A DNA stretch of 64,000 bases from Ignavibacteria bacterium (GTDB lineage Bacteria > Bacteroidota > Ignavibacteria > Kapaibacteriales > UBA4661). This document shows positions 1-64,000 of this stretch, piece after piece. Under the pieces are notes generated by a model. The model ran no database searches, was not told where the DNA came from, and worked only from the letters and a program-made list of their open reading frames with translations. A program made the position numbers and the translations under genes. Every line of letters begins with the position of its first letter. Positions within the stretch are counted from its first letter, which is position 1. The DNA is taken from positions 124,001-188,000 of the forward strand of contig JAAFIV010000002.1 in the NCBI GenBank assembly GCA_013298775.1, in the 5' to 3' direction.

Positions 1-2
1 TA

Positions 3-440
3 AAGCTGTATGCACGGGATTTTCACGCTTCACCAGATACGCTCAATATCGCTTCTCCCACCATTCGCAAAGCATATTTTTCGCCCAAAGACAGCACGGA
101 ATTGGTCTTGGAATTCGCACCCGCGACAACAACTTTTTCGGCACCAATCGCCTACAAGCAAGATTCTGTACAGTTCGCGCTGCATCAAGCATTTACGGCA
201 GATGTGATTGACAATGTGAGTGGCTCACTTCAACGAAACAAGAGTATCTTTACGAACATTAAGGTTGAGGGAAATATTGTGAAACTGCGCTTGCCCCGCG
301 CTATGAATCTTAAATCCATTAGTTATGGGAATGACACCTTCTATCCCGCATCATATCTTGTTTTCCAAGGACCTTGGTTGCAAAATACACGAGGAGTTGG
401 AGCGTTTTCTTTTTACCGTTTTCCATTAAGTTCGCCGTAA
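3..440 (+). CDS. C-terminal fragment of a probable secreted protein (5' end outside the window)
   Basis: The reading frame is open from the left edge to a TAA at 438-440, so only about 145 C-terminal residues are visible. The fragment looks beta-rich, with alternating hydrophobic and polar residues, and ends in an aromatic stretch (GVGAFSFYRFPL followed by SSP). I have a weak recollection of similar endings in sialate O-acetylesterase-like and other secreted carbohydrate-active proteins of Bacteroidota. No catalytic motif is visible in the piece, so the function is not established. An internal ATG at 102 could be mistaken for a start, but upstream codons in the same frame read as ordinary protein. 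The next gene begins 142 bp downstream on the same strand. Confidence 0.55.
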   Translation, partial: KLYARDFHASPDTLNIASPTIRKAYFSPKDSTELVLEFAPATTTFSAPIAYKQDSVQFALHQAFTADVIDNVSGSLQRNKSIFTNIKVEGNIVKLRLPRAMNLKSISYGNDTFYPASYLVFQGPWLQNTRGVGAFSFYRFPLSSP

Positions 441-582
441 TGAGATTGAAGGAACAACAAGTTTGAGGACACAAATATTTGGGGGATGTTTGTGATTTTT
501 GAATAAATTCATATATTTTCTCCACCACAAGATTGGTTAAAAAACCATCCCCCACCCACCCACCTATCCCACCAAAGTTGTT

Positions 583-2538
583 ATGAATAATTTTTTGTCT
601 TGGTTTAATAACCGTAAGGTTGGTAGTAAAGTAACGCTGATTCTGGGGTCAATTATTGTCCTTTTGGTTGTTCTGAGCCTTGGTACTATTTTCTCTATGA
701 GAATACTTTCCAAAAATACCGAAGAAATTTTTGAGAAGAACCTAAAACCAATCGCCACGCTTGGACTTATTCGGCAAAATATCCCCTATACACGCGTATT
801 ATTGCGCGATATGATAATTTTTACCGATAATTCCATTGTTCAAGCGCGACTAGCAGAAATGCAAAACAGTATCAAGGAAACGAATACAAATATTGCCTTG
901 TATCAATCCTTGATTTCAAGCCCGGAAGAACGTGCTGCTTTTGAAGATTTCCAACAAAAATTGAAAATATTCCGAGAAGCACGGCAGACTATTATTAACC
1001 TCGTATTGCAAGAAAGGCGGCAAGAAGCCATTCTGCTTTTAGAATCTCAATGTATTCCCAAAAGCCGCGATGTGTTGTCTGCCTTACAAAAAATTGTTGA
1101 TATAAATTTTCAACAAGCAGAAGCATTTGCCCAAAAAAGTCGGCAAAGTAGCTTCATTGCTACTCTTTGTATTGTATTTGCTTGCTTTGTGTGTATTCTC
1201 ACAGCCTTTATCGGACGCTATGTATTGCAACATAGCATTACAAAACGTCTCGGCTTGCTCACGCAGAAAGCCCAGCTTGTGGAGCAAGGCAATTTAGACC
1301 AAACCATTGATGTCCACGCGGAAGATGAGCTTGGGAAACTCGCATCTTCCTTTGCTGGGATGGTGAAAAGTATCAAACTTGGCATTGATAATCTTCACGC
1401 TGAAAAATCTTCGGTTGAAGCAAAGGTCGTGCAAGCAGTGGAAAAGAGCGAGCAAGAACGACGGTACTTGCAAACAAGTTCGGAAAAACTCCTCGCTGTT
1501 TTAGAAGAATTTGCCGACGGCGATTTACGTGTACGTGTGAGCGAAGAGAAAAGTGCAATCAAACACGACAATGACAACATGGAAAAAATATTTCACGGCT
1601 TTAATCATAGCGTAGAAGCGGTCGAAAATTTGGTATGCGAAGTAGTAACAAATGTGGACCAAACAACCGTTGTTTCCACGCACATTGGGTTAGCAACACG
1701 GCAAATCGCCGCCACAAGCCAAGAACAAGCGGCGCAAATCACGCAGATTGCCTCCAGCATTGAAGAAATGGCGCGGTCAATCACGGAAAATGCGCACCAC
1801 GCCGCACAGGTGGATTCTTTGACCCGCGAAGCAGGAGAAAGCGCGATGCAGGGTGCGCAGGTGGTTCAATCGGCTGTAAGTAAAATTCAAGAAATAGCGA
1901 CCGTCGTCAGCGATGCCGCTATAACGGTTGAGAAACTGGGGAATTCTAGTGCAGAAATTGGTGAAATTGTACAGGTGATTGAAGAAATTGCCGACCAGAC
2001 AAACCTACTCGCCCTCAATGCAGCTATTGAAGCTGCCCGCGCTGGTGAGCAAGGACGCGGTTTTGCGGTGGTTGCCGATGAAGTGCGTAAACTCGCCGAG
2101 CGCACAGCCACAGCGACCAAGCAAATAAGCCAAACAATCAAACAAATACAAAAGGACACAGGACTTGCCGTCAATGGCATGAAACGTGGCGATTCAGAGG
2201 TAAAACAAGGACTCACACTTGCCGAACAAGCTGGTGAAGCGTTGGTGAAAATTGTTGATAGCACATCGGAGGTGCAATCAATGGTACGAGCTTCCGCGCA
2301 AGCAATGGAGCAGCAATCTTCCACCGCAGAAGAAGTGGCAAAAAGTATTGAACAAATGTCTGCATCGGTTGAGCAAACAACGGCAAGTCTTTCGGAGATT
2401 GCTCATTCCACCGACAAACTCCAAAATTCCGTTGATGATGTACAAAACTTGCTTACAAAGTTCAAAGTAAATTCTTCACCAACTGGATTGCCTTCCCATC
2501 ACAGTTCTTCCTTCCAAGAACGCCGTTTATTACATTGA
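583..2538 (+). CDS. Methyl-accepting chemotaxis protein (transmembrane chemoreceptor)
   Basis: A chemoreceptor that would sit in the inner membrane and control CheA through CheW. Residues 15-37 form the first membrane helix. Residues 38-188 are a helical four-helix-bundle type sensor domain. A second membrane helix spans about 189-215, followed by a HAMP domain (216-270). A second HAMP-like segment ([12 protein letters not shown]) lies near 305-347, so this may be a poly-HAMP receptor. The long signalling coiled coil occupies 370-640, with the highly conserved hairpin tip at about 467-505 ([30 protein letters not shown]). The C-terminus (ERRLLH) lacks a CheR/CheB tethering pentapeptide. No che genes are nearby, so it is an orphan receptor here. 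The ATG at 583 has no clear Shine-Dalgarno site. A strong terminator follows directly. The family is certain; the ligand is unknown. Confidence 0.95.
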
Positions 2539-2553
2539 AAGCATCTGAGCAGC

Positions 2554-2598
2554 AAAAAGCCCTGTACGGCAGAGTATATCTTGCGTACAGGGCTTTTT
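2554..2598 (+). terminator. Rho-independent terminator after the chemoreceptor gene
   Basis: A perfect 15-bp stem pairs AAAAAGCCCTGTACG (2554-2568) with CGTACAGGGCTTTTT (2584-2598), with a 15-nt loop and a T run within the right arm. It begins 16 bp after the chemoreceptor stop codon. The A run on the left arm means it could also work on the opposite strand. Confidence 0.9.
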
Positions 2599-2799
2599 CA
2601 TATCATTTGCTTATCAAAGGCAATGAAAACAAAACTGCCCTGAATGCAGTGCAAAATCTCGCGGCAAGGCACTTCGATGAATCTTCAAAAAGAAGCCCTC
2701 AACAACAACCTTTGCACAAGATTTGAAAAATATAGTATCTTTACTTTCTGCAATGTGGCAATAACAATTCATCATTCATTCACACAATCTCTTTGCATA

Positions 2800-4110
2800 A
2801 TGGCAAGCATCAATACGGCATCACATCAGGCTTCTGGGGAAAATCGCCCAATCATAACCCAAGCTCAAACAAACACCATTGCTCCGCTCTCGGCAATGAT
2901 GGCACTTATGTTTATCATTGGCTTCCTTACGTGCTTGAACGATATTTTGGTGCCGCATTTGAAAGAGGTTTTTAGCTTGAGTTACACTCAAGTAATGCTG
3001 ATTCAATTCACCTTCTTTTCTGCATATTTCGTAATGTCGCTGCCCGCAGGATGGATAATTTCTCGCTTCGGCTACAAAAGAGGAATTTTGATTGGCTTGG
3101 CAACATCTACGCTGGGTGCGATTTCCTTCTATCCCGCAGCAGCACTGCCTTCCTACCCAGTTTTTCTTGCAGGATTATTCACGCTCGCCTCTGGCTTTAC
3201 CTTGCTGCAAGTTGCGGTCAATCCCTACGCTTCCGCGCTTGGCAAGCCCGAAACCGCACCAAGCCGCCTTACGCTCACGCAAGCATTCAATTCACTTGGA
3301 ACAACGATTGCACCTCGTGTTGGGGGTGCGCTCATTCTCCCGCCAGCAATTCTTGGGATAACAGAATTACTGAAACGCTCGGAAGCCGAACAAGCTGCAT
3401 ACCGCATTGCGCAAGCCTCATCGGTGCAGATACCCTATTTGGTATTTGCGGGTGTGCTTGTTCTGCTCTGGATTGCGCTTGCACTCTTCAAACTGCCCGT
3501 CATTTCTACGGTTGAGAGCGAAGAAGCGCGGAGTGCAAAAATGAGTGACGCTCTTGCAATCAAGCGTGTTCGCTATGGTGTGCTGGGAATTTTTTGCTAT
3601 GTCGGCGCGGAAGTGGCTATCGGGAGTTTGCTTATCAATTTTATTTTGCATTTGAACATTTTTCCCACAATGACGGAGGCTGAAGCCGCGATTGCTGCTG
3701 CAAAATACGTTTCGTTGTATTGGGGTGGCGCGATGATTGGGCGGTTTTTGGGGTCGGCATTACTGGCGCGAACACCGCAGGGAGTATTGCTTGGCGTTCA
3801 CGCGACAACCGCATCAATTCTTGTTTTGACGGCAATTTTCACGCAAGGAGAACTCGCAATGTGGGCGTTGATTTTGGTTGGGTATTGCAATTCCATCATG
3901 TTTCCCAATATCTTCACACTGGCAATTCGAGATTTAGGTCATTTGACCAATCGCGGTGGAAGTCTTCTGACAATGGCAATCGTTGGCGGCGCAGTGATAC
4001 CGCTTGCACAGGGCGCACTTATTGATGTGTGGGGTTTTTCACCGTCGTATATTTTGCCGCTTTTGTGCTATGTGTATATCGTCTTTTTTGCGTTCAAGGG
4101 CTGGAAGTAA
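2800..4110 (+). CDS. Major facilitator sugar permease, FucP / glucose-galactose type
   Basis: An inner-membrane sugar:proton symporter of the fucose permease branch of the MFS. About 12 membrane helices are visible over 436 residues. Family hallmarks include FLTCLNDILVPHLK in the first helix region and NPYASALGKPETAPSRLTLTQAFNSLG (quoted in parts: NPYASALGK, RLTLTQAFNSLG) after helix 4, which matches the NPY...RL.L.Q.FN signature of FucP/GluP proteins. The frame is open back to 2644, but that extension overlaps an untranslated region and looks polar and non-conserved; the ATG at 2800 gives the family length. No sugar-utilisation genes are adjacent, so the substrate (fucose, glucose, galactose or N-acetylglucosamine) cannot be read from context. 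The stop at 4110 is followed by a family-A hairpin and a convergent gene. Confidence 0.88.
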   Translation: MASINTASHQASGENRPIITQAQTNTIAPLSAMMALMFIIGFLTCLNDILVPHLKEVFSLSYTQVMLIQFTFFSAYFVMSLPAGWIISRFGYKRGILIGLATSTLGAISFYPAAALPSYPVFLAGLFTLASGFTLLQVAVNPYASALGKPETAPSRLTLTQAFNSLGTTIAPRVGGALILPPAILGITELLKRSEAEQAAYRIAQASSVQIPYLVFAGVLVLLWIALALFKLPVISTVESEEARSAKMSDALAIKRVRYGVLGIFCYVGAEVAIGSLLINFILHLNIFPTMTEAEAAIAAAKYVSLYWGGAMIGRFLGSALLARTPQGVLLGVHATTASILVLTAIFTQGELAMWALILVGYCNSIMFPNIFTLAIRDLGHLTNRGGSLLTMAIVGGAVIPLAQGALIDVWGFSPSYILPLLCYVYIVFFAFKGWK

Positions 4111-4141
4111 GATTGTATCAACCGTTGCGTCATTCATTGAA

Positions 4142-4173
4142 GTGAGAGCCTCAATAAGAATTAAGACCCTCAC
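4142..4173. repeat. Family-A REP-like hairpin
   Basis: A 32-nt imperfect palindrome with arms GTGAGAGCCTC and AAGACCCTCAC, lying between convergent genes. It differs at one position from the reverse complement of 8796-8827. The arms pair through G-U wobbles when read on the minus strand, that is, in the 3' UTR of the DUF2252 gene. Confidence 0.75.
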
Positions 4174-4189
4174 GCTTGAACACTTGTTT

Positions 4190-5458
4190 TTATGCGGCTT
4201 TCACACTTTTGGGTCGCTCTTTGCAAAAGTTTGTGTAATCGTTGTGTACTTGCTTGGAGTACGATGCGGCGTAGTTCAAAATATCTTGTTGCCATGCGGT
4301 CTGGAAGGCAAACTCACGTAAAGCGTCGCTTGTTGCAGAACCTTGTCTGCCAGAGCTGCGAAGTTGCGCAAAAGCAGTCAGTTCGCCCATAGTTTCTAAC
4401 GCCGCAGCAAAACGTTTGTATTTCCCTTTGAGTGCCGCGAGGTCGAGTTTATCTTGGCTAGGCTGCAACTCGCGCAAAATGTAGGTTTTGCCACCAATTT
4501 CCAGCGAAGAGAGTAATGCAGGTGTTTGGAATTGCATCCGATGTTGCAGTTCCACCACGCGGAAGGCTTCGCTTGTCCATTCTGGCTGCACACCTGATAC
4601 AGCCTTGTTATTGACCGAAATCAAACTCGAAGGCAATGCCTCTTTGAGGTCGAGAAGATAGTTTTTATGCAGCGAGCCGTTCCCTTCTACCAAAATTGCA
4701 TATCGTTCTACCCCTAAACTTCCCGTTCCTGCCACACGGCGTTTTACATCCAGAACCCTGAAAAAATCAGGCGTTCCGCGCTTTTGTCCAAAGTTTTCAA
4801 TATGTTCAGTGACAATTTTTTCCTTCTCATTTTCTATCGCAAAATACTTTTTTCCGTCCTCAAGAATGCTGCGAGTCTTTTTTTCTACAATGCTTCGCTC
4901 ATTCAAAAATTCTTTGCGAGTTCGATTTTGTGCGGTTTGCAACAGGTCTCCCACTATGCCAATTGCCGTTTCACGCTCCACAGCTCCCGCCTTGCCATAT
5001 TGCAAGGAAGCAGCATAGCTATTCAGGGTGATTTGCGCAAGACTTGATGCCTCTTCGCGATCAAGAGAATACGCTTCTGCCGCAACAAAGATACTCGTTA
5101 CAAGGCGCGTAATTTCAAGGCTTGCAGGTGCAAGCACGGCTTCATCGAAATCGTTGATGTCGAAATAGACTAAACGATTTGCGCCCTTGTACGAGCCGAA
5201 ATTTTCTGTGTGCAAATCTCCGCAAATCCAGGTGAGGGGCGCGTTTTCAGTGTTGTGCAACGACCAATCTTCATAAAAAAGATGACACGAACCGCGAAAA
5301 AAACTGAATACATTATCGCTCATTTTCTCATACTTTTGCTGCACAAGAAATGGTATTCGTCCTTGATTATACGCCTCGCAACGCTCAAGAATACTAGGCT
5401 TTTTGACGGAAGAAGCTGCTTTTGTAGCTTTTGCGAGTGGTGATTTTTTGGGTTTCAT
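4190..5458 (-). CDS. DUF2252 family protein
   Basis: A 422-residue protein of the DUF2252 family, which is thought to have a protein-kinase-like/aminoglycoside-phosphotransferase-like fold; its biochemical function is unproven. The core motif is visible: CGDLHTENFG followed by YFDINDFDEA, resembling the HGDLH and D-containing metal-binding loops of kinase-like phosphotransferases. A later REL element (ILRELQPSQDKLDL) is also typical. The N-terminus is Lys/Ala-rich. The frame can begin at a GTG at 5476, but the ATG at 5458 (MKPKKS) is the simpler choice; neither has a clear ribosome-binding site. It is convergent with the sugar permease, and 55 bp separate it from the binding-protein gene upstream, but there is no functional link. 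Family confident, role unknown. Confidence 0.85.
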   Translation of the reverse strand: MKPKKSPLAKATKAASSVKKPSILERCEAYNQGRIPFLVQQKYEKMSDNVFSFFRGSCHLFYEDWSLHNTENAPLTWICGDLHTENFGSYKGANRLVYFDINDFDEAVLAPASLEITRLVTSIFVAAEAYSLDREEASSLAQITLNSYAASLQYGKAGAVERETAIGIVGDLLQTAQNRTRKEFLNERSIVEKKTRSILEDGKKYFAIENEKEKIVTEHIENFGQKRGTPDFFRVLDVKRRVAGTGSLGVERYAILVEGNGSLHKNYLLDLKEALPSSLISVNNKAVSGVQPEWTSEAFRVVELQHRMQFQTPALLSSLEIGGKTYILRELQPSQDKLDLAALKGKYKRFAAALETMGELTAFAQLRSSGRQGSATSDALREFAFQTAWQQDILNYAASYSKQVHNDYTNFCKERPKSVKAA

Positions 5459-5513
5459 GATATAGAGCAATTGCACGAAAAAAAAATTTCCTCATCAGCC
5501 CAGAGCAAAAATG

Positions 5514-6845
5514 CTACGGAAATGAGATTGTACCTGCTTCGACGAACTTCCCTTCCGCTACTTTCCAGAGAATATACGTTCCGCTTGTAACGTCTCCTTT
5601 ATCATCGAAATCCAGCGAACCGCTTGCGCCGTTGTAGTGAATATCGCCACCTTTTGCAAGGATTGATGCGGCTTTGGCAAACTCACCAACATTGATTGCT
5701 TGCGAATTTGTTTTGTGATTTGCAATATTGCGAATATTTGCAGCAATATCTTTCGGATTCGCAGATTTCGCCTTCAGTATTGCATACACCATTGTATAAA
5801 CAGCATCATACACCGTCGCGCCGTAGGAATTGGTTGATTCCGCGCCAAGCAAGGTAGCAAGCGAACTTGCGGAGAGTTCTGCCGCATCACCTTTGGTTTC
5901 GTATTCTTTGAACGCGGCTGCAAAGGTGTTGTAATTGGGGGAATTTTTTGGATGAATATACACCAAACCCAGCATCCCATCTATGGTTGATTGCGATGAA
6001 CCAAAAAGAAAGTCATTGTTGTAATTCGCGTCGCAGCCCATCAGTGCTGGCTTGTAGCCGTCACCCATGTATGGTGAAAGTGCATTGGCAATTTTCGAGC
6101 CGTCTTCACCATAGCTCACAATGTAGATTACTTGCGGTTTTTGCTTCACAAGAATCTCTACAAGCCCCTTGAACTCTGTGCTTTTGTAATCTTGCAAGTC
6201 CGCATACTTCACCGACACAAGCACTTTCCCGCCTTTTTTCTGAAACGATTCCGTAAATGCTTTTTGTAGCTCGTTTCCATAGGCATTATCAAGGTGAATC
6301 ACTGCTGCCGTTTTATACTTCAAACTATCCATAATGTGAGCAGCAATGCGCCCTTGAAACACATCCGACGGAACAGTCCGCCACACAAGGTCGTTATCTT
6401 CAAGCGCAGAAATTTTAGGCGATGACGACGACCCCGTCATCAACAGCACACCATTTTCAATTGTTACATCGGCTGCTTTCAGCGTCATTCCTGAGCCGCC
6501 AGAAGTTATCACACATTTTACGCTGTCGTTAATGAGCGTAGAAATGAGTGCTTTCGCTTTGGAATAATCACGTTTTTCATTGTACACTGGTACAAGTTCG
6601 AGCTTTTTTCCAAGCACTGTTCCCGCCGCATTGATTTCCTCCACCGCCATACGCGCACCGCGTAATTGCGTCATTCCTGTTGGGTCGGAGGTTACAATAC
6701 TGATACCAATTTTAATTGTTTGTGCAAAAAGCGAAGGCACGCTCAATATCACGAACAGCAGTACGAATGCGGCAGACAGAGCGTTTGCGGCACAGACAAG
6801 ACGATGTTTTTTTGCAAACAAAAGAGGAGAAAACTGTGTATTCAT
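5514..6845 (-). CDS. Periplasmic branched-chain amino acid-type ABC substrate-binding protein
   Basis: A secreted type I periplasmic binding protein (Leu/Ile/Val-binding, Peripla_BP_6 family) of 443 residues. The N-terminus has a positively charged stretch and a hydrophobic core ending at SVPSLFAQT, a good signal peptidase I site. The mature protein starts IKIGISIVTSDPTG, followed by the family pattern of GARMAVEEINAAG and a GGSGMTLKAADVTIENGV loop quoted here in parts (GGSGMTLKAADV). Branched-chain or amide-type ligands are usual for the family, but the ligand cannot be inferred. No permease or ATPase of the HAAT type is nearby, so this is an orphan; some relatives act as sensors rather than transport components. 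The ATG at 6845 is the only start that keeps the signal peptide. Confidence 0.88.
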   Translation of the reverse strand: MNTQFSPLLFAKKHRLVCAANALSAAFVLLFVILSVPSLFAQTIKIGISIVTSDPTGMTQLRGARMAVEEINAAGTVLGKKLELVPVYNEKRDYSKAKALISTLINDSVKCVITSGGSGMTLKAADVTIENGVLLMTGSSSSPKISALEDNDLVWRTVPSDVFQGRIAAHIMDSLKYKTAAVIHLDNAYGNELQKAFTESFQKKGGKVLVSVKYADLQDYKSTEFKGLVEILVKQKPQVIYIVSYGEDGSKIANALSPYMGDGYKPALMGCDANYNNDFLFGSSQSTIDGMLGLVYIHPKNSPNYNTFAAAFKEYETKGDAAELSASSLATLLGAESTNSYGATVYDAVYTMVYAILKAKSANPKDIAANIRNIANHKTNSQAINVGEFAKAASILAKGGDIHYNGASGSLDFDDKGDVTSGTYILWKVAEGKFVEAGTISFP

Positions 6846-6897
6846 GCGCTATGTGGGTCAGGTCAAAAAAATATTCTGAAAAATGTATTCCGAAAAT

Positions 6898-7359
6898 CTA
6901 TTCATCTTCCGCGTGTTCTTGGGCTTTGTTCGCGAGCCATGCGTCCAGACTGTATCGCCCAGGACCGCTTATGAGGAGGGCAAAACCTAGCACGGCGTAG
7001 GTAAAGGCAAGTTCACCTTTGCGCGAAAAGGGGTCGTAATTCACATAAAAAAGTGCCTCTACAACGGCGGAAAATACCGTCAGAACCACGCAAACAAGCG
7101 CGGGACGCGAAAGAAAGCCAACAAATAACAATGCTCCACCCAAAAATTGTGAAATCGTAAAAAAGCTCGATACAAATTTTGAAAGTGGAATCCCAAACGT
7201 TGTTAAATGGTTTGTAAATGGGTCGAAGGAACGAAAAAGTTTATCAGAACCGTGATAAATCATAATGATTCCGAGCCACATCCGAAGCAGCAGAATCACG
7301 GATTCTCTGCCGAATGGGTGAGCAAGTTGGCGAAAAAGAGAGCGTAGCGTTTCGTTCAA
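6898..7359 (-). CDS. DoxX family membrane protein (TTG start)
   Basis: A small inner-membrane protein of the DoxX family with four predicted helices: RESVILLLRMWLGIIMIYHG, the segment from FVSSFFTISQFLGGALLFVG, ALVCVVLTVFSAVVEALFYV, and LAFTYAVLGFALLISGPG. DoxX proteins are linked to thiosulfate:quinone oxidoreductase or to thiol/redox stress complexes, but many are uncharacterised. The frame extends to a TTG at 7464, but the internal TTG at 7359 is preceded by GGAAGGAG with a 6-nt gap, one of the best ribosome-binding sites in the window, and it places the first helix at the usual distance. This gives 153 residues. It sits between the binding protein and a two-component protein without an evident link. 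Confidence 0.82.
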   Translation of the reverse strand: MNETLRSLFRQLAHPFGRESVILLLRMWLGIIMIYHGSDKLFRSFDPFTNHLTTFGIPLSKFVSSFFTISQFLGGALLFVGFLSRPALVCVVLTVFSAVVEALFYVNYDPFSRKGELAFTYAVLGFALLISGPGRYSLDAWLANKAQEHAEDE

Positions 7360-7539
7360 ATGGTTCTCCTTCCTTAATTTTTCCGTTGAAGACTGTTGTT
7401 TGATGCCACTCAGCACACAAAAGGTTTGAAATACCTGAAGAATTAAGTGCGCTTCGTCCCGCAAATTAGCTCATTTTTTATGATTGCACAATGAACCAAA
7501 AATGAATCCGTTTTCACCTGCGCTTAACTCTGCGTATTC

Positions 7540-8757
7540 TTATTCAGCAGTATCATCTGCAACCCGCGCCAATTCACGCTGCACAACAGGAAAACGCACC
7601 GTAAAGGTCGCGCCGTGATGCTTCGCGCTTTCGCAAGAAATCGTTCCGCCAGCAGCTTCGGTTAATTTTTTCACAATAAACAACCCCAAACCTGATGAAT
7701 CCTCGTTTGCCGTCGGTTTTGCCGATAGCATTGTGAATTTTTGAAAGAGTTTTTGCTGCTCTTCCTCACCAATACCTTCGCCTTCGTCGCGGACGGAAAA
7801 GCTCACCGTTGCTGGTGTTTCAGGGTTTTCATGTGATGATTCTTTTGATGATTCTTTTGATGATTCATTCCAAATATTTACCACAACAGATTTCCCGAAA
7901 GGCGAGTATTTAAGCGCATTTGACACGATATTGTCAATAATTTGCTGCAAAATTTCCCCGTTTATCAGCACCATTGCATTCTGCGCCGCATTATGAAACT
8001 CCACCGAAATACGCTTGCGCTCTGCATTTTCCTCGTAGTTCGCCAACACATCGGCAACAGCAAAAACAAGATTGACCTTCTCCAAAGGCGCGTCGGTACT
8101 GGCTTCTTCAACAGCATTCGCATCCAACAATGTTTTTACCAAGCGAAACATCCTCTCAACCGAAAGCGAGATTTTGTCTAATGTTTCGCCAGATTTTTCC
8201 TGAGAAATTGTGCCAGCTTGCAAGCCTGTTTTCAGCACATCCGTCAGCCAACGCACGCTTGCAAGCGGGTTCTTGAGGTCGTGTGCGGCAATGCCGAGAA
8301 ACTCGCTTTTTTCCTTATTCAACTTTTCCAATTCTGCATTTTTCAGCTTGAGCGCGTCGCGGGCAAATTTCAAATCCAAATGCGTTTGAACACGCGTCAG
8401 CAATTCGGCAGAATTAAATGGCTTAATCACATAGTCCACTGCACCAGCTTTGAAGCCGTTTACAAGGTCGTCGGTGTCGCCGCGCCCTGTGATGAAAATT
8501 ATCGGAATAGCGCGTGTTTGCTCGTGTTCTTTCAAGCGGCGGCATACCTCGAAGCCATCCATTTCTGGCATCTGCACATCCAAGAGGATAAGGTCTGGAA
8601 GGCTCGTCATTGCTTGCTCAATAGCTTCTTGACCGCTTATTGCTTCCATTACCTCAAATCCTTTCATACGAAGCCGGGTGCGGAGAACTTGGAGATTTTC
8701 GAGAATATCATCAACAATGAGAATACGTGCTGGAACGGTGCTTTGGCTCTGAATCAT
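7540..8757 (-). CDS. Receiver-histidine kinase hybrid signalling protein
   Basis: A soluble two-component protein of 405 residues with an inverted order: receiver first, kinase second. The receiver (about 11-127) has the acidic pair D16/D17, phospho-acceptor D60 (LILLDVQMPEMDGFE) and conserved K112 (VIKPF). A coiled-coil linker (about 130-152) leads into the HisKA domain with H159 in HDLKNPL. The HATPase domain shows the N box (IIDNIVSNALKYSP), G1 (DEGEGIG) and G2 (SSGLGLFIVKKL). Such proteins act as intermediates or orphan sensors that receive phosphate from another kinase. No output regulator is adjacent. Three 12-bp in-frame repeats (7835-7870) encode SSKE/SSHE in the kinase domain. The frame extends to 8808, but ATG 8757 directly precedes the receiver. 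Confidence 0.92.
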   Translation of the reverse strand: MIQSQSTVPARILIVDDILENLQVLRTRLRMKGFEVMEAISGQEAIEQAMTSLPDLILLDVQMPEMDGFEVCRRLKEHEQTRAIPIIFITGRGDTDDLVNGFKAGAVDYVIKPFNSAELLTRVQTHLDLKFARDALKLKNAELEKLNKEKSEFLGIAAHDLKNPLASVRWLTDVLKTGLQAGTISQEKSGETLDKISLSVERMFRLVKTLLDANAVEEASTDAPLEKVNLVFAVADVLANYEENAERKRISVEFHNAAQNAMVLINGEILQQIIDNIVSNALKYSPFGKSVVVNIWNESSKESSKESSHENPETPATVSFSVRDEGEGIGEEEQQKLFQKFTMLSAKPTANEDSSGLGLFIVKKLTEAAGGTISCESAKHHGATFTVRFPVVQRELARVADDTAE

Positions 8758-8795
8758 GCGTGAAACCTTGCTGGATAGGAGAAAAACAACTCGGA

Positions 8796-8827
8796 GTGAG
8801 GGTCTCAATTCTTATTGAGGCTCTCAC
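8796..8827. repeat. Family-A REP-like hairpin (left member of an inverted pair)
   Basis: Arms GTGAGGGTCTC and GAGGCTCTCAC around a short loop. The reverse complement differs at one position from the copy at 4142-4173. The wobble-paired strand is plus. It lies with the next copy in the 350-bp gap between divergent genes (kinase hybrid at left, metalloprotease at right); I see nothing else in that gap. Confidence 0.75.
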
Positions 8828-8841
8828 TAACCACGTACAAA

Positions 8842-8873
8842 GTGAGACCCTGACGAAGAAGTCAGAGCCTCAC
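8842..8873. repeat. Family-A REP-like hairpin (right member, opposite orientation)
   Basis: Arms GTGAGACCCTGAC and GTCAGAGCCTCAC. It is oriented opposite to its neighbour 14 bp away, which gives a pair like the BIMEs formed by enterobacterial REP sequences. The wobble-paired strand is minus. Confidence 0.7.
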
Positions 8874-9107
8874 AAGAAGCGAAAAATAGCCTTCCTTTCG
8901 TTCTTGAACAACGATTTTCTGCGCCTTTGAGGGATTGATAGTATTTTTCGGTAGATACGGTTATGACGTTTTGGTAGAGACTTCCATGACGCGAAGAGGC
9001 AGAAAGTCCTGACGCTTAGGCGGATGTTTGGCAGCTTAAAAACAGCGAATTTTGTTCCCAGTTACACTGATTAACAATAATTTTTTCACGTTCAAACAGG
9101 AACAACA

Positions 9108-13028
<3,921 letters not shown>

Positions 13029-13051
13029 TTATTTGCAAAAGCATTTCACAC

Positions 13052-13097
13052 AAAAGCCCGTCGAACACAGATAAACACTGCTTCGACGGGCTTTTTT
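13052..13097 (+). terminator. Rho-independent terminator after the metalloprotease gene
   Basis: A 14-bp stem pairs AAAAGCCCGTCGAA (13052-13065) with TTCGACGGGCTTTT (13082-13095) and ends in a T6 run. It starts 24 bp after the stop codon. Confidence 0.9.
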
Positions 13098-13100
13098 GGG

Positions 13101-13337
13101 AACAGACAAGAGTGTCTGTTCTACCGAAGTCGCATAAAATCTCATGTATTTGTAGCGCAGACCTCTGTACACGACAAAACTTCTGAAAGGCGCATAAAAT
13201 CAGGCTTCAGTGGCTTGAGACTTCTTGTCTGTGTTTGTCGCCTGAAACCCGCACCAACACTCACAGACAAGAAGTCTCAAGCCACTTTGAAAAGAATTTT
13301 GTCGTGTACAGAGAGCGCAGACACTCCTATTTGCGAC
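13101..13337. repeat. Nested family-C palindromic repeat
   Basis: This fills most of the 327-bp gap between the metalloprotease gene and a small minus-strand gene. The inner part is a perfect 25-bp inverted repeat (13209-13233 with 13262-13286). It is enclosed by a second perfect 17-bp inverted repeat (13163-13179 with 13297-13313, containing TGTACACGACAAAA). Outside it, on the left, lies a single palindrome AACAGACAAGAGTGTCTGTT (13101-13120). The AGTGGC...GCCACT arm ends are shared with the copies at 58267 and 59951. The layering suggests that one element inserted into another. Confidence 0.8.
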
Positions 13338-13355
13338 GTTTTCATTTCGTATTTT

Positions 13356-13586
13356 CTACTTTTGTGAATGCTCTAAAACTTCTACACGCCGCTTAATATC
13401 TGCAATTTCACCTGCCATTTGATGCTGCGGCTCCCAGACTACTTTTTGTAGCATTTGGGAAAGCTCCCAAATACCGTTTGTCGTGCGCTTTTGCTCGCTT
13501 TCTAAATTTTCTATTCGATGATTGAGTCCTTTCACTTCATGCAGCAAATCGGACAATAGTTCTACCATTCGTGGGTCTTCTTGCAT
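13356..13586 (-). CDS. Small coiled-coil protein of unknown function
   Basis: A 76-residue protein, not recognised. Most of it is heptad-like helix: LLSDLLHEVKGLNHRIENLE and IADIKRRVEVLEHSQK, with charged residues in between, so a dimeric coiled coil is likely. There is no membrane segment and no signal peptide, so it is probably cytoplasmic. The frame is open to 13664, but the ATG at 13586 has AAGGAG with 7-nt spacing, and this start also removes the overlap with the upstream gene. It probably follows the two upstream minus-strand membrane protein genes in one transcript. Its role is unknown. Confidence 0.65.
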   Translation of the reverse strand: MQEDPRMVELLSDLLHEVKGLNHRIENLESEQKRTTNGIWELSQMLQKVVWEPQHQMAGEIADIKRRVEVLEHSQK

Positions 13587-13650
13587 GATGACGCTCCTTG
13601 AAAATATCCGACAAGATTTTTGAATGAATATTCCCAAATGTACGAAAAAA

Positions 13651-14334
13651 TCAATGATTTCCACTCACAGCCATGTTTGCCTGAAACTTCCTGCGATAAT
13701 GCGCCGTCCAGCCCGCAATGCCTAATGTGCCAATCGCGGTCGGCAAAAGCCACACTGCCAGAGCGGGCAGAAAATGGATGTTCACTACGCAAAATGCTGT
13801 GAAGGTGGCGATATATCCGCCAACCATGCGGGTAAGATGCGTGAAAAACCAGTGCATTCGCTCTTGTGGTGGATTGCGGAAACGCTGTGCATCAAGCAGG
13901 CTCAAGCCCAGACACAGTGCGCCAAAGACGACACTTACCCAGCCAAAACTTACGCCACTGACAAGCGACATTCCCCCGCGCACGAGCATTGCCAAGCCAG
14001 CCACGCCAGCCAGCCCAAGACCCCACCAATCCTGCATTGAAGGCATAGTGCCACGTTGTTTTTGCCGCAAAATTCGTCTGCCCGTAAAGCACATATAGAA
14101 GCTGAAAATTGCCACATAAAATAAAAACTGCTGCGGATGCAATACGCACAAAACCAGTGCCGAAGCGCATACTGCCGCCATTGCCCAATAATACACACTT
14201 CCAGAGAGCTTGTGAATACGCTTGCCTTTTGCTGCAATCATCGCGCTCGCCCCAGAAATCAGTGATAATGCGCCTCCTGCGATATGCAGTGCTAAAAATA
14301 TTTTGAAGATTGTTTCTGCAAATTTCGTTTCCAT
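13651..14334 (-). CDS. DUF2306-like multi-pass membrane protein
   Basis: A 227-residue inner-membrane protein with about seven hydrophobic helices. The first helix region (IFLALHIAGGALSLISGASAM) followed by AAKGKRIHKLSGSVYYWAM resembles the DUF2306 family pattern, in which a His/Gly-rich first helix precedes a KG..H...G.IY motif. The biochemical role of the family is unknown. Start ATG 14334 has AAGGAG with 7-nt spacing. It lies 37 bp downstream of the DUF2269-like gene on the same strand, and the two probably form an operon. The last residues (AVSGNH) are followed 64 bp later by the small coiled-coil gene. Confidence 0.7.
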   Translation of the reverse strand: METKFAETIFKIFLALHIAGGALSLISGASAMIAAKGKRIHKLSGSVYYWAMAAVCASALVLCVLHPQQFLFYVAIFSFYMCFTGRRILRQKQRGTMPSMQDWWGLGLAGVAGLAMLVRGGMSLVSGVSFGWVSVVFGALCLGLSLLDAQRFRNPPQERMHWFFTHLTRMVGGYIATFTAFCVVNIHFLPALAVWLLPTAIGTLGIAGWTAHYRRKFQANMAVSGNH

Positions 14335-14371
14335 GATAGTTCTCCTTGTATAAAAATCCTTGAAGGTTTGA

Positions 14372-14827
14372 TTAAAACTGAGGTTTCAAAACCATAACCG
14401 CGACGATGACCACCGCCAAGATATTGAGCGTCATTCCCAGTGCCGTACCTTTGCGGTCGAGGCGGCGAAATTCCTCCGAATCCAGTCCGTGTGCTTCTCC
14501 GGCGGCTATTTGCTTGCGCAGCGTTGGCGTGTAAAAGGGGAAGGCAATCACACCTTGCGCAATGAACAAGATTTCGCCAGCCATCACCCACGGCGTTGTG
14601 ATAGGAATTTCACCAACAAACAGCATAATGTGTCCCGTGATGAGAGCGAGTATATATGCGGGGTTTGCGACCCAATCATCCAATCGCTTGATACCTTTAA
14701 GCGCGAAAAGCTGATGCTGCGGATTCATTTTACCAACCATGAGCCAGAGAGCGTAGCTCATGTTTGCGCCAACGGCGACGATTGCACAAAGAATGTGCGT
14801 AAGTTTGAGGAGAAGATAGGTATTCAT
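14372..14827 (-). CDS. DUF2269-like membrane protein
   Basis: A 151-residue membrane protein with four helices (LLLKLTHILCAIVAVGANMS, YILALITGHIMLFVG, VMAGEILFIAQGVIAFPFY and a final NILAVVIVAVMVL). The opening, a helix containing K.THI..A....G, together with the overall size, matches the DUF2269/YuiB-like integral membrane family of unknown function. It is the first gene of a probable three-gene minus-strand operon with the DUF2306-like and coiled-coil genes. A 142-bp hairpin-forming repeat lies immediately upstream and may separate it from the preceding outer-membrane gene. Confidence 0.7.
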   Translation of the reverse strand: MNTYLLLKLTHILCAIVAVGANMSYALWLMVGKMNPQHQLFALKGIKRLDDWVANPAYILALITGHIMLFVGEIPITTPWVMAGEILFIAQGVIAFPFYTPTLRKQIAAGEAHGLDSEEFRRLDRKGTALGMTLNILAVVIVAVMVLKPQF

Positions 14828-14863
14828 GCTACGTTGAGCTATTATTGAGTGAAAAATTATTTA

Positions 14864-15005
14864 CTCACCTTACGCACACCCTCGCGCTGCCCTCACCCCT
14901 CGCTGCGCGAGACCCTCTCCCAGAGGGCGAGGGTTGATGGAGACCAGCTCTGAAGCCCTCTCTCTCTGGGAGAGGGTTGGGTGAGGGGCTTGTGCGTAAG
15001 GTGAG
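14864..15005. repeat. Large imperfect palindrome with perfect 15-bp outer arms
   Basis: The outer arms CTCACCTTACGCACA (14864-14878) and TGTGCGTAAGGTGAG (14991-15005) are perfect complements. The inner arms are rich in CCCTCACCC / CTCTCCCAGAGGG and GGGTGAGGGG / CTCTGGGAGAGGG and also pair well. The whole sits between two minus-strand genes and would fold into a long hairpin, acting as an attenuating barrier or simply an interspersed repeat. I see no second copy in the window. Confidence 0.75.
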
Positions 15006-15013
15006 TGAGTTAT

Positions 15014-16330
15014 TTATTGAAAAAAGCGATTCAAATTCACCACCAACTGAATGAAGTTCACCTCAAAATTGGGAAAAATAATCTGCTTTCCCTGCACATT
15101 CATGGTGGCAAAAGGCGTGTAGCGAAGATTGGTACGCAGAAACCAAGCATCGGTCGTTGTTGGGCGGATATCCCAGCCAGCAATGATGCCTGGAACGAAC
15201 TTCCCTTCTGTTTGATTGACTTTTTGTGTGCCATTATCGGTTTCGATGTATTGAAGTGATTCATACCCCAAAAAAGCTCCCACAAACGGCACAAAACCGT
15301 GATAATCGCCCACACATTTGAATGCTTCGACTGCAAAGGCATGACGATTGAGTGCTTGCACGACTCCATATCCGCGTTGGCTACCAATGAGAGGACGATA
15401 CGACACGTTGAACTGAGCATCCCAGTCGAACACGTAATATCCAAGAGAAAAATCAAGTGCAATGCTATTTGCAGAAAAGGTTTCATTCATAAACGGGGTG
15501 TTTTCTTTGTTGTACGAAGACCGCTCCAATGCTGTTGCCGCTGAAGGTCCGGCAGCGATTGTCCATGTATTGAGTTTGTTTTTACGGCGATATGCTTCCT
15601 CACGTTTTTTCAAATAGCCAGTTGTTTCGCCCTCTTCGGCAGGCACGGTGGTATCAAACACATATTTTGCACCAAGCCAAAAAGCGGCATTTGGAAAGGA
15701 AATTGGAGTCTGAACGTCTCGGCTAACCCAGTAATTAAGCGTGTTTTGGGGAATCCATTTCGCTCCGCCTTCGATGATAACATCGCCGGTTTGGTACGTC
15801 AATCCACCTTGAAAAATTGCGCGGTCAAGGCGAATCGTCCCACCTTGCTCGCTTGCCTCTCCATTGGCATTGCCTTGTGTGTACGAACCAGACGACCATG
15901 CAATGCCAACAAAGGGGCGGACTGCATTTCGCTCAACGCGCCAAGGATACACGCGTGCGCCAGTTTCCACACCAATTTGATAACCGTATTGCAGACCAGA
16001 TGTTACCGAGCGTTGAGGTAACGGATTGAAGGTAATGTAGAAGTCCGCATGACCCCAAAAGTGAGACCCGCCAATCGTCAGACGTGGAGTGATGCGGTCT
16101 TGCATGGTGATATTTTGCAATTGCCCATCTTCGCTTAAACTGCGCGTTTGAGCGTTCAAACCAGGTTGGTAAAACCCTTCGGCACCAAAATACATTTGCG
16201 CAAAACGGTGGCGCGTGTTACCACCCTCCATATAGGTTTGGGCAAAAAGGTTTTCCACAAAAGCGATGTGGAAAATCCCAACAACAATGCTCATGCTAAC
16301 GATGAGGCGGGAAATGGATGTTGTTTTCAT
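15014..16330 (-). CDS. Predicted outer-membrane beta-barrel protein
   Basis: A 438-residue protein that I do not recognise by family. It has a signal peptide (MKTTSISRLIVSMSIVVGIF to ENLFAQ) and a mature part dominated by alternating strands with aromatic girdle residues, such as RLTIGGSHFWGHADFYITF, VRPFVGIAWSSGSY and the final FEVNFIQLVVNLNRFFQ. The C-terminal aromatic residues fit a porin-like barrel inserted by BamA. The frame is open to 16408, but ATG 16330 has AAGGA at 8 nt. Upstream, between it and the LytTR regulator gene, lie four direct repeats (16441-16547), so it may be controlled by that regulator. Confidence 0.7.
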   Translation of the reverse strand: MKTTSISRLIVSMSIVVGIFHIAFVENLFAQTYMEGGNTRHRFAQMYFGAEGFYQPGLNAQTRSLSEDGQLQNITMQDRITPRLTIGGSHFWGHADFYITFNPLPQRSVTSGLQYGYQIGVETGARVYPWRVERNAVRPFVGIAWSSGSYTQGNANGEASEQGGTIRLDRAIFQGGLTYQTGDVIIEGGAKWIPQNTLNYWVSRDVQTPISFPNAAFWLGAKYVFDTTVPAEEGETTGYLKKREEAYRRKNKLNTWTIAAGPSAATALERSSYNKENTPFMNETFSANSIALDFSLGYYVFDWDAQFNVSYRPLIGSQRGYGVVQALNRHAFAVEAFKCVGDYHGFVPFVGAFLGYESLQYIETDNGTQKVNQTEGKFVPGIIAGWDIRPTTTDAWFLRTNLRYTPFATMNVQGKQIIFPNFEVNFIQLVVNLNRFFQ

Positions 16331-16440
16331 AACTGCGTCCTTAGATAAAATTGTACAAAAAAATGAATGTTTCGAGAATTGTTTCAAGAATTGTTTCATT
16401 CTCTGCACAAAATTACGCGGAAAATGGAGGTAAGTTTTGC

Positions 16441-16547
16441 GTTTGGGGCGAATGGGAAGAGGTTTGGGGCAAACGGCTGCAACCCCAGACGGATACAGGC
16501 GTTTGGGGTGAATGGTAAAGGTGAAATCTCGGCTTTGGGGTGAATGG
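16441..16547. promoter_or_regulatory. Four direct repeats, candidate operator for the outer-membrane barrel gene
   Basis: The unit GTTTGGGGYGAATGG occurs at 16441-16455 and 16501-16515, with one changed base at 16533-16547 and a diverged copy at 16462-16476. The starts are spaced 21, 39 and 32 bp, close to two, nearly four and three helical turns. The array fills the gap between the stop codon of the LytTR regulator and the start of the barrel gene, where upstream control sites would lie. LytTR domains usually bind pairs of direct repeats spaced by whole turns. The role as an operator is inference. Confidence 0.5.
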
Positions 16548-17501
16548 TTAGCCGCGTGGGAGGTGGTGCAATTTTTCTAAAACATCATTTTGAAGCGAAC
16601 GGGAAACAGGAATGACAAAATCCAAAAATGGCAGGTGCAATTTATACCCTTGAGCATTACCGGAGACTTTTTCTATGTGAGAAAGTTGCACGATATACGA
16701 TTTATGACACCGTAAAAATTCAGTTCGATGCTGAAGTTGTTCCTCTAGCGACTTCAACGTTGCACGAAAAAGTATTTTTTTGATTGTTTCAGAAGATTCA
16801 TAAAATAAGGTAACATAGTTATCCCCTGCTTGAATGCATAGTATTGATGCGGGATTCAGCTCGTATTGCTCTTTTTGGCTCGAACCAAAAAGAATAATAA
16901 GTTTCGGAGTTGCAAGATTTTGTGCGGGATTCAAGGCAAGACCTTCTTTACGAACTTCAATCCCTGATGTAATTTCACTCGCTCTTTCTACGTGCGTTTT
17001 CCAGTATCTCCGCTCCAGAACGAGAGTGAGGACAATGATTGGGACAATACCAATAAGTGCAGTCCAGAAAAGGAATTGAAAAAATCCTTCCCAACCAATT
17101 CGTAAAGAAAAAACAAATCGCGAATAGATAAAATTAGCTGTACCAATACAAAGAACATGGAGTAATGAAAAACTGATATGTTTACCAACATTCCACGATT
17201 CTTCCTCGAAATAGCGCGGAAAAAGCTGCTCCCAGACGAGGTAATTAAACACCATCATCACAAACGTAATGACACCATAAAAGGCGATAATCGCTTGTTT
17301 CCACTCACTTTGCACCCGCGACAAACCGAAAGGTTCAGCAAGAAGCAACACCGCCGTAATCGTCAGAGCAAACATTCCCGCCGTCAGGACGCGCTTAGAG
17401 AATGCCGTTTCAATGGGAAATGGACGCTTGAGCAAGCCAATCAAACCTGTTTGGCGTTGTTGTCCTTGCAAATTTTGAAGAGTTTTTGGTGAACTTTCCA
17501 T
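16548..17501 (-). CDS. Membrane-bound LytTR-domain transcription regulator
   Basis: A 317-residue regulator combining a four-helix membrane region and a C-terminal LytTR DNA-binding domain. Helices are visible at RVLTAGMFALTITAVLLLAE, AIIAFYGVITFVMMVFNYLV, ISFSLLHVLCIGTANFIYSR and FFQFLFWTALIGIVPIIVLT. The LytTR domain covers the last 100 residues (ILCIQAGDNYVTLFY, FLRCHKSYIVQLSHIEKV, IPVSRSL), all family hallmarks. It has no receiver domain, so it is a one-component system that would sense at the membrane and bind DNA directly. The frame extends to a TTG at 17537, but ATG 17501 (MESSPK) seems better; neither has a clear ribosome-binding site. The adjacent direct repeats and outer-membrane gene suggest a local regulon. 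Confidence 0.88.
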   Translation of the reverse strand: MESSPKTLQNLQGQQRQTGLIGLLKRPFPIETAFSKRVLTAGMFALTITAVLLLAEPFGLSRVQSEWKQAIIAFYGVITFVMMVFNYLVWEQLFPRYFEEESWNVGKHISFSLLHVLCIGTANFIYSRFVFSLRIGWEGFFQFLFWTALIGIVPIIVLTLVLERRYWKTHVERASEITSGIEVRKEGLALNPAQNLATPKLIILFGSSQKEQYELNPASILCIQAGDNYVTLFYESSETIKKILFRATLKSLEEQLQHRTEFLRCHKSYIVQLSHIEKVSGNAQGYKLHLPFLDFVIPVSRSLQNDVLEKLHHLPRG

Positions 17502-17549
17502 GAAATTTGGTGCTTTTGCGACAAACGCATTGAACAAAATTGAACAAAA

Positions 17550-17576
17550 AAGAGACGCTGCACAGCAACGTCTCTT
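17550..17576 (-). terminator. Terminator after the hydroxymuconate isomerase gene
   Basis: AAGAGACG (17550-17557) pairs with CGTCTCTT (17569-17576). Read on the minus strand, the hairpin is followed by a T6 run, so it ends transcripts coming from the isomerase gene at 17649-18035. Confidence 0.75.
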
Positions 17577-17648
17577 GAGAGATGTTTCGTTCCTACAAAC
17601 GATTATTCACGCCAAAAATTGCATGTTGTTCCCTTTTGTTTGCCTTTT

Positions 17649-18035
17649 TTACATCCCCGATGTAGAAGCATGCGCGGAAATAACTTTGCGGTAGGTATCG
17701 CGGTCGAGTTCGCGGAGTTCTAGGCTCACGATACAGTGCCGCTCATGGAGGGAATCTTGAAATTCATCTTTCAAAACGCCAATCATTTTTTCGCTCAATT
17801 TTTCGCGCATTTCGAGCGTTCTGCCGGACAAAATACCAACTTCGCAATGCACAAAAGCGTGATGCGGTGCGCCATCGGCAATAAAAAAATTATCGGCAGA
17901 ATATACGCGACTTTTGATGTCGTTCAAGGCAAACACGCCAAAGTCCATCATCACATCATGAAGTTTTTTCATGACGTTTTTAAAATCGGACTTCTCAACG
18001 ACATTTGCGGAATGTTCAAGGATAATATGTGGCAT
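17649..18035 (-). CDS. 5-carboxymethyl-2-hydroxymuconate delta-isomerase family protein
   Basis: A 128-residue member of the CHMI (HpaF) branch of the tautomerase superfamily, which isomerises 5-carboxymethyl-2-hydroxymuconate in homoprotocatechuate breakdown. The N-terminus MPHIILEHSANV has the catalytic Pro1 exposed after removal of Met, and the length is that of the family. Further matches are RVYSADNFFIADG and AFVHCEVGILSGRT. None of the other homoprotocatechuate genes is in the window; phenylacetyl-CoA epoxidase subunits lie 25 kb away. Stand-alone CHMI homologues are common and may have other substrates, so the reaction is inferred from the family. A terminator follows at 17550-17576. 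Confidence 0.82.
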   Translation of the reverse strand: MPHIILEHSANVVEKSDFKNVMKKLHDVMMDFGVFALNDIKSRVYSADNFFIADGAPHHAFVHCEVGILSGRTLEMREKLSEKMIGVLKDEFQDSLHERHCIVSLELRELDRDTYRKVISAHASTSGM

Positions 18036-18174
18036 AGATACATTGGAAAAAGTGCTGAAAAGAAGTGTTTATCAATAGTTGTCAAGATAGTTTATAGCTC
18101 AACTGTCTTTGTATCAACCATCAAATATAACCACTTTTCCCGTTGAAAAAAACGATAAAAAGGAGCAAAGAAAA

Positions 18175-19416
18175 CTATTTTTCTGCAATTCGTTTGGGAG
18201 TATCTGCGTAGCCCGTCATTTCTACATACCCATATCCTGAAAGTGCCGTCTTTCCTTGTGTTCCCTCAATTTTCACCGCACCTTCCCAGTAGCGCACCGA
18301 AACGTTCAACTCTTGATTTTGCAAGAGCGGTGTAAGGCGAAGCTCCATATTCTGCGTAGGCAAGCGAATACGCCATTTGGCTGGATATTCCGCACCGAGC
18401 GGGCTTTTCCACGTTCCTTCAGGTATGAGCATTGCTTCACGATGAGAAATTGTCGTAGAAGCACCATTCTGCGCCACAAGTACGCCTTTGCTGGTTGGGT
18501 CGGATGTTCCGTCGTTGCGGCGAATTTGGTAGAACATAAATTCTCGCCCGTCGTCAAAATGCAGCGCGAACCAATCCCAGCCGACTTGTTGCTTGGAAAG
18601 TGCGCTCGTACTCCACTCGCGGTCGAACCAACTTGTACCTGTAACCTGAGCAGAATCAGTGCCTACAAGACGCACTATTCCTTGCGTTTGAAGACGTGTG
18701 AGCGAATAGTAGTAGGATGCATTGCCCACATCTTCGCTTTTTTGAGAAAAACCGTTGTCGCCTTGTAGAACCACAGGTTTGATGCTGTCGAGGAGCAAAT
18801 CCAGCTCCACACCTTGCTCGGCAGCATGAAGACGTAACGGAAAAATGGAAGAATTCTTCGGTTTGTTGGAATCAGAAAACGCAGACCAATCATGCAACCA
18901 CACCCGAAAATGTGCCGTAGAATCGAGTTCGCAGCCCGCTAATCCATTTGCTACGCGACTAAATTTCTCAAAGGAATAAAACTTCCCTGTTTCAACGTCA
19001 GTAATGGTAAAGTGTGCCATGAAGATTTGACGGGCTTTCCAAGCATTTTTATCTGCATTTTTATCTGCATTTTTATTTGCATTCTTATTCGATGAATCAG
19101 GAGAAAAATTCGGTGCAAGTGCTGTACGGAAAAAGGTAAGTTGGTAGCCAAAGCGTCTTCCGGTGCGGGTTTGGAGGTTACCAGTAAAATACCACCATTC
19201 GGTTTTGTAGTCGTTATGCGGCGCGTGGTCGTTTGGAAAAACAAACGGACGCGGCGCAAGGACGCGCTTGTAGGCAGCATCAATACTGGCATTGGAGCCA
19301 AGTGCTTCGCTGACCGCAATACTGCCTTGCACATCTGCACGACTGGGCTGGGCAAGAAAATATGCGGCTGCGAGTGTTCCGCAAAGAACTATGGCGATAA
19401 GAATTGTACGAAACAT
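18175..19416 (-). CDS. AttH/CrtC-like (lipocalin-type carotenoid hydratase fold) secreted protein
   Basis: A 413-residue protein with an N-terminal hydrophobic segment (FRTILIAIVLCGTLAAAYFL), so it is membrane-anchored or exported. The body has AttH/CrtC features: a front motif HNDYKTEWWYFTGNL, RFGYQLTFFRTAL, and VTGTSWFDREWSTS...QVGWDWFALHFDDG, where the tryptophans line the double lipocalin-like barrel. CrtC proteins hydrate carotenoids, whereas AttH-type proteins are often encoded with an ABC ATPase and an FtsX-type permease and are thought to handle lipids. No carotenoid genes are seen, which favours the AttH-like role. Four 12-bp repeats (19043-19090) encode a KNAD/KNAN insert. ATG 19416 is preferred over the TTG at 19512. 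Confidence 0.85.
   Translation of the reverse strand: MFRTILIAIVLCGTLAAAYFLAQPSRADVQGSIAVSEALGSNASIDAAYKRVLAPRPFVFPNDHAPHNDYKTEWWYFTGNLQTRTGRRFGYQLTFFRTALAPNFSPDSSNKNANKNADKNADKNAWKARQIFMAHFTITDVETGKFYSFEKFSRVANGLAGCELDSTAHFRVWLHDWSAFSDSNKPKNSSIFPLRLHAAEQGVELDLLLDSIKPVVLQGDNGFSQKSEDVGNASYYYSLTRLQTQGIVRLVGTDSAQVTGTSWFDREWSTSALSKQQVGWDWFALHFDDGREFMFYQIRRNDGTSDPTSKGVLVAQNGASTTISHREAMLIPEGTWKSPLGAEYPAKWRIRLPTQNMELRLTPLLQNQELNVSVRYWEGAVKIEGTQGKTALSGYGYVEMTGYADTPKRIAEK
19043..19090 (-). repeat. 12-bp tandem repeat within the AttH/CrtC-like gene
   Basis: Four in-frame copies of a 12-bp unit, the first two identical (GCATTTTTATCT on the plus strand) and the others with one to three changes. They encode NKNA/DKNA on the minus strand, probably a surface loop. 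Copy number could vary by slippage. Confidence 0.85.
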
Positions 19417-19583
19417 AAAATTCTTGAAATGGTGAGAAATTTGTGCCAAGAGCGTACCGTTACGTACACAAAGACTGCCAACATGCGTGTTTATTTTGCT
19501 TTTTTGCTGCAAAGCGCGGTTTTACTAGATTGCAAGCGAAATTCAGACGACGAATCCTCTTAAATCCAAGCCTTTCCATTTCC

Positions 19584-20459
19584 ATGAAAACCGATATTCT
19601 CTTTTACAAACTCCTTGAGATTGAACCCGCAATATTGCTGCATTTGGCACGAATCACACCGCCACCAGGAGTGCAGTATCAGTTTCAGGCAATCGAAGTC
19701 AAGGACATGGCAAAGCGCACCGATGCTGTGTTGTTGCCGAACACCCCCACAGCACCGCTCATTGTAGCCGAAGTACAGTATCGGCGCGATGCGGCAATCT
19801 ATCATCGCATTGTCGGAGAAACCGCTCATTTGCTTCAGCAAATGCCAGAATACACGCACGTACAGATGGTAGTCGTGTTTCCCACGCGTGCGGTGGACAC
19901 GGGAAGTGGCGTGTGGCAGAGCCTTATCGAGGGCGGAGTTTTGCGTGTGGTTATCATTGATGAAGAGGTGCAGGCGCACTTGGATTTGGCTTCGGAAGCA
20001 GGCAAGGTGAGAGCCGAAGAACACGCCGCGCTTCGCATGATTGCGCTGACAGTTTCGGAAGAAAACGAGTCTGCTGACCGAAAAGAACTCTCACACATTG
20101 TGCGCACAATTACCGCAACAAGCGCAGGCAACACACGAAAAGTTCTTTTACAATTACTCACAAATTTGTACCTTAGCAAATATAAACACATTACTCTTGA
20201 GGAGCTTACAGCCATGCTAGAACTCGAAGAAATCTTTGACGACCTCCATGAAAATGTTTCTTTCAAACGCTATGGAGAGCAACAAAAAACAGAAGGAAAA
20301 CTAGAAGGTAAACTGGAAGGTAAACTGGAAGGTAAACTGGAAGGAAAAATCGAAAGCGCATTTGCCATGCTGAATGCGGGGATTCTGCTGGAACAAGTTG
20401 CCTCTATTTTAAATCTTCCCATCCAAGTTATAGAAGAAGCACGAGAGAACAAGGCGTAG
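19584..20459 (+). CDS. DUF2887 / Rpn-like PD-(D/E)XK nuclease-family protein
   Basis: A 291-residue protein of the DUF2887 type, related to the Rpn recombination-promoting nuclease/putative transposase families. The opening MKTDILFYKLLEIEPAILLH and the core RTDAVLLP...PLIVAEVQYRRDAAIYHRIVGE fit the family; the D...EVQ arrangement is the likely PD-(D/E)XK catalytic site. The C-terminal part has five near-identical EGKL/EGKI repeats (20292-20351), common in this group. Such proteins occur in many copies in some bacteria and are thought to nick DNA or promote horizontal transfer; activity is not shown here. The frame is open to 19443, but ATG 19584 gives the family N-terminus. The start lies 167 bp from the divergent AttH-like gene, and proA follows after 52 bp. 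Confidence 0.8.
   Translation: MKTDILFYKLLEIEPAILLHLARITPPPGVQYQFQAIEVKDMAKRTDAVLLPNTPTAPLIVAEVQYRRDAAIYHRIVGETAHLLQQMPEYTHVQMVVVFPTRAVDTGSGVWQSLIEGGVLRVVIIDEEVQAHLDLASEAGKVRAEEHAALRMIALTVSEENESADRKELSHIVRTITATSAGNTRKVLLQLLTNLYLSKYKHITLEELTAMLELEEIFDDLHENVSFKRYGEQQKTEGKLEGKLEGKLEGKLEGKIESAFAMLNAGILLEQVASILNLPIQVIEEARENKA
20292..20351 (+). repeat. 12-bp tandem repeat within the DUF2887 gene
   Basis: Five in-frame copies of a 12-bp unit (GAAGGTAAACTG in the three central copies) encoding EGKL four times and EGKI once. The identical central copies point to recent expansion. Confidence 0.9.
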
Positions 20460-20511
20460 CATCTTATGTTGAAGGCGGATAAAATACAATCTTTTCAAAA
20501 ACTTAGACCAA

Positions 20512-21795
20512 ATGACTACGCAAGCACGCTCATCAGAATCCACCCAAGAATCGCTTCAATTCTCGCTTCGCCAGACGCAGCGTGCAAGCCGCACCATTGC
20601 TGCTTTGCCCGCAGAGCGCATCAATACTCTTCTGCACGATGTTGCGGATATTGCTGTGAAGGAAACAGACTTTATCCTTGCTGAAAACAAGCGTGATTTA
20701 GAGCGAATGCCCGAAACTGACCCCAAATACGACCGCTTAAAATTGACCGCAGAGCGCATTACATCTATCGCGGCGGATATTCGTAAGGTTGCTGGCTTGC
20801 CCTCGCCGCTTGGTATTGTGTTGGAGAAAAGGACGCTTGAAAACGGTATCAATCTTGAGAAAATTAGCGTTCCAATGGGTGTTATCGGAATTGTGTATGA
20901 AGCGCGTCCAAATGTAACCTTTGATGTATTCGCACTGTGTTTGAAGGCAGGAAGCGCGTCCGCGCTGAAGGGCGGTAGCGATGCGGAGTTTTCCAATAAA
21001 GCAATTATTTCGCTTATTCACAACGTTCTCGAAAAACACGGAATTACGCCCCTTACAGCGAATCTCCTTCCCGCAGACCGCGAATCCACAACAGCAATTT
21101 TGAACGCCGTCGGGCTTGTAGATGTGATTATTCCTCGTGGTTCGCAAGGGCTGATTGATTTCGTCCGCCAACATTCGCGCGTTCCCGTCATTGAAACAGG
21201 TGCAGGGATTGTTCATATTTACTTCGATGCGAGTGGTGATGCGGCGTTGGGAGCAAATATTATTTTTAACAGCAAAACTCGCCGTGTGAGCGTCTGCAAT
21301 GCACTTGACACCCTGATAATTCACCGCGAGCGGCTTCAGGACTTGCCTCAGCTTGTGCAAAAATGCGCTGAGAAAAATGTCCACATTTTTGCTGATGTTG
21401 ATGCTCTTGAAGCCTTGAATGCTTCCTATCCCGCTCAATTACTTGCTCCAGCAGAACCCGTACATTTTGGAACGGAATTTTTGGATTACAAAATGAGCAT
21501 CAAAACGGTGGGAAATCTTGAGGAAGCACTCGACCACATTGCTGAGTATAGTTCCAAGCACAGCGAAGCCGTTATCGCAAGCAATGAAGCGGTTCAGGAG
21601 CAGTTTTTGCGTAGCGTGGATGCGGCGGTTGTCTATGCAAATGCTTCGACGGCTTTCACTGATGGTGCGCAGTTTGGCTTGGGTGCGGAAATTGGTATTT
21701 CTACCCAAAAACTCCATGCGCGAGGTCCGATGGCACTTCGTGAAATTACGAGCTACAAGTGGCTTGCTCGCGGGACGGGACAGGTTCGGGGCTAG
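20512..21795 (+). CDS. proA: Glutamate-5-semialdehyde dehydrogenase (gamma-glutamyl phosphate reductase)
   Basis: Catalyses NADPH-dependent reduction of gamma-glutamyl phosphate to glutamate 5-semialdehyde, the second step of proline synthesis, in the cytoplasm. The 427-residue length is standard. Family signatures are clear: [52 protein letters not shown] and the catalytic cysteine C262 in [12 protein letters not shown], followed near the C-terminus by [20 protein letters not shown]. The partner kinase gene proB is not adjacent. ATG 20512 starts 52 bp after the DUF2887 gene. The 75 bp between its stop and the convergent FtsX-type permease gene contain a family-A hairpin. Confidence 0.97.
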
Positions 21796-21828
21796 GAATA
21801 ATCAAGGCGAGGAGGCTCCATTCAGAAA

Positions 21829-21860
21829 GTGAGAGCCTCGCAAAGTAGCGAGACCCTCAC
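21829..21860. repeat. Family-A REP-like hairpin between convergent genes
   Basis: Arms GTGAGAGCCTCGC and GCGAGACCCTCAC. The strand that pairs fully (with two G-U wobbles) is minus, that is, the 3' UTR of the permease gene ending at 21871. Its location matches the copies at 4142 and 54027. Confidence 0.75.
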
Positions 21861-21870
21861 ACAAGCTATT

Positions 21871-24366
21871 TTACTCACTTCGGAGCGAATTTACTGGATT
21901 TGCCCGCGCTGCGCGAAATGCCTGCCCTGCAACCGTCATAAATGCTATGCTCACCGCCAATAAACCTGAGATGATAAACACTCCTGCGCCAAGTTCCGTG
22001 CGATAGGCAAAACTCTGAAGCCACGACTGCATCATCCACCACGCAAGCGGCGTAGCGACAACGATTCCCACCCCGACAAGTTTCAAAAAGTCCCGCGACA
22101 AGAGCGAAATAATATTACTCACCGACGCGCCCAATACTTTACGAATACCAATTTCCTTCGTCCGCGCCGCCATTGCTATTGCGGCGAGTGCGAATAAGCC
22201 GATGCAGGAAAGCGCGACTGCGATACTGGCGGCAGTCATTATGAGATTAGTCTGGCGTGTATAGGTGCGATAAAGGCGTTCGATATTTTCATCTGCGAGC
22301 GAACCTTGCCATGGCACATCTGGCGAAACCTCGCGCCACGCGCTTTCCATTGCTTGCAGCGTTTCCGACATATTTTCTAAGCGAATGCGAGCAAAAATAT
22401 AATTTGCACTGTAACCGCGCCACATTACCTGAATCGCTGGTACAATCTTGCGCCGAAGCGATTCCATATGATAATCTTTTGTTACGCCAATAATGTTCAT
22501 GGGCGGAATATCTTTTTCACCCGACGGCACAGAAAATCCGATAATTGCCGATGGCGTGAACTCACCATTTTGTGCGCGTTTCAGGCGGTCTTCTTTAGTC
22601 ATTAAGCTCCAGACTTGCCGCGCTGCCGATTCATTCATTATCACCGATTCGAGCGAATCACTTGCAATGTGAGCTTTATCAAACGTGCGCCCTGCAAGGA
22701 GTGGAATTTCCAGCGTTTCGATGTAATTAAAATACGTCCACAGCACATCCACACTGACTTCGCCGCCATTGTACGAGCGTCCCATATGGCTGTGCGTGTC
22801 AGAACCATCCAAGCCGCGACCAATCGGTCGCAAGCCCGCGCTCATGTTCACGATACTGGGATTCCCCGCAAGGCGAGCGCGGTAGCGTTCCAGTGTTTTC
22901 GCGCCATTCGCGCCGTCGCCTGTTGGAATGACCACAATGCCGTCGCGGTTGAAGCCGAGCGACTTTTTCTTCATAAATTCGGTTTGATTACGAATAATCA
23001 TCGTGCAAGCAATCAAGCCAACGGCAAGAGCGAACTGCACGACAACCAAGATATTGCGCAGTGTTGAGGGCGACACGCCTTGAGAGCGGCTTTTCATCGT
23101 ACTTGCAGCTTGCAGATTCGACAAATAAAACGCTGGGTAGGCTGCCGCGCTAATGCCGACAACGAGCAACAATCCTATCATTCCACCCCAAAACACGAGG
23201 TTTTCAGCAACACCGCCACTTAAAAGCAAGGTCAATTTCAAACGCATGAGCGAATTATACAAGGGCAGCAATGCCTCCGCCAACACAATGCCGACAAAGA
23301 GCGCAAGACCGACAATCACAAGCGATTCACCCAAAAATTGCCCTACAAGTTGGTGCTTTTGCGCGCCGACCGTTTTGCGAATACCAATCTCCCGCGAGCG
23401 AGTAAAGGAGCGGGCTATGGACAAATTCACAAAGTTAATTGCGGCAATCAACACAATCAGAAAAGCAATCGCAATAAGCGAATAAAAGGTGTTTTTTGCG
23501 GTGCCAGATTTATCCATCAGTGTATTGAAATGCCAGTCGTGGAGCGGCTGCGCACGGAGTTCCAATACTTTTCCTCGCTCATTCGGACGAATTCCCACAT
23601 CCAGTTTGCTTTTGATAACTTCTGCAAAATGCTTCTCCACAAATGGTACCACAGACCGCTCAAAATCTTGCTGCGTGATGTTTGGTTGTAACGAAAAATA
23701 GGTTTCCGTCGAGAAATTATCCCAATGTGTCATTTCTGTTTTGTACGACGCACCATTATCAAAACGCACGAGAACCGAAAGGTCAAGACTGGAGTTCGGC
23801 GGCAAATTTTGAATCACCCCCGTAACCGCAAACGGCTTAAATTCCCCATCAATCTGCATGGTTACTTGCTTGCCGAGCGCGATTGCATTTTCACCAAACA
23901 TTTTGTCGGCAATTTCTTTCGTGAGAACAAGAGAATTCACATCCTTCAATGCCGCATCAGCACTGCCTTGTAGGAAATTCAGAGAAAAGATTTTTACAAA
24001 ATCTGCATCCACAAATACAGGATATTCTCGAAATGCAGTGTTGTTGTATTTCAGCGTTGCTGGCGGCGCACCAGAAAAGCGACTGGCGTATTCGACGCTC
24101 GGCAACTCAGCTTTCATCGTGGGTGCAAGCGGCACAGGACAGGAAGTCTGAGGTTCTACGCCTTCCACGCTTTGATTCATAACGCCAATGCGGTAAATAC
24201 GGTTGTTTTTTTCATGGAACGTATCAAAATTTTGCTCAAAATGCACCGTCAGCATGAGCAAAATACAGCACGCCATTCCAAGTGACAGCCCGAAAATGGT
24301 GATAAACGCAAAGAGCTTGTTTCGCTGGATATTGCGAAGGGCGATTTTTATATAATTGGTGAGCAT
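21871..24366 (-). CDS. MacB/FtsX-type ABC transporter permease
   Basis: An inner-membrane permease of 831 residues with the Bacteroidota arrangement of two FtsX units, each with a MacB periplasmic core. The first helix (LFAITIFGLSLGMACCILLML, with N-terminal NYIKIALRNIQRNK) leads into a periplasmic domain, then three helices around FYSLIAIAFLIVLIAAINFV with the FtsX motif SIARSFTRSREIGIRKTVGA. A second copy begins near STLRNILVVVQFALAVGLIA and ends with AARTKEIGIRKVLGASVSNI and a final helix (GVFIISGLLAVSIAFMTVAG). Such permeases export antibiotics, lipids or peptides with a separate ATPase. No ATPase gene is adjacent; the nearest is 29 kb away. The substrate is unknown. Confidence 0.92.
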   Translation of the reverse strand: MLTNYIKIALRNIQRNKLFAFITIFGLSLGMACCILLMLTVHFEQNFDTFHEKNNRIYRIGVMNQSVEGVEPQTSCPVPLAPTMKAELPSVEYASRFSGAPPATLKYNNTAFREYPVFVDADFVKIFSLNFLQGSADAALKDVNSLVLTKEIADKMFGENAIALGKQVTMQIDGEFKPFAVTGVIQNLPPNSSLDLSVLVRFDNGASYKTEMTHWDNFSTETYFSLQPNITQQDFERSVVPFVEKHFAEVIKSKLDVGIRPNERGKVLELRAQPLHDWHFNTLMDKSGTAKNTFYSLIAIAFLIVLIAAINFVNLSIARSFTRSREIGIRKTVGAQKHQLVGQFLGESLVIVGLALFVGIVLAEALLPLYNSLMRLKLTLLLSGGVAENLVFWGGMIGLLLVVGISAAAYPAFYLSNLQAASTMKSRSQGVSPSTLRNILVVVQFALAVGLIACTMIIRNQTEFMKKKSLGFNRDGIVVIPTGDGANGAKTLERYRARLAGNPSIVNMSAGLRPIGRGLDGSDTHSHMGRSYNGGEVSVDVLWTYFNYIETLEIPLLAGRTFDKAHIASDSLESVIMNESAARQVWSLMTKEDRLKRAQNGEFTPSAIIGFSVPSGEKDIPPMNIIGVTKDYHMESLRRKIVPAIQVMWRGYSANYIFARIRLENMSETLQAMESAWREVSPDVPWQGSLADENIERLYRTYTRQTNLIMTAASIAVALSCIGLFALAAIAMAARTKEIGIRKVLGASVSNIISLLSRDFLKLVGVGIVVATPLAWWMMQSWLQSFAYRTELGAGVFIISGLLAVSIAFMTVAGQAFRAARANPVNSLRSE

Positions 24367-24510
24367 GGTGTTGGAAGGTTTAGCATGGAAAAGATGTGTG
24401 CATTTGTACTACATTTGTACTATCAACTCATCAACAAACAAAAGAGTACAATTTCATGCCAAAACCAAAACACTAGTATTTACGCGCTTTGCAGGAAAAC
24501 CCCCAAAATA

Positions 24511-24555
24511 AAAATGTTCATTTGCGAACAATACGTGTCCACAAATGAACATTTT
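24511..24555 (-). terminator. Terminator after the HmuY-like gene
   Basis: A perfect 14-bp inverted repeat, AAAATGTTCATTTG (24511-24524) with CAAATGAACATTTT (24542-24555). On the minus strand it ends in a T-rich tail, 58 bp after the HmuY-like stop codon. The rest of the gap up to 24366 shows nothing I can name. Confidence 0.75.
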
Positions 24556-24613
24556 CAACAAGAAAACATCTGAAAATCAATTGCAAGCAGATGTATCTCG
24601 AATGCACACTCTC

Positions 24614-25225
24614 CTACCGAATTTGCCGCGTCATGCTCTTCACATAGCGCAAACGATAGTACCCAAGCGGGGTCAGCATCGTTGGGTTTGCAACAGCATT
24701 TTGGTATAAATTCACAAACTGCACCTTCACGTACACGTTGCTCCGTGTCTTCAGAACTAAGGTTTTCTGCGGGTTTGGCGTAATGGTGCGGCTTGCTGAG
24801 TTGTAGTTGAACATTCCCTTCCCAAATAAATCAATCGAAATAATGCGCTTGGAAGAAGTTGTGTCTTCTTGGCGGAATGTGGCATCAACAGGCGCAGTGC
24901 TGAGAAGGTCGAAGGTCGAATCTATCACAACGCCGAGCGTTTTTCCGTTCGGATTGAGATTGCCAGAATTGAGCATCACATCAACAGCGCGGGAAGATGG
25001 GCTTAAATGCGGCAAGCGAATATCCCACACATCAGTTGCGGCGCGACTTGCCGCAATCGTTGTGTCGGAATCAAAGGAGTAATAAACGTAAGACAACGAA
25101 TCAGGACGGAGATTAGAAACGATGCGGGGTACAAGCGTTCCATTTGAGTTATTAGGCGTTTCAACACATGATTGGACAAGAATAGCAAAGCAAGCAAGCG
25201 AAAGCAATACGCGATATGTTTTCAT
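24614..25225 (-). CDS. HmuY-like lipoprotein (putative haem-binding)
   Basis: A 203-residue lipoprotein. The signal sequence ends in a lipobox (LVQSC, Cys20). The body resembles the HmuY family of Bacteroidota: an N-terminal YVYYSFDSD strand, WDIRLPHLSPSSRAVDVML with NPNGKTLGVV, and the closing strand pair LVLKTRSNVYVKVQFVNLYQN ... GYYRLRYVKS, quoted in parts (KTRSNVYVKVQ, YYRLRYV). HmuY proteins capture haem at the cell surface and hand it to the TonB-dependent receptor HmuR. No HmuR gene is seen, and the axial histidines of P. gingivalis HmuY cannot be aligned by eye, so the ligand is uncertain. The neighbouring upstream gene is a haem-NO sensor, which is suggestive. Confidence 0.65.
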   Translation of the reverse strand: MKTYRVLLSLACFAILVQSCVETPNNSNGTLVPRIVSNLRPDSLSYVYYSFDSDTTIAASRAATDVWDIRLPHLSPSSRAVDVMLNSGNLNPNGKTLGVVIDSTFDLLSTAPVDATFRQEDTTSSKRIISIDLFGKGMFNYNSASRTITPNPQKTLVLKTRSNVYVKVQFVNLYQNAVANPTMLTPLGYYRLRYVKSMTRQIR

Positions 25226-25404
25226 GGTGAATATTCAATGGTGATAAAAATTCAATGGTGATAAAAACGAAAAAATGCCTGAAATGGCGCACAAACACAA
25301 GATACGTGTTTTTCCACAGATATTCAAAAAAAAATCCGCAGCAAGCATCTTGTATGCTCCATTGCGGATATATTTTTGTTTGGTAATTGGTCAGAGACTA
25401 TCTC

Positions 25405-25506
25405 GTCGGGCGGCTGTTATCACAAGAGCAATAGCCGTCCGGCGAGTGCTATGCAGACGACAAACCCGCCGGACGGCAGCGTTTATACACTCCCCAGCCG
25501 CCCGAC
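25405..25506. repeat. Nested GC-rich palindromic repeat (family-B relative)
   Basis: The outer arms GTCGGGCGGCT (25405-25415) and AGCCGCCCGAC (25496-25506) enclose inner arms GCCGTCCGGCG (25434-25444) and CGCCGGACGGC (25467-25477); both pairs are perfect. The 22 bp at 25405-25426 recur in reverse complement at 31030-31051, and the segment starting AACCCGCCGGACGGC (25463) recurs with one change at 31008. The flanking CGGGAAGAGCG matches the ends of the family-B elements. It lies in the 300-bp gap between the H-NOX and HmuY-like genes, where I see nothing else. Confidence 0.8.
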
Positions 25507-25524
25507 GGGAAGAGCGTTGGAACT

Positions 25525-26055
25525 TTAATTCATCCGAACACTCAGCTTATACACTGGCTGCTGTTGCAATTCTTTCACCTGAACATTTGCTTTGTAATGC
25601 TTAATCACGCCATTCAAAATGCCGTGCAGCACACCAAACATGCGGCGTTCAGAGCTGTATTCAATCACAACCTCTACGGGACTCACCCGCGAAATAGCGA
25701 GCTTTGGCGGCGCAGCACCCGGATTCTGACGGCGCACCGTTCCGTGAATGGTTTCCTCAATATTTTCCAGAAAATCCAGCAAATTCCATTCTTTGCGGAT
25801 ATACACTGCGTATGTTCTCACCAAATCTGGCACCATAAATTCGCCAAACTCGCGCTGAAGCTGGTCTATGCTTTTGCCTGTTGCCGATGATGCGACGGTG
25901 AGCAATTTGCCCAAATGTTCGTCAGGATACGCAGCACTTGGCGTATAGGTGTGGTCTTGCAAACCCGCGCCAAGCATGAGTTTTTCCCATGTTTCAAAGC
26001 CACCGTAGTTTTGCTCGACAAACTTTTTTAACTCGAAATGAATAATTCCGTGCAT
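25525..26055 (-). CDS. Stand-alone H-NOX haem/nitric-oxide sensor protein
   Basis: A 176-residue H-NOX (HNOB) domain protein, a soluble sensor that binds NO or O2 through b-type haem and signals to a partner such as a histidine kinase or cyclic-di-GMP enzyme. The start MHGIIHFELKKFVEQNYG is typical of the family. The proximal haem ligand is H104 (IEETIHGTV), the haem-propionate-binding YxSxR motif is Y133-S135-R137 (EYSSERRM), and the conserved proline is in APPKL (116-117). The frame extends to 26100, but MHGIIH at 26055 is the usual N-terminus. No kinase or GGDEF gene is adjacent; the next gene downstream on the strand encodes an HmuY-like lipoprotein. The partner is unknown. Confidence 0.93.
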   Translation of the reverse strand: MHGIIHFELKKFVEQNYGGFETWEKLMLGAGLQDHTYTPSAAYPDEHLGKLLTVASSATGKSIDQLQREFGEFMVPDLVRTYAVYIRKEWNLLDFLENIEETIHGTVRRQNPGAAPPKLAISRVSPVEVVIEYSSERRMFGVLHGILNGVIKHYKANVQVKELQQQPVYKLSVRMN

Positions 26056-26237
26056 ACAAACACTCATTAAAGATGATAGAGAAATCGTGATATCAATCAA
26101 TACGAAACAAGGAATAATGCGGCTTGCAAGCTACCTTGATGTACTGAGTATATCACTTCTTTTCCTATAACAAGCGTAAAAATTGCAAAAAAGTTACACA
26201 AAATGTGGTGGATGGCAGATTTTTAGGGATGAAAATG

Positions 26238-27386
26238 TTACATTTTTTTCGCTAACGGCAACGGGAAATCGCTGCGAAGGTAGTCTTGAAGCATCTTCCA
26301 CGCGATATGCACTTCAAATGGACCTTCTGCGTATGAGGCAACTGCGTAAGGGTCGAAATGAAACGTTATACCAGAAGGATGTACGGTAAAGGTGAGATTT
26401 TCCTTCAATAAATCATCCACAAAGCTCGAAATACCGCTATCGACAACCAACGACGCTTGCTGTTTTTTGAGGTCAGCAACGAGAATATTGGAAATTTTCG
26501 CGCGAAAATCCGTATCGGTGCGGAAAATATCGGTGAGCTTGCAGCGTTTTGGTGCGCCGTTTTCCAGCTTCCACGTCATACCTTCATAGCCATAAATCCC
26601 GTGCGCTCCGCCGCCGTATGAATCGTGCATCCACAGCAGAGAAACAAGATTTGATGCGGCATAGACGACTGTTGCAGCAGAATGTTCACTTAGTCTATCC
26701 AATCTTTCTTCCACTGTTTCTTCCTTTGCGTATTCTTTGCGCATAGTATCAATCGAAGCGACCGAACTTTGGTAGTTTTTCTCCGAAAGCTGCGTCAGCG
26801 TATCTTTCAGCGCAGCAAGCTCTGGTGCGGCAAAGACGGGATAATGCACGGAAACATCCAGTTTTGAATGCTTCAGCATGGTAAATGGCGCGACAGCTCG
26901 CATGGTAAACGGAAACGACTTTTTCCCATCCTTACTCGTCCACGTACCAGTAATGATGCCCTTTTCAGGGTCGAGTTTGCCAAGCAATCGCCCCGAAATT
27001 GTTGCATTAGAATCTTTCTCCCAACCGCCTCTTCCCAAGTCATCGCGCTCGGTAATTTGCACCGTGTTATCGGCTTGAACACTGCCTCGCAAGCTGAGTG
27101 AACGCGAACCCGTATGATACCGATACGTTCCCTCCAGCGCACCGTTTGTGATTGCAAATTGCGCATTCACGCGGAGTTTATCGCCGACGGTGCCATCATA
27201 CAAATACGTGGTGGAATCACGGCGAACAGGCACAGACACAAGATTTTCCGTGCTTTCCGTGCTGCTTTGCTTTGTGTTATTTTGCGCTTCTTCTTTTTTG
27301 GAACAAGCCGAAAAGCTAGTATTGATGCTGATTGCGAGCGCAATCACGAAGAAGTGTTGGATGTAGGTTTTCATTACGTTTTTCAT
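26238..27386 (-). CDS. Lipoprotein with DUF3298 (RsiV-like) domain
   Basis: A 382-residue lipoprotein; the lipobox is FSACSKKEE (Cys28), followed by a Gln/Thr/Ser-rich linker. An N-terminal beta domain (about 55-165) contains GALEGTYRYHTGS and a repeat-like GIITGTWTSKDGKK. The C-terminal half (about 170-375) has DUF3298 features: LVSLLWMHDSYGGGAHG, and the end YAVASYAEGPFEVHIAWKML. Related domains occur in RsiV-type anti-sigma factors that bind lysozyme, but most members are uncharacterised. The start ATG overlaps the stop of tex by one base (TAATG at 27388-27384), so translation is probably coupled. The functional meaning of that pairing is unknown. Confidence 0.78.
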   Translation of the reverse strand: MKNVMKTYIQHFFVIALAISINTSFSACSKKEEAQNNTKQSSTESTENLVSVPVRRDSTTYLYDGTVGDKLRVNAQFAITNGALEGTYRYHTGSRSLSLRGSVQADNTVQITERDDLGRGGWEKDSNATISGRLLGKLDPEKGIITGTWTSKDGKKSFPFTMRAVAPFTMLKHSKLDVSVHYPVFAAPELAALKDTLTQLSEKNYQSSVASIDTMRKEYAKEETVEERLDRLSEHSAATVVYAASNLVSLLWMHDSYGGGAHGIYGYEGMTWKLENGAPKRCKLTDIFRTDTDFRAKISNILVADLKKQQASLVVDSGISSFVDDLLKENLTFTVHPSGITFHFDPYAVASYAEGPFEVHIAWKMLQDYLRSDFPLPLAKKM

Positions 27387-29689
27387 TACTTCGCAAATTT
27401 TTGTTTGAGTTGTTCAAGTTGAGAAACCATGTCATTTGGAGAGCTTTTCACGGCTGGGCGCGACGGCTGTTTGTCGTTGGAAGGCGCGTGATTGCTTGCG
27501 GCACGGCTTTCATTTTTCATGGATAAACTCACGCGCTTCAAGGCAACATTCACCTCCACAACGCGCACTTTCACGATTTGCCCCACTTTCACTACGTCCG
27601 TCGGATGAGTAATAAAGCGGTCTGCAAGCTGCGAAATGTGAATTAAGCCGTCCTGATGCACGCCCACATCCACAAACGCGCCGAAGTTCGTCACATTCGT
27701 AATCACGCCTTCCAACTGCATTCCGATCGTCAAATGCTGAATTTCGCTGATGCCGCTTTGGAACTCGGCGTAACGGAACTCTGCGCGGGGGTCGCGTCCA
27801 GGCTTTTCCAATTCCTTCACAATATCGCGCAGGGTCGGCTCGCCTACTTCTTCGGTAATATAATTTTTGAGCGCAATTTTTCGAGAAACCTCGGGAGAAT
27901 TGAGTAATTGCGCCACTTCCACGCCCGTATCTTTCGCCATCTGCGCAACAATGTTGTAGCGTTCTGGGTGGACAGACGAGTTATCAAGCGGGTTTGCGGC
28001 ATTGCGGATGCGAAGGAAGCCAGCCGCTTGCTCGAAGGTCTTCGGACCAAATTTCGCAACTTTCAGCAAATCCTTTCGGCTAGAGAACGCACCATTACTA
28101 TTGCGGTGGTCAATGATGTTTTTCGCAACGGTTTCGGAAATTCCTGCAACATAGCTCAAAAGCTCTTTTGATGCGGTGTTCACGTCCACCCCGACAAAAT
28201 TCACGCAGCTTTCGACGGTTTCCTCGAGCTTTTTCTTGAGGAGTTTTTGGTCCACATCGTGCTGATACTGCCCAACGCCGATAGATTTTGGGTCAATTTT
28301 CACAAGCTCCGCGAGCGGGTCTTGCAAACGCCGACCAATGCTGATTGCGCCGCGCACGGTGATGTCCAAGTCAGGAAATTCCGCAATCGCAACCTCGCTC
28401 GCCGAATACACCGACGCGCCCGATTCATTCACCGTCACTTTCACGGGCTTGGCGAATCCACGCGCCTCCAGAGCTTGCAGCACCTCGCTTGCGAACTCGT
28501 CCGTTTCGCGGCTTGCGGTGCCGTTTCCAATCGCAATGAGTTCAAGTTTGTGGCGTTCAATCATATCTTGAACAAGTGCTGAAGCGCGTTCTCGCTCATT
28601 TTTAGAATTGTGCGGAAAGACGGCGTGATATTCCAAAAACTTGCCCGTGTGGTCCAGCGCGACAACTTTGCAACCAGAACGAAAGCCTGGGTCAATGCCC
28701 AGCGTCGGCTTCATTCCTGCGGGCGAGGCAAGGAGCAGATTGCGCACATTTTCGCCAAAGTTCACCACAGAGGCTTCATCAGCGGCAATTTTCTTCTCCA
28801 AACGTGCTTCGCCAATGAGCGTAAACTTCATCAGACGAGCAAATGCGTCCTTCAGCATAGTTTTTAGAAAATCAAATATTTCTACTTGTCCTGTCAAAAT
28901 TTCTTTTTTCTGCAAATAGGACAAAATGTACTCTTCATCGAATTCAATCGAAAGCGACAAAATTTCTTCCGCTTCCCCCCGCCGAAGCGCAAGCATATTA
29001 TGCGGCTGAATGTCCTTCAAGGCGCATGAATACGTGCGATACATCTCAAACTTTGTTGTGCCTTCGGGAAATTCATCTTTCACGCGCGAGCTAATCACAG
29101 CATTCTGCAAAATGAAACTCCGCACCGCCGCTCGCAATTCCGCTTTTTCCGCAACTTCTTCCGCGAGAATATCCGACGCGCCTTGCAATGCTTCTTCCGC
29201 GCTCGCCACGCCCTTTTCAGCAGAAATGTACGCTGCCGCCAGCACAAGCAATGGTGCGCTTGTGGGCAAGTTTGCTGAAGTAGCACCAATCACGTTCAAG
29301 GCTTTGATTGCCTCTGCAAGCGGCTCTAAACCTTTCTCGCGGGCAATCGTGGCGCGGGTGCGGCGTTTTGGTTTGAAGGGCAAGTATAAATCTTCCAGTT
29401 CATTCTTCTGTGTGCATGATTCTATACGGGCTTTGAGTTCATCAGTGAGTTTTCCTTGCGCTTGAATGGATTCCAAAATCGTGGTTTTGCGCTCGGCAAG
29501 TTCAGTTAAATATTCAAAGCGGTCGAAGAGATTGCGCAAGACAATTTCATTCATTTCGCCCGTGCGCTCTTTGCGGTAACGGGCTATAAACGGCACGGTC
29601 GCGCCTTCTTGATAGAGTTCAAGGGCATTGTTTACGTTGTCCAAGCCGAGAGAAAGCTCTTCAGCTAAGATTTTTGGTAATGAATTCAT
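27386..29689 (-). CDS. tex: Tex family RNA-binding transcription accessory protein
   Basis: A 767-residue cytoplasmic protein matching Tex/YhgF, the bacterial relative of Spt6. It binds nucleic acid and affects transcription and stress tolerance. Domains in order: helical N-terminal Tex domain (MNSLPKILAEELSLG ... VPFIARYRKERTG), the RNase H-like YqgF fold at about 325-460 (LGIDPGFRSGCKVVALDHTG), helix-hairpin-helix motifs at about 495-565 (VDVNTASKELLSYVAGIS), and a C-terminal S1 domain at about 655-725 (VTNFGAFVDVGVHQDGLIH), then a polar tail. The frame is open to 29767, but ATG 29689 gives the family N-terminus. It is followed by the DUF3298 lipoprotein gene with a one-base overlap. Confidence 0.96.
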   Translation of the reverse strand: MNSLPKILAEELSLGLDNVNNALELYQEGATVPFIARYRKERTGEMNEIVLRNLFDRFEYLTELAERKTTILESIQAQGKLTDELKARIESCTQKNELEDLYLPFKPKRRTRATIAREKGLEPLAEAIKALNVIGATSANLPTSAPLLVLAAAYISAEKGVASAEEALQGASDILAEEVAEKAELRAAVRSFILQNAVISSRVKDEFPEGTTKFEMYRTYSCALKDIQPHNMLALRRGEAEEILSLSIEFDEEYILSYLQKKEILTGQVEIFDFLKTMLKDAFARLMKFTLIGEARLEKKIAADEASVVNFGENVRNLLLASPAGMKPTLGIDPGFRSGCKVVALDHTGKFLEYHAVFPHNSKNERERASALVQDMIERHKLELIAIGNGTASRETDEFASEVLQALEARGFAKPVKVTVNESGASVYSASEVAIAEFPDLDITVRGAISIGRRLQDPLAELVKIDPKSIGVGQYQHDVDQKLLKKKLEETVESCVNFVGVDVNTASKELLSYVAGISETVAKNIIDHRNSNGAFSSRKDLLKVAKFGPKTFEQAAGFLRIRNAANPLDNSSVHPERYNIVAQMAKDTGVEVAQLLNSPEVSRKIALKNYITEEVGEPTLRDIVKELEKPGRDPRAEFRYAEFQSGISEIQHLTIGMQLEGVITNVTNFGAFVDVGVHQDGLIHISQLADRFITHPTDVVKVGQIVKVRVVEVNVALKRVSLSMKNESRAASNHAPSNDKQPSRPAVKSSPNDMVSQLEQLKQKFAK

Positions 29690-29771
29690 AGAGGAGGATT
29701 GTGTGATTGTATTTGCAATGCCGCAGAAATGCTGCTTTCTGTGGCATGGGAGGATAAAAGAAAGCAAATTG

Positions 29772-29891
29772 CTCTTCCCGTCCGACGGCTGAGGAGTGCG
29801 TGAACGTTGCCGCCCAAACGGATTTCACGGTTATTAACGCACATTTCCTTGAAACCCGTTCTACGCATAGGAAAGCGTAGGACGGGAAGAG
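29772..29891. repeat. Family-B MITE-like element
   Basis: A 120-bp sequence bounded by CTCTTCCCGTCC (29772-29783) and GGACGGGAAGAG (29880-29891), which are perfect inverted repeats. Inside are GACGGCTGAGGAGTGCG and GAAACCCGTTCTACGC, shared with the copies at 44429-44562 and (in reverse orientation) 56438-56551. It encodes no protein. It occupies most of the gap upstream of tex. Confidence 0.85.
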
Positions 29892-29903
29892 CGAGCTTTG
29901 ATG

Positions 29904-30623
29904 CTAGTTTGAAGCAGTTTTCACGAGGTCGGGATTGAGTTCTTTCACTTTCGATTTTGCTTGTATCTTTACCAGATTTCCTTGCTTATCAAAATACGCT
30001 GTGCCGAAGATATTGGGATTTGGTGCGAGGTACGGTGCTTTTTCGGTTGGAATAACCAGCGCAATACTGCTCGCGCCTTTTTTGAACACTTCGCATTCGT
30101 ACCACGTGTTGAGCGGCGTAGAAATGCGCCAAAGCGAGAACTGACCGAGTTCCAAGCAGCGTCCCATTTCCATATTTTTTGCCTTCAGATTTGCCATAAT
30201 TTTCGACCAAACCTTGCCCACAGAGCGCGTAGAATCTGACTCCACAACAAAATACTCTTCAGTGGAAAGCCATTTTTCGGTTTTGTCGAAATACATATCC
30301 GCGTAGGGCGTACAATTCGATTGCATACCATCGCCGGGCAGATACGCAATGCGCAGCATCCCGCTTCGGTCCCGGACGGCAGAGATATTTTCTCCTAAAC
30401 CCCGCTCTGCTTGGAGCTTCGTTGCCATTTTGATTGCTCGCTCTCCGGGCTGTGCAAGCATCATGCTGGAAGCGTCGAAAACGGCAATGGGTTTGGAGAA
30501 TTGTTGTGGTTTTGCTTGTGAGGCTTGGGACTTTGCTTGAGCAAATATCGGCTCTTCACAGCAAAGCATAAACGCGCACACGAAGAAAAGGAAACGAACA
30601 CACATCACACGTTGGAGGAACAT
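29904..30623 (-). CDS. Secreted protein of unknown function
   Basis: A 239-residue protein, not recognised. A signal peptide is clear (MCVRFLFFVCAFMLC to EEPIFAQAKS). The mature part starts with a Gln/Ala-rich segment, then a mixed alpha/beta domain with features such as DRSGMLRIAYLPGDGM, YADMYFDKTEKWLSTEEYFV and a final FGTAYFDKQGNLVKIQAKS. The periodic beta strands could form a LolA-like or START-like sandwich, but I cannot support a family. It is probably in one transcript with the small lipoprotein gene upstream (gap 29 bp). Two ATGs (30623 and 30605) precede the signal peptide, and neither has a clear ribosome-binding site. Confidence 0.65.
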   Translation of the reverse strand: MFLQRVMCVRFLFFVCAFMLCCEEPIFAQAKSQASQAKPQQFSKPIAVFDASSMMLAQPGERAIKMATKLQAERGLGENISAVRDRSGMLRIAYLPGDGMQSNCTPYADMYFDKTEKWLSTEEYFVVESDSTRSVGKVWSKIMANLKAKNMEMGRCLELGQFSLWRISTPLNTWYECEVFKKGASSIALVIPTEKAPYLAPNPNIFGTAYFDKQGNLVKIQAKSKVKELNPDLVKTASN

Positions 30624-30652
30624 TGATATAAGGATAAGTCGAGAAGAAAAAT

Positions 30653-30970
30653 TTACTGAGGACCGTTTTGAATAGCATTGACGCGCTTTTGCGCCTCTTG
30701 CACCACCGCCATTTTTGCGACTTCCTGCTCTAATTCCGTGCGCACCGTAGAATCATTCAACAGCAATTTATGGCGCAGCGTGAAGCGAACATTAAACGCG
30801 ATGTAGCGACGAAAAAAATCGGAATTGTCCGAAAGGCGCATGAGTGCTGAGGTGGAATCGCCAATTTCTTGCGCGAGTTTGCGGGTTTCGGGGCGGAGAC
30901 TTGTTTGGCAAGCTGTTCCGCCTCCGAAAGCGATAACCGTGAGGACACAAAGTATTCTGAAAAGGCGCAT
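30653..30970 (-). CDS. Small lipoprotein of unknown function
   Basis: A 105-residue lipoprotein. The signal sequence MRLFRILCVLTVIAFGGGTAC ends in a lipobox (GTAC, Cys21), quoted here as its last part. The mature region is helical and charged (RKLAQEIGDSTSALMRLSD, ELEQEVAKMAVVQEAQKRV), probably a coiled coil in the periplasm. No family is recognised. It lies between glutathione peroxidase (96 bp upstream, with a GC-rich repeat in the gap) and an unknown secreted protein (29 bp downstream). The start codon lies in GCGCATAAAATC, a short motif that also occurs at 13190. Confidence 0.6.
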   Translation of the reverse strand: MRLFRILCVLTVIAFGGGTACQTSLRPETRKLAQEIGDSTSALMRLSDNSDFFRRYIAFNVRFTLRHKLLLNDSTVRTELEQEVAKMAVVQEAQKRVNAIQNGPQ

Positions 30971-31007
30971 AAAATCTGGCGTTTTGGCGATGACGGTTCT
31001 TGCGGAA

Positions 31008-31057
31008 AACCCGCCAGACGGCTACTGTGCTTGTGATAACAGCCGCCCGACGGGAGG
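31008..31057. repeat. GC-rich repeat, partial copy of the 25405 element
   Basis: AACCCGCCAGACGGC (31008-31022) and a 22-bp segment at 31030-31051 match the element at 25405-25506, the second in reverse complement. The copy lies just downstream of the glutathione peroxidase stop codon on the minus strand and may act as its 3' hairpin. Confidence 0.75.
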
Positions 31058-31066
31058 AGGTTGTAT

Positions 31067-31669
31067 TTATTTCAAGGCTGCGTCAATCGCGCTGGTGAGT
31101 TCTGCTGCTTCTGGTGCGACTTTGGAATCGTAGCGAGCAATAATTTTCCCATCTTTGCCAATTAAGAATTTACCGAAGTTCCAGCGTACATCGCCTGCGG
31201 GAGTGGATTTTGTCGTGAGGAACTGATACAATGGGTGCATATCGTCGCCTTTGACCGAAATTTTGGAAAACATCGGAAAAGTAACGTTGTATTTTGTCGA
31301 GCAAAATTGCTTGATGTCTGCATCCGTGCCAGGTTCTTGTCCCATGAAGTTATTTGCTGGGAAGCCAAGCACGACAAAGCCTTTGCTGCTGTATTGCTTG
31401 TAGAGTTTTTCCAAGCCTTCGTACTGAGGCGTGAAACCGCAACGGCTGGCAACGTTCACAATCAAGACCACGTTGCCTTTGTAGTCTTCTAATTTTACGG
31501 GTTTGCCTTCGAGGGAATTCATCGTAAACTCGTGGATGGATGCGGCATTCGACATAGCGCGTGGCTCCTTGCTGCTAAAAGCATTGGTGGTGGTGAAAAG
31601 AATAACAACGGCTAAACACAAGAGCGCGAGAATAACGCTCATACTGCGACGAACAAGATGGATAGACAT
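31067..31669 (-). CDS. Glutathione peroxidase family peroxidase (exported)
   Basis: A 200-residue thiol peroxidase of the GPx family that reduces hydroperoxides. In bacteria these usually use thioredoxin rather than glutathione. An N-terminal hydrophobic segment (MSVILALLCLAVVILFTTT) indicates export or membrane anchoring. Catalytic elements: the peroxidatic cysteine in NVASRCGFTPQY (codon TGC, so not selenocysteine), the glutamine in GFPANNFMGQEPGT, and Trp/Asn in VRWNFGKFLIGKDG. The Cys of FCSTKYNVTFPMF may act as the resolving cysteine. It is the first gene of a short minus-strand run with two unknown secreted proteins. Confidence 0.93.
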   Translation of the reverse strand: MSIHLVRRSMSVILALLCLAVVILFTTTNAFSSKEPRAMSNAASIHEFTMNSLEGKPVKLEDYKGNVVLIVNVASRCGFTPQYEGLEKLYKQYSSKGFVVLGFPANNFMGQEPGTDADIKQFCSTKYNVTFPMFSKISVKGDDMHPLYQFLTTKSTPAGDVRWNFGKFLIGKDGKIIARYDSKVAPEAAELTSAIDAALK

Positions 31670-31769
31670 AGCGATTCTGCTGGAATGTGGTGAAATTGGT
31701 GAAAAGACGTTTGAGTTTGAACAGCCACAAAGTTACGGAAAAATCAGCATTCCGCCAAGAGCGAACATG

Positions 31770-31801
31770 AAAAAAGCCCGAAGCGGTGCGGCTTCGGGCT
31801 T
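31770..31801 (-). terminator. Terminator after the first Uma2 gene
   Basis: AAAAAAGCCCGAAGC pairs with GCTTCGGGCTT; on the minus strand a T6 run follows. The hairpin is essentially identical to that at 32382-32415, so the Uma2 gene between them is framed by two copies. Confidence 0.85.
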
Positions 31802-31821
31802 AGGAAAGCTATTTGGTACAA

Positions 31822-32313
31822 CTAATCTGCAAATAACTCTTCTATCGAAATGGTAGCTCTGCTTCCTTCGTGTCGAACACTGCCTGAAGTATATGTACGC
31901 CGTTTGTGATGCGGCTTGCAGACAGTCAGCGTTTGTATTTCTGCGATTATCACCCATGCTTCTTGAACACCACGCTTCAAATACTCTTCGGCTCGCACTA
32001 TCAAGGAATGAACGGGTTGCCTGGGTGCGCTGATTTCAATCGTTACAAGCGGCACCGCCGTTACCCATTCAATATCAACTCTTGACCTGAGGAAAGATTC
32101 GTTTTTATCAAAAATGGTAATATCTGGGACGGCTTTGTAGCCGTTTAGCTCAATATTCAACTCTGGCAAAAACTCATACGATTCCCCATTAGAACGAGCA
32201 AGTTGCTGGATGAGATTCATCTGAACGAATGAATGCAAGACGCCAGGAAGCGGTTTTCCTCGCTCTCTTTCGTAGTCGCTGATTTCTTCTTCGGTAACGA
32301 ATTGCGTTTCCAT
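31822..32313 (-). CDS. Uma2 (DUF820) family putative endonuclease
   Basis: A 163-residue member of the Uma2/DUF820 family, a PD-(D/E)XK nuclease fold that is abundant in cyanobacteria and some Bacteroidota. The N-terminus METQFVTEEEISDYERERG matches the family, and the core has YKAVPDITIFD followed by VPLVTIEISAPRQ, where D and the E of VTIE form the likely catalytic site; the usual lysine is not obvious. The remainder (EEYLKRGVQEAWVII) is also typical. ATG 32313 has GGAG 9 nt upstream; the frame is open to 32373. The biological role of the family is unknown. It follows susD on the same strand and is bounded by two matching terminators. Confidence 0.85.
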   Translation of the reverse strand: METQFVTEEEISDYERERGKPLPGVLHSFVQMNLIQQLARSNGESYEFLPELNIELNGYKAVPDITIFDKNESFLRSRVDIEWVTAVPLVTIEISAPRQPVHSLIVRAEEYLKRGVQEAWVIIAEIQTLTVCKPHHKRRTYTSGSVRHEGSRATISIEELFAD

Positions 32314-32381
32314 TTCTGCTGCTCCAAAGATTGGGTAAAAAATAACGAAGAAATATACTGGTTTTTGGGGCAAAAAGCAAT

Positions 32382-32415
32382 AAAAAAGCCCGAAGCGGTG
32401 CGGCTTCGGGCTTTT
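32382..32415 (-). terminator. Terminator after the first susD gene
   Basis: AAAAAAGCCCGAAGC (32382-32396) with GCTTCGGGCTTTT (32403-32415). The T run on both strands allows bidirectional use. It shares its sequence with 31770-31801. Confidence 0.85.
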
Positions 32416-32438
32416 CTCATTACGAGGTTTTGACAGAA

Positions 32439-33842
32439 TTAACCACCATAACCAGCATTTTGAACAAGCTGCTTATTGGTATCCATTTCGCGTTGTGGAA
32501 TCGGGAAAATAAGTTTTGGAGAATTCCATGGGAATTGTGCGTTTACGTTGGTACGTGTACGCTTCAAATCCCAAAGACGCTGACCTTCAAACGCAAGTTC
32601 TAGGCGACGTTCACGCAAAATAGCGTTCAAATCCACCGTAGCCAACTCAGAAAGCCCAGCACGACGACGAATACGGTTTACATCTTCAAGTGGTGCTGCG
32701 CCAGTTGAAGAATTTAAGCGAGCATTACACTCCGCACGAGTGAGAATCATTTCTGCAATGCGAATAACGGGAATGTCAAGGTATTGGTCAATCGTTGCAT
32801 TGCCTGTCGAAGCATATTTGCGAGTGAAACGTTGTCCAGCAGCAGTAACAAAGAAACGAAAACGTGCATCAGCAGTGTCGTATAATGCAAGGTGCTTTGC
32901 TTGTACACGAATATCAGCACGTCCACCTGAACCACCTGGCGCGTAGAAACGATTCATTTGATTCACACCACTGTTTACATTAAGAATATCCGTTTCCAAA
33001 ATCGCAAGTCGGTACACAACCTCGTTGCCAAAGCCAGCGGAATTTTCATTAAAAGCATCAGCGAATGTTGCCGCTAGACGATAGCCATTGGCAGAGGTAA
33101 TAACACGATTCGCAGCATCACGAGCTTCCGCAAAGCGACCTTGGCTTAGATATACCCTTGCAAGCATAGCGGCAGCCATTCCCTTATTTGCACGAATGCC
33201 ATTTGTACCTGTTGGTAAAGCAGTTTCTGCTTTGGTCAAATCATCAATAACTTGTGTATAAACGGCTGCTACCGATGCACGAACGCGGTTATCTTGTTCA
33301 GAAATCGTTGTTGTTGGCTGTAAAACAATCGGTACACCTAGATTCGTAGCATTATCACCATCGCCCCAGAATTTTCCGAACTTCTTGACAAGTTCAAAAT
33401 AGACAGAACCACGAATGAACAGTGCTTCGCCTTCTACGCGACCACGTTCTGCCATTTCTACTTTTGCCAGTGCCGAAAGAACGGTATTTGCTCGATTAAT
33501 GGTTACATAGCCATCACGCCATGCAGTTTCTGCATTACCGTTTACAGGCACCATTGCTTTTCTGATAATTTCATCAAGAGCTTGAAATGAACCAGCAAAC
33601 ACTACTTCTTCATCATCTGCTAAAAGTTCTGCATCATACATAACTTGTCCGCCAAAAACACCACCTAAAGCAGTACCATCGTATGCACCCGTCAAAGCAA
33701 CTTGTACGCCTTGCGAGGTCTCTAATGAGGAAGCTGCATCAATAGTGTTGACAGGATTGATAGCTAACTGACTATCACATCCTCCCATTATCAGTGAAGT
33801 GGCTCCTACGAGAAACCACGCTTTCATATTTTTAGTATTCAT
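32439..33842 (-). CDS. SusD/RagB family outer-membrane nutrient-binding lipoprotein
   Basis: A 467-residue surface lipoprotein that forms the lid of a SusC transporter and binds its substrate. The lipobox is MGGCDSQ. Family features include a helical TPR-like scaffold (DGYVTINRANTVLSAL, EGEALFIRGSVYFELVKKFG, ANKGMAAAMLARVYLSQG) and the C-terminal signature RIAEMILTRAECNARL ... NRIRRRAGLSEL followed by ILRERRLELAFEGQRLWDLK, each quoted in part. Start ATG 33842 follows 73 bp after the susC stop codon, so the two form an operon. The substrate cannot be told: no glycosidase, peptidase or regulator is adjacent. Confidence 0.94.
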   Translation of the reverse strand: MNTKNMKAWFLVGATSLIMGGCDSQLAINPVNTIDAASSLETSQGVQVALTGAYDGTALGGVFGGQVMYDAELLADDEEVVFAGSFQALDEIIRKAMVPVNGNAETAWRDGYVTINRANTVLSALAKVEMAERGRVEGEALFIRGSVYFELVKKFGKFWGDGDNATNLGVPIVLQPTTTISEQDNRVRASVAAVYTQVIDDLTKAETALPTGTNGIRANKGMAAAMLARVYLSQGRFAEARDAANRVITSANGYRLAATFADAFNENSAGFGNEVVYRLAILETDILNVNSGVNQMNRFYAPGGSGGRADIRVQAKHLALYDTADARFRFFVTAAGQRFTRKYASTGNATIDQYLDIPVIRIAEMILTRAECNARLNSSTGAAPLEDVNRIRRRAGLSELATVDLNAILRERRLELAFEGQRLWDLKRTRTNVNAQFPWNSPKLIFPIPQREMDTNKQLVQNAGYGG

Positions 33843-33915
33843 AAATAATATTTCCAATTTGTAGTCATTAAATGTCTTTTGTTAATTATTTGATGTGGTG
33901 AATTCAGGATAAAAC

Positions 33916-36900
33916 TTAGAATCCAATATTAACACCAAATAAGATAGTGCGTACTTGTGGTGCGGTGTAGAAATCATACCCAATGGCGAGATTACCCGCA
34001 GAACCACCAGGAGCAACAAGATAGTCAGCATTTACCTCTGGGTCCCAGCCAATATAATTTGTTGCTGTCCAAAGGTTTTGACCTGTAACAAAAATCCGTA
34101 CGCTGTTAATGACATTCGTTGATTCAAGAATTGCTTTCGGAAAATTATACGCGATGGTAACATTGCGCAAACGCACAAACGAACCATCCACGATAAAGCG
34201 GCTTGATGCTTGGTCGCCATTGCTACGACGGAAACGTGCTTGAGGAATACGTGTATTTCTATTTGTTGGTGTCCATGAGTTTAACTGGTCTGCCGTTTGG
34301 TTATCTTCAAAGCGAGCATTCGCAGAAGAATAACGACCAACGCCGTAGAAATTCAAAAGATTACCAAATTGACCATTAAACTGGAAGCTAAATTCCAAAT
34401 CACGGAAGAAGCGGAAGGTATTGGTTACCCCTGCTGTCCAAGCGGGCAGTGCCGAGCCTATGAAGACCCGTTGCGCCGTTACATAGTCATTCGTAGTTGT
34501 ACGGTCTCTTGTTCCATCAGGATTAAGAGTGTTTTTGTAGAATAGTGCATCACCATTATCAGGATTCACACCTGCATACTCAACCGTAAAGAAGGAACCG
34601 AGCGGATAGCCTTCTGCAGCACGACTCATGTTATCAATACCACCTTGGATAACCTGTTTTTCAAGTGCCGAAATGTTGTTGCGGTTTGTTGCAAAGTTCA
34701 AACTTGTGCGCCATGAGAAGCCTTCTTCATTGACGTTATCGGTATTCAAAGTAATTTCTAAGCCTTGATTTCCCATTTTACCAACATTCCGAAAAACGGT
34801 ATTAAATCCAGTAGATTGAGGAACTTGAACGCTCAAAAGCATACCTGTTGTCTGCTTATCATAAACAGCAATCTCTCCAGTGATACGATTATCAAGGAAG
34901 CCAAAATCTAAGCCAAGGTCAATAGCTGTAACGGTTTCCCAGCTTAGTCCATTATTACCCAACTGAGAAGGACGTGTGCCAGGAACACCACCATAGGCAG
35001 CATCACCACTTACAAGTGTACGAGAAGCGAAATTACCAATCTCCGCGTTTCCAGTGATACCATAGCTCGCACGAAGTTTCAAGAAACTTACGGTTGATTC
35101 GATATCTTTCCAGAAATCTTCTTGGGAAACAATCCATCCTGCTGAAGCAGCCGGGAAGAAACCATAACGATTCGCAGTACCAAAACGTGATGAGCCTTCC
35201 ATACGAGCACTCAACGAAAGCAAATAACGGTCGCTGAGTTTGTAATTTACCCGTGCAAAATACCCTGCAAAAGCATAGTCTGTTTGTGCAGAACGAGAAT
35301 CCGTTTTACGCGCTCCGGTTGTCAATGTACGGAAGGCATCGGATGGAAAGTCTCTTGCTTCAGCATAGCCATCACGAACTTGTGAACGCTGATACTGAAG
35401 ACCCAAGGTTGCATCAAGAGTGTGAACATCAAACGTGCGATTGAAATTAAAGAACGAATTCACATTGAAATTGTCAATCCCTGTTGTGCCGATGCTGGCA
35501 ATACCTTGTGGCGAACCGCTATTGAATTGGGTAATGGAATTAGAAAATCGTTCATCTGTTTGATTGGTTAAGTCGAAACCAAACTCTGTGCGAAATTTCA
35601 AGCCCTCAACAATCAATAACTCACCAAAAACATTTCCGATATTACGCAATACCGTTAAGTTACGGTTAGAATTTCCAACTTCGAGAAGAGGATTATAGTA
35701 GAATGGAATTTCAATATCTCCTGGAGGCGAACCAACCAAGAGCCCCTCACCTGGTTTACCTTTGGGAATACGAGTAGGAGTTACGGGTGCGAGTGCAACG
35801 GCTTGCATTGGTGAAGAGAATGCGTTATCACCTGGAAGTCGTCTATTGAGCGAGCGAGAAACACTAATATTGAAACCTGCTGTAAGATTATCAGTAACTT
35901 TTTGTTCAAGATTGAGACGACCCGTAAAACGCTCTAAATTATTTCCGATAATTACACCTGTCTGATTCAAAAATTGACCCGAAGCATAAAAGGATGTTCT
36001 CTCGGAACCACCACTTACATTAAAGTCAATTTGCGTCATGGGTGCTGTACGGAGAACCTCCCGAGACCAGTCTGTATTTGCTTGGTCAGGTGTTCCCCAT
36101 GTTTCTAAACTCTGGTCTGTAAGAATATTTTCAAACAAGAGACGGCGAGAATTTGCGGCAGTTGCAGGACGATTCAAAATACTATCGGTCGCAGCAGCAG
36201 CTCGGCGATAATAATCAACATACTCTTGCGCATTGAGCATACGAAGCGTTCTTGTTGGGTCGCTAAAACCTTGCTGCGCCGAGACGGTTACTTTTGTTCT
36301 TCCGCTTTTACCTTTCTTGGTCGTAATCAGTACCACGCCATTTGCACCACGCGCACCGTAGATTGCCGCCGCAGCAGCATCTTTCAAAACGTCAATAGAC
36401 TCAATATCCTGAGGATTGATATCAACGAGTGGATTGGTTGAAATGTTTGTTGTGATGCCATTACCAATATCTGTTGAAAGCGGAATACCATCAACAACGT
36501 ATAAAGGCTCATTCGAGGCTGACAACGAAGAGGGACCACGAACGCGGATGGAAATTCCCGAACCGACTTTACCAGAACTTCCTTGTACTACAACACCAGC
36601 AGCTTTCCCTTGAATAGCAGCATCTATCGTTGCAACTGGCATATCAGCTACTTCTGAGGCTTTTACTTTAGCAATACTACCAGTAATCTCACGCTTGATA
36701 GCCGAACCATATCCAACGACAACAACGTCATTCAACTTCTGCAAATCAAGCGGCAGCACCATATCAATCGTCGTGCGACCATTGATTTCAACTTCTTTTT
36801 TCTTATACCCAACAAGGCTAAAAACCAACACTTTATCGCTCTCGGAAAGCGCGATAGTATATTGACCTAATTTATTGGTGATAGCACCTTTGTTCGCGCC

Positions 36901-37059
36901 TTTTACACGAATAGAAACGCCGGAAAGCAAAGAACCATCGTCATCTTTGACTGTTCCGGAAACTGTCTGCGCCAAAAGATTCGACGCTGTGAAAAGCAAC
37001 GCCACCAAAAGCAGCGCGGCAAAGCGGACGAATGCAAAGCGAGTAGCAGAAAACTTCAT
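33916..37059 (-). CDS. SusC/RagA family TonB-dependent outer-membrane transporter
   Basis: A 1047-residue outer-membrane importer driven by TonB. Order of parts: signal peptide (ALLLVALLFTASNLLAQ), carboxypeptidase-regulatory-like domain (VSGTVKDDDGSLLSGVSIRV, KLGQYTIALSESDKVLVFS), SusC plug with the hallmark DVVVVGYGSAIKREITGSI and DGIPLSTDIGNG, ESIDVLKDAAAAAIYGARG, then a 22-strand barrel ending in LFGVNIGF. AGGAG lies 6 nt before ATG 37059. The barrel gene is followed by its susD partner. The pair imports an unknown oligosaccharide, peptide or cofactor. The 244-bp upstream gap holds the promoter, which I cannot place with confidence. Confidence 0.97.
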   Translation of the reverse strand: MKFSATRFAFVRFAALLLVALLFTASNLLAQTVSGTVKDDDGSLLSGVSIRVKGANKGAITNKLGQYTIALSESDKVLVFSLVGYKKKEVEINGRTTIDMVLPLDLQKLNDVVVVGYGSAIKREITGSIAKVKASEVADMPVATIDAAIQGKAAGVVVQGSSGKVGSGISIRVRGPSSLSASNEPLYVVDGIPLSTDIGNGITTNISTNPLVDINPQDIESIDVLKDAAAAAIYGARGANGVVLITTKKGKSGRTKVTVSAQQGFSDPTRTLRMLNAQEYVDYYRRAAAATDSILNRPATAANSRRLLFENILTDQSLETWGTPDQANTDWSREVLRTAPMTQIDFNVSGGSERTSFYASGQFLNQTGVIIGNNLERFTGRLNLEQKVTDNLTAGFNISVSRSLNRRLPGDNAFSSPMQAVALAPVTPTRIPKGKPGEGLLVGSPPGDIEIPFYYNPLLEVGNSNRNLTVLRNIGNVFGELLIVEGLKFRTEFGFDLTNQTDERFSNSITQFNSGSPQGIASIGTTGIDNFNVNSFFNFNRTFDVHTLDATLGLQYQRSQVRDGYAEARDFPSDAFRTLTTGARKTDSRSAQTDYAFAGYFARVNYKLSDRYLLSLSARMEGSSRFGTANRYGFFPAASAGWIVSQEDFWKDIESTVSFLKLRASYGITGNAEIGNFASRTLVSGDAAYGGVPGTRPSQLGNNGLSWETVTAIDLGLDFGFLDNRITGEIAVYDKQTTGMLLSVQVPQSTGFNTVFRNVGKMGNQGLEITLNTDNVNEEGFSWRTSLNFATNRNNISALEKQVIQGGIDNMSRAAEGYPLGSFFTVEYAGVNPDNGDALFYKNTLNPDGTRDRTTTNDYVTAQRVFIGSALPAWTAGVTNTFRFFRDLEFSFQFNGQFGNLLNFYGVGRYSSANARFEDNQTADQLNSWTPTNRNTRIPQARFRRSNGDQASSRFIVDGSFVRLRNVTIAYNFPKAILESTNVINSVRIFVTGQNLWTATNYIGWDPEVNADYLVAPGGSAGNLAIGYDFYTAPQVRTILFGVNIGF

Positions 37060-37303
37060 ACAAACTCCTAGTATTTAGTTATTGGTGAATTATGTGCGAC
37101 GTGCTGCAATACGCGCATTGGCGTACCACAACAGTCTAAATGATTTTGCACAAGCGGATAATTTACATCGTATTTCCTCAAAAAGCAACAGCGAATTTCT
37201 TGAACCATATACTTTTAACTGAATTGCTCCAACGAAGAAGCAACAAAACCCTGAAATTATCTGGGTTTGGGGCTAAACCCAAGAGAAGAGTGCATACTTT
37301 GCC

Positions 37304-37681
37304 CTACACCGTAAACAACCGCTCAACGTTGATAACAATACCCGTACTTTCTTGGCGAACATCGCCAGAAATATAGGTTTTTTGCTGCTCATTTTTACGA
37401 AAGACCGTAATTGAGCCGATTTCAGGGACAATCACCCATGCTTCATCTACGCCGTGCGCGAGGAAGTTTTCTGCTTTGGTGAATAAATCGTACAGAGCTT
37501 GGCGCGGAGAAAGGATTTCAATGGTCAGAACTGGAGGGATAGAAATTTTTGTCCGCATTGCACGCAGTTCGCCAAGCGCACTTTTAGGAAAGACGGCAAC
37601 ATCAGGCACGGGCTTGAAATCACCGAAGTTAAGTGATAATTCTGGCACTGCGAGATACTGGTCAAAAAGTTCCATCAACAC
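37304..37681 (-). pseudogene. Shortened Uma2 family gene (probably decayed)
   Basis: The 125 residues match the C-terminal three quarters of Uma2 proteins: FKPVPDVAVFPKS, ISIPPVLTIEILSPRQALYD and FLAHGVDEAWVIVPEIGSITVF. Compared with the paralogue at 31822-32313, about 35 N-terminal residues are missing. In-frame codons upstream (reading KEHGLTQRKFLV) extend the similarity a little but meet a TGA near 37720 with no ATG, so translation could begin only at GTG 37681 or a nearby codon. The catalytic core is retained, so a shortened active protein is possible, but a truncated gene is more likely. It lies downstream of the second susD, as the intact copy follows the first. Confidence 0.6.
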
Positions 37682-37759
37682 AAGAAATTTGCGTTGAGTT
37701 AATCCGTGTTCTTTGAATGCTCATCCTGAAAAATACTATAAAACAACCAAACAAGCAAC

Positions 37760-37795
37760 AAAAAAGCCCGAAACCATGCGGGTCTCGGGCTTTTT
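37760..37795 (-). terminator. Terminator after the second susD gene
   Basis: AAAAAAGCCCGA (37760-37771) with TCGGGCTTTTT (37785-37795), T-rich on both strands. It resembles the 31770 and 32382 hairpins in its stem. Confidence 0.85.
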
Positions 37796-37866
37796 AGAAA
37801 TAGTTTTACCACGTTTGAAAAGCCAAGCATTTTCCAGCTTTCAGCTCTCAAACTTCATCTTTTCGC

Positions 37867-39222
37867 TTAGTTTGCATCCCACCAAACATTGGTAAACAAC
37901 CAAGGACCATCTGTGCTGCCATTAGGGATATTGACACGATTAAACTGCAATTCCGAAATTGGCGTAAACAAACGGCGCGGAATGCGTGTACCACGTACTG
38001 GCGCAAGCACAGGGAAACCAGTTCTGCGCCAGTCGGTAAAAGATTCTGGTTGTGCAAAGAGGGCGATATATTTCTGCTCCATGATTTGGCGCAGCGTTAC
38101 ATCACCACTTGGCGTTACCGAAGGCTGTGCAAGATAGGTAGTAATATCCGCAGCAGAAACTCCGATTTGTTGTAATGATGCAGTAATACCAGCTGTGTAG
38201 GCAGCTTTTGCAGCAGCATTATTACCAAGTCGTTGATTTGCCTCTGCTTCAATGAACTTATGTTCAGCATACAAACAAATTGCCACGGGTGATGCTTGCG
38301 AATGGTAGTATGGTCCAAACCCTGGATAAGCGGATCTATCGGTGCCGAACGGTCCAAGACGAGGGTCTTTCAAACCTTCCATGAGTCTTTTCATTGTGCT
38401 ACCAAACGTTAAGTCGCCTGTGCGGGCTTGTTGGAATTGATAAAGCGGATTTGCTGTTGTTTCAGCAGCACCATAGACCACCAAGGCATTATCATCATTG
38501 CTTGTCATGCCGCGTGCCACACTTGCAAGCGCAGCCGTAGCAGCAGCATTTCCTTGACGTTTGGTCAAGTGAATTGCGTAGCGAGCTTTCAGCGTCCATG
38601 CAAGTTTGCGCCATGCAGCGCGTTGGTCGGCGGCACCACCATAAATCAAATCGCCACTAACAGCGATACCACTGGTAGCATTCAAGTTTACAATGGCAGA
38701 ATCAAGAATCTGCTGAATGCGTGTGTAAATTTCTTGCTGTGAATCATACTTTGGGGTAAAGTTTGGATTATCCGGATTTGATGCTTCTGAAAATGGTACA
38801 TCGCCCCACGTATCGGTAATTGTACCAATCGCAACAGCACGCATTACCTGCGCCACACCACGATAGTACACCAAATTCTGCGCTCTTGATGTTTTATTGA
38901 GCAAGATATTCACGTTGGTCAAAACGTTATTGTAGCCTGTTTGCCATGCGTCATCGCCATCGGTCAAGGTAAGCAAATAATTATACAAACCTTGTTGCTG
39001 ACGGTCAATGCCTTCAAATTGCTGATTCATTAAGCAACTCAAACGACCCAACGCGCCGCCTTGAAGCCAGCCTTGCGATGCCTGAATAGGTGCCAAAACA
39101 AGATTTGGGGTTGCATCAGTAGGGTTATTGGGATCAACGTTAAGGTTATAGTCAATCCATTGATTGCACGAAGAAAGAGCAACCGCAGCGACGACCATCA
39201 CAGATGAAAGAATTTTTTTCAT
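37867..39222 (-). CDS. SusD-like lipoprotein (SusD/RagB superfamily, SusD-like_2 type)
   Basis: A 451-residue lipoprotein (lipobox ALSSCNQW) that would act as the substrate-binding partner of the adjacent SusC. It belongs to the SusD-like_2 group: DYNLNVDPNNPTDATPNLVLAP near the N-terminus (quoted part: NVDPNNPTDATPN), YRGVAQVMRAVAIGTITDTWGD (part: MRAVAIGTITDTWGDVP), and FTDWRRTGFPVL near the C-terminus, all typical. It is of a different subtype from the first SusD in the window, so the two modules are not simple recent copies. The frame extends to 39252, but ATG 39222 begins the lipoprotein signal. The susC stop is 42 bp upstream. Confidence 0.93.
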   Translation of the reverse strand: MKKILSSVMVVAAVALSSCNQWIDYNLNVDPNNPTDATPNLVLAPIQASQGWLQGGALGRLSCLMNQQFEGIDRQQQGLYNYLLTLTDGDDAWQTGYNNVLTNVNILLNKTSRAQNLVYYRGVAQVMRAVAIGTITDTWGDVPFSEASNPDNPNFTPKYDSQQEIYTRIQQILDSAIVNLNATSGIAVSGDLIYGGAADQRAAWRKLAWTLKARYAIHLTKRQGNAAATAALASVARGMTSNDDNALVVYGAAETTANPLYQFQQARTGDLTFGSTMKRLMEGLKDPRLGPFGTDRSAYPGFGPYYHSQASPVAICLYAEHKFIEAEANQRLGNNAAAKAAYTAGITASLQQIGVSAADITTYLAQPSVTPSGDVTLRQIMEQKYIALFAQPESFTDWRRTGFPVLAPVRGTRIPRRLFTPISELQFNRVNIPNGSTDGPWLFTNVWWDAN

Positions 39223-39264
39223 GATAATAGATGAAAAATTGTAAAAAGTCACTGGTTTAATGGA

Positions 39265-42200
39265 TTAGAATGATACTTTAATACCAAACATATAGCTGCG
39301 TGTGCCAGGATTATTGAAGTAATCAAAGCCTTGCGCTGCGCTTGCGTTCTCAAGATTTGTTTCTGGGTCAACGCCGCTATACGGCGTAGAAAGCCAGAGA
39401 TTACGAGCTGTTGCGAAGAGTTCTAAGCCACTCAAGAAGCCAGTACTGCTCATCATATCTTTTGGAAACGCATAGCTTACGGTCAATTCGCGCAAACGAA
39501 CCCAACCAGCATTTTCAATAAATGGTTCTGCAAGATTGGCATTGAACACATTGTAAATACCAAGATTGCCCCACCAGTTTTGACCAATGTTTGCTACCTT
39601 TACAGCATTCGCTCTACCACCATTATTGCTTGCATCAACAGTGCTTGCAACAACACCTTGGAATACATTATCCACAACTCTGATTGCGCCACCACCTGTT
39701 GTAAAGGTAGATTTGTAGCGGTCTGCAGATTCAAGTGTTTTTCCAAAGTTATTCAATGCGCCTTTTGTTCCGTTCCACATTACACCACCTTGTTTGACAT
39801 CCAAAAGTGCGCTGATGCTAAAGCCTTTGAATGAAGCAGCCAGGCGTACGCCCGCTTGCCAATCAGGGATATTTGCACCCCAAGCAGCAACCGTGTCGGT
39901 AGGTACTGGGAAGCCATCATCGTCAATCATGATTTGACCTTGATTTGTACGCTTCCAACCTTGACCAACTAACTGACCAAACGGCAAGCCTTGATATACA
40001 TAAATACCATTTCCACCAAAACCACCGATAAAGTAGTTCGGAATGCCTGGCGCAAGTCTTGTAACAACGTTACGCAAGTTGGACCAGTTAATCGTAGCTT
40101 TTAAGGTAAAGTCTTCTGTTTGAACAAGCGTTGCGCCCAAAACTGCTTCAATACCTGTATTATTCATAGCAGCAGCATTGACGTTCCGCTGTTGGTAACC
40201 AGAAGCACCCGATGTTGGTACTTGAACGATAAGGTCTTCAACATTGTTATTGAAGTACGTCAAGTCGAGGCTAAGGCGATTCATAAAGAATTTAAACTCC
40301 GCACCAACTTCAAATTCTGTTTTGGTTTCTGCACGAAGATTATCGCCAGCACCAAAGATGGTTGCTTTACGGAAACCGGCGAAGCCATTTAATGGGAAGG
40401 TAACACCATTGTTTACCCAGCCATCACCAACGGTTGGATTACCACGTGTAAGCGGTGTTGTATTCAGATACAACAAACCACCTGCGTCGTTTCCAATGCG
40501 ACCATATGAAGCACGGATTTTACCAAACGAAAATACTTCTGGGTCGAGTTGCAATAAATCCGAGAAAATGAACGAAGCTGCACCAGAGTAAGAAATAAAC
40601 GGATTCGATTTTTCAGGCAACGTAGTTGACCAGTCTGCACGAACCGTACCATTGATATTCAAGGCTTCTTTGAGCAAGCTCAAATCTACTTTGCCGAACC
40701 ATGCACCCAAGCGGAAGATATTCAATGTTTCGTTGATAAGTGGTTGGTCAACAGCATTGGAAATATTGTAGAACTCAGGAATAGCAAGGTTGGTAGCGAA
40801 TGTGCGATAGCGGCGGTAATAGTTTTGGTACGCATTGTTACCAATCACAATACCAAAACGGGTGTTTTCATCAACTTCTTTGTTCAACGTAATCAAGAAG
40901 TCGGAGTTGATAATTTGTGAACGCTCTTCAACGTTCAGAAGCGCACCGGCAGGATTATTTACGGAATTGATAGCTGTATTTTGTTGGCTAGTGGTGGTAT
41001 AGAAGTCGCCACCCAAACGCCATGTTACATTCAATTCACCAAGAATATCTTTACCAAACCACGACTGCGGTGCAAAGGTAAGTTGGGTGTTCCCCAAAAC
41101 ACGCTCGGTGTTGGAATTGAAAAGATTACGCTGAACAACCCAATATGGATTGTCATAAATACCTGTACCACGATAGGTACGTTGATTCAACGCGCCACCC
41201 TCATTCACATAACGTGCAGACGTTGGAGCAAACGTAGCAGCACGAATATCGCTTCCTGGGTTAGTTACGCCAGCAGCACGATTTGCGTTATCAAATGTAA
41301 TTGGCGTACGTAAAAGACCAAGCATAATTCCACCAACGTTTGAGCCACGCTCTACTGCTACTTGACCAGTACGATTGTATTGCACATTCGCACCAAGGGT
41401 GAAATCTACGCCAAGTTTGTAATCAGCATTCAAGCGAAGTGTTGTTTTGTCAAGCGAGGTATTCGGAACAATACCAGTATTGCGGGATTGTGTTGCACCA
41501 AAATAGAATTTCGATACAGCATTTCCACCCGACAAGGTAAGATTATGAATATCCGTTTGTCCTGTTGTAAAGAAGCTACCAACGTTATCGTATGGAGTAA
41601 ATGCTTTTGCATTTGGATTACCCGCAGCAGCCGTTCTACCGATGATACTACCATTTGCATCCCAGTCATAGTCTTTGTTTCCATCCCAGAAAAGAGTATC
41701 AACTTTTGCTCCCCAAGACTGCGAAGTACGGTTTTCTGGGCGACGAATCAATCCATCACCCGTGCCTTGACCATACTGATTCTGTAATTGTGGCAATTTA
41801 TTTACTTGGTCGAAGCCTTTGGTAAAGCTATAGGAAACGTTGATTTGACCGTCGTTTTTGCCGCGTTTGGTGGTAATAATGATAGCACCAGGACCCGCTT
41901 GAATACCGTACAATGCAGTTGCGGCAGCACCTTTCAAAACGTTCACGGATTCGATGTCATCTGGGTTAAGGTCGAGAGCGCGATTAGAAACGTCCACGCC
42001 GCCTTGACCACCACCAGCACCTGGACTGCTATTAGCAGCAATACTGTTATCAATCGGCACACCATCAACGACAAATAAGGGCTGATTACGCCCCGTAATA
42101 GAAGAAAATCCACGAATACGAATAAACGTAGAAGCACCTGGAGAGCCGGATGAAGAGTTAATCTGCACACCAGCCACTTGTCCAGCAAGCGCGTTGATGG

Positions 42201-42678
42201 CGTTTACTTGACGGTTGCTCGTAAGTTCAGCACTCTTTACTTCTTGTGAAGCGTAGGTAAGCTGCTTTTTCTCTTGAGTCATACCGATACCCGTTACAAC
42301 AAGCTCTTGAAGTTGCAATACGTCTTCTTTCATGGTAATATCAACAACATCACCAGAAATAGCAATTTCTTGCTTTTTCATGCCGACATACTCTACAAGA
42401 AGTTTTGTTGCGCCATCTGGAACGTTGATAGAATATGTACCGTCGGCTTTCGAGAAAGCACCGACCGTTTTACTACCGCCACGGGAGGTGATTTTCGCAC
42501 CTGCAATCGGTTTTTTGGTGTCGGCAGCTGTTACTTTACCAGAAACAGATTTCTGGGCAAATGCCTCGCCGACAGTAAGAAAGCTACACACAAGAGCGAG
42601 AGCGACAGCAGCAAATGTTTTTGCTGACCGTACACGTGGCGCACTTGTATTCGCCAAAATAGTTTCAATGTAGTTCAT
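39265..42678 (-). CDS. SusC/RagA family TonB-dependent outer-membrane transporter
   Basis: A 1137-residue TonB-dependent importer. Signal peptide (FAAVALALVCSFLTVGEAFA) with an N-terminal extension of about 20 residues, carboxypeptidase-like domain (VSGKVTAADTKKPIAGAKI), and a plug with LQELVVTGIGMTQEKKQL, STFIRIRGFSSITGRNQPLF and VDGVPIDNS; ESVNVLKGAAATALYGIQAG and TKRGKNDGQ follow. The C-terminus (RSYMFGIKVSF) is a barrel end. AGGAG lies 10 nt before ATG 42678. With the SusD-like partner it forms the second SusCD module. It differs from the first SusC in the plug loop and in length, so the substrates may differ. Confidence 0.97.
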   Translation of the reverse strand: MNYIETILANTSAPRVRSAKTFAAVALALVCSFLTVGEAFAQKSVSGKVTAADTKKPIAGAKITSRGGSKTVGAFSKADGTYSINVPDGATKLLVEYVGMKKQEIAISGDVVDITMKEDVLQLQELVVTGIGMTQEKKQLTYASQEVKSAELTSNRQVNAINALAGQVAGVQINSSSGSPGASTFIRIRGFSSITGRNQPLFVVDGVPIDNSIAANSSPGAGGGQGGVDVSNRALDLNPDDIESVNVLKGAAATALYGIQAGPGAIIITTKRGKNDGQINVSYSFTKGFDQVNKLPQLQNQYGQGTGDGLIRRPENRTSQSWGAKVDTLFWDGNKDYDWDANGSIIGRTAAAGNPNAKAFTPYDNVGSFFTTGQTDIHNLTLSGGNAVSKFYFGATQSRNTGIVPNTSLDKTTLRLNADYKLGVDFTLGANVQYNRTGQVAVERGSNVGGIMLGLLRTPITFDNANRAAGVTNPGSDIRAATFAPTSARYVNEGGALNQRTYRGTGIYDNPYWVVQRNLFNSNTERVLGNTQLTFAPQSWFGKDILGELNVTWRLGGDFYTTTSQQNTAINSVNNPAGALLNVEERSQIINSDFLITLNKEVDENTRFGIVIGNNAYQNYYRRYRTFATNLAIPEFYNISNAVDQPLINETLNIFRLGAWFGKVDLSLLKEALNINGTVRADWSTTLPEKSNPFISYSGAASFIFSDLLQLDPEVFSFGKIRASYGRIGNDAGGLLYLNTTPLTRGNPTVGDGWVNNGVTFPLNGFAGFRKATIFGAGDNLRAETKTEFEVGAEFKFFMNRLSLDLTYFNNNVEDLIVQVPTSGASGYQQRNVNAAAMNNTGIEAVLGATLVQTEDFTLKATINWSNLRNVVTRLAPGIPNYFIGGFGGNGIYVYQGLPFGQLVGQGWKRTNQGQIMIDDDGFPVPTDTVAAWGANIPDWQAGVRLAASFKGFSISALLDVKQGGVMWNGTKGALNNFGKTLESADRYKSTFTTGGGAIRVVDNVFQGVVASTVDASNNGGRANAVKVANIGQNWWGNLGIYNVFNANLAEPFIENAGWVRLRELTVSYAFPKDMMSSTGFLSGLELFATARNLWLSTPYSGVDPETNLENASAAQGFDYFNNPGTRSYMFGIKVSF

Positions 42679-43170
42679 AAGAGGAACTCCTTGAAAAATG
42701 AGATGAGAAGAGGATTACAGAAAGAATAAACATATTTACGACAAAAGATACAGGTGCATTGAAACTTTTGGGGAATTTTCTCGTTGAATACTGTGAATAC
42801 TATCAACGGTTATTTCGACAAAAGCACGACTCAACTCTATCTAAAACTGCGAATATCACCTATTCAGTAAATGTAAACCAGTATTTAAGAGGCTTGTGAA
42901 AATAAAGAAAACAATGAGAATTGAGTAATAAAGCTGATACAACCTACAACTTCAGAGAAAACCACAAAACAACTCAGCTTTTATGCCATTCAAACCTTTA
43001 ATATAGCATATTTTCTTGGCTCTGGCAATATAAAAAATGCTATGACGAGGTGAAATGAAGTTTATTGTACAATTTTGATTTATTACAGGAAAATTAGCAT
43101 AATTCCCTACACGGCACAAATTCTTCATCCCACCAAACAGCGTATTCATCCCAAAGATTTTTTAAAAGGT
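42679..43170. other. 492-bp gap upstream of the second susC gene
   Basis: This must hold the promoter of the susCD module. I cannot place a -33/-7 pair with confidence; TATCTTTTG on the minus strand near 42745 is the nearest match to the Bacteroidota -7 box, with one extra base. A near-perfect 12-bp inverted repeat occupies 43003-43014 and 43032-43043 (ATAGCATATTTT / AAAAAATGCTAT, one mismatch). It lacks a following T run, so it is not a typical terminator. I see nothing else in the gap. Confidence 0.4.
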
Positions 43171-43671
43171 TCAAGCAAGCGGTTTGAACTGCTCAAAGGC
43201 TTGCAAACAGGAATTGCAGTAATGAATAGAGCGGCACAAGGTAGGTCCGAATGGGGTTTGGAGCGCAGTATTCGTGCTGCCGCAAAAGGGACAGGCGATG
43301 TTTTCTAATACATCCAATTCAAAATAGCCGTCGTGCTTCGGCGGCGGTGCGAATCCCATCTCCTGCAATATTTCGCGCCCTCGCTCACTGATTCTATTGG
43401 AATTCCACGGCGTTTCAAAAGAAACAAGCACTTCCACGCTTGAAAGCGGCATGAGTTCAAGGCGTTCACGGATAGCATTCTTCATCACGTGCAGCGCAGG
43501 ACAGCCCGAAAATGTTGGTGTCATGGTTACGCGGACGGCGTTGTTGTTCCCTATTTCCACGTTGGTAATGACACCCAAATCCACCACCGAAAGGCGCGGA
43601 ATTTCTGGGTCCATGACTTCGTGCAGAGCAAGCAGAATGTCTTGTTCCAATATCGCATCAAGAGTTGTCAT
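43171..43671 (-). CDS. paaD: Phenylacetyl-CoA epoxidase assembly subunit PaaD
   Basis: A 166-residue protein of the PaaD type, needed for maturation of the phenylacetyl-CoA 1,2-epoxidase complex, probably in iron-sulfur cluster handling. The N-terminal MIP18/DUF59 domain contains VMDPEIPRLSVVDLGVI and TPTFSGCPALHVM, where the Cys is a likely metal or cluster ligand. The C-terminal part has the PaaD zinc-ribbon-like motif CPFCGS ... CRSIHYCNSC followed by FEQFKPL. In well-studied bacteria, paaABCDE form one operon. Here paaD overlaps the preceding unknown secreted-protein gene by one base (TAATG), and paaC and paaB lie 4-7 kb upstream. No paaA or paaE is in the window. Confidence 0.9.
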   Translation of the reverse strand: MTTLDAILEQDILLALHEVMDPEIPRLSVVDLGVITNVEIGNNNAVRVTMTPTFSGCPALHVMKNAIRERLELMPLSSVEVLVSFETPWNSNRISERGREILQEMGFAPPPKHDGYFELDVLENIACPFCGSTNTALQTPFGPTLCRSIHYCNSCLQAFEQFKPLA

Positions 43672-44315
43672 TATCGCCCCACCACTGGTATTTCCAGAAT
43701 GCGAATACGTGCTTCGAGGTCAGAAATACGGAGTTGCAACGCACGGTTGATGTCGCGCAAACGCTGATTTTCTGCGTCAGCTGAATAATAATCGTAGGAA
43801 TAATCACGGCTTGGGCGCGTTGTGTACATATTGGCAGGCTGTGAGTAGGAATAATCGTACTGCACATCGCGTTCTATCTTGCGAACCGCATCAACACTCG
43901 TTTCTAAAGAAGTTGATGATAAAACGCTGCGATACAGATATTCCGCACGACGCAAGTAATCAAGCGAGGTTAAGCGGTCGCCCACATCCCGAAACAGCAA
44001 ACCTGCATATTCATTCCCAACTGCTTCCCAATAGTAACTACCACGCGCTCGCACAATATCTAAACCAAAACGCAAATAATTCTGTGCAAGGTCGTAACGA
44101 CGCGCTTCACGGTAGGTATTGCCCAATTTCAAATACCGCACACCCATTTCTAGGGTTTGCGCGTCAGGGTTTGTAGCTCGCCAAGCCGATAATCCTTCTT
44201 CTGCCCAGTATCGGCGAGGTGTGTAGCCTGTTTGTGCATTGCTGGTATTTGGTGCAATTCCCCAAAGAGCGCACACAACAAAAAGTGCGAGAAAGCTCGA
44301 AAATATGCGGTTCAT
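43671..44315 (-). CDS. Secreted TPR-like protein of unknown function
   Basis: A 214-residue exported protein. The signal peptide is MNRIFSSFLALFVVCALWG to SNAQTG. The centre consists of short paired helices (YLKLGNTYREARRYDLAQNY, FGLDIVRARG, NEYAGLLFRDVGD, LDYLRRAEYLYRSVL) resembling two or three TPR repeats, followed by a Tyr/Ser-rich segment and a C-terminal coiled coil (LRDINRALQLRISDLEARIR). The start has AAGGA at 8 nt. Its stop codon overlaps the paaD start in TAATG, so they are co-translated, although the protein has no known place in the phenylacetate pathway. Function unknown. Confidence 0.7.
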   Translation of the reverse strand: MNRIFSSFLALFVVCALWGIAPNTSNAQTGYTPRRYWAEEGLSAWRATNPDAQTLEMGVRYLKLGNTYREARRYDLAQNYLRFGLDIVRARGSYYWEAVGNEYAGLLFRDVGDRLTSLDYLRRAEYLYRSVLSSTSLETSVDAVRKIERDVQYDYSYSQPANMYTTRPSRDYSYDYYSADAENQRLRDINRALQLRISDLEARIRILEIPVVGR

Positions 44316-44428
44316 GGCAGTATTCCTTGAAAAATTATTTTGGAAGATTTTTTTGCGATTATCGTCTCAACTCGCGCAAAAATACTCATTTCTTGGTACA
44401 AATACAGATTTTCTTTTGTATCATCAAA

Positions 44429-44562
44429 TCTTCCCGTCCGATGGCTTACGCGAAGCGCAGAGTGCATGAATGCTGCCGTCGCACGGGTTTTACGAAAATG
44501 CAATCGTGATTGTAATTCCTCGAAACCCGTTCTACCGTTCAGAAACGGTAGGACGGGAAGAG
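44429..44562. repeat. Family-B MITE-like element
   Basis: A 134-bp element with ends TCTTCCCGTCC (44429-44439) and GGACGGGAAGAG (44551-44562). The interior has GCTGCCGTCGCACGGGTTTT and CGAAACCCGTTCTACCG, both shared with the 56438 element. It sits between the MutS-like gene and the next minus-strand gene, ending 2 bp before the MutS-like stop codon (44565). Confidence 0.88.
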
Positions 44563-44564
44563 CG

Positions 44565-46433
44565 TTATTCTTTGGGGATAATCCCCATCTTTTGCAGCAA
44601 AAACGTAGCGTTCTTATTCGCCGCAATGCCGCGTTGGAGGCGGTAATCAAAGGAAAGTTCGTCGTTTTCAATACGCCCCTCGAAGGAGTAATTGCGCACC
44701 GTTTCAGGAAATTCCTGCTCCAACGCGCCGACATCTGTATCGTGCGTGGCAATAACCGTCGGCGTGTTTGCGGCAATAAAACGGCGCAAAAGCCCAATCG
44801 TTCCTGACTTCTTGTCGGCGGAATTTGTTCCGCGCAAGACTTCATCCAACAACACCAGCGTTTGTGCGGCTTCTGGCGAATGAACGCGCCCCACAATCAT
44901 GCGAAGGCGTTGTAATTCCGCAAAGAAGTAGGATTCATGCCGCTCCAGCGAATCCGTTGTACGCATACTCGTGAGTACCTGCACGGGAGAGCATTCAAAG
45001 CGCGTCGCATTTACGGGCAAGCCAATCATTGCCAACACCGTATTCAGCCCTAAGGCGCGTAAAAACGTGCTTTTGCCCGCCATATTCGCACCCGTAATCA
45101 CGCACACGCGCCCATGTTCGCGGTCGAAGCTAAGGTCGTTGCGCACACAACTTTCATCGGACAAAAATGGATGCCCCAGCCCTGAAAACCGCATAATAGC
45201 TTCGTTTTGTTCTGCTTGCGATGCTTCAAGAACAATGGGATTCGTAAAATGCGGATGATTGAACGCAAACCCCGAAAGGCTAACAAGTGCGTCCATTTCA
45301 GCGATTGCCTCAAACCATTCTGCAAAGCGGGTTTTGTTGCGCTCGCGCCATTGCTCAAGTTTTGCGGCGCAATGCAGATTCCACAACAGCGTTCCATTCA
45401 AGAAAATCGCGCCCGCGAGCGAATTCCCTTCTTGAAAACGGTTCAACAGCCACGCCAAGCGTTGTATTTCTCGCATTGCCTCTTCCGCGCAAGCAACCAC
45501 GCGCTTTGGCGAAGAAGTCTGCAATGGCGAGTTTTCATTTTCCGCAAGCACCACTTTCAGCAAGCGCACATACACCGCCAAAAGAGGCGCGAAGCGTTCT
45601 CCCAGCGATGCTTCTCGCATGATAACCCGCAGAAATACTGCCGCCGTGAGCATATTCGCAATAAAACAAACGGTTATCATTTTCATTGTGAGTGGCTGTT
45701 CTCCGTGAAAAATCAGGAATGCCAAGCTACACAGAAACAGCACGGGCAAAGCAAACATCAGCAGTTTGAGGAATATTTTTCCTTTTAGTACAGGTTCTTC
45801 TTTGAGCCATTTTTCTAAACCTTCACGCCCATTTTGCGACAACACACGACTACTCCGCGCCGCAGACCATTCCTGACGGAAGCCGCTCCGTTCCTTGAGT
45901 TCAGCAATAATTGTCTGGCGTTCTTCAATGCTGTTTTTTGTACCCAGCGTGGCAGTGAGCATTTCCGCCAGACGCAAGCTCCCATGCGGCGTACACGTGC
46001 GATTCATGCGTTGAAAGAGCGATGCTTCGCCAAAAATATCAAGGTCGAGCGCGAAGTCGTTTGCTTGTGGAATGGCGGGATGCGTGAAGTATTCCGCGCC
46101 ATCAGGAAAACTACTCCAATCGCCCGCCAATGCTTGTTCTTCACGGATATTCACTTCGCGCAGTGCGTCGCACTGCTCTTTTTGTTTGAAGAGTTTTGCA
46201 TGATGCGTTACCAAGACCGCAAATCCAGCAAATATCATGCTAAAACTCAGTAACCATGCGGCAAAAGGGACATTCCACATACCGTATATGCAAGCATATC
46301 CACAAAAGAACAAAAGAAGCGCGACAACAAAACGTACCACCGAGATAGTATTCATGCGCTTTTGAAGCTGCTCGGACGTGGTTTGATACTTTGCAATATT
46401 TGCTTGATACAATTCTTGGACGTTTACGTTCAT
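44565..46433 (-). CDS. Membrane-anchored MutS-related ATPase
   Basis: A 622-residue protein with the MutS core and ATPase domains but no mismatch-recognition domain. Two hydrophobic pairs precede or interrupt the helical core: VVRFVVALLLFFCGYACIYG with WLLSFSMIFAGFAVLVT near 30-75, and FLKLLMFALPVLFLCSLAFL with MITVCFIANMLTAAVFL near 225-275, so it should be bound to the inner membrane. The ATPase domain has Walker A GANMAGKSTF (about 443-452), the MSH-like TTDSLERHESYFFAEL, Walker B LVLLDEVLRGTNSADK (about 524-539) and ATHDTDV. Proteins of this type are common in Bacteroidota; the role is unknown and mismatch repair is unlikely. It lies between a family-B repeat and dps. Confidence 0.9.
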   Translation of the reverse strand: MNVNVQELYQANIAKYQTTSEQLQKRMNTISVVRFVVALLLFFCGYACIYGMWNVPFAAWLLSFSMIFAGFAVLVTHHAKLFKQKEQCDALREVNIREEQALAGDWSSFPDGAEYFTHPAIPQANDFALDLDIFGEASLFQRMNRTCTPHGSLRLAEMLTATLGTKNSIEERQTIIAELKERSGFRQEWSAARSSRVLSQNGREGLEKWLKEEPVLKGKIFLKLLMFALPVLFLCSLAFLIFHGEQPLTMKMITVCFIANMLTAAVFLRVIMREASLGERFAPLLAVYVRLLKVVLAENENSPLQTSSPKRVVACAEEAMREIQRLAWLLNRFQEGNSLAGAIFLNGTLLWNLHCAAKLEQWRERNKTRFAEWFEAIAEMDALVSLSGFAFNHPHFTNPIVLEASQAEQNEAIMRFSGLGHPFLSDESCVRNDLSFDREHGRVCVITGANMAGKSTFLRALGLNTVLAMIGLPVNATRFECSPVQVLTSMRTTDSLERHESYFFAELQRLRMIVGRVHSPEAAQTLVLLDEVLRGTNSADKKSGTIGLLRRFIAANTPTVIATHDTDVGALEQEFPETVRNYSFEGRIENDELSFDYRLQRGIAANKNATFLLQKMGIIPKE

Positions 46434-46461
46434 TTGCTATCTTGATTGAAATTGATGCAAA

Positions 46462-46500
46462 AACCCCTACACATCTCGCCAATACTGATGTGTAGGGGTT
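46462..46500 (-). terminator. Terminator after the dps gene
   Basis: A perfect 14-bp stem AACCCCTACACATC (46462-46475) with GATGTGTAGGGGTT (46487-46500). On the minus strand it is followed by a short T run, 23 bp after the dps stop codon. Confidence 0.9.
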
Positions 46501-46522
46501 GTAGGCATTGAGGATATTTTCG

Positions 46523-46990
46523 TTACTCCAACATAGAACGCAGCATCCATGCGGTTTTCTCGTGAATTTGCAAGCGAGCATTCAGCAAATCCGCCGTTGG
46601 ACCGTCGTTTGCTTCTTCTGCGATGGGCAAGACTTCTCGCGCCGTGCGGACGACCGTTTCATTGTCTTCCACGAGTTTTTTTATCATATCGTTCGCGCTG
46701 GGAACGCTGTCTGCATCTTGGATTGCGGATAATTGCTTGAACGACGAAAACGAACCCGGCGCAAACTCGCCAAGCGCACGAATCCGCTCTGCGATTTCAT
46801 CTACTGCCGTAAACAACTCGGTGTACTGCACTTCAAACATGGTGTGCAGGGTATTAAACATTGGACCGGTAACGTTCCAATGGAAGTTGTGTGTTTTCAG
46901 AAAAAGCGAATAAGTATCCGCCAGAAGCCGCGCCAAACCTTGTCCGATTTGCTTGCGGTGTGATTCTTCGATGCCAATGTTGATTTGCAT
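46523..46990 (-). CDS. dps: Dps family ferritin-like DNA-protection protein
   Basis: A 155-residue Dps protein, which assembles into 12-mers, oxidises and stores iron, and protects DNA in stress or stationary phase. The helix pattern and inter-subunit ferroxidase ligands are in place: H37 in NFHWNVTGPMF, H49 in TLHTMF, D64 and E68 in VDEIAERI. The C-terminus (LNARLQIHEKTAWMLRSMLE) is typical. No lysine-rich DNA-binding tail is present. The frame extends to 47029, but ATG 46990 (MQINIGIEESHR) gives the family length. It lies downstream of the hicB-like gene and ends with a strong terminator, so it may also have its own promoter in the 80-bp gap. Confidence 0.95.
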   Translation of the reverse strand: MQINIGIEESHRKQIGQGLARLLADTYSLFLKTHNFHWNVTGPMFNTLHTMFEVQYTELFTAVDEIAERIRALGEFAPGSFSSFKQLSAIQDADSVPSANDMIKKLVEDNETVVRTAREVLPIAEEANDGPTADLLNARLQIHEKTAWMLRSMLE

Positions 46991-47070
46991 ATAATGTGAA
47001 AATATCGTGTAAAAATATCGTGATTTCAAGCGTGATTAAAAAAGCTCGTCCTTTGAAATTCCTGCATCTT

Positions 47071-47265
47071 TCAACCCTCTATCGGTATTGCCTCATGGTG
47101 CGCAATCAAACTTTCAATGTAGAGCGAAACCGCATCTTTCGCCATTTCAACAGCATGGGTAATATTTTCCCCATATGTTATACATCCAGGCAAAGAAGGC
47201 ACCGTAACGGTATATCCGCCCTCAGGCTCAGGACGTAGAAAAACTTTGTACGATAGAGTTTTCAT
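47071..47265 (-). CDS. HicB-like antitoxin-family protein (orphan)
   Basis: A 64-residue protein of the HicB type: MKTLSYKVFLRPEPEGGYTV, then VPSLPGCITYGENITHAVEM and AKDAVSLYIESLI, which is the degenerate RNase H-like HicB fold. It lacks the C-terminal DNA-binding extension of full HicB antitoxins. No HicA toxin gene lies on either side: dps begins 80 bp downstream and paaC ends 2 bp upstream. The start ATG follows the paaC stop (TGAGCATG) with GGAG 8 nt upstream within paaC, so it is translationally coupled to paaC. Orphan HicB-like proteins of this size are common and may not be antitoxins. Confidence 0.8.
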   Translation of the reverse strand: MKTLSYKVFLRPEPEGGYTVTVPSLPGCITYGENITHAVEMAKDAVSLYIESLIAHHEAIPIEG

Positions 47266-47267
47266 GC

Positions 47268-48026
47268 TCACCACTCCGCATGTGGGTCAATCACAAATAC
47301 TTCAGACATTTCTTCCAACAACGGCGGCAAATACTCGGTGTGATAGCCATATCGCCCACCAAACTCCGTATCATTGCTGGTGTTGGAGGGAAGTTGTAGA
47401 TTTGCTGCGCCGAGTATCGGCTGAATTGTCTCCAACCAGCGTGTTTTCAGGGGTTCCACGCCTGCAAAAATGCCTTCCGCGCTGAGTTCCGCTTCAAATT
47501 TACTTGGTTCAAACATTCCCAACGCGAAAGGAAATGCCTCGTTCAATGCCGCTTGAAGGCGCGTATTTGCTTCATCGCTGCCCTTGCCGAGTTGCTTTAC
47601 CCAAGCGTTTGCGTGCATGGTGTGATACATAATTTCGCCGCGTACCTTTTTTGCGAATTGCTGCAATGGCTGAACACGTGATTCCATCAGCATTCCAAAG
47701 CGTAGTTGCTGCGCGGTGTCGAAGAGAAAATGCCGCATCACGCTGAAATCATATTCACCAATCGGCAATTCCACAAAACGGCAACACGTAAACTGCTTCT
47801 CCGAGCGCATAAATGCAAGCGTGTCGGGGTCTTGCTCGGCGCAATGCTCGTGAAGAATGGTGTACAGCCCAAGGGCGTGTCCGAGCTGGTCTTGCGCAAT
47901 CGAAGCAAAAGCAATATCCTCTTCCAGAACAGGTCCCAAACCAACCCATTCAGAATTACGATGACCAATGATTAAACAATCATCCGCCATGTTGAAAAGC
48001 AAGGTTTTGAGGGCTGTTTGCGGCAT
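47268..48026 (-). CDS. paaC: Phenylacetyl-CoA 1,2-epoxidase subunit PaaC
   Basis: The 252-residue structural subunit of the phenylacetyl-CoA monooxygenase, which pairs with the catalytic PaaA. The fold is a ferritin-like four-helix bundle. Family motifs are visible: DDCLIIGHRNSEWVGLGPVL, EEDIAFASIAQDQLGHALGL, and MYHTMHANAWVKQLGKGSDE followed by LQAALNEAFPFALGMF. In the usual operon it lies between paaB and paaD. Here paaB is 2.2 kb upstream and paaD 3.6 kb downstream, all in the same orientation. The gene is followed after 2 bp by a hicB-like gene. Start ATG 48026 fits the family. Confidence 0.93.
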   Translation of the reverse strand: MPQTALKTLLFNMADDCLIIGHRNSEWVGLGPVLEEDIAFASIAQDQLGHALGLYTILHEHCAEQDPDTLAFMRSEKQFTCCRFVELPIGEYDFSVMRHFLFDTAQQLRFGMLMESRVQPLQQFAKKVRGEIMYHTMHANAWVKQLGKGSDEANTRLQAALNEAFPFALGMFEPSKFEAELSAEGIFAGVEPLKTRWLETIQPILGAANLQLPSNTSNDTEFGGRYGYHTEYLPPLLEEMSEVFVIDPHAEW

Positions 48027-48124
48027 AATTTATTGCAAAAATATTCGTAAATAGTTCACATTCATTCACACACAATTCAATAAAATCAGGGCTGCTAAAA
48101 TCTTGTGCGAGATTCATGTTTGCT

Positions 48125-48457
48125 TTATCGTTTGACTGTAACAGTACGCGGCATGGCAATACCAAGAGTTACACCAGCAACAATACTATTAATAAAAGAT
48201 TCTTCATACACAACGGTATAATTTGCAGCACCTTGTGCCATTTTACCTGCATCCACAGGACCTTGCAACGGTACTAAACCCCAGAGAAGATGCCATGTCC
48301 AGACAGATACTTCATTTTTTGCTGCCTCGTCACCTTGACGAGCAGGTGCGCCTTGTCCAACGGCGATTTTTTGCGTAAAGCAGCTTGTCAAGCCCATTCC
48401 AAGCATTGCACAGAGGACAAATGCCGTGATTACTTGTTTGAATCGAAGTGTATTCAT
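48125..48457 (-). CDS. Bor-like small lipoprotein, copy 1
   Basis: A 110-residue lipoprotein with a signal (VITAFVLCAMLGMGLTSC, lipobox LTSC). The mature part resembles the Bor/TraT-associated Bor-like group: W...WGLVPLQGPVDAGKMA, then NYTVVYEESFINSIVAGVTLGIAMPRTVTVKR, quoted in part (LGIAMPRTVTVKR), in which the final GI..P.TV.V is the family signature. Bor of phage lambda gives serum resistance; chromosomal relatives have no known role. It is paralogous to the next gene upstream (48505-48822). The two probably share a transcript that continues towards paaC. Confidence 0.65.
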   Translation of the reverse strand: MNTLRFKQVITAFVLCAMLGMGLTSCFTQKIAVGQGAPARQGDEAAKNEVSVWTWHLLWGLVPLQGPVDAGKMAQGAANYTVVYEESFINSIVAGVTLGIAMPRTVTVKR

Positions 48458-48504
48458 TGTTTGTAAAGAAAAAATTCAAAAGTGGTGGGTTAGGGAAAAT
48501 TGTC

Positions 48505-48822
48505 TTAGCGGCGCACAGTTACTGTTTCTGGACCAGCCAAGCCACTCAACAGAAGATAGTTAATCAAACCATCGACAAATGTGCGCTGGAACGTAACAGT
48601 GTAATTATTCGCACCTTTTGCCATTGCGGGAATATTTGTTTGGCTGAGATTCGCCAAACCATAGACTAAAAACCATGTTTGCGCCGTTTCTTCTTGCGCA
48701 CCCGCAGCACCCGAACCAATCACGATAGATTGCGTAAAGCAGCCCGTACAAACGATGCTAAGACCAACAACAAACAAAGCAATAATGCCTGTTTGCAGTT
48801 TCTTTAGTGTGTTTTTTAACAT
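48505..48822 (-). CDS. Bor-like small lipoprotein, copy 2
   Basis: A 105-residue lipoprotein with a signal (LQTGIIALFVVGLSIVCTGC, lipobox CTGC). The mature part runs CFTQSIVIGSGAAG, TWFLVYGLANLSQTNIPAMA, NYTVTFQRTFVDGL and ends LAGPETVTVRR, matching copy 1 in the same order. ATG 48822 has GGAG 6 nt upstream and is preferred to ATG 48834. The pair arose by tandem duplication and has since diverged strongly. Function unknown; assignment to the Bor-like group rests on the closing motif. Confidence 0.62.
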   Translation of the reverse strand: MLKNTLKKLQTGIIALFVVGLSIVCTGCFTQSIVIGSGAAGAQEETAQTWFLVYGLANLSQTNIPAMAKGANNYTVTFQRTFVDGLINYLLLSGLAGPETVTVRR

Positions 48823-48859
48823 ACAAAACTCCATGAAAGATAGAGAAATGAGGAAGAAA

Positions 48860-49495
48860 TTATTTGGAAATAAATATTGAACCTATTGACGATTCAACAG
48901 CCCTGATGTTTTGGTTAAATTCTGGCAGTGCCAGAATGTAGTCGAATTGGAAAATGCGCCCCGCCGAAGGAATAAGCAGCTTAAACGCCACTGTTTGCGG
49001 CGAGCGCAGAACAATTTGCGTAATGGGAATGGCATTATTTGTAAATCTAGCAACCTGACAACTACTTGTGTCCATACCAGATTTGATGCGCTTTGTGTAT
49101 TCATCAATTTTTTGTGCAGTATTCGTCATGCCACTCGGAAAATATAGCTCCGAAACTGCCAACGCAGACTTGCCCTGAACCCGCTTAAATACGTGCTTTG
49201 GAGCAATGCGAATATCGTTGGTGTCTTGTTGTGCGAGTTTTGCTTGCATTTCCGCTTGCATCGCGCTTTCAAGCGGCTTCCAATCTTTTGGAACACGAAA
49301 CGTGAGGTTCAATGCGGTATCCAGAACGCTAATGTCTAACAAGGTAGAATCTACTTCCACACGGATATTCTTTGACGATGGCGTAGATGCTCGCTTTTCC
49401 GTGCAAGCACTGATACACAAAACAACGCAAAGACAAACAAACGTTCCCAAAATATGTGCGAAAAAATTATGCTGAAAGGCGCGTAAATTCTTCAT
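48860..49495 (-). CDS. Lipoprotein of unknown function
   Basis: A 211-residue lipoprotein, not recognised. The signal region (HILGTFVCLCVVLCISAC) ends in a lipobox (ISAC). The mature part begins with a short Ser/Lys linker and continues as a mixed alpha/beta domain: LNLTFRVPKDWKPLESAMQA, a helix MQAKLAQQDT, KSALAVSELYFP, and the last strand pair KLLIPSAGRIFQFDYILALP. The pattern of a small PsbP/Mog1-like sandwich (RVPKDW near the start, FQFDYIL near the end) is possible but not proven. It lies 26 bp upstream of the second Bor-like gene and may be co-transcribed with the two. Confidence 0.65.
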   Translation of the reverse strand: MKNLRAFQHNFFAHILGTFVCLCVVLCISACTEKRASTPSSKNIRVEVDSTLLDISVLDTALNLTFRVPKDWKPLESAMQAEMQAKLAQQDTNDIRIAPKHVFKRVQGKSALAVSELYFPSGMTNTAQKIDEYTKRIKSGMDTSSCQVARFTNNAIPITQIVLRSPQTVAFKLLIPSAGRIFQFDYILALPEFNQNIRAVESSIGSIFISK

Positions 49496-49557
49496 TCTTG
49501 AATAGTTTTATCTGGCAAAAATTATTGTACAAATATCTTATCAAATATTATCACATC

Positions 49558-50205
49558 TTACCACGCATAGCTTATCGTCGCCCGCAAGCGCGGTACAATC
49601 CTGTTTCCCGATGAACCTTGTTGAACAAAATCTGGCAAGCCTGAACGCTCTTGGCTACTGACAATGTTATACTCTGCGCCAACGCCCAAACCCAGTACCA
49701 ATGCTGGCATTTCCGCTATTGACCATTCATAGCCACCCATCAAACCTACGCTGAACCATTGCACACGCTCTTTTGCTTGGGTTGTACCGTTTGGGAAAAA
49801 TGCCGATGGTTGAATACCACTTCCAGAAACGTACTCAGATTGTGTAAATCCAAGATTTGGTGCGGCATACCAGCCCAAATGCCGCTTCCCTTCCCAATGC
49901 CATTGCCCTTCCAAACGAACACCGAAGCCGCTTTCACGCACATTCTCGCTAAAAACCAGATTCGACGGCGTTTCCAGCGTCAGCCGTGCCGTGAAGGATT
50001 CCGAAATCACGCGAGAATAGGCAAGATTCCAATAGCCCAACGTCCGCGCTCCATCAAGCGTGATAAGGTTTTGTGCTGTTGCAATTTGCTGTTGCGGAGC
50101 TTGTTGTTGCGGAGCTTGTTGTTCTTGTGCGATACCGCTTTGCGGAATTTCAGCAAGCAAAAAACTACACACAAAGCACAACAATGAAAGTCTTGAAAAG
50201 CTCAT
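49558..50205 (-). CDS. Predicted outer-membrane beta-barrel protein
   Basis: A 215-residue protein with a signal peptide (MSFSRLSLLCFVCSFLLAEI to SGIAQEQ) and a Gln/Pro-rich linker built from a 15-bp repeat (QAPQQ twice). The rest consists of amphipathic strands: YWNLAYSRVISESFTARLTL, GFGVRLEGQWHW, HLGWYAAPNLGFT, WFSVGLMGGYEWS, ALVLGLGVGAEYNI and PRLRATISYAW. An eight-stranded barrel with a terminal Trp fits an outer-membrane protein. No family is recognised. It lies 31 bp downstream of paaB on the same strand, so it may be in the same transcript. Confidence 0.68.
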   Translation of the reverse strand: MSFSRLSLLCFVCSFLLAEIPQSGIAQEQQAPQQQAPQQQIATAQNLITLDGARTLGYWNLAYSRVISESFTARLTLETPSNLVFSENVRESGFGVRLEGQWHWEGKRHLGWYAAPNLGFTQSEYVSGSGIQPSAFFPNGTTQAKERVQWFSVGLMGGYEWSIAEMPALVLGLGVGAEYNIVSSQERSGLPDFVQQGSSGNRIVPRLRATISYAW

Positions 50206-50236
50206 AAATACTAGAGTTCAAAGATAAGTGCAAACA

Positions 50237-50623
50237 TTACGCATTCTGTTCTTTTTTATATCGGTCAATTTTATCACGCACTTTCCACGCATTTGCATTG
50301 CGATAATCCTTGTCCGCACTCGGCGCAGTTGCGTACAGTTCTGGCTCGTTATCGCCATCAACCGTGAAAATATCGGTCGTGCGCACAACCCAAATGCTCG
50401 TCGTTGTCATGCGCCGTCCGTACTGCTCTTTCGCAAACAAATACGCCATTTCTGCGTTTGGCGCGTGGACAGAACCCACGTGCGTATGCCGTCCGCCGGT
50501 TTTTGCTTGGTGCAAGACTTCGTAGGTCTCAAAAAGCTCATTGTCTGAAAGCGTTGTAGAATCGTGGCTTTCGGGAATCATTGCCCGCGTGATGCGTGGG
50601 TCGAGAGAAGTGATTTCGCTCAT
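50237..50623 (-). CDS. paaB: Phenylacetyl-CoA 1,2-epoxidase subunit PaaB
   Basis: A 128-residue homologue of the small PaaB subunit, which bridges PaaAC units in the epoxidase. The conserved core is YEVLHQAKTGGRHTHVGSVH, APNAEMAYLFAKEQYGRR and TSIWVVRTTDIF. It carries about 27 extra N-terminal residues compared with the usual PaaB of about 95 residues. The normal upstream neighbour paaA is missing; instead cysK ends 33 bp upstream. paaC and paaD follow on the same strand but with several unrelated genes in between. The reaction therefore depends on a paaA located elsewhere. Confidence 0.9.
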   Translation of the reverse strand: MSEITSLDPRITRAMIPESHDSTTLSDNELFETYEVLHQAKTGGRHTHVGSVHAPNAEMAYLFAKEQYGRRMTTTSIWVVRTTDIFTVDGDNEPELYATAPSADKDYRNANAWKVRDKIDRYKKEQNA

Positions 50624-50655
50624 AGTTTTCGTAGAATTGTGTTTGAACGAAGGTT

Positions 50656-51573
50656 TTATGCGGCAAACAATCCATCAATGGACAAATACCGCTCGCCTGT
50701 ATCATAGCAGAACGTCAGTATTCGTGCGCCTTGTGGCAAGTCTGGCAATTTTTGTGCAACTGCCGCAAGCGACGCGCCCGACGAAATGCCAATAAAAATT
50801 CCTTCTTCTTTTGCCGAGCGCACCGCATAGCTGAACGCATCGTCTTTAGAAACCTGAATAACGCCGTCCAACAAGTCTTTATGCAGATTTCCGGGAATAA
50901 ATCCCGCACCAATACCTTGAATCGGGTGCGGAGCTGGACTTCCGCCGCTAATCACGGGCGACAGAGCGGGTTCTACGGCAAATATTTTGAGGTTTGGAAA
51001 TTTCGCTTTCAAGACTTTCGCAACGCCTGTGATATGTCCGCCCGTTCCCACGCCTGTAATCACGCAGTCAAGCCCTTCGGGGAAATCGTTGGCAATTTCT
51101 TCGGCGGTTGTGCGCACGTGAACATCCACGTTCGCAGGATTGTCAAACTGCGACGGCATCCACGCGTTTGGCAATTCCTTCACCAATTCTTCCGCCTTCG
51201 CAATCGCGCCTTTCATCCCCTTTTCACGCGGTGTTAGCTCGAAGGTCGCGCCGTATGCCGCCATAATACGCCGACGCTCAATGCTCATGGATTCTGGCAT
51301 GACAAGAATAAGTTTGTAGCCTTTCACCGCCGCCACCATTGCCAAACCAATGCCCGTATTTCCTGATGTTGGCTCAATAATCACGGAATCTTTCGTGAGG
51401 AGTCCACGTTTTTCCGCATCTTCAATCATCGCAAGCGCGATGCGGTCTTTGATACTACCGCCTGGATTGGCACGTTCCAATTTCATCCACACCTCGGCAT
51501 TTTCGCCAAAAAGGTTGCGAATACGCACGTGTGGCGTATTTCCTATGGTTTCGAGGATATTTTGTGCTTTCAT
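50656..51573 (-). CDS. cysK: Cysteine synthase (O-acetylserine sulfhydrylase)
   Basis: A PLP enzyme that makes L-cysteine from O-acetylserine and sulfide. The 305 residues have the fold-type II features: [14 protein letters not shown]-binding K42 in [14 protein letters not shown], the substrate loop [13 protein letters not shown], phosphate-binding [16 protein letters not shown], and the final serine region [11 protein letters not shown]. The frame is open to 51702, but the extra N-terminus is encoded by a family-C repeat (51625-51698) and is not conserved; ATG 51573 gives the normal start. It lies near cysE with an antitoxin gene between them, so an ancestral cysE-cysK operon has probably been interrupted. 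Confidence 0.96.
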
Positions 51574-51624
51574 TATGCTGTTTGATGGTTGAAGTTTTTT
51601 GAGATTAAGATTTTCGTACACGGC

Positions 51625-51698
51625 GCAGACAAGAGTGTCTGCGCTACCATCTGATTCAGGATTTAAGCGGCTTCGGTAGCGCGGACACTCTTGTCTGC
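51625..51698. repeat. Family-C palindromic repeat between cysK and the antitoxin gene
   Basis: A 24-bp inverted repeat with one mismatch: 51625-51648 with 51675-51698. Each arm contains a CAGACAAGAGTGTCTG-like palindrome. The right arm overlaps the last 12 codons of the antitoxin gene, and the left part falls into the non-conserved 5' extension of cysK. Confidence 0.85.
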
Positions 51699-51959
51699 AC
51701 AAAAAAACACTTCCTCTGGCGATTTCCCACGAACTTGTCCCGTCCGTTCTCGCTCACGTTGCCCGTCCATTAAGGCTTGCAGCGATTTGGGGTCATTCAA
51801 AAGGCGCAATGTTTCTTGAATTTCATTCCATGAAATTTGTGGAATCATTACCACCGCTCCCGCATCGCCAACAATCACGGTTTCATCAAAATCGTTAATC
51901 ACGGATTGGATGAGCATTGGTAGATTTTGCGCGGCTTCTCGAACTGTAATCGTTGTCAT
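51663..51959 (-). CDS. Phd/YefM-type antitoxin (orphan, repeat-derived C-terminus)
   Basis: A 98-residue protein with the Phd/YefM fold: [20 protein letters not shown] (DNA-binding N-terminus), [20 protein letters not shown], and the helix [20 protein letters not shown]. Antitoxins of this type block RelE/YoeB/Doc toxins with their C-terminal part. No toxin gene follows; instead the last residues ([12 protein letters not shown]) are encoded by a family-C repeat, so the native C-terminus and the toxin gene may have been lost through insertion of the element. It lies 33 bp downstream of cysE. Whether it still represses a promoter is unknown. Confidence 0.8.
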
Positions 51960-51992
51960 TGGAGTGCCTTATCAAAAAGGTTGCTTGAAAAA

Positions 51993-52916
51993 TTAAATCA
52001 CAAAATCCATCGCATCAATATCCTGCACCACGTACCCATCGCCATTGGTCGATTGTATGCGGATTTGCGAGGTATGATACGCCAACGAATAAGGCGGAAT
52101 GCTCTTTGTAAGCCACACATTGCCGCCAACCGTACTGTTCTGCCCAATCACCGTCGAGCCGCCAAGAATGGTCGCATTGGAATAAATCACGACATTATCT
52201 TCAATGGTCGGATGCCGCTTGGTTTCTGCCAATGATTTTTTTACACTCAGTGCACCAAGCGTTACGCCTTGATACACCTTCACATTCTTGCCAATGACGG
52301 TCGTTTCGCCAATCACAACACCCGTGCCATGGTCAATGCAGAAACCCGCACCAATGCTTGCGCCTGGATGAATATCAATGCCTGTTTGCGTGTGGGCATA
52401 TTCGGTCAAAAGTCTTGGAAACAAGGGAACATCAAGGCGGTAGAACTCATGCGCAATGCGATACACGCCCGTTGCAAGGAAGCCCGGATACGCTAAAATA
52501 ACCTCTTCAATACTCTCGGCGGCTGGGTCGCCTTGATAAATCGCCTCTGCATCCAACCACAGTATTTCTTGAACATTCGGCAAACGGCGAAAAAATTCAT
52601 GCGCAATTTCCACCGCAGACCGCTTCATTGCTTGTTCGTAGGGCGTGAGAATTTTCACAAGGACATTATACATCGTGCGGAGTTGCGTTTCGGTATCGTC
52701 CTCGCAGCATTCGCGCTGCGCCGCAACAAAATGTGGGAACAATGCTTGCAAAATTCCTTCAGCGAAAGAGCGAGCATCGGTGCGGGTTGGGAGTGTGTTT
52801 TGGTGTTCGACCGCTTTTTGGACAACAAGTGGAATGATGGCAGAAAAGTCGGGAAGTGCTGATGTTGTCAAGGAAGTATGTTGTTCCACATCGGTGGAAG
52901 AAATCGTTGAAGCCAT
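51993..52916 (-). CDS. cysE: Serine O-acetyltransferase
   Basis: Acetylates L-serine with acetyl-CoA, giving O-acetylserine for cysteine synthase. The 307-residue length and the extended N-terminal helical domain match the long SAT type found in many Bacteroidota. Helices FLATGVYRIAHEFYRL and the left-handed beta-helix are seen: IDIHPGASIGAGFCIDHGTG, VVIGETTVIGKNVKVYQGVT, KRHPTIEDNVVIYSNATILG. Catalytic His/Asp lie in the HPGASIG and DHGTG segments. The frame begins at TTG 52922, but ATG 52916 has AGG 8 nt upstream. It stands two genes upstream of cysK. Confidence 0.95.
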   Translation of the reverse strand: MASTISSTDVEQHTSLTTSALPDFSAIIPLVVQKAVEHQNTLPTRTDARSFAEGILQALFPHFVAAQRECCEDDTETQLRTMYNVLVKILTPYEQAMKRSAVEIAHEFFRRLPNVQEILWLDAEAIYQGDPAAESIEEVILAYPGFLATGVYRIAHEFYRLDVPLFPRLLTEYAHTQTGIDIHPGASIGAGFCIDHGTGVVIGETTVIGKNVKVYQGVTLGALSVKKSLAETKRHPTIEDNVVIYSNATILGGSTVIGQNSTVGGNVWLTKSIPPYSLAYHTSQIRIQSTNGDGYVVQDIDAMDFVI

Positions 52917-52922
52917 ATTCAA

Positions 52923-53303
52923 ACCTTCGTAAGCAAGAGCCTAAACATTGAACAAAGAGAACATCAAATGAGAACACAAAGATACAAAAAAATGGAAAAG
53001 CAGAATGAAATTTCTCACCCAAAACTCATCGTTTCTGCTTTTTCGCAGAAGGAATGAAGAATGTATCAGGTATTCAAGTACCTTTGCAAAATAAACTCCT
53101 CAATGCAAGGTATGAAGAGGGGTACAGCAGTTTAAAGGAGAATCGGCAGAACTCAGAAAAAGAGCGTTGAAGCAAGATATACTCTTGGATTGAGGGCAAT
53201 AAAAACGCTTGTACAATCTTCCTAAAATTGTTTGCCCTATCACCACAACAAACGGCATCCTTGCTCGTCAGTATTGATGCACTTTATCACCAATTTCAAT
53301 GCT
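52923..53303. other. 381-bp gap between divergent cysE and ABC ATPase genes
   Basis: A divergent intergenic region that must contain promoters for both directions. I see no repeat of the three interspersed families, no strong hairpin and no convincing promoter box. Short frames here show no family signature. Confidence 0.5.
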
Positions 53304-54005
53304 ATGAATCACCAACAAACCGCACCATTTGTTTCGCTCCAAAATCTCTCAAAATCCTACCGCGAAGGCGAGGTAACACGCACCGTGCTGAACCATACAA
53401 CACTGACCATCCAGAAGGCAGAAACTATCGCACTTCTCGGGAAAAGTGGTTCAGGAAAATCAACATTGCTCAATCTTCTTTCAGGAATTGACACGCCCGA
53501 TGAAGGCGAAGTAATTATTGATGGACGCAGCATTCATCAGCTTTCTGAGGAAGCGCGGACACTCTTTCGCAGAGAACATATCGGTTTCGTGTTTCAATTT
53601 TTCAATCTCATTCCCACGCTCACGGTCGAAGAAAACATCCTGCTTCCGCTTGAATTAAACAAACGCACTTCCCCCGCAGACCGCACGAATGCTCGTTCTT
53701 TGCTAGAGCGCGTCGGAATGGAATCGCGCCTCGCAGCTTTTCCCGATAAACTTTCTGGTGGCGAGCAGCAGCGCGTAGCTGTTGTTCGCGCATTAGTCCA
53801 CAAGCCGCTTCTTCTCTTGGCTGACGAACCAACAGGTAACCTTGACACCGAAAACGGCACACGTGTTCTCGCTCTGCTTTTGGAACTTTGCCGCGAACAA
53901 TCTACCACGCTGCTTATGGCAACACATAGCTTGGAAGCCGCATCAAAACTTGGTCGTGTGATTGTTGTGAAGGAAGGAAATATTGTGGAACAGGAACAAA
54001 CGTAA
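53304..54005 (+). CDS. LolD/MacB-type ABC transporter ATPase
   Basis: A 233-residue cytoplasmic ATPase of the MacB/LolD (3.A.1.122-125) type, which works with FtsX-fold permeases. Motifs: Walker A GKSGSGKST (46-54), Q-loop FVFQFFNLIPTLTV, signature LSGGEQQR (about 148-155), Walker B LLLLADEPTGNLD (about 166-178), and H-loop MATHSLE. The frame is open to 53232, but ATG 53304 (MNHQQT) is the family start. No permease gene is directly adjacent; the FtsX-type permeases at 21871-24366 and 60137-62788 are candidate partners. It ends next to a family-A hairpin and a convergent gene. Confidence 0.93.
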   Translation: MNHQQTAPFVSLQNLSKSYREGEVTRTVLNHTTLTIQKAETIALLGKSGSGKSTLLNLLSGIDTPDEGEVIIDGRSIHQLSEEARTLFRREHIGFVFQFFNLIPTLTVEENILLPLELNKRTSPADRTNARSLLERVGMESRLAAFPDKLSGGEQQRVAVVRALVHKPLLLLADEPTGNLDTENGTRVLALLLELCREQSTTLLMATHSLEAASKLGRVIVVKEGNIVEQEQT

Positions 54006-54026
54006 GGGAGAGCGTTCACAGAAAAA

Positions 54027-54073
54027 GTGAGAGCCTCGCTGACGGCTTTGCGCCAAGAAGCGAGACCCTCGCT
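54027..54073. repeat. Family-A REP-like hairpin between convergent genes
   Basis: Arms GTGAGAGCCTCGCT and AGCGAGACCCTCGC with a longer loop than the other copies. The wobble-paired strand is minus, in the 3' UTR of the gene ending at 54087, as at 4142 and 21829. Confidence 0.7.
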
Positions 54074-54086
54074 GATATTGAGCCGT

Positions 54087-56321
54087 TTATTTGCTATTTT
54101 TTTTACCTTTAAGCGGTGGCGGCGCGTACATAAAGGGTACGCTTGTTTCCATAGAAACCGCACCAGACCGTGTTCCGTTCACAGGATTGCGCATGGCGGC
54201 ATTTACGCCAAAGGTAATCGTGCCAACCATTTCTTTCGGCTGCTTGAGCAGCAAGCTCCGTACCGTGAAGACCGCAGCATACACGCCATTTCCCTGCTCT
54301 TTCAGTTGCGAATCAATAAGTTCAACGTCTTGCGCATTTTCCAAACGAGCGTTCACAAGGCTGATATTATCTATGTTTTCGGGCGTTCCATATTTTGAAC
54401 CAACGTCAATCACGCCTGCGCTTAGTTGCAATCCGCCCACCGCAATTTTTAGTTCGCGCCATTCCCCCTCAACGCCAGTAACGGCGGCTTTTGTCAGGTC
54501 AATGTCTGGCTCGCGTTGTTTGATGGGCTGTTCGAGCTTGGGCAAAATTTCCACTTCCTCGCCCGTAAAGGGAGAAGTCCACGTACACCTCACCGCTACG
54601 AGCTTTGCCTTTGCTTCTAAGGGCTGTTTTGCTTGCAAACCAGTTGTGGGAGTAAGCGTCGGCGAACCTGTACTCAAGCCAATAAACGTCCGAAACTCGC
54701 TTGGTGGCACGGCTCCTGCACAATCTGGCTCCAAATTCACCGATAGCGTTCCACCGTAAAACATAGACTTCATGCGCCCTTCAAGACTTCTCCGATTTTG
54801 CGCCGTTAGCTGACTTGGGAAAATACTCAATTTTGTTTCTTGCACCGTCTCATCGCCCTGCGAGCTATGTTTGATGCGCACGGTGTAGCTTCCCGCCTTC
54901 AATACCTGCACCGCTTTTGCGGTAAATTCTACTGCTTTGCCTTTATCAAGAGTATTGACCGCATCATTGCTTGCGCTCAAGGCTTTTATCGTTTTCACGT
55001 CAGCATTTGTTTTTTCCGCGCTCGCAAGCATTGGTCGGGTTTCTGTGGCACGTTCAATCACAAGTGGCGTACTTGCGCCGTTTGCATCTATAATTTCACC
55101 TTTAGGAAAATTATTGCCGTAAAATGGTCCGGCGGTAAAGGTGAATTTTGGCGTGAGTTTGTCGAACAAATACACGTTTTGCGGCAGCGCGACATTCGCT
55201 TTCACAATGGCTACAGGCGGCTTCGTTACGCGGATATTGATTTCCATTGCACCAGAATTTTGCGCAAAATATCGTGATTTATTCGGCGCGAGCAGCTTTG
55301 CCATATCGCCATAGACATCAATTTTTCGCACAATGTCTTGCACCAAGGAAGCATCGTTTTCGCCACTTCTCTCCCGCTTCAATGCTGCCTTCGCGCTATC
55401 CAAGAGCGCGAAAAACTTCGCCGTTTCTTCTTCATTTTTCGCCGCAATAAGCGTGTTCATTGGCGGAACGTTATAGCTTTCCAGTTCGCGTTCCAGCATT
55501 TTCTGCACTTTGCGCAATTTTTTTACCGTCAGTTGCATTGCGCCAATATTTACTTTCGATTCGTCGGAAACCTCATCAAAGCTGGCTGCGTCGCCTCCTA
55601 CGCCCATGATGCGGTTTGTGCGCGAGGTGTAGCGCAGCTTGTACCAGCCTGCTTGCGTTGGCTGAAAATTGGTGGTAAAAATGCGCTTCAAGTAGCGTCC
55701 GCCCTTCTCCTCCGCCAATTTGTCGGTTTCTACCGCATTGTACGAAAAGACCGCGCCAGCAGCATTGGCGGAATACGTTGTGCAAGCAGCCTCGTTTTCC
55801 GCCTTGTACACGGGTGCTTTCCACGCAAGCGTTGATGCGGTGTCCAACACAAGCTCCATTGCCCCGACGCTGCGCCATGCGGCATCTTGCACTGGCACGT
55901 CGGTTGCGTCGTTTTGTAAAAATAAAATCTCATAGCGCAGGTGTTCGGCATTCGTGAGATGTTTCAGCAATGCAAGCGTTTGTGCGGTGTCTGCACCATT
56001 TGTTGCCATCAGTGCCGACGAGCCGTCATTCACACCAACTTCGATGTTATAGCTGCGATATTTTTTGTACGGAATGCCTGAAATCTTCACCGCTTCATCG
56101 CTCACAAGCGAGATTTCATCGTTGATGCGCGAGGTGAGGTTTTCATTTCCTGGACCAACCTGCATTTGTCCTAAAATGTCTTGAATTATTTCGCGGGCTT
56201 CACGCTCCCGCTTGCGTAAGTGGTCTTCCGCCTCATCGCGCTCAACAATAATGATGAGCAACTCCAGTATTACTGCGAGATACAAGACGAAATAGACCTT
56301 TCCTGCCGAGCCTTTAGACAT
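54087..56321 (-). CDS. Large single-anchor periplasmic protein, GldM-like architecture
   Basis: A 744-residue protein, not firmly recognised. One N-terminal membrane helix (VYFVLYLAVILELLIIIVE) leaves two or three residues in the cytoplasm and directs the rest outward. A charged helix follows (DHLRKREREAREIIQDIL), then a helical/mixed region to about 370 and beta-rich segments such as KANVALPQNVYLFDKLTPKF, FTAGPFYGNNFPKGEI and LKAGSYTVRIKHSS. GldM/PorM, the stator-like T9SS motor protein, has this plan (short cytoplasmic tail, one helix, helical then beta domains), but I see no specific GldM sequence signature. It is the last of four minus-strand membrane-protein genes (59833 to 54087) that look like a functional set. 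Confidence 0.6.
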   Translation of the reverse strand: MSKGSAGKVYFVLYLAVILELLIIIVERDEAEDHLRKREREAREIIQDILGQMQVGPGNENLTSRINDEISLVSDEAVKISGIPYKKYRSYNIEVGVNDGSSALMATNGADTAQTLALLKHLTNAEHLRYEILFLQNDATDVPVQDAAWRSVGAMELVLDTASTLAWKAPVYKAENEAACTTYSANAAGAVFSYNAVETDKLAEEKGGRYLKRIFTTNFQPTQAGWYKLRYTSRTNRIMGVGGDAASFDEVSDESKVNIGAMQLTVKKLRKVQKMLERELESYNVPPMNTLIAAKNEEETAKFFALLDSAKAALKRERSGENDASLVQDIVRKIDVYGDMAKLLAPNKSRYFAQNSGAMEINIRVTKPPVAIVKANVALPQNVYLFDKLTPKFTFTAGPFYGNNFPKGEIIDANGASTPLVIERATETRPMLASAEKTNADVKTIKALSASNDAVNTLDKGKAVEFTAKAVQVLKAGSYTVRIKHSSQGDETVQETKLSIFPSQLTAQNRRSLEGRMKSMFYGGTLSVNLEPDCAGAVPPSEFRTFIGLSTGSPTLTPTTGLQAKQPLEAKAKLVAVRCTWTSPFTGEEVEILPKLEQPIKQREPDIDLTKAAVTGVEGEWRELKIAVGGLQLSAGVIDVGSKYGTPENIDNISLVNARLENAQDVELIDSQLKEQGNGVYAAVFTVRSLLLKQPKEMVGTITFGVNAAMRNPVNGTRSGAVSMETSVPFMYAPPPLKGKKNSK

Positions 56322-56437
56322 AACGGTAAAAATTTGAAGTGGATAAATTTTGTTGTTTTGAAATGGCTGATTTTGTCATCAAGCAAAGTTTTCCCACTCG
56401 CTTGGAAAGACGCGCTTTCCAAGCGATAAAGTGTGTA

Positions 56438-56551
56438 TCTTCCCGTCCTACCGCTTCTCGGCGGTAGAACGGGTTTCACGGTAAAGTTCTTTTCCTGGAA
56501 ACCCGTGCGACGGCAGCGTTCTCGCACTCCTCAGCCGTCGGACGGGGAGAG
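56438..56551. repeat. Family-B MITE-like element (reverse orientation)
   Basis: 114 bp between TCTTCCCGTCC (56438-56448) and GGACGGGGAGAG (56540-56551). Its reverse complement lines up with 44429-44562 and 29772-29891, including GACGGCTGAGGAGTGCG and GAAACCCGTTCTACCG. It lies between two genes of the four-gene membrane cluster. Confidence 0.88.
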
Positions 56552-56616
56552 ACAGACGCAAGATTATTCGACAATGGCACTCCCAAACCCCTGTATTGAC
56601 GAGCTTTTGCGCTGTT

Positions 56617-58017
56617 TTACCCTTGCAGTGCAGCAACAACGCGATTTGTGATATTCTTGCTGATACGCTCCTGCATTTCTGGCGAGGCAGCGTGTTCTTT
56701 TGCTGCGCTCTCAAAAGCCCGCTCAATCACGCTTGGATTCACGCCTTGCACGAGACGAGCAACATCATTCATGCCGTGTTCGATGCGCTTTAAGGATTCA
56801 ATCCCGCTTGTTTCCTCGTGTTGAAAGGCAAGCGTTATTCCCAAAAGCAGGAGGAATGCGCACTCAAGCGAAATGGTTGCAAGTAGCACACTTGGACGCG
56901 AGGCGGGAATGAAGCGGAGTCCACGCAAGCCGACTGAAACAATCAGGAACGCCGCGCCGCAGTACGCCATGCCGCTCACCACATTTGCAAAACGCGGCAC
57001 AAAATATTCTTGCATAAAAAACCGCCACGCTGCATACAACCGCACTCTCTGGCGCGACCACGCCGCAACTTCCCGTAAATGCTGCATTCTAAGCGCGATT
57101 GCGGGCGAAAGCACTTCTGCCATACGCTGAAGACAATATGCCCGAAACAGCGCGTAGGAACTAGGCTGGAGCATTTTAGGATGGAATTTCCGCACATCGC
57201 TTTCCGACATTTTCCCACCAGCAACAACGTTCCAAAGCCGTTCAAAGCTCGATTCTATGCGGTTTGATTCACTCTTTGCGAGCAGCAACAGTTCTGCATC
57301 ACTAAGGCGCATCACATCGAGGTCTTCTTCGGAAAGCCCTGTCTGCATGGCAAGCGTGAAGCGGGTTTGGCGGATGGCGCGTTCTGCAAGGGCAGCAAGC
57401 AAGCCGATGTTACTTGGCAAAACGGCACTGAGCAGAAACATAAAGGCAAAGGAAAACGCTCCAAGCCCCAAACCAAGGGCGATTGCGGGCGTGAGCAAAA
57501 TTGCTTCTTCGCCAAGCGTTGGGGTTTTGATGTACCATTCCTGCGCGGATTTGGTGTAGCCGTGTTTCTCGAAAGTGCGGGATTCGCTCGTAAAATCGAA
57601 GATAAGTTCCCCACTTGTGAGGGCGCGTGAAATCTCTGGCGACGCTCCGATTTGTTGCAATCCAGCAGCATTGGGATTCGCAAAAACGCCTTGAAAATTC
57701 ACGAGCTGAAGTTCGGCAGGTTTCAAATTGTTGCGAGCAAATTTCTCGACCATTTCTGGCACAACAAATTTGTACAAGCCAGTAAACATCAGGCTTGCCG
57801 ACAAAAGAAGGACACAAAAAGGAAAAAAAAGCGACGGCTGTTTTTCGGGTTCTTGCTGTACCAAAGCAGCGTGAATACGGCTCTGCGCATCGTGTGCAGT
57901 GGGAGGAAAGACGGTTTGATGAGCAGAAGAATTGGCAAATACTTCCTCGTCTATTGTTTGAAAACGAGGTGTGGTGCGCTCTTCAGAGGAGTTGGGTGTT
58001 GATTGAACGGAAGACAT
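56617..58017 (-). CDS. Multi-pass membrane protein of unknown function
   Basis: A 466-residue protein, not recognised. A soluble N-terminus of about 65 residues is followed by a membrane helix (FPFCVLLLSASLMFTGLYKF), an extracytoplasmic loop of about 90 residues (ELIFDFTSESRTFEKHGYTK), a second helix (ALGLGLGAFSFAFMFLLSAV), a cytoplasmic helical domain of about 140 residues, and two further helices near 350-405 (VVSGMAYCGAAFLIVSVGLR and VLLATISLECAFLLLLGITL). The C-terminus is helical. The start ATG has AAGGTGG 5 nt upstream. It is the second-last gene of the four-gene membrane cluster. The design, with a large cytoplasmic domain between helices, is reminiscent of ion-driven motor or scaffold components, but that is speculation. 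Confidence 0.6.
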   Translation of the reverse strand: MSSVQSTPNSSEERTTPRFQTIDEEVFANSSAHQTVFPPTAHDAQSRIHAALVQQEPEKQPSLFFPFCVLLLSASLMFTGLYKFVVPEMVEKFARNNLKPAELQLVNFQGVFANPNAAGLQQIGASPEISRALTSGELIFDFTSESRTFEKHGYTKSAQEWYIKTPTLGEEAILLTPAIALGLGLGAFSFAFMFLLSAVLPSNIGLLAALAERAIRQTRFTLAMQTGLSEEDLDVMRLSDAELLLLAKSESNRIESSFERLWNVVAGGKMSESDVRKFHPKMLQPSSYALFRAYCLQRMAEVLSPAIALRMQHLREVAAWSRQRVRLYAAWRFFMQEYFVPRFANVVSGMAYCGAAFLIVSVGLRGLRFIPASRPSVLLATISLECAFLLLLGITLAFQHEETSGIESLKRIEHGMNDVARLVQGVNPSVIERAFESAAKEHAASPEMQERISKNITNRVVAALQG

Positions 58018-58258
58018 GAAGCCACCTTGTAAGAAAGGTCTGAAAATCGTGTGTTGGCGTTGTTCTCATCCACACGAGGCTCATGTTAGGCGTGAAGCGG
58101 TGTTCAGAGGAAGGGTATTGCGGAGGATGTTCTGCAGTGCATCTCTCAAATACAATAAAATCATACAGCAAATATCGGCATCAAACGGATAGTGGACGGT
58201 CAAACCGCGCATGAATGCTATTTAGGCGAGGCGTTTTTAATTGTCTCAATACAAAAAC

Positions 58259-58349
58259 TCTTCAGTAGTGGCACAGACATTCCTGTCTGTGAGTATCGAA
58301 GGAGATTCAGGCTGTACAACACAGACAAGAATGTCTGTGCCACTGAAGC
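58259..58349. repeat. Family-C palindromic repeat
   Basis: 25-bp arms at 58267-58291 and 58320-58344 with one mismatch; each arm is itself a palindrome (CACAGACATTCCTGTCTGTG). The arms extend outward through CTTCAGT/ACTGAAG. It lies in the 706-bp gap between two membrane-cluster genes; apart from a possible 30-codon frame (58397-58489) I see nothing else there. It is closely similar to 59951-60027. Confidence 0.88.
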
Positions 58350-58396
58350 CTAATTCCATTTGGCTTGAAAAAGTTAAATATAAGACTAAAATAATT

Positions 58397-58489
58397 TTAC
58401 AAAATTGCTTCAATCGCACCAATAGCCAGCAAACCAAGCAATACGATGATAATTCGTGTGGACAGAACAACGGGTCGAAACTGTGGCAT
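58397..58489 (-). CDS. Possible 30-residue single-helix membrane peptide
   Basis: ATG 58489 to TAA 58397 encodes 30 residues starting MPQFRPVVLSTR, followed by a hydrophobic stretch IIIVLLGLLAIGAIEAIL up to the stop. The shape (short positively charged N-terminus, one membrane helix) is that of a small membrane protein, and the frame is closed by an in-frame TGA just upstream. No ribosome-binding site is visible, and the length alone could arise by chance, so support is weak. It lies within the gap between two genes of the membrane cluster, on the same strand. Confidence 0.25.
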   Translation of the reverse strand: MPQFRPVVLSTRIIIVLLGLLAIGAIEAIL

Positions 58490-58723
58490 TTGTGTCGTTC
58501 AAAAGTGTGAACATTGTTTGTTATGCCAACAATATGACCAAAAGTCATGCCAAGAATTTTTACTCGAAGCAAAGCTCGATTTTATGCGGCTTTCAAGCAC
58601 TGCTTTTCATTTCGTGATGAAAATTGCACAAAAACTAGGCATTTTTTTCGCAGAAGTGTCAAGCAAAAGTGTCAGGCAAACTTGACAAATTTTTCCTTCA
58701 ACGCGGCACGGTTGCTTGGTTTT

Positions 58724-59242
58724 CTAGTGAAGATTTTTCACAAAATAGGTCTTGACGTAATCTTTCACAAAATCAAACATGATAACCAGCGATGCCACGC
58801 TCATCAGGAAACACGCCGCAAAGATGTACTTTTCCGTCGTGTGATTGATAGCAATAAGCCGCTCTGGAAGGCGAATTGCTTGTGTGCCGATTTCCATAAA
58901 CAAGCCAAAAAGCAACAGCCCCATGCCGTTGTGATGCGCCACTTCATTCATGTAAATTTCCGCCGCGTCGGTTTCTTCCTTGTGCGCATTGATTTTGCGC
59001 AAGGTTTCGCGCTCCTCGAAAAATACGCCCGCCGCAACGAGGATTCCTGCCAATCCGTCAATCAATTCCTCGATTTCATCCAGTTGCGCGTCGCTTGGCT
59101 CGACAAACCAGAAATTGCGCAGAAAATGCCACTGTTCGGCAATCATTGGTATAGAGATAGCAAACAACAAGCCGCCAAGTACGATAAACATTGGGCGCGA
59201 GGTGATTGCCACAAAAAAGGTATTGAGTATGCGAGCTATCAT
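58724..59242 (-). CDS. Small multi-pass membrane protein of unknown function
   Basis: A 172-residue inner-membrane protein with about four hydrophobic helices: PMFIVLGGLLFAISIPMIAE, a semi-hydrophobic IDGLAGILVAAGVFFEE, GMGLLLFGLFMEIGTQAIRL and IFAACFLMSVASLVIMFDFV. A charged helical segment (RETLRKINAHKEETDAAEIY) lies between. No family is recognised. It is followed (on the minus strand) after a 706-bp gap with a family-C repeat by the 466-residue membrane gene, and it lies 48 bp downstream of the 180-residue gene, so those two are likely co-transcribed. The start lacks a clear ribosome-binding site. Confidence 0.62.
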   Translation of the reverse strand: MIARILNTFFVAITSRPMFIVLGGLLFAISIPMIAEQWHFLRNFWFVEPSDAQLDEIEELIDGLAGILVAAGVFFEERETLRKINAHKEETDAAEIYMNEVAHHNGMGLLLFGLFMEIGTQAIRLPERLIAINHTTEKYIFAACFLMSVASLVIMFDFVKDYVKTYFVKNLH

Positions 59243-59290
59243 AATGAAAGGATGAAATAGGAATGATGAGGGCTGAAAGTTTAGTGAAAG

Positions 59291-59833
59291 CTAGATTTCA
59301 CCGAGCTTCCAGTTAATGATTCGTTCTTGTAAATCGGCACGAAGCGCGTCTTTTACTGCCGCATAGAGCTTTTCTTCATCGCGCTCAGAAAGGTGTTCGC
59401 CTGTGGATTTACGCCGTTCCACGAAGGCTTCTGCAATGGGCGCGAGATGGCGAAACACACGCAATTTTTCCGCCGCTTTGCCCGCAGTAAACGTTCCAGC
59501 ATTGATTTTTCCCGCAAGCCCGTCTATTTCTGGCTTCAGGATGACTAAAATATCGTCAATAATGGCATTGATTTGAGCAGAACTTTGTGGAAGTGCGCTC
59601 TGTTCCTGTGTTTGTGCGGTGTCATTCTGCGGCAATTTTTCGAGCTTTTCTTGCTCCAAGAGAAAGAGAGCTTTTTGCTTGTCGAGATAGGTCAGGTAAT
59701 GCTCTTCCATATCGCCCAGCAACCCTTGTGGCTCGGAAAGCGCAGGAAAGCTGAATTTCTTGCCAACATAGCCAGCAATGCCGAGAATAACACCTAGCCC
59801 GATAATAGCTTCAACAAGTGTAATCATATTCAA
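59291..59833 (-). CDS. Single-helix membrane protein with coiled-coil cytoplasmic part
   Basis: A 180-residue protein, not recognised. The N-terminal helix is LVEAIIGLGVILGIAGYVG; the rest is charged and helical (YLDKQKALFLLEQEKLEKLP, DDILVILKPEIDGLAGKI, AAEKLRVFRHLAPIAEAFVE, KLYAAVKDALRADLQERI), suggesting a coiled-coil or bundle that binds partners at the membrane. It is the first gene of the four-gene membrane cluster. The upstream region carries a 12-bp tandem repeat (59845-59885). Two starts are possible (59833 and, two codons later, 59827). Confidence 0.6.
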   Translation of the reverse strand: MNMITLVEAIIGLGVILGIAGYVGKKFSFPALSEPQGLLGDMEEHYLTYLDKQKALFLLEQEKLEKLPQNDTAQTQEQSALPQSSAQINAIIDDILVILKPEIDGLAGKINAGTFTAGKAAEKLRVFRHLAPIAEAFVERRKSTGEHLSERDEEKLYAAVKDALRADLQERIINWKLGEI

Positions 59834-59844
59834 ATAATTTCGTA

Positions 59845-59885
59845 GAAAATATCATAGAAAATATCATAGAAAATATCATAGAATC
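59845..59885. repeat. 12-bp tandem repeat in the promoter region of the membrane cluster
   Basis: Three exact copies of TAGAAAATATCA (59845-59880) plus five bases of a fourth. It begins 11 bp upstream of the start codon of the 180-residue gene on the minus strand. AT-rich repeats of this kind can change promoter spacing by slippage. Confidence 0.85.
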
Positions 59886-59950
59886 GTGTGTCATTCGTTC
59901 TTGTGTGTGTGGCTAGCGAACATCAATCTACCTTAACAACATCAGGCTTC

Positions 59951-60027
59951 AGTGGCACAGACATTCCTGTCTGTGTTCTTACCTGACTTCCTCGCTACCA
60001 CTCACAGACAGGAATGTCTGTGCCACT
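59951..60027. repeat. Family-C palindromic repeat
   Basis: Perfect 25-bp arms at 59951-59975 and 60003-60027, each containing CACAGACA...TGTCTGTG. The flanks ATCAGGCTTC (left) and GTGTACA (right) are shared with the copy near 13209. It lies in the divergent gap upstream of the FtsX-type permease; the gap (59834-60136) holds nothing else apart from the 12-bp repeat. Confidence 0.9.
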
Positions 60028-60136
60028 ATGAAAGAAATGTTATCGTGTACATAAGACGACGAACAATCAGGCTCTAAAATGCGCATTCGCCAGCGATTTG
60101 ACAAATAAAAACATACCTTTCTTCCCTACACACCGC

Positions 60137-62788
60137 ATGAATACTCTCTTTCGCTCTTCTTTTCGGTATTTTCTTCGGCATCCTTGGCAGTTAGCATTAT
60201 CCGTGCTTGGCGTTGCGCTGGGCGTGGCAATCGTTATCGCTATTGACCTTGCAAACACCAGCGCACGTGCGGCTTTCGAGCAATCCTCCAATGGCGTGAG
60301 CGGAAAAGCGACGCACCACATTGTGGGCAGCACAAATGGCTTTGCCGATAGCATTTATGCGACGTTGAAGACTTCCCCGCTTCCAGCATCCGTTTCTACG
60401 TTTCGCGCCGCGCCCGTTGTGGAAGGGAATGTGATAGTTGTGAAGAAAGGCGCACAATCAAATTCCCCAAAAACCGCACAACAACAGGTTTTCAAGGTTT
60501 TTGGAATTGATATTTTCGCCGAGCGCGATTTCCGTACCTTTCTCAACACCAACAGCAACGCCCGTAACTTCGACCTCGCACCCTTTTTTACCCAGAAAAA
60601 TGCGTGTGTGCTGTCCTCACAAACCGCATCGGAACTAGGCTTGCGCATTGGCGATACGCTTCAGATACAGCGTGGTGGAAAAACCTATTTCGCGCTTCTT
60701 GTCGGGACAATCACACCAAGCGACGAAGCCAGTAAACGTGCGCTTTCCAGCCTCCTTGTGTGTGATATTTCCACTGCGCAAGAACTCTTGGAAATGCAGG
60801 GAAAACTTTCGCGGATTGACCTTATTCTGCAAAACACCCCAGAAGCTGAAGAGTTCACAATTACTGGCTTGCAAGCCTTTTTACCAAACGGCTGCGAAAT
60901 CACTCGCTCGCAAGCCCGCCCCAAGCGCATCGCAGATATGGCGCGAGCTTTCGACCTCAATCTCACCGCGCTCAGTCTTCTCGCGCTCATCGTGGGCTTG
61001 TTCATTATTTTCAATGCAATGACGTTTTCCGTCGTGCAACGCCGGCAATATATCGGGATGCTGCGGCTTATCGGAACGACGCAGAAGCAAGTATTTGTGC
61101 TGATTCTGGGCGAGGCGTTGGTGATTGGGCTCGTTGGCACCATTCTCGGTCTCGCGCTCGGCATTATTCTTGGAAATGGCTTCGTGCGGCTCATTGCGCA
61201 GACTATCAACGATTTGTACTTTACCGTGCAGGTGAGCGGTTTGGAAATTTCGCCACTTGTTTTGTTGAAAGGCGCACTGCTCGGCACGTTTGGGGTGATT
61301 GGCGCAGCACTGCTTCCCGCCCGCGAAGCCACACAAACGCCGCCACGCCTTGTTTTGAACCGCTCACAGGCGGAACAGCGCATTCTCTCTCGTGTGTGGG
61401 TGTATGCGGGGCTTGGTGTTGTGGCAATCGGCGTGGGCGTGGCGTGGCTGATGTACCCAAGTGCGAGCATTTATGCGGGATATGCGGGCTTGCTTCCGGT
61501 GATTATCGGCTTTGCCTTGCTCGTACCACTTGTAACACTTGCTTTTGTGCGAATTTTCCAGCCGATACTCCGCCAAACATCAGGTTTTATCGGCAGTATG
61601 GCGGTGCGTGGCATTGCAACGTCGCTTTCGCGGACAGGTATTGCGATTGCTTCGCTGATGGTGGCTGTTTCGGCAACGATTGGCGTGGGCGTGATGGTCA
61701 ATTCCTTTCGGCAAACGGTCGTAGAATGGCTTACCTACACGCTTACAGCCGATATTTACATTTCCCCGCCAAGTCTCATTGCGCGGCGCGGCGATGCTGT
61801 TATTGATTCCATTGCTCTACACCGCATCACTACTCATCCGCACGTGCAGGAATGGACAAGTTTTCGGACGATTCTTGCCGAAGCACATTTCCCCGAACAA
61901 GGACAATTTCTCACAAGCAACACCGCTCAAAACAAGGAAACACGCCTTGTACAGGTTCTCACAACGAATCTCAGTCCCAGCACGGCAAAGCGATTTCATT
62001 TCAAAGAAACCGATGACAAACGCCTCGTCTGGGAGCAGTTTCGGCGCGGCGAAGCGATTATTTCCGAAGCATTTTCCTTCAAAAACAAGATTGTGTGCGG
62101 CGACAGCGTAGAAATGAGTACTGATGCGGGTTTGAAGCGAGTGCGCGTCTGCGGGATTTACTACGAATATGCGTCGGATATTGGGATTATCGTGCTGGAA
62201 CGCAGTATTTACAATGCTTTCTGGAATGACCGCACCAATTCTGGCATCAGTATTTTTGTAAAAAATGGCATTCAGCCCGACAGTTTGATTCACGATTTGC
62301 AACTTCTCACCAGCGACCGCCAAGAGCTGAACATACGGTCAAATCGTGCGTTGCTGGCAACATCGCTGGAAATTTTCGACCGCACCTTTGCCATTACCGA
62401 CGTGCTTCGCTTGCTCACGATTTTTGTTTCGTTTGTGGGTGTTTTATCAGCACTGATGGCATTGCAGTTCGAGAAGGCGCGTGAAATCGGGGTTTTGAGG
62501 GCAAATGGCGTAACGCCGCGTCAGGTCTGGCTTTTGACGACCATTCAAACAACGCTTATCGGCTTGCTTGCAGGGATTCTCGCCCTTCCAATGGGCATTA
62601 TTCTCGCGCTCACGCTGATTTACGTCATCAACCAACGCTCGTTTGGGTGGAGTTTGCAGTTTTTTATGTCGCCTGAGATATTGCTTCAAGCCGTGATGTT
62701 ATCTATTGTTGCGGCGTTTTTGGCAGGATTATACCCAGCGTGGAAAAGCTCGCGCATCGCTCCAGCACTGGCGTTGCGGGAAGAATAA
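60137..62788 (+). CDS. Large FtsX-domain ABC transporter permease
   Basis: An 883-residue permease of the 10-helix type. The N-terminal helix (LALSVLGVALGVAIVIAIDL) is followed by a long periplasmic region, then a first FtsX unit (NLTALSLLALIVGLFIIFNA, RRQYIGMLRLIGTTQKQVFV), a middle helix pair (ARTCRLL-type region replaced here by LPVIIGFALLVPLVTLAFVR), a second periplasmic region, and a second FtsX unit (FAITDVLRLLTIFVSFVGVL, KAREIGVLRANGVTPRQVWL), ending APALALREE. This is the AttF/G-like or YbbP-like permease form, often encoded with a LolD-type ATPase and an AttH/CrtC protein and believed to move lipids. ATG 60137 fits better than TTG 60098. The ATPase at 53304 is the nearest candidate partner. 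Confidence 0.9.
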   Translation: MNTLFRSSFRYFLRHPWQLALSVLGVALGVAIVIAIDLANTSARAAFEQSSNGVSGKATHHIVGSTNGFADSIYATLKTSPLPASVSTFRAAPVVEGNVIVVKKGAQSNSPKTAQQQVFKVFGIDIFAERDFRTFLNTNSNARNFDLAPFFTQKNACVLSSQTASELGLRIGDTLQIQRGGKTYFALLVGTITPSDEASKRALSSLLVCDISTAQELLEMQGKLSRIDLILQNTPEAEEFTITGLQAFLPNGCEITRSQARPKRIADMARAFDLNLTALSLLALIVGLFIIFNAMTFSVVQRRQYIGMLRLIGTTQKQVFVLILGEALVIGLVGTILGLALGIILGNGFVRLIAQTINDLYFTVQVSGLEISPLVLLKGALLGTFGVIGAALLPAREATQTPPRLVLNRSQAEQRILSRVWVYAGLGVVAIGVGVAWLMYPSASIYAGYAGLLPVIIGFALLVPLVTLAFVRIFQPILRQTSGFIGSMAVRGIATSLSRTGIAIASLMVAVSATIGVGVMVNSFRQTVVEWLTYTLTADIYISPPSLIARRGDAVIDSIALHRITTHPHVQEWTSFRTILAEAHFPEQGQFLTSNTAQNKETRLVQVLTTNLSPSTAKRFHFKETDDKRLVWEQFRRGEAIISEAFSFKNKIVCGDSVEMSTDAGLKRVRVCGIYYEYASDIGIIVLERSIYNAFWNDRTNSGISIFVKNGIQPDSLIHDLQLLTSDRQELNIRSNRALLATSLEIFDRTFAITDVLRLLTIFVSFVGVLSALMALQFEKAREIGVLRANGVTPRQVWLLTTIQTTLIGLLAGILALPMGIILALTLIYVINQRSFGWSLQFFMSPEILLQAVMLSIVAAFLAGLYPAWKSSRIAPALALREE

Positions 62789-62825
62789 GATTGGAGATAT
62801 TCGACATTTGCTGGGCTACGGGCAG

Positions 62826-64000
62826 TTAATTCTCAATCAATCGTTTTTCCTTCACACACTCGCGTAGCCACTCGCGTTTGGCAATAAGTTCGGTCTGGTT
62901 CAATTGGTCGTGATGCTTCGCAAATCGCTTCATTGCGCCCAATTGCACTGCCGAAATACCACTTGAATGCGGCTCTATTGCTTCTTTTGGCAGCATTTGA
63001 GCGAGCTTTACGACCAAGCCCAAACACTCCTGCCGAAGCTCGCGCTCACGGGCGGAGTTATCAATTGCTTGTTGAATTTTCTCACGCTCATTATCAATCG
63101 CAAAAAAGGTTTCCTGCTTCTTTTTGCCCTTCGTTTTTACAATTGGCTCAGGAATCATGCAGCCTTCACCGAGCGAGAGCGTATGCGTGGCGGTTTCGCT
63201 ATGTTCGACCGTCAGTAAATCCCACGCTTCTTGCACTTGAGGCACGGAAGCCGCTTGTTTACTGCGTCCGTGCGCTGTTCGGACGGTTTGCCCAAGCTGT
63301 TCTTCATTCGTGAGCCACTCCAAAATTTGCACCACTTCGGAATCATTGGAGGTGTAAATATTACACACATTCCCTGCATCGCCAAAAGGCGCGTAAAATC
63401 TCATTCCGCGAAAAATTTGCTGCATTGTTTTGGAAAATGCCCGCACTAAATCTGCTTTCACAATCACCGAGATTGGCTTAATATCAGTGCCTTCGCCAAT
63501 CATATCCACTTGCACCATCACATCAATTTCTCCTGCGCGGTAGGCTTTCAGTGCCTTTGCTCGCTCTTTTTCTGGCAAATCTTGACCAATTCTTCCCGAA
63601 ACAACATTTGGGAAACGCGATTGCACAAACTCCAGTATTGCTGCGGCATGGAGGTTACTCATCGCAATAATCAGCATTTGGTGCTGTTGTCCTTTTTCGG
63701 TTGATTGCGAGGAAAGGTTCGGCGGGAATTGCGCCCGTTTTGCTGCAAGTTGCTCAAAGGCAGGTGTGAGCAGGGTTTCGAGATATACTTCGTGAAAGCG
63801 GAGTTGCTTTCGCGCCAAGAAACTGTCTATTTCTGCGGGGTTCGAGGCTTCTTCTTGCAAGCGCGACAAGGAGAGTTCCACGATTGCGCCCGTTTCGGCG
63901 TTTTTAAGTTTGATTGTGTAATCCACAACGTGCGCTTGAATGCGCTTCAGTACGCCACCTTCTGCGTGGGCATCGCGCAAAAGCACCTCGTGGAGCGGCT
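62826..64000 (-). CDS. C-terminal part of a superfamily II DEAD/DEAH-type helicase
   Basis: The gene runs off the right edge: upstream codons to 64000 stay in frame, so GTG 63986 is not a real start. The visible 391 residues contain the second RecA-like helicase domain: LIIAMSNLHAAAILEFVQSR, then motif V-like VQVDMIGEGTDIKPISVIV and motif VI-like MQQIFRGMRFYAPFG (Q...R.MR arginine finger region). The C-terminal 180 residues are helical and charged. The type resembles restriction-helicase or SSL2-like proteins. No methylase or nuclease gene is visible in the window, so a restriction or defence role cannot be judged. It is convergent with the FtsX-type permease gene. Confidence 0.82.
   Translation of the reverse strand, partial: PLHEVLLRDAHAEGGVLKRIQAHVVDYTIKLKNAETGAIVELSLSRLQEEASNPAEIDSFLARKQLRFHEVYLETLLTPAFEQLAAKRAQFPPNLSSQSTEKGQQHQMLIIAMSNLHAAAILEFVQSRFPNVVSGRIGQDLPEKERAKALKAYRAGEIDVMVQVDMIGEGTDIKPISVIVKADLVRAFSKTMQQIFRGMRFYAPFGDAGNVCNIYTSNDSEVVQILEWLTNEEQLGQTVRTAHGRSKQAASVPQVQEAWDLLTVEHSETATHTLSLGEGCMIPEPIVKTKGKKKQETFFAIDNEREKIQQAIDNSARERELRQECLGLVVKLAQMLPKEAIEPHSSGISAVQLGAMKRFAKHHDQLNQTELIAKREWLRECVKEKRLIEN

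Follow-up and report, generated by a model that had tools for sequence, protein, structure and literature searches.

Four consecutive minus-strand genes at positions 54087–59833 of the window, by which we mean the whole stretch of 64,000 nucleotides analyzed here (positions 124001–188000 of its contig, in a genome of 5.2 Mb), raise the question of whether they encode a single envelope machine and, if so, of what kind. The original prediction, made from the letters alone, held that four membrane proteins of no nameable family were encoded here and might form one undescribed system. An open reading frame (ORF) check confirmed the positions and lengths of the four genes, whose products of 744, 466, 172, and 180 amino acids are referred to as A744, B466, C172, and D180. 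Transmembrane (TM) prediction gave one helix in A744, four in B466, three in C172, and one in D180, in agreement with the proposed single-helix D180, multi-pass C172 and B466, and A744 with one N-terminal helix. None of the four has a match in Pfam or NCBIfam, and PADLOC also returned none, so the view that no family could be named was borne out. A Zorya-type (ZorAB) defence motor was considered and rejected, PADLOC having matched none of the four proteins. The start of D180 is called at a TTG codon, and an ATG codon sits two codons further in. Measured against the sister species by the Nei-Gojobori method, dN/dS was ~0.05 for A744, ~0.11 for B466, and ~0.085 for D180, indicating that purifying selection acts on these three genes. 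Genes for an ABC ATPase and an FtsX/MacB-like permease, at 53232–54005 and 60098–62788 on the plus strand, flank the four.

The membership of the putative system was examined in relatives from the same family, which are deposited as Candidatus Kapaibacterium and Ignavibacteria metagenome-assembled genomes. The gene for B466 (56617–58017, minus strand) lies directly upstream of that for A744 (54087–56321, minus strand), and the two are linked in the same order in seven family genomes: that of the window, five others, and G002, in which both relatives share one 3.3 kb contig whose end cuts the A gene. By contrast, no relative of C172 (58724–59242, minus strand) was found in any relative locus examined, the sister species included, and the only relative found of D180 (59291–59833, minus strand) is that of the sister species G005, to which it is 90.6% identical; in G005, no C172 gene separates the D180 and B466 genes. 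Because D180 is confined to the sister species and C172 occurs nowhere else, the conserved unit is B466–A744. Therefore, the four-gene system is ruled out: the expected conservation of gene order held for the pair and failed for C172 and D180, which are unrelated neighbors of it. In the family loci, the genes conserved next to the pair include none for a secreted or outer-membrane partner. Elsewhere in the window (9108–13028, plus strand) lies a gene for a protein of 1306 aa. The C-terminus of this protein, which matches FlgD-like domains as well as the last part of the PorU model, is a possible sorting signal for type IX secretion.

The pair is a branch of something larger. Homologs of A744 were detected in 60/61 genomes of the order, and B profile matches were likewise found in 60/61. 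The B profile finds three classes of protein: class 1 (~450 aa, four TM helices), class 2 (~340 aa, four TM helices), and class 3 (~270 aa, two TM helices), the last encoded immediately next to a single-helix membrane protein of 490 aa. This M-like class-3 partner (~490 aa) was present in all 21 order genomes sampled, and the class-3 pair is almost confined to the order; examples are L188:6151–8408, L191:5476–7760, L197:7408–9694, and L200:7599–9882, with the copy of the window genome itself on C45. Class-2 proteins adjoin large AAA ATPase proteins at L190:6671–12456 and L194:5188–8287, and in G008 (L202, L203) they instead lie directly upstream of A-like genes. In separate trees the window type has a single origin (SH-aLRT 100 for A and 95 for B), and the two trees, that for A being a quick tree, branch identically: (G009,((G000,G005),(G007,(G006,G001)))), where G000 is the genome of the window. 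Window-type A and B both fall outside the clades of the core copies, so the pair is either an ancient duplicate or was acquired by transfer, and is no recent copy. G003 and G004 have no window-type A, though core A is present. Judged from these sequences, A744 and B466 are extra copies of order-wide families, restricted to one Kapabacteria family. The idea of a single undescribed system thus did not survive: what the window holds is one more copy of an order-wide A/B family, and a second GldL/GldM-like pair is present in these same genomes.

The genomic setting of the core copies is linked to the type IX secretion system (T9SS). A PorU-like T9SS sortase adjoins core B in 15 genomes from 5 families; this neighbor is a large gene with a C25 peptidase, and its match to the PorU model (E 1e-60) is below the curated cut-off. 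Core A adjoins SprA (TIGR04189, E 2e-286) in one genome, G053. Core A lies elsewhere in the genome and typically precedes genes for two unrecognized secreted proteins (~575 and ~460 aa) and then a VWA-OmpA protein, an operon that occurs across the order (L034:8082–15866, from the window genome itself, contig C23; L038:2880–9707; L041; L052; and others). By eye, the C-termini of the two secreted proteins look outer-membrane-like. SprA was present in 51/51 class genomes sampled, and the GldM model TIGR03517 scored over its cut-off in 0/51 of them and in 4/4 Bacteroidia controls. Likewise, no protein of the window genome scored over the cut-off of the GldL model TIGR03513. Searches of the open-access literature turned up no description of a GldLM counterpart from either Kapabacteria or Ignavibacteria.

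Relatives were also found in other orders of the class. In eight such genomes, a B-like gene (160–355 aa) immediately precedes an A-like gene, which encodes 186–222 aa in seven and 428 aa in one. The A-like gene is usually followed by a gene for a ~365-aa secreted protein and by pairs of genes for ~500- and ~460-aa proteins. At L216–L223 the M-like protein is mostly ~200 aa with a separate ~365-aa secreted protein, as if the shaft had been split into two genes. Models of these short L and short M proteins matched an identical set of 31/51 class genomes and 0/4 Bacteroidia, and this co-occurrence argues for a functional pair. Outside the order, 20/30 class genomes have SprA and neither L nor M, which indicates that the A/B-type family does not serve as the T9SS motor throughout the class. 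In these genomes (G064, G079, G089, G093, G097, G104, and 14 more), no GldM scored over the cut-off and the L, M, and class-3 partner models gave nothing significant.

We then consider what kind of protein A744 is. The best-conserved part of the A family is the TM helix (residues 9–27; 56241–56297, minus strand), rather than the immunoglobulin (Ig)-like domains. It lies inside a near-invariant N-terminal block, MSKGxAGKVYFVLYLAVILELLIIIVERDEAE, and its in-membrane Glu20 (56262–56264, minus strand) is kept in 85/85 aligned homologs. An AlphaFold2 model built from 24 homologs (mean pLDDT 80.8), from which the domain borders were taken, shows a long N-terminal helix at residues 5–53 followed by four predicted periplasmic domains. 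Domain 1 (residues 58–366; 55224–56150, minus strand) is predicted to be mostly beta and Ig-like, as judged from the model and VIA-align matches, with a helical insert at ~266–344, and domains 2–4 (residues 370–504, 507–611, and 613–734; 54120–55214, minus strand) are predicted to be Ig-like. The proposed helical-then-beta layout was therefore roughly right; the correction is that the first domain is modelled as mostly beta with a helical insert, followed by three Ig-like domains.

A search of the A744 model with Foldseek and VIA-align returned a list filled by Ig-like chains, with solved GldM/PorM not among the best 50 matches, and a PDB sequence search with the A and B profiles gave chance matches only. 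These generic Ig-like matches would suit an alternative in which there is no motor, A744 being a periplasmic Ig-like scaffold or adhesin on one helix and B466 its membrane partner; the poor model of B466 (pLDDT 60), for which no fold match was found, points the same way. Against it, the best-conserved part of A is the TM helix carrying Glu20 and not the Ig-like domains, and the membrane glutamate of B, kept without exception in three related families, aligns with E49 of GldL; we regard this alternative as unlikely.

The link of B466 to GldL was evaluated by profile–profile comparison with hhalign using larger alignments; unrelated families and reversed alignments served as controls, and all gave E-values of 0.014 or worse. 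The predicted TM helices of B466 span residues 63–81, 178–196, 344–362, and 377–395, of which TM3 and TM4 form a hairpin (344–395; 56833–56988, minus strand), a putative GldL-like motor module. Core B did not match GldL directly at a significant level (E 0.097). It matched short L (probability 99.4%, E 5e-21) and class-3 L (97%, E 1e-11), and these in turn matched GldL, with class-3 L giving the best profile match to GldL (70%, E 4e-5) and short L following (53%, E 1.4e-4). Thus, on the strength of these alignments, the TM3–TM4 hairpin of B connects to GldL through two intermediate families. In both the class-3 and the short-L alignments, a TM glutamate is paired with E49 of GldL, and this glutamate is kept throughout (class 1, 37/37; class 3, 17/17; short L, 8/8; GldL, 19/19). 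In B466 it is Glu385 (56863–56865), aligned with E49 via the intermediate families. E49 of GldL is strictly conserved and is essential in Flavobacterium johnsoniae (PMC8986121).

The corresponding comparison of A with GldM gave a weak match (16%, E 0.0016 over 185 columns; reversed A, E 0.28), in which the last two domains of A pair with D2–D3 of GldM; with few sequences, hhalign gave no match between A and GldM. The class-3 partner matched GldM at 22% and E 0.001. As Ig-like sandwiches resemble each other, both matches are suggestive only. An HMM search of the ORFs with the GldM model was set aside, since it also ranked GldL proteins highly, and the PDB match tables of class-3 and short L were not used as evidence because the coiled-coil tail drives many of the matches. 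The original prediction had proposed a search against GldL and GldM: its outcome was positive for the intermediates, not significant for core B itself, and weak for A.

The same profiles bear on whether A744 and B466 belong to the ExbB–ExbD, TolQ–TolR, or MotA–MotB line rather than to the GldLM line. The four-TM layout of B466 is MotA-like, and an acidic residue within the membrane helix of A744 recalls MotB. Nevertheless, the B, class-3, and short-L profiles matched no MotA, ExbB, or TolQ family and no solved member in Pfam, NCBIfam, or the PDB sequences, the sole motor chain among the matches listed was GldL (7sax, E 0.034, via its coil), and A744 has no peptidoglycan-binding domain. We therefore consider this assignment improbable.

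Taken together, B466 and A744 probably constitute a divergent GldL/GldM-type membrane motor made of a ring and an axle, present as an accessory copy in one Kapabacteria family, a reading to which we assign a probability of about 0.64. In our best reading, the pair is a proton motor that works like GldLM and lies outside the GldL and GldM families as curated. The divergent GldM-like motor of the original prediction thus finds support for A744 and B466, through the four-domain layout, the T9SS linkage of the core copies, the L-then-M gene order, and the profile links to GldL, and falls away for C172 and D180.

GldLM provides the model for a ring around two axle helices, with proton flow and torque or swing along the shaft (PMC9389320), and from it we infer the stoichiometry, proton coupling, rotation, and outer-membrane partner of B466/A744, as well as its service to secretion or to another task. 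The TM3–TM4 hairpins of several B466 subunits (five, if GldL5M2 is a guide) would assemble into an inner-membrane ring, and the N-terminal helices of two A744 molecules would occupy its pore. Protons may enter via B466 Glu385, perhaps also via A744 Glu20, and the protonation cycle of these glutamates would turn or swing the A744 dimer. The four-domain periplasmic shaft could then pass this motion to outer-membrane partners belonging to the type IX machinery or to a related surface apparatus.

Which process is driven is less certain. A/B may power some envelope process outside type IX secretion: a gliding track, upkeep of the outer membrane, or export by way of the S/N/OmpA-domain proteins whose genes adjoin core A. 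On this view the T9SS would be driven by the separate class-3 L/M pair. At somewhat below even odds, this is a serious alternative. The class-3 partner occurs in every sampled Kapabacteria genome, the sizes of the pair (~270 and 490 aa) are near those of GldL and GldM, and it is class-3 L, not core B, that best matches GldL; moreover, A/B-type genes are patchy in other orders while SprA is universal, and core A precedes the two unrecognized secreted proteins and the VWA-OmpA protein. Set against this are the PorU-like gene beside core B in 15 genomes and SprA beside core A in one. In addition, the class-3 pair hardly occurs outside the order and leaves secretion there equally unexplained.

A broader and more speculative proposal, which we hold to be rather doubtful, is that Kapabacteria and some Ignavibacteria harbor a separate lineage of proton-driven ring-and-axle machines, with carboxylates in both ring and axle helices, axles of ~190–820 residues, and several paralogs per cell, and that the copy in the window drives some process of the envelope distinct from classical type IX secretion. 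With SprA in every class genome sampled and no motor found by the curated GldM model, the A/B pair and its relatives are candidates for the missing energy source in Kapabacteria. They may also extend the family of ring-and-axle motors driven by protons, and the differing lengths of their axle proteins form a natural series in which to study how motors of this kind span the periplasm.

Compared with known systems, B466 resembles GldL/PorL in its hairpin with an invariant glutamate in the second helix, aligned with E49, in its cytoplasmic tail, and in the position of its gene directly upstream of an M-like gene; it differs in its long loops and in two additional TM helices on the N-terminal side, and although the L-then-M order is present, no recognized gldK or gldN adjoins the pair or its relatives. 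A744 resembles GldM/PorM in having one N-terminal TM helix and, in the AlphaFold2 model, four periplasmic domains. However, it is longer (744 versus ~520 aa), carries Glu20 within the TM helix, and is not matched by TIGR03517. D1 of GldM is all-helical, with five helices (PMC5790014), whereas the modelled D1 of A744 has an Ig-like fold, interrupted by a helical insert, in place of five up-and-down helices. As the curated models fail and D1 differs, we do not file A744/B466 as GldLM. Unlike MotAB, ExbBD, and TolQR, the 5:2 motors, the pair has no peptidoglycan-binding OmpA domain on its axle protein A744; it shares with them the proposed ring-plus-axle logic and, in the axle helix, an in-membrane acidic residue like that of MotB.
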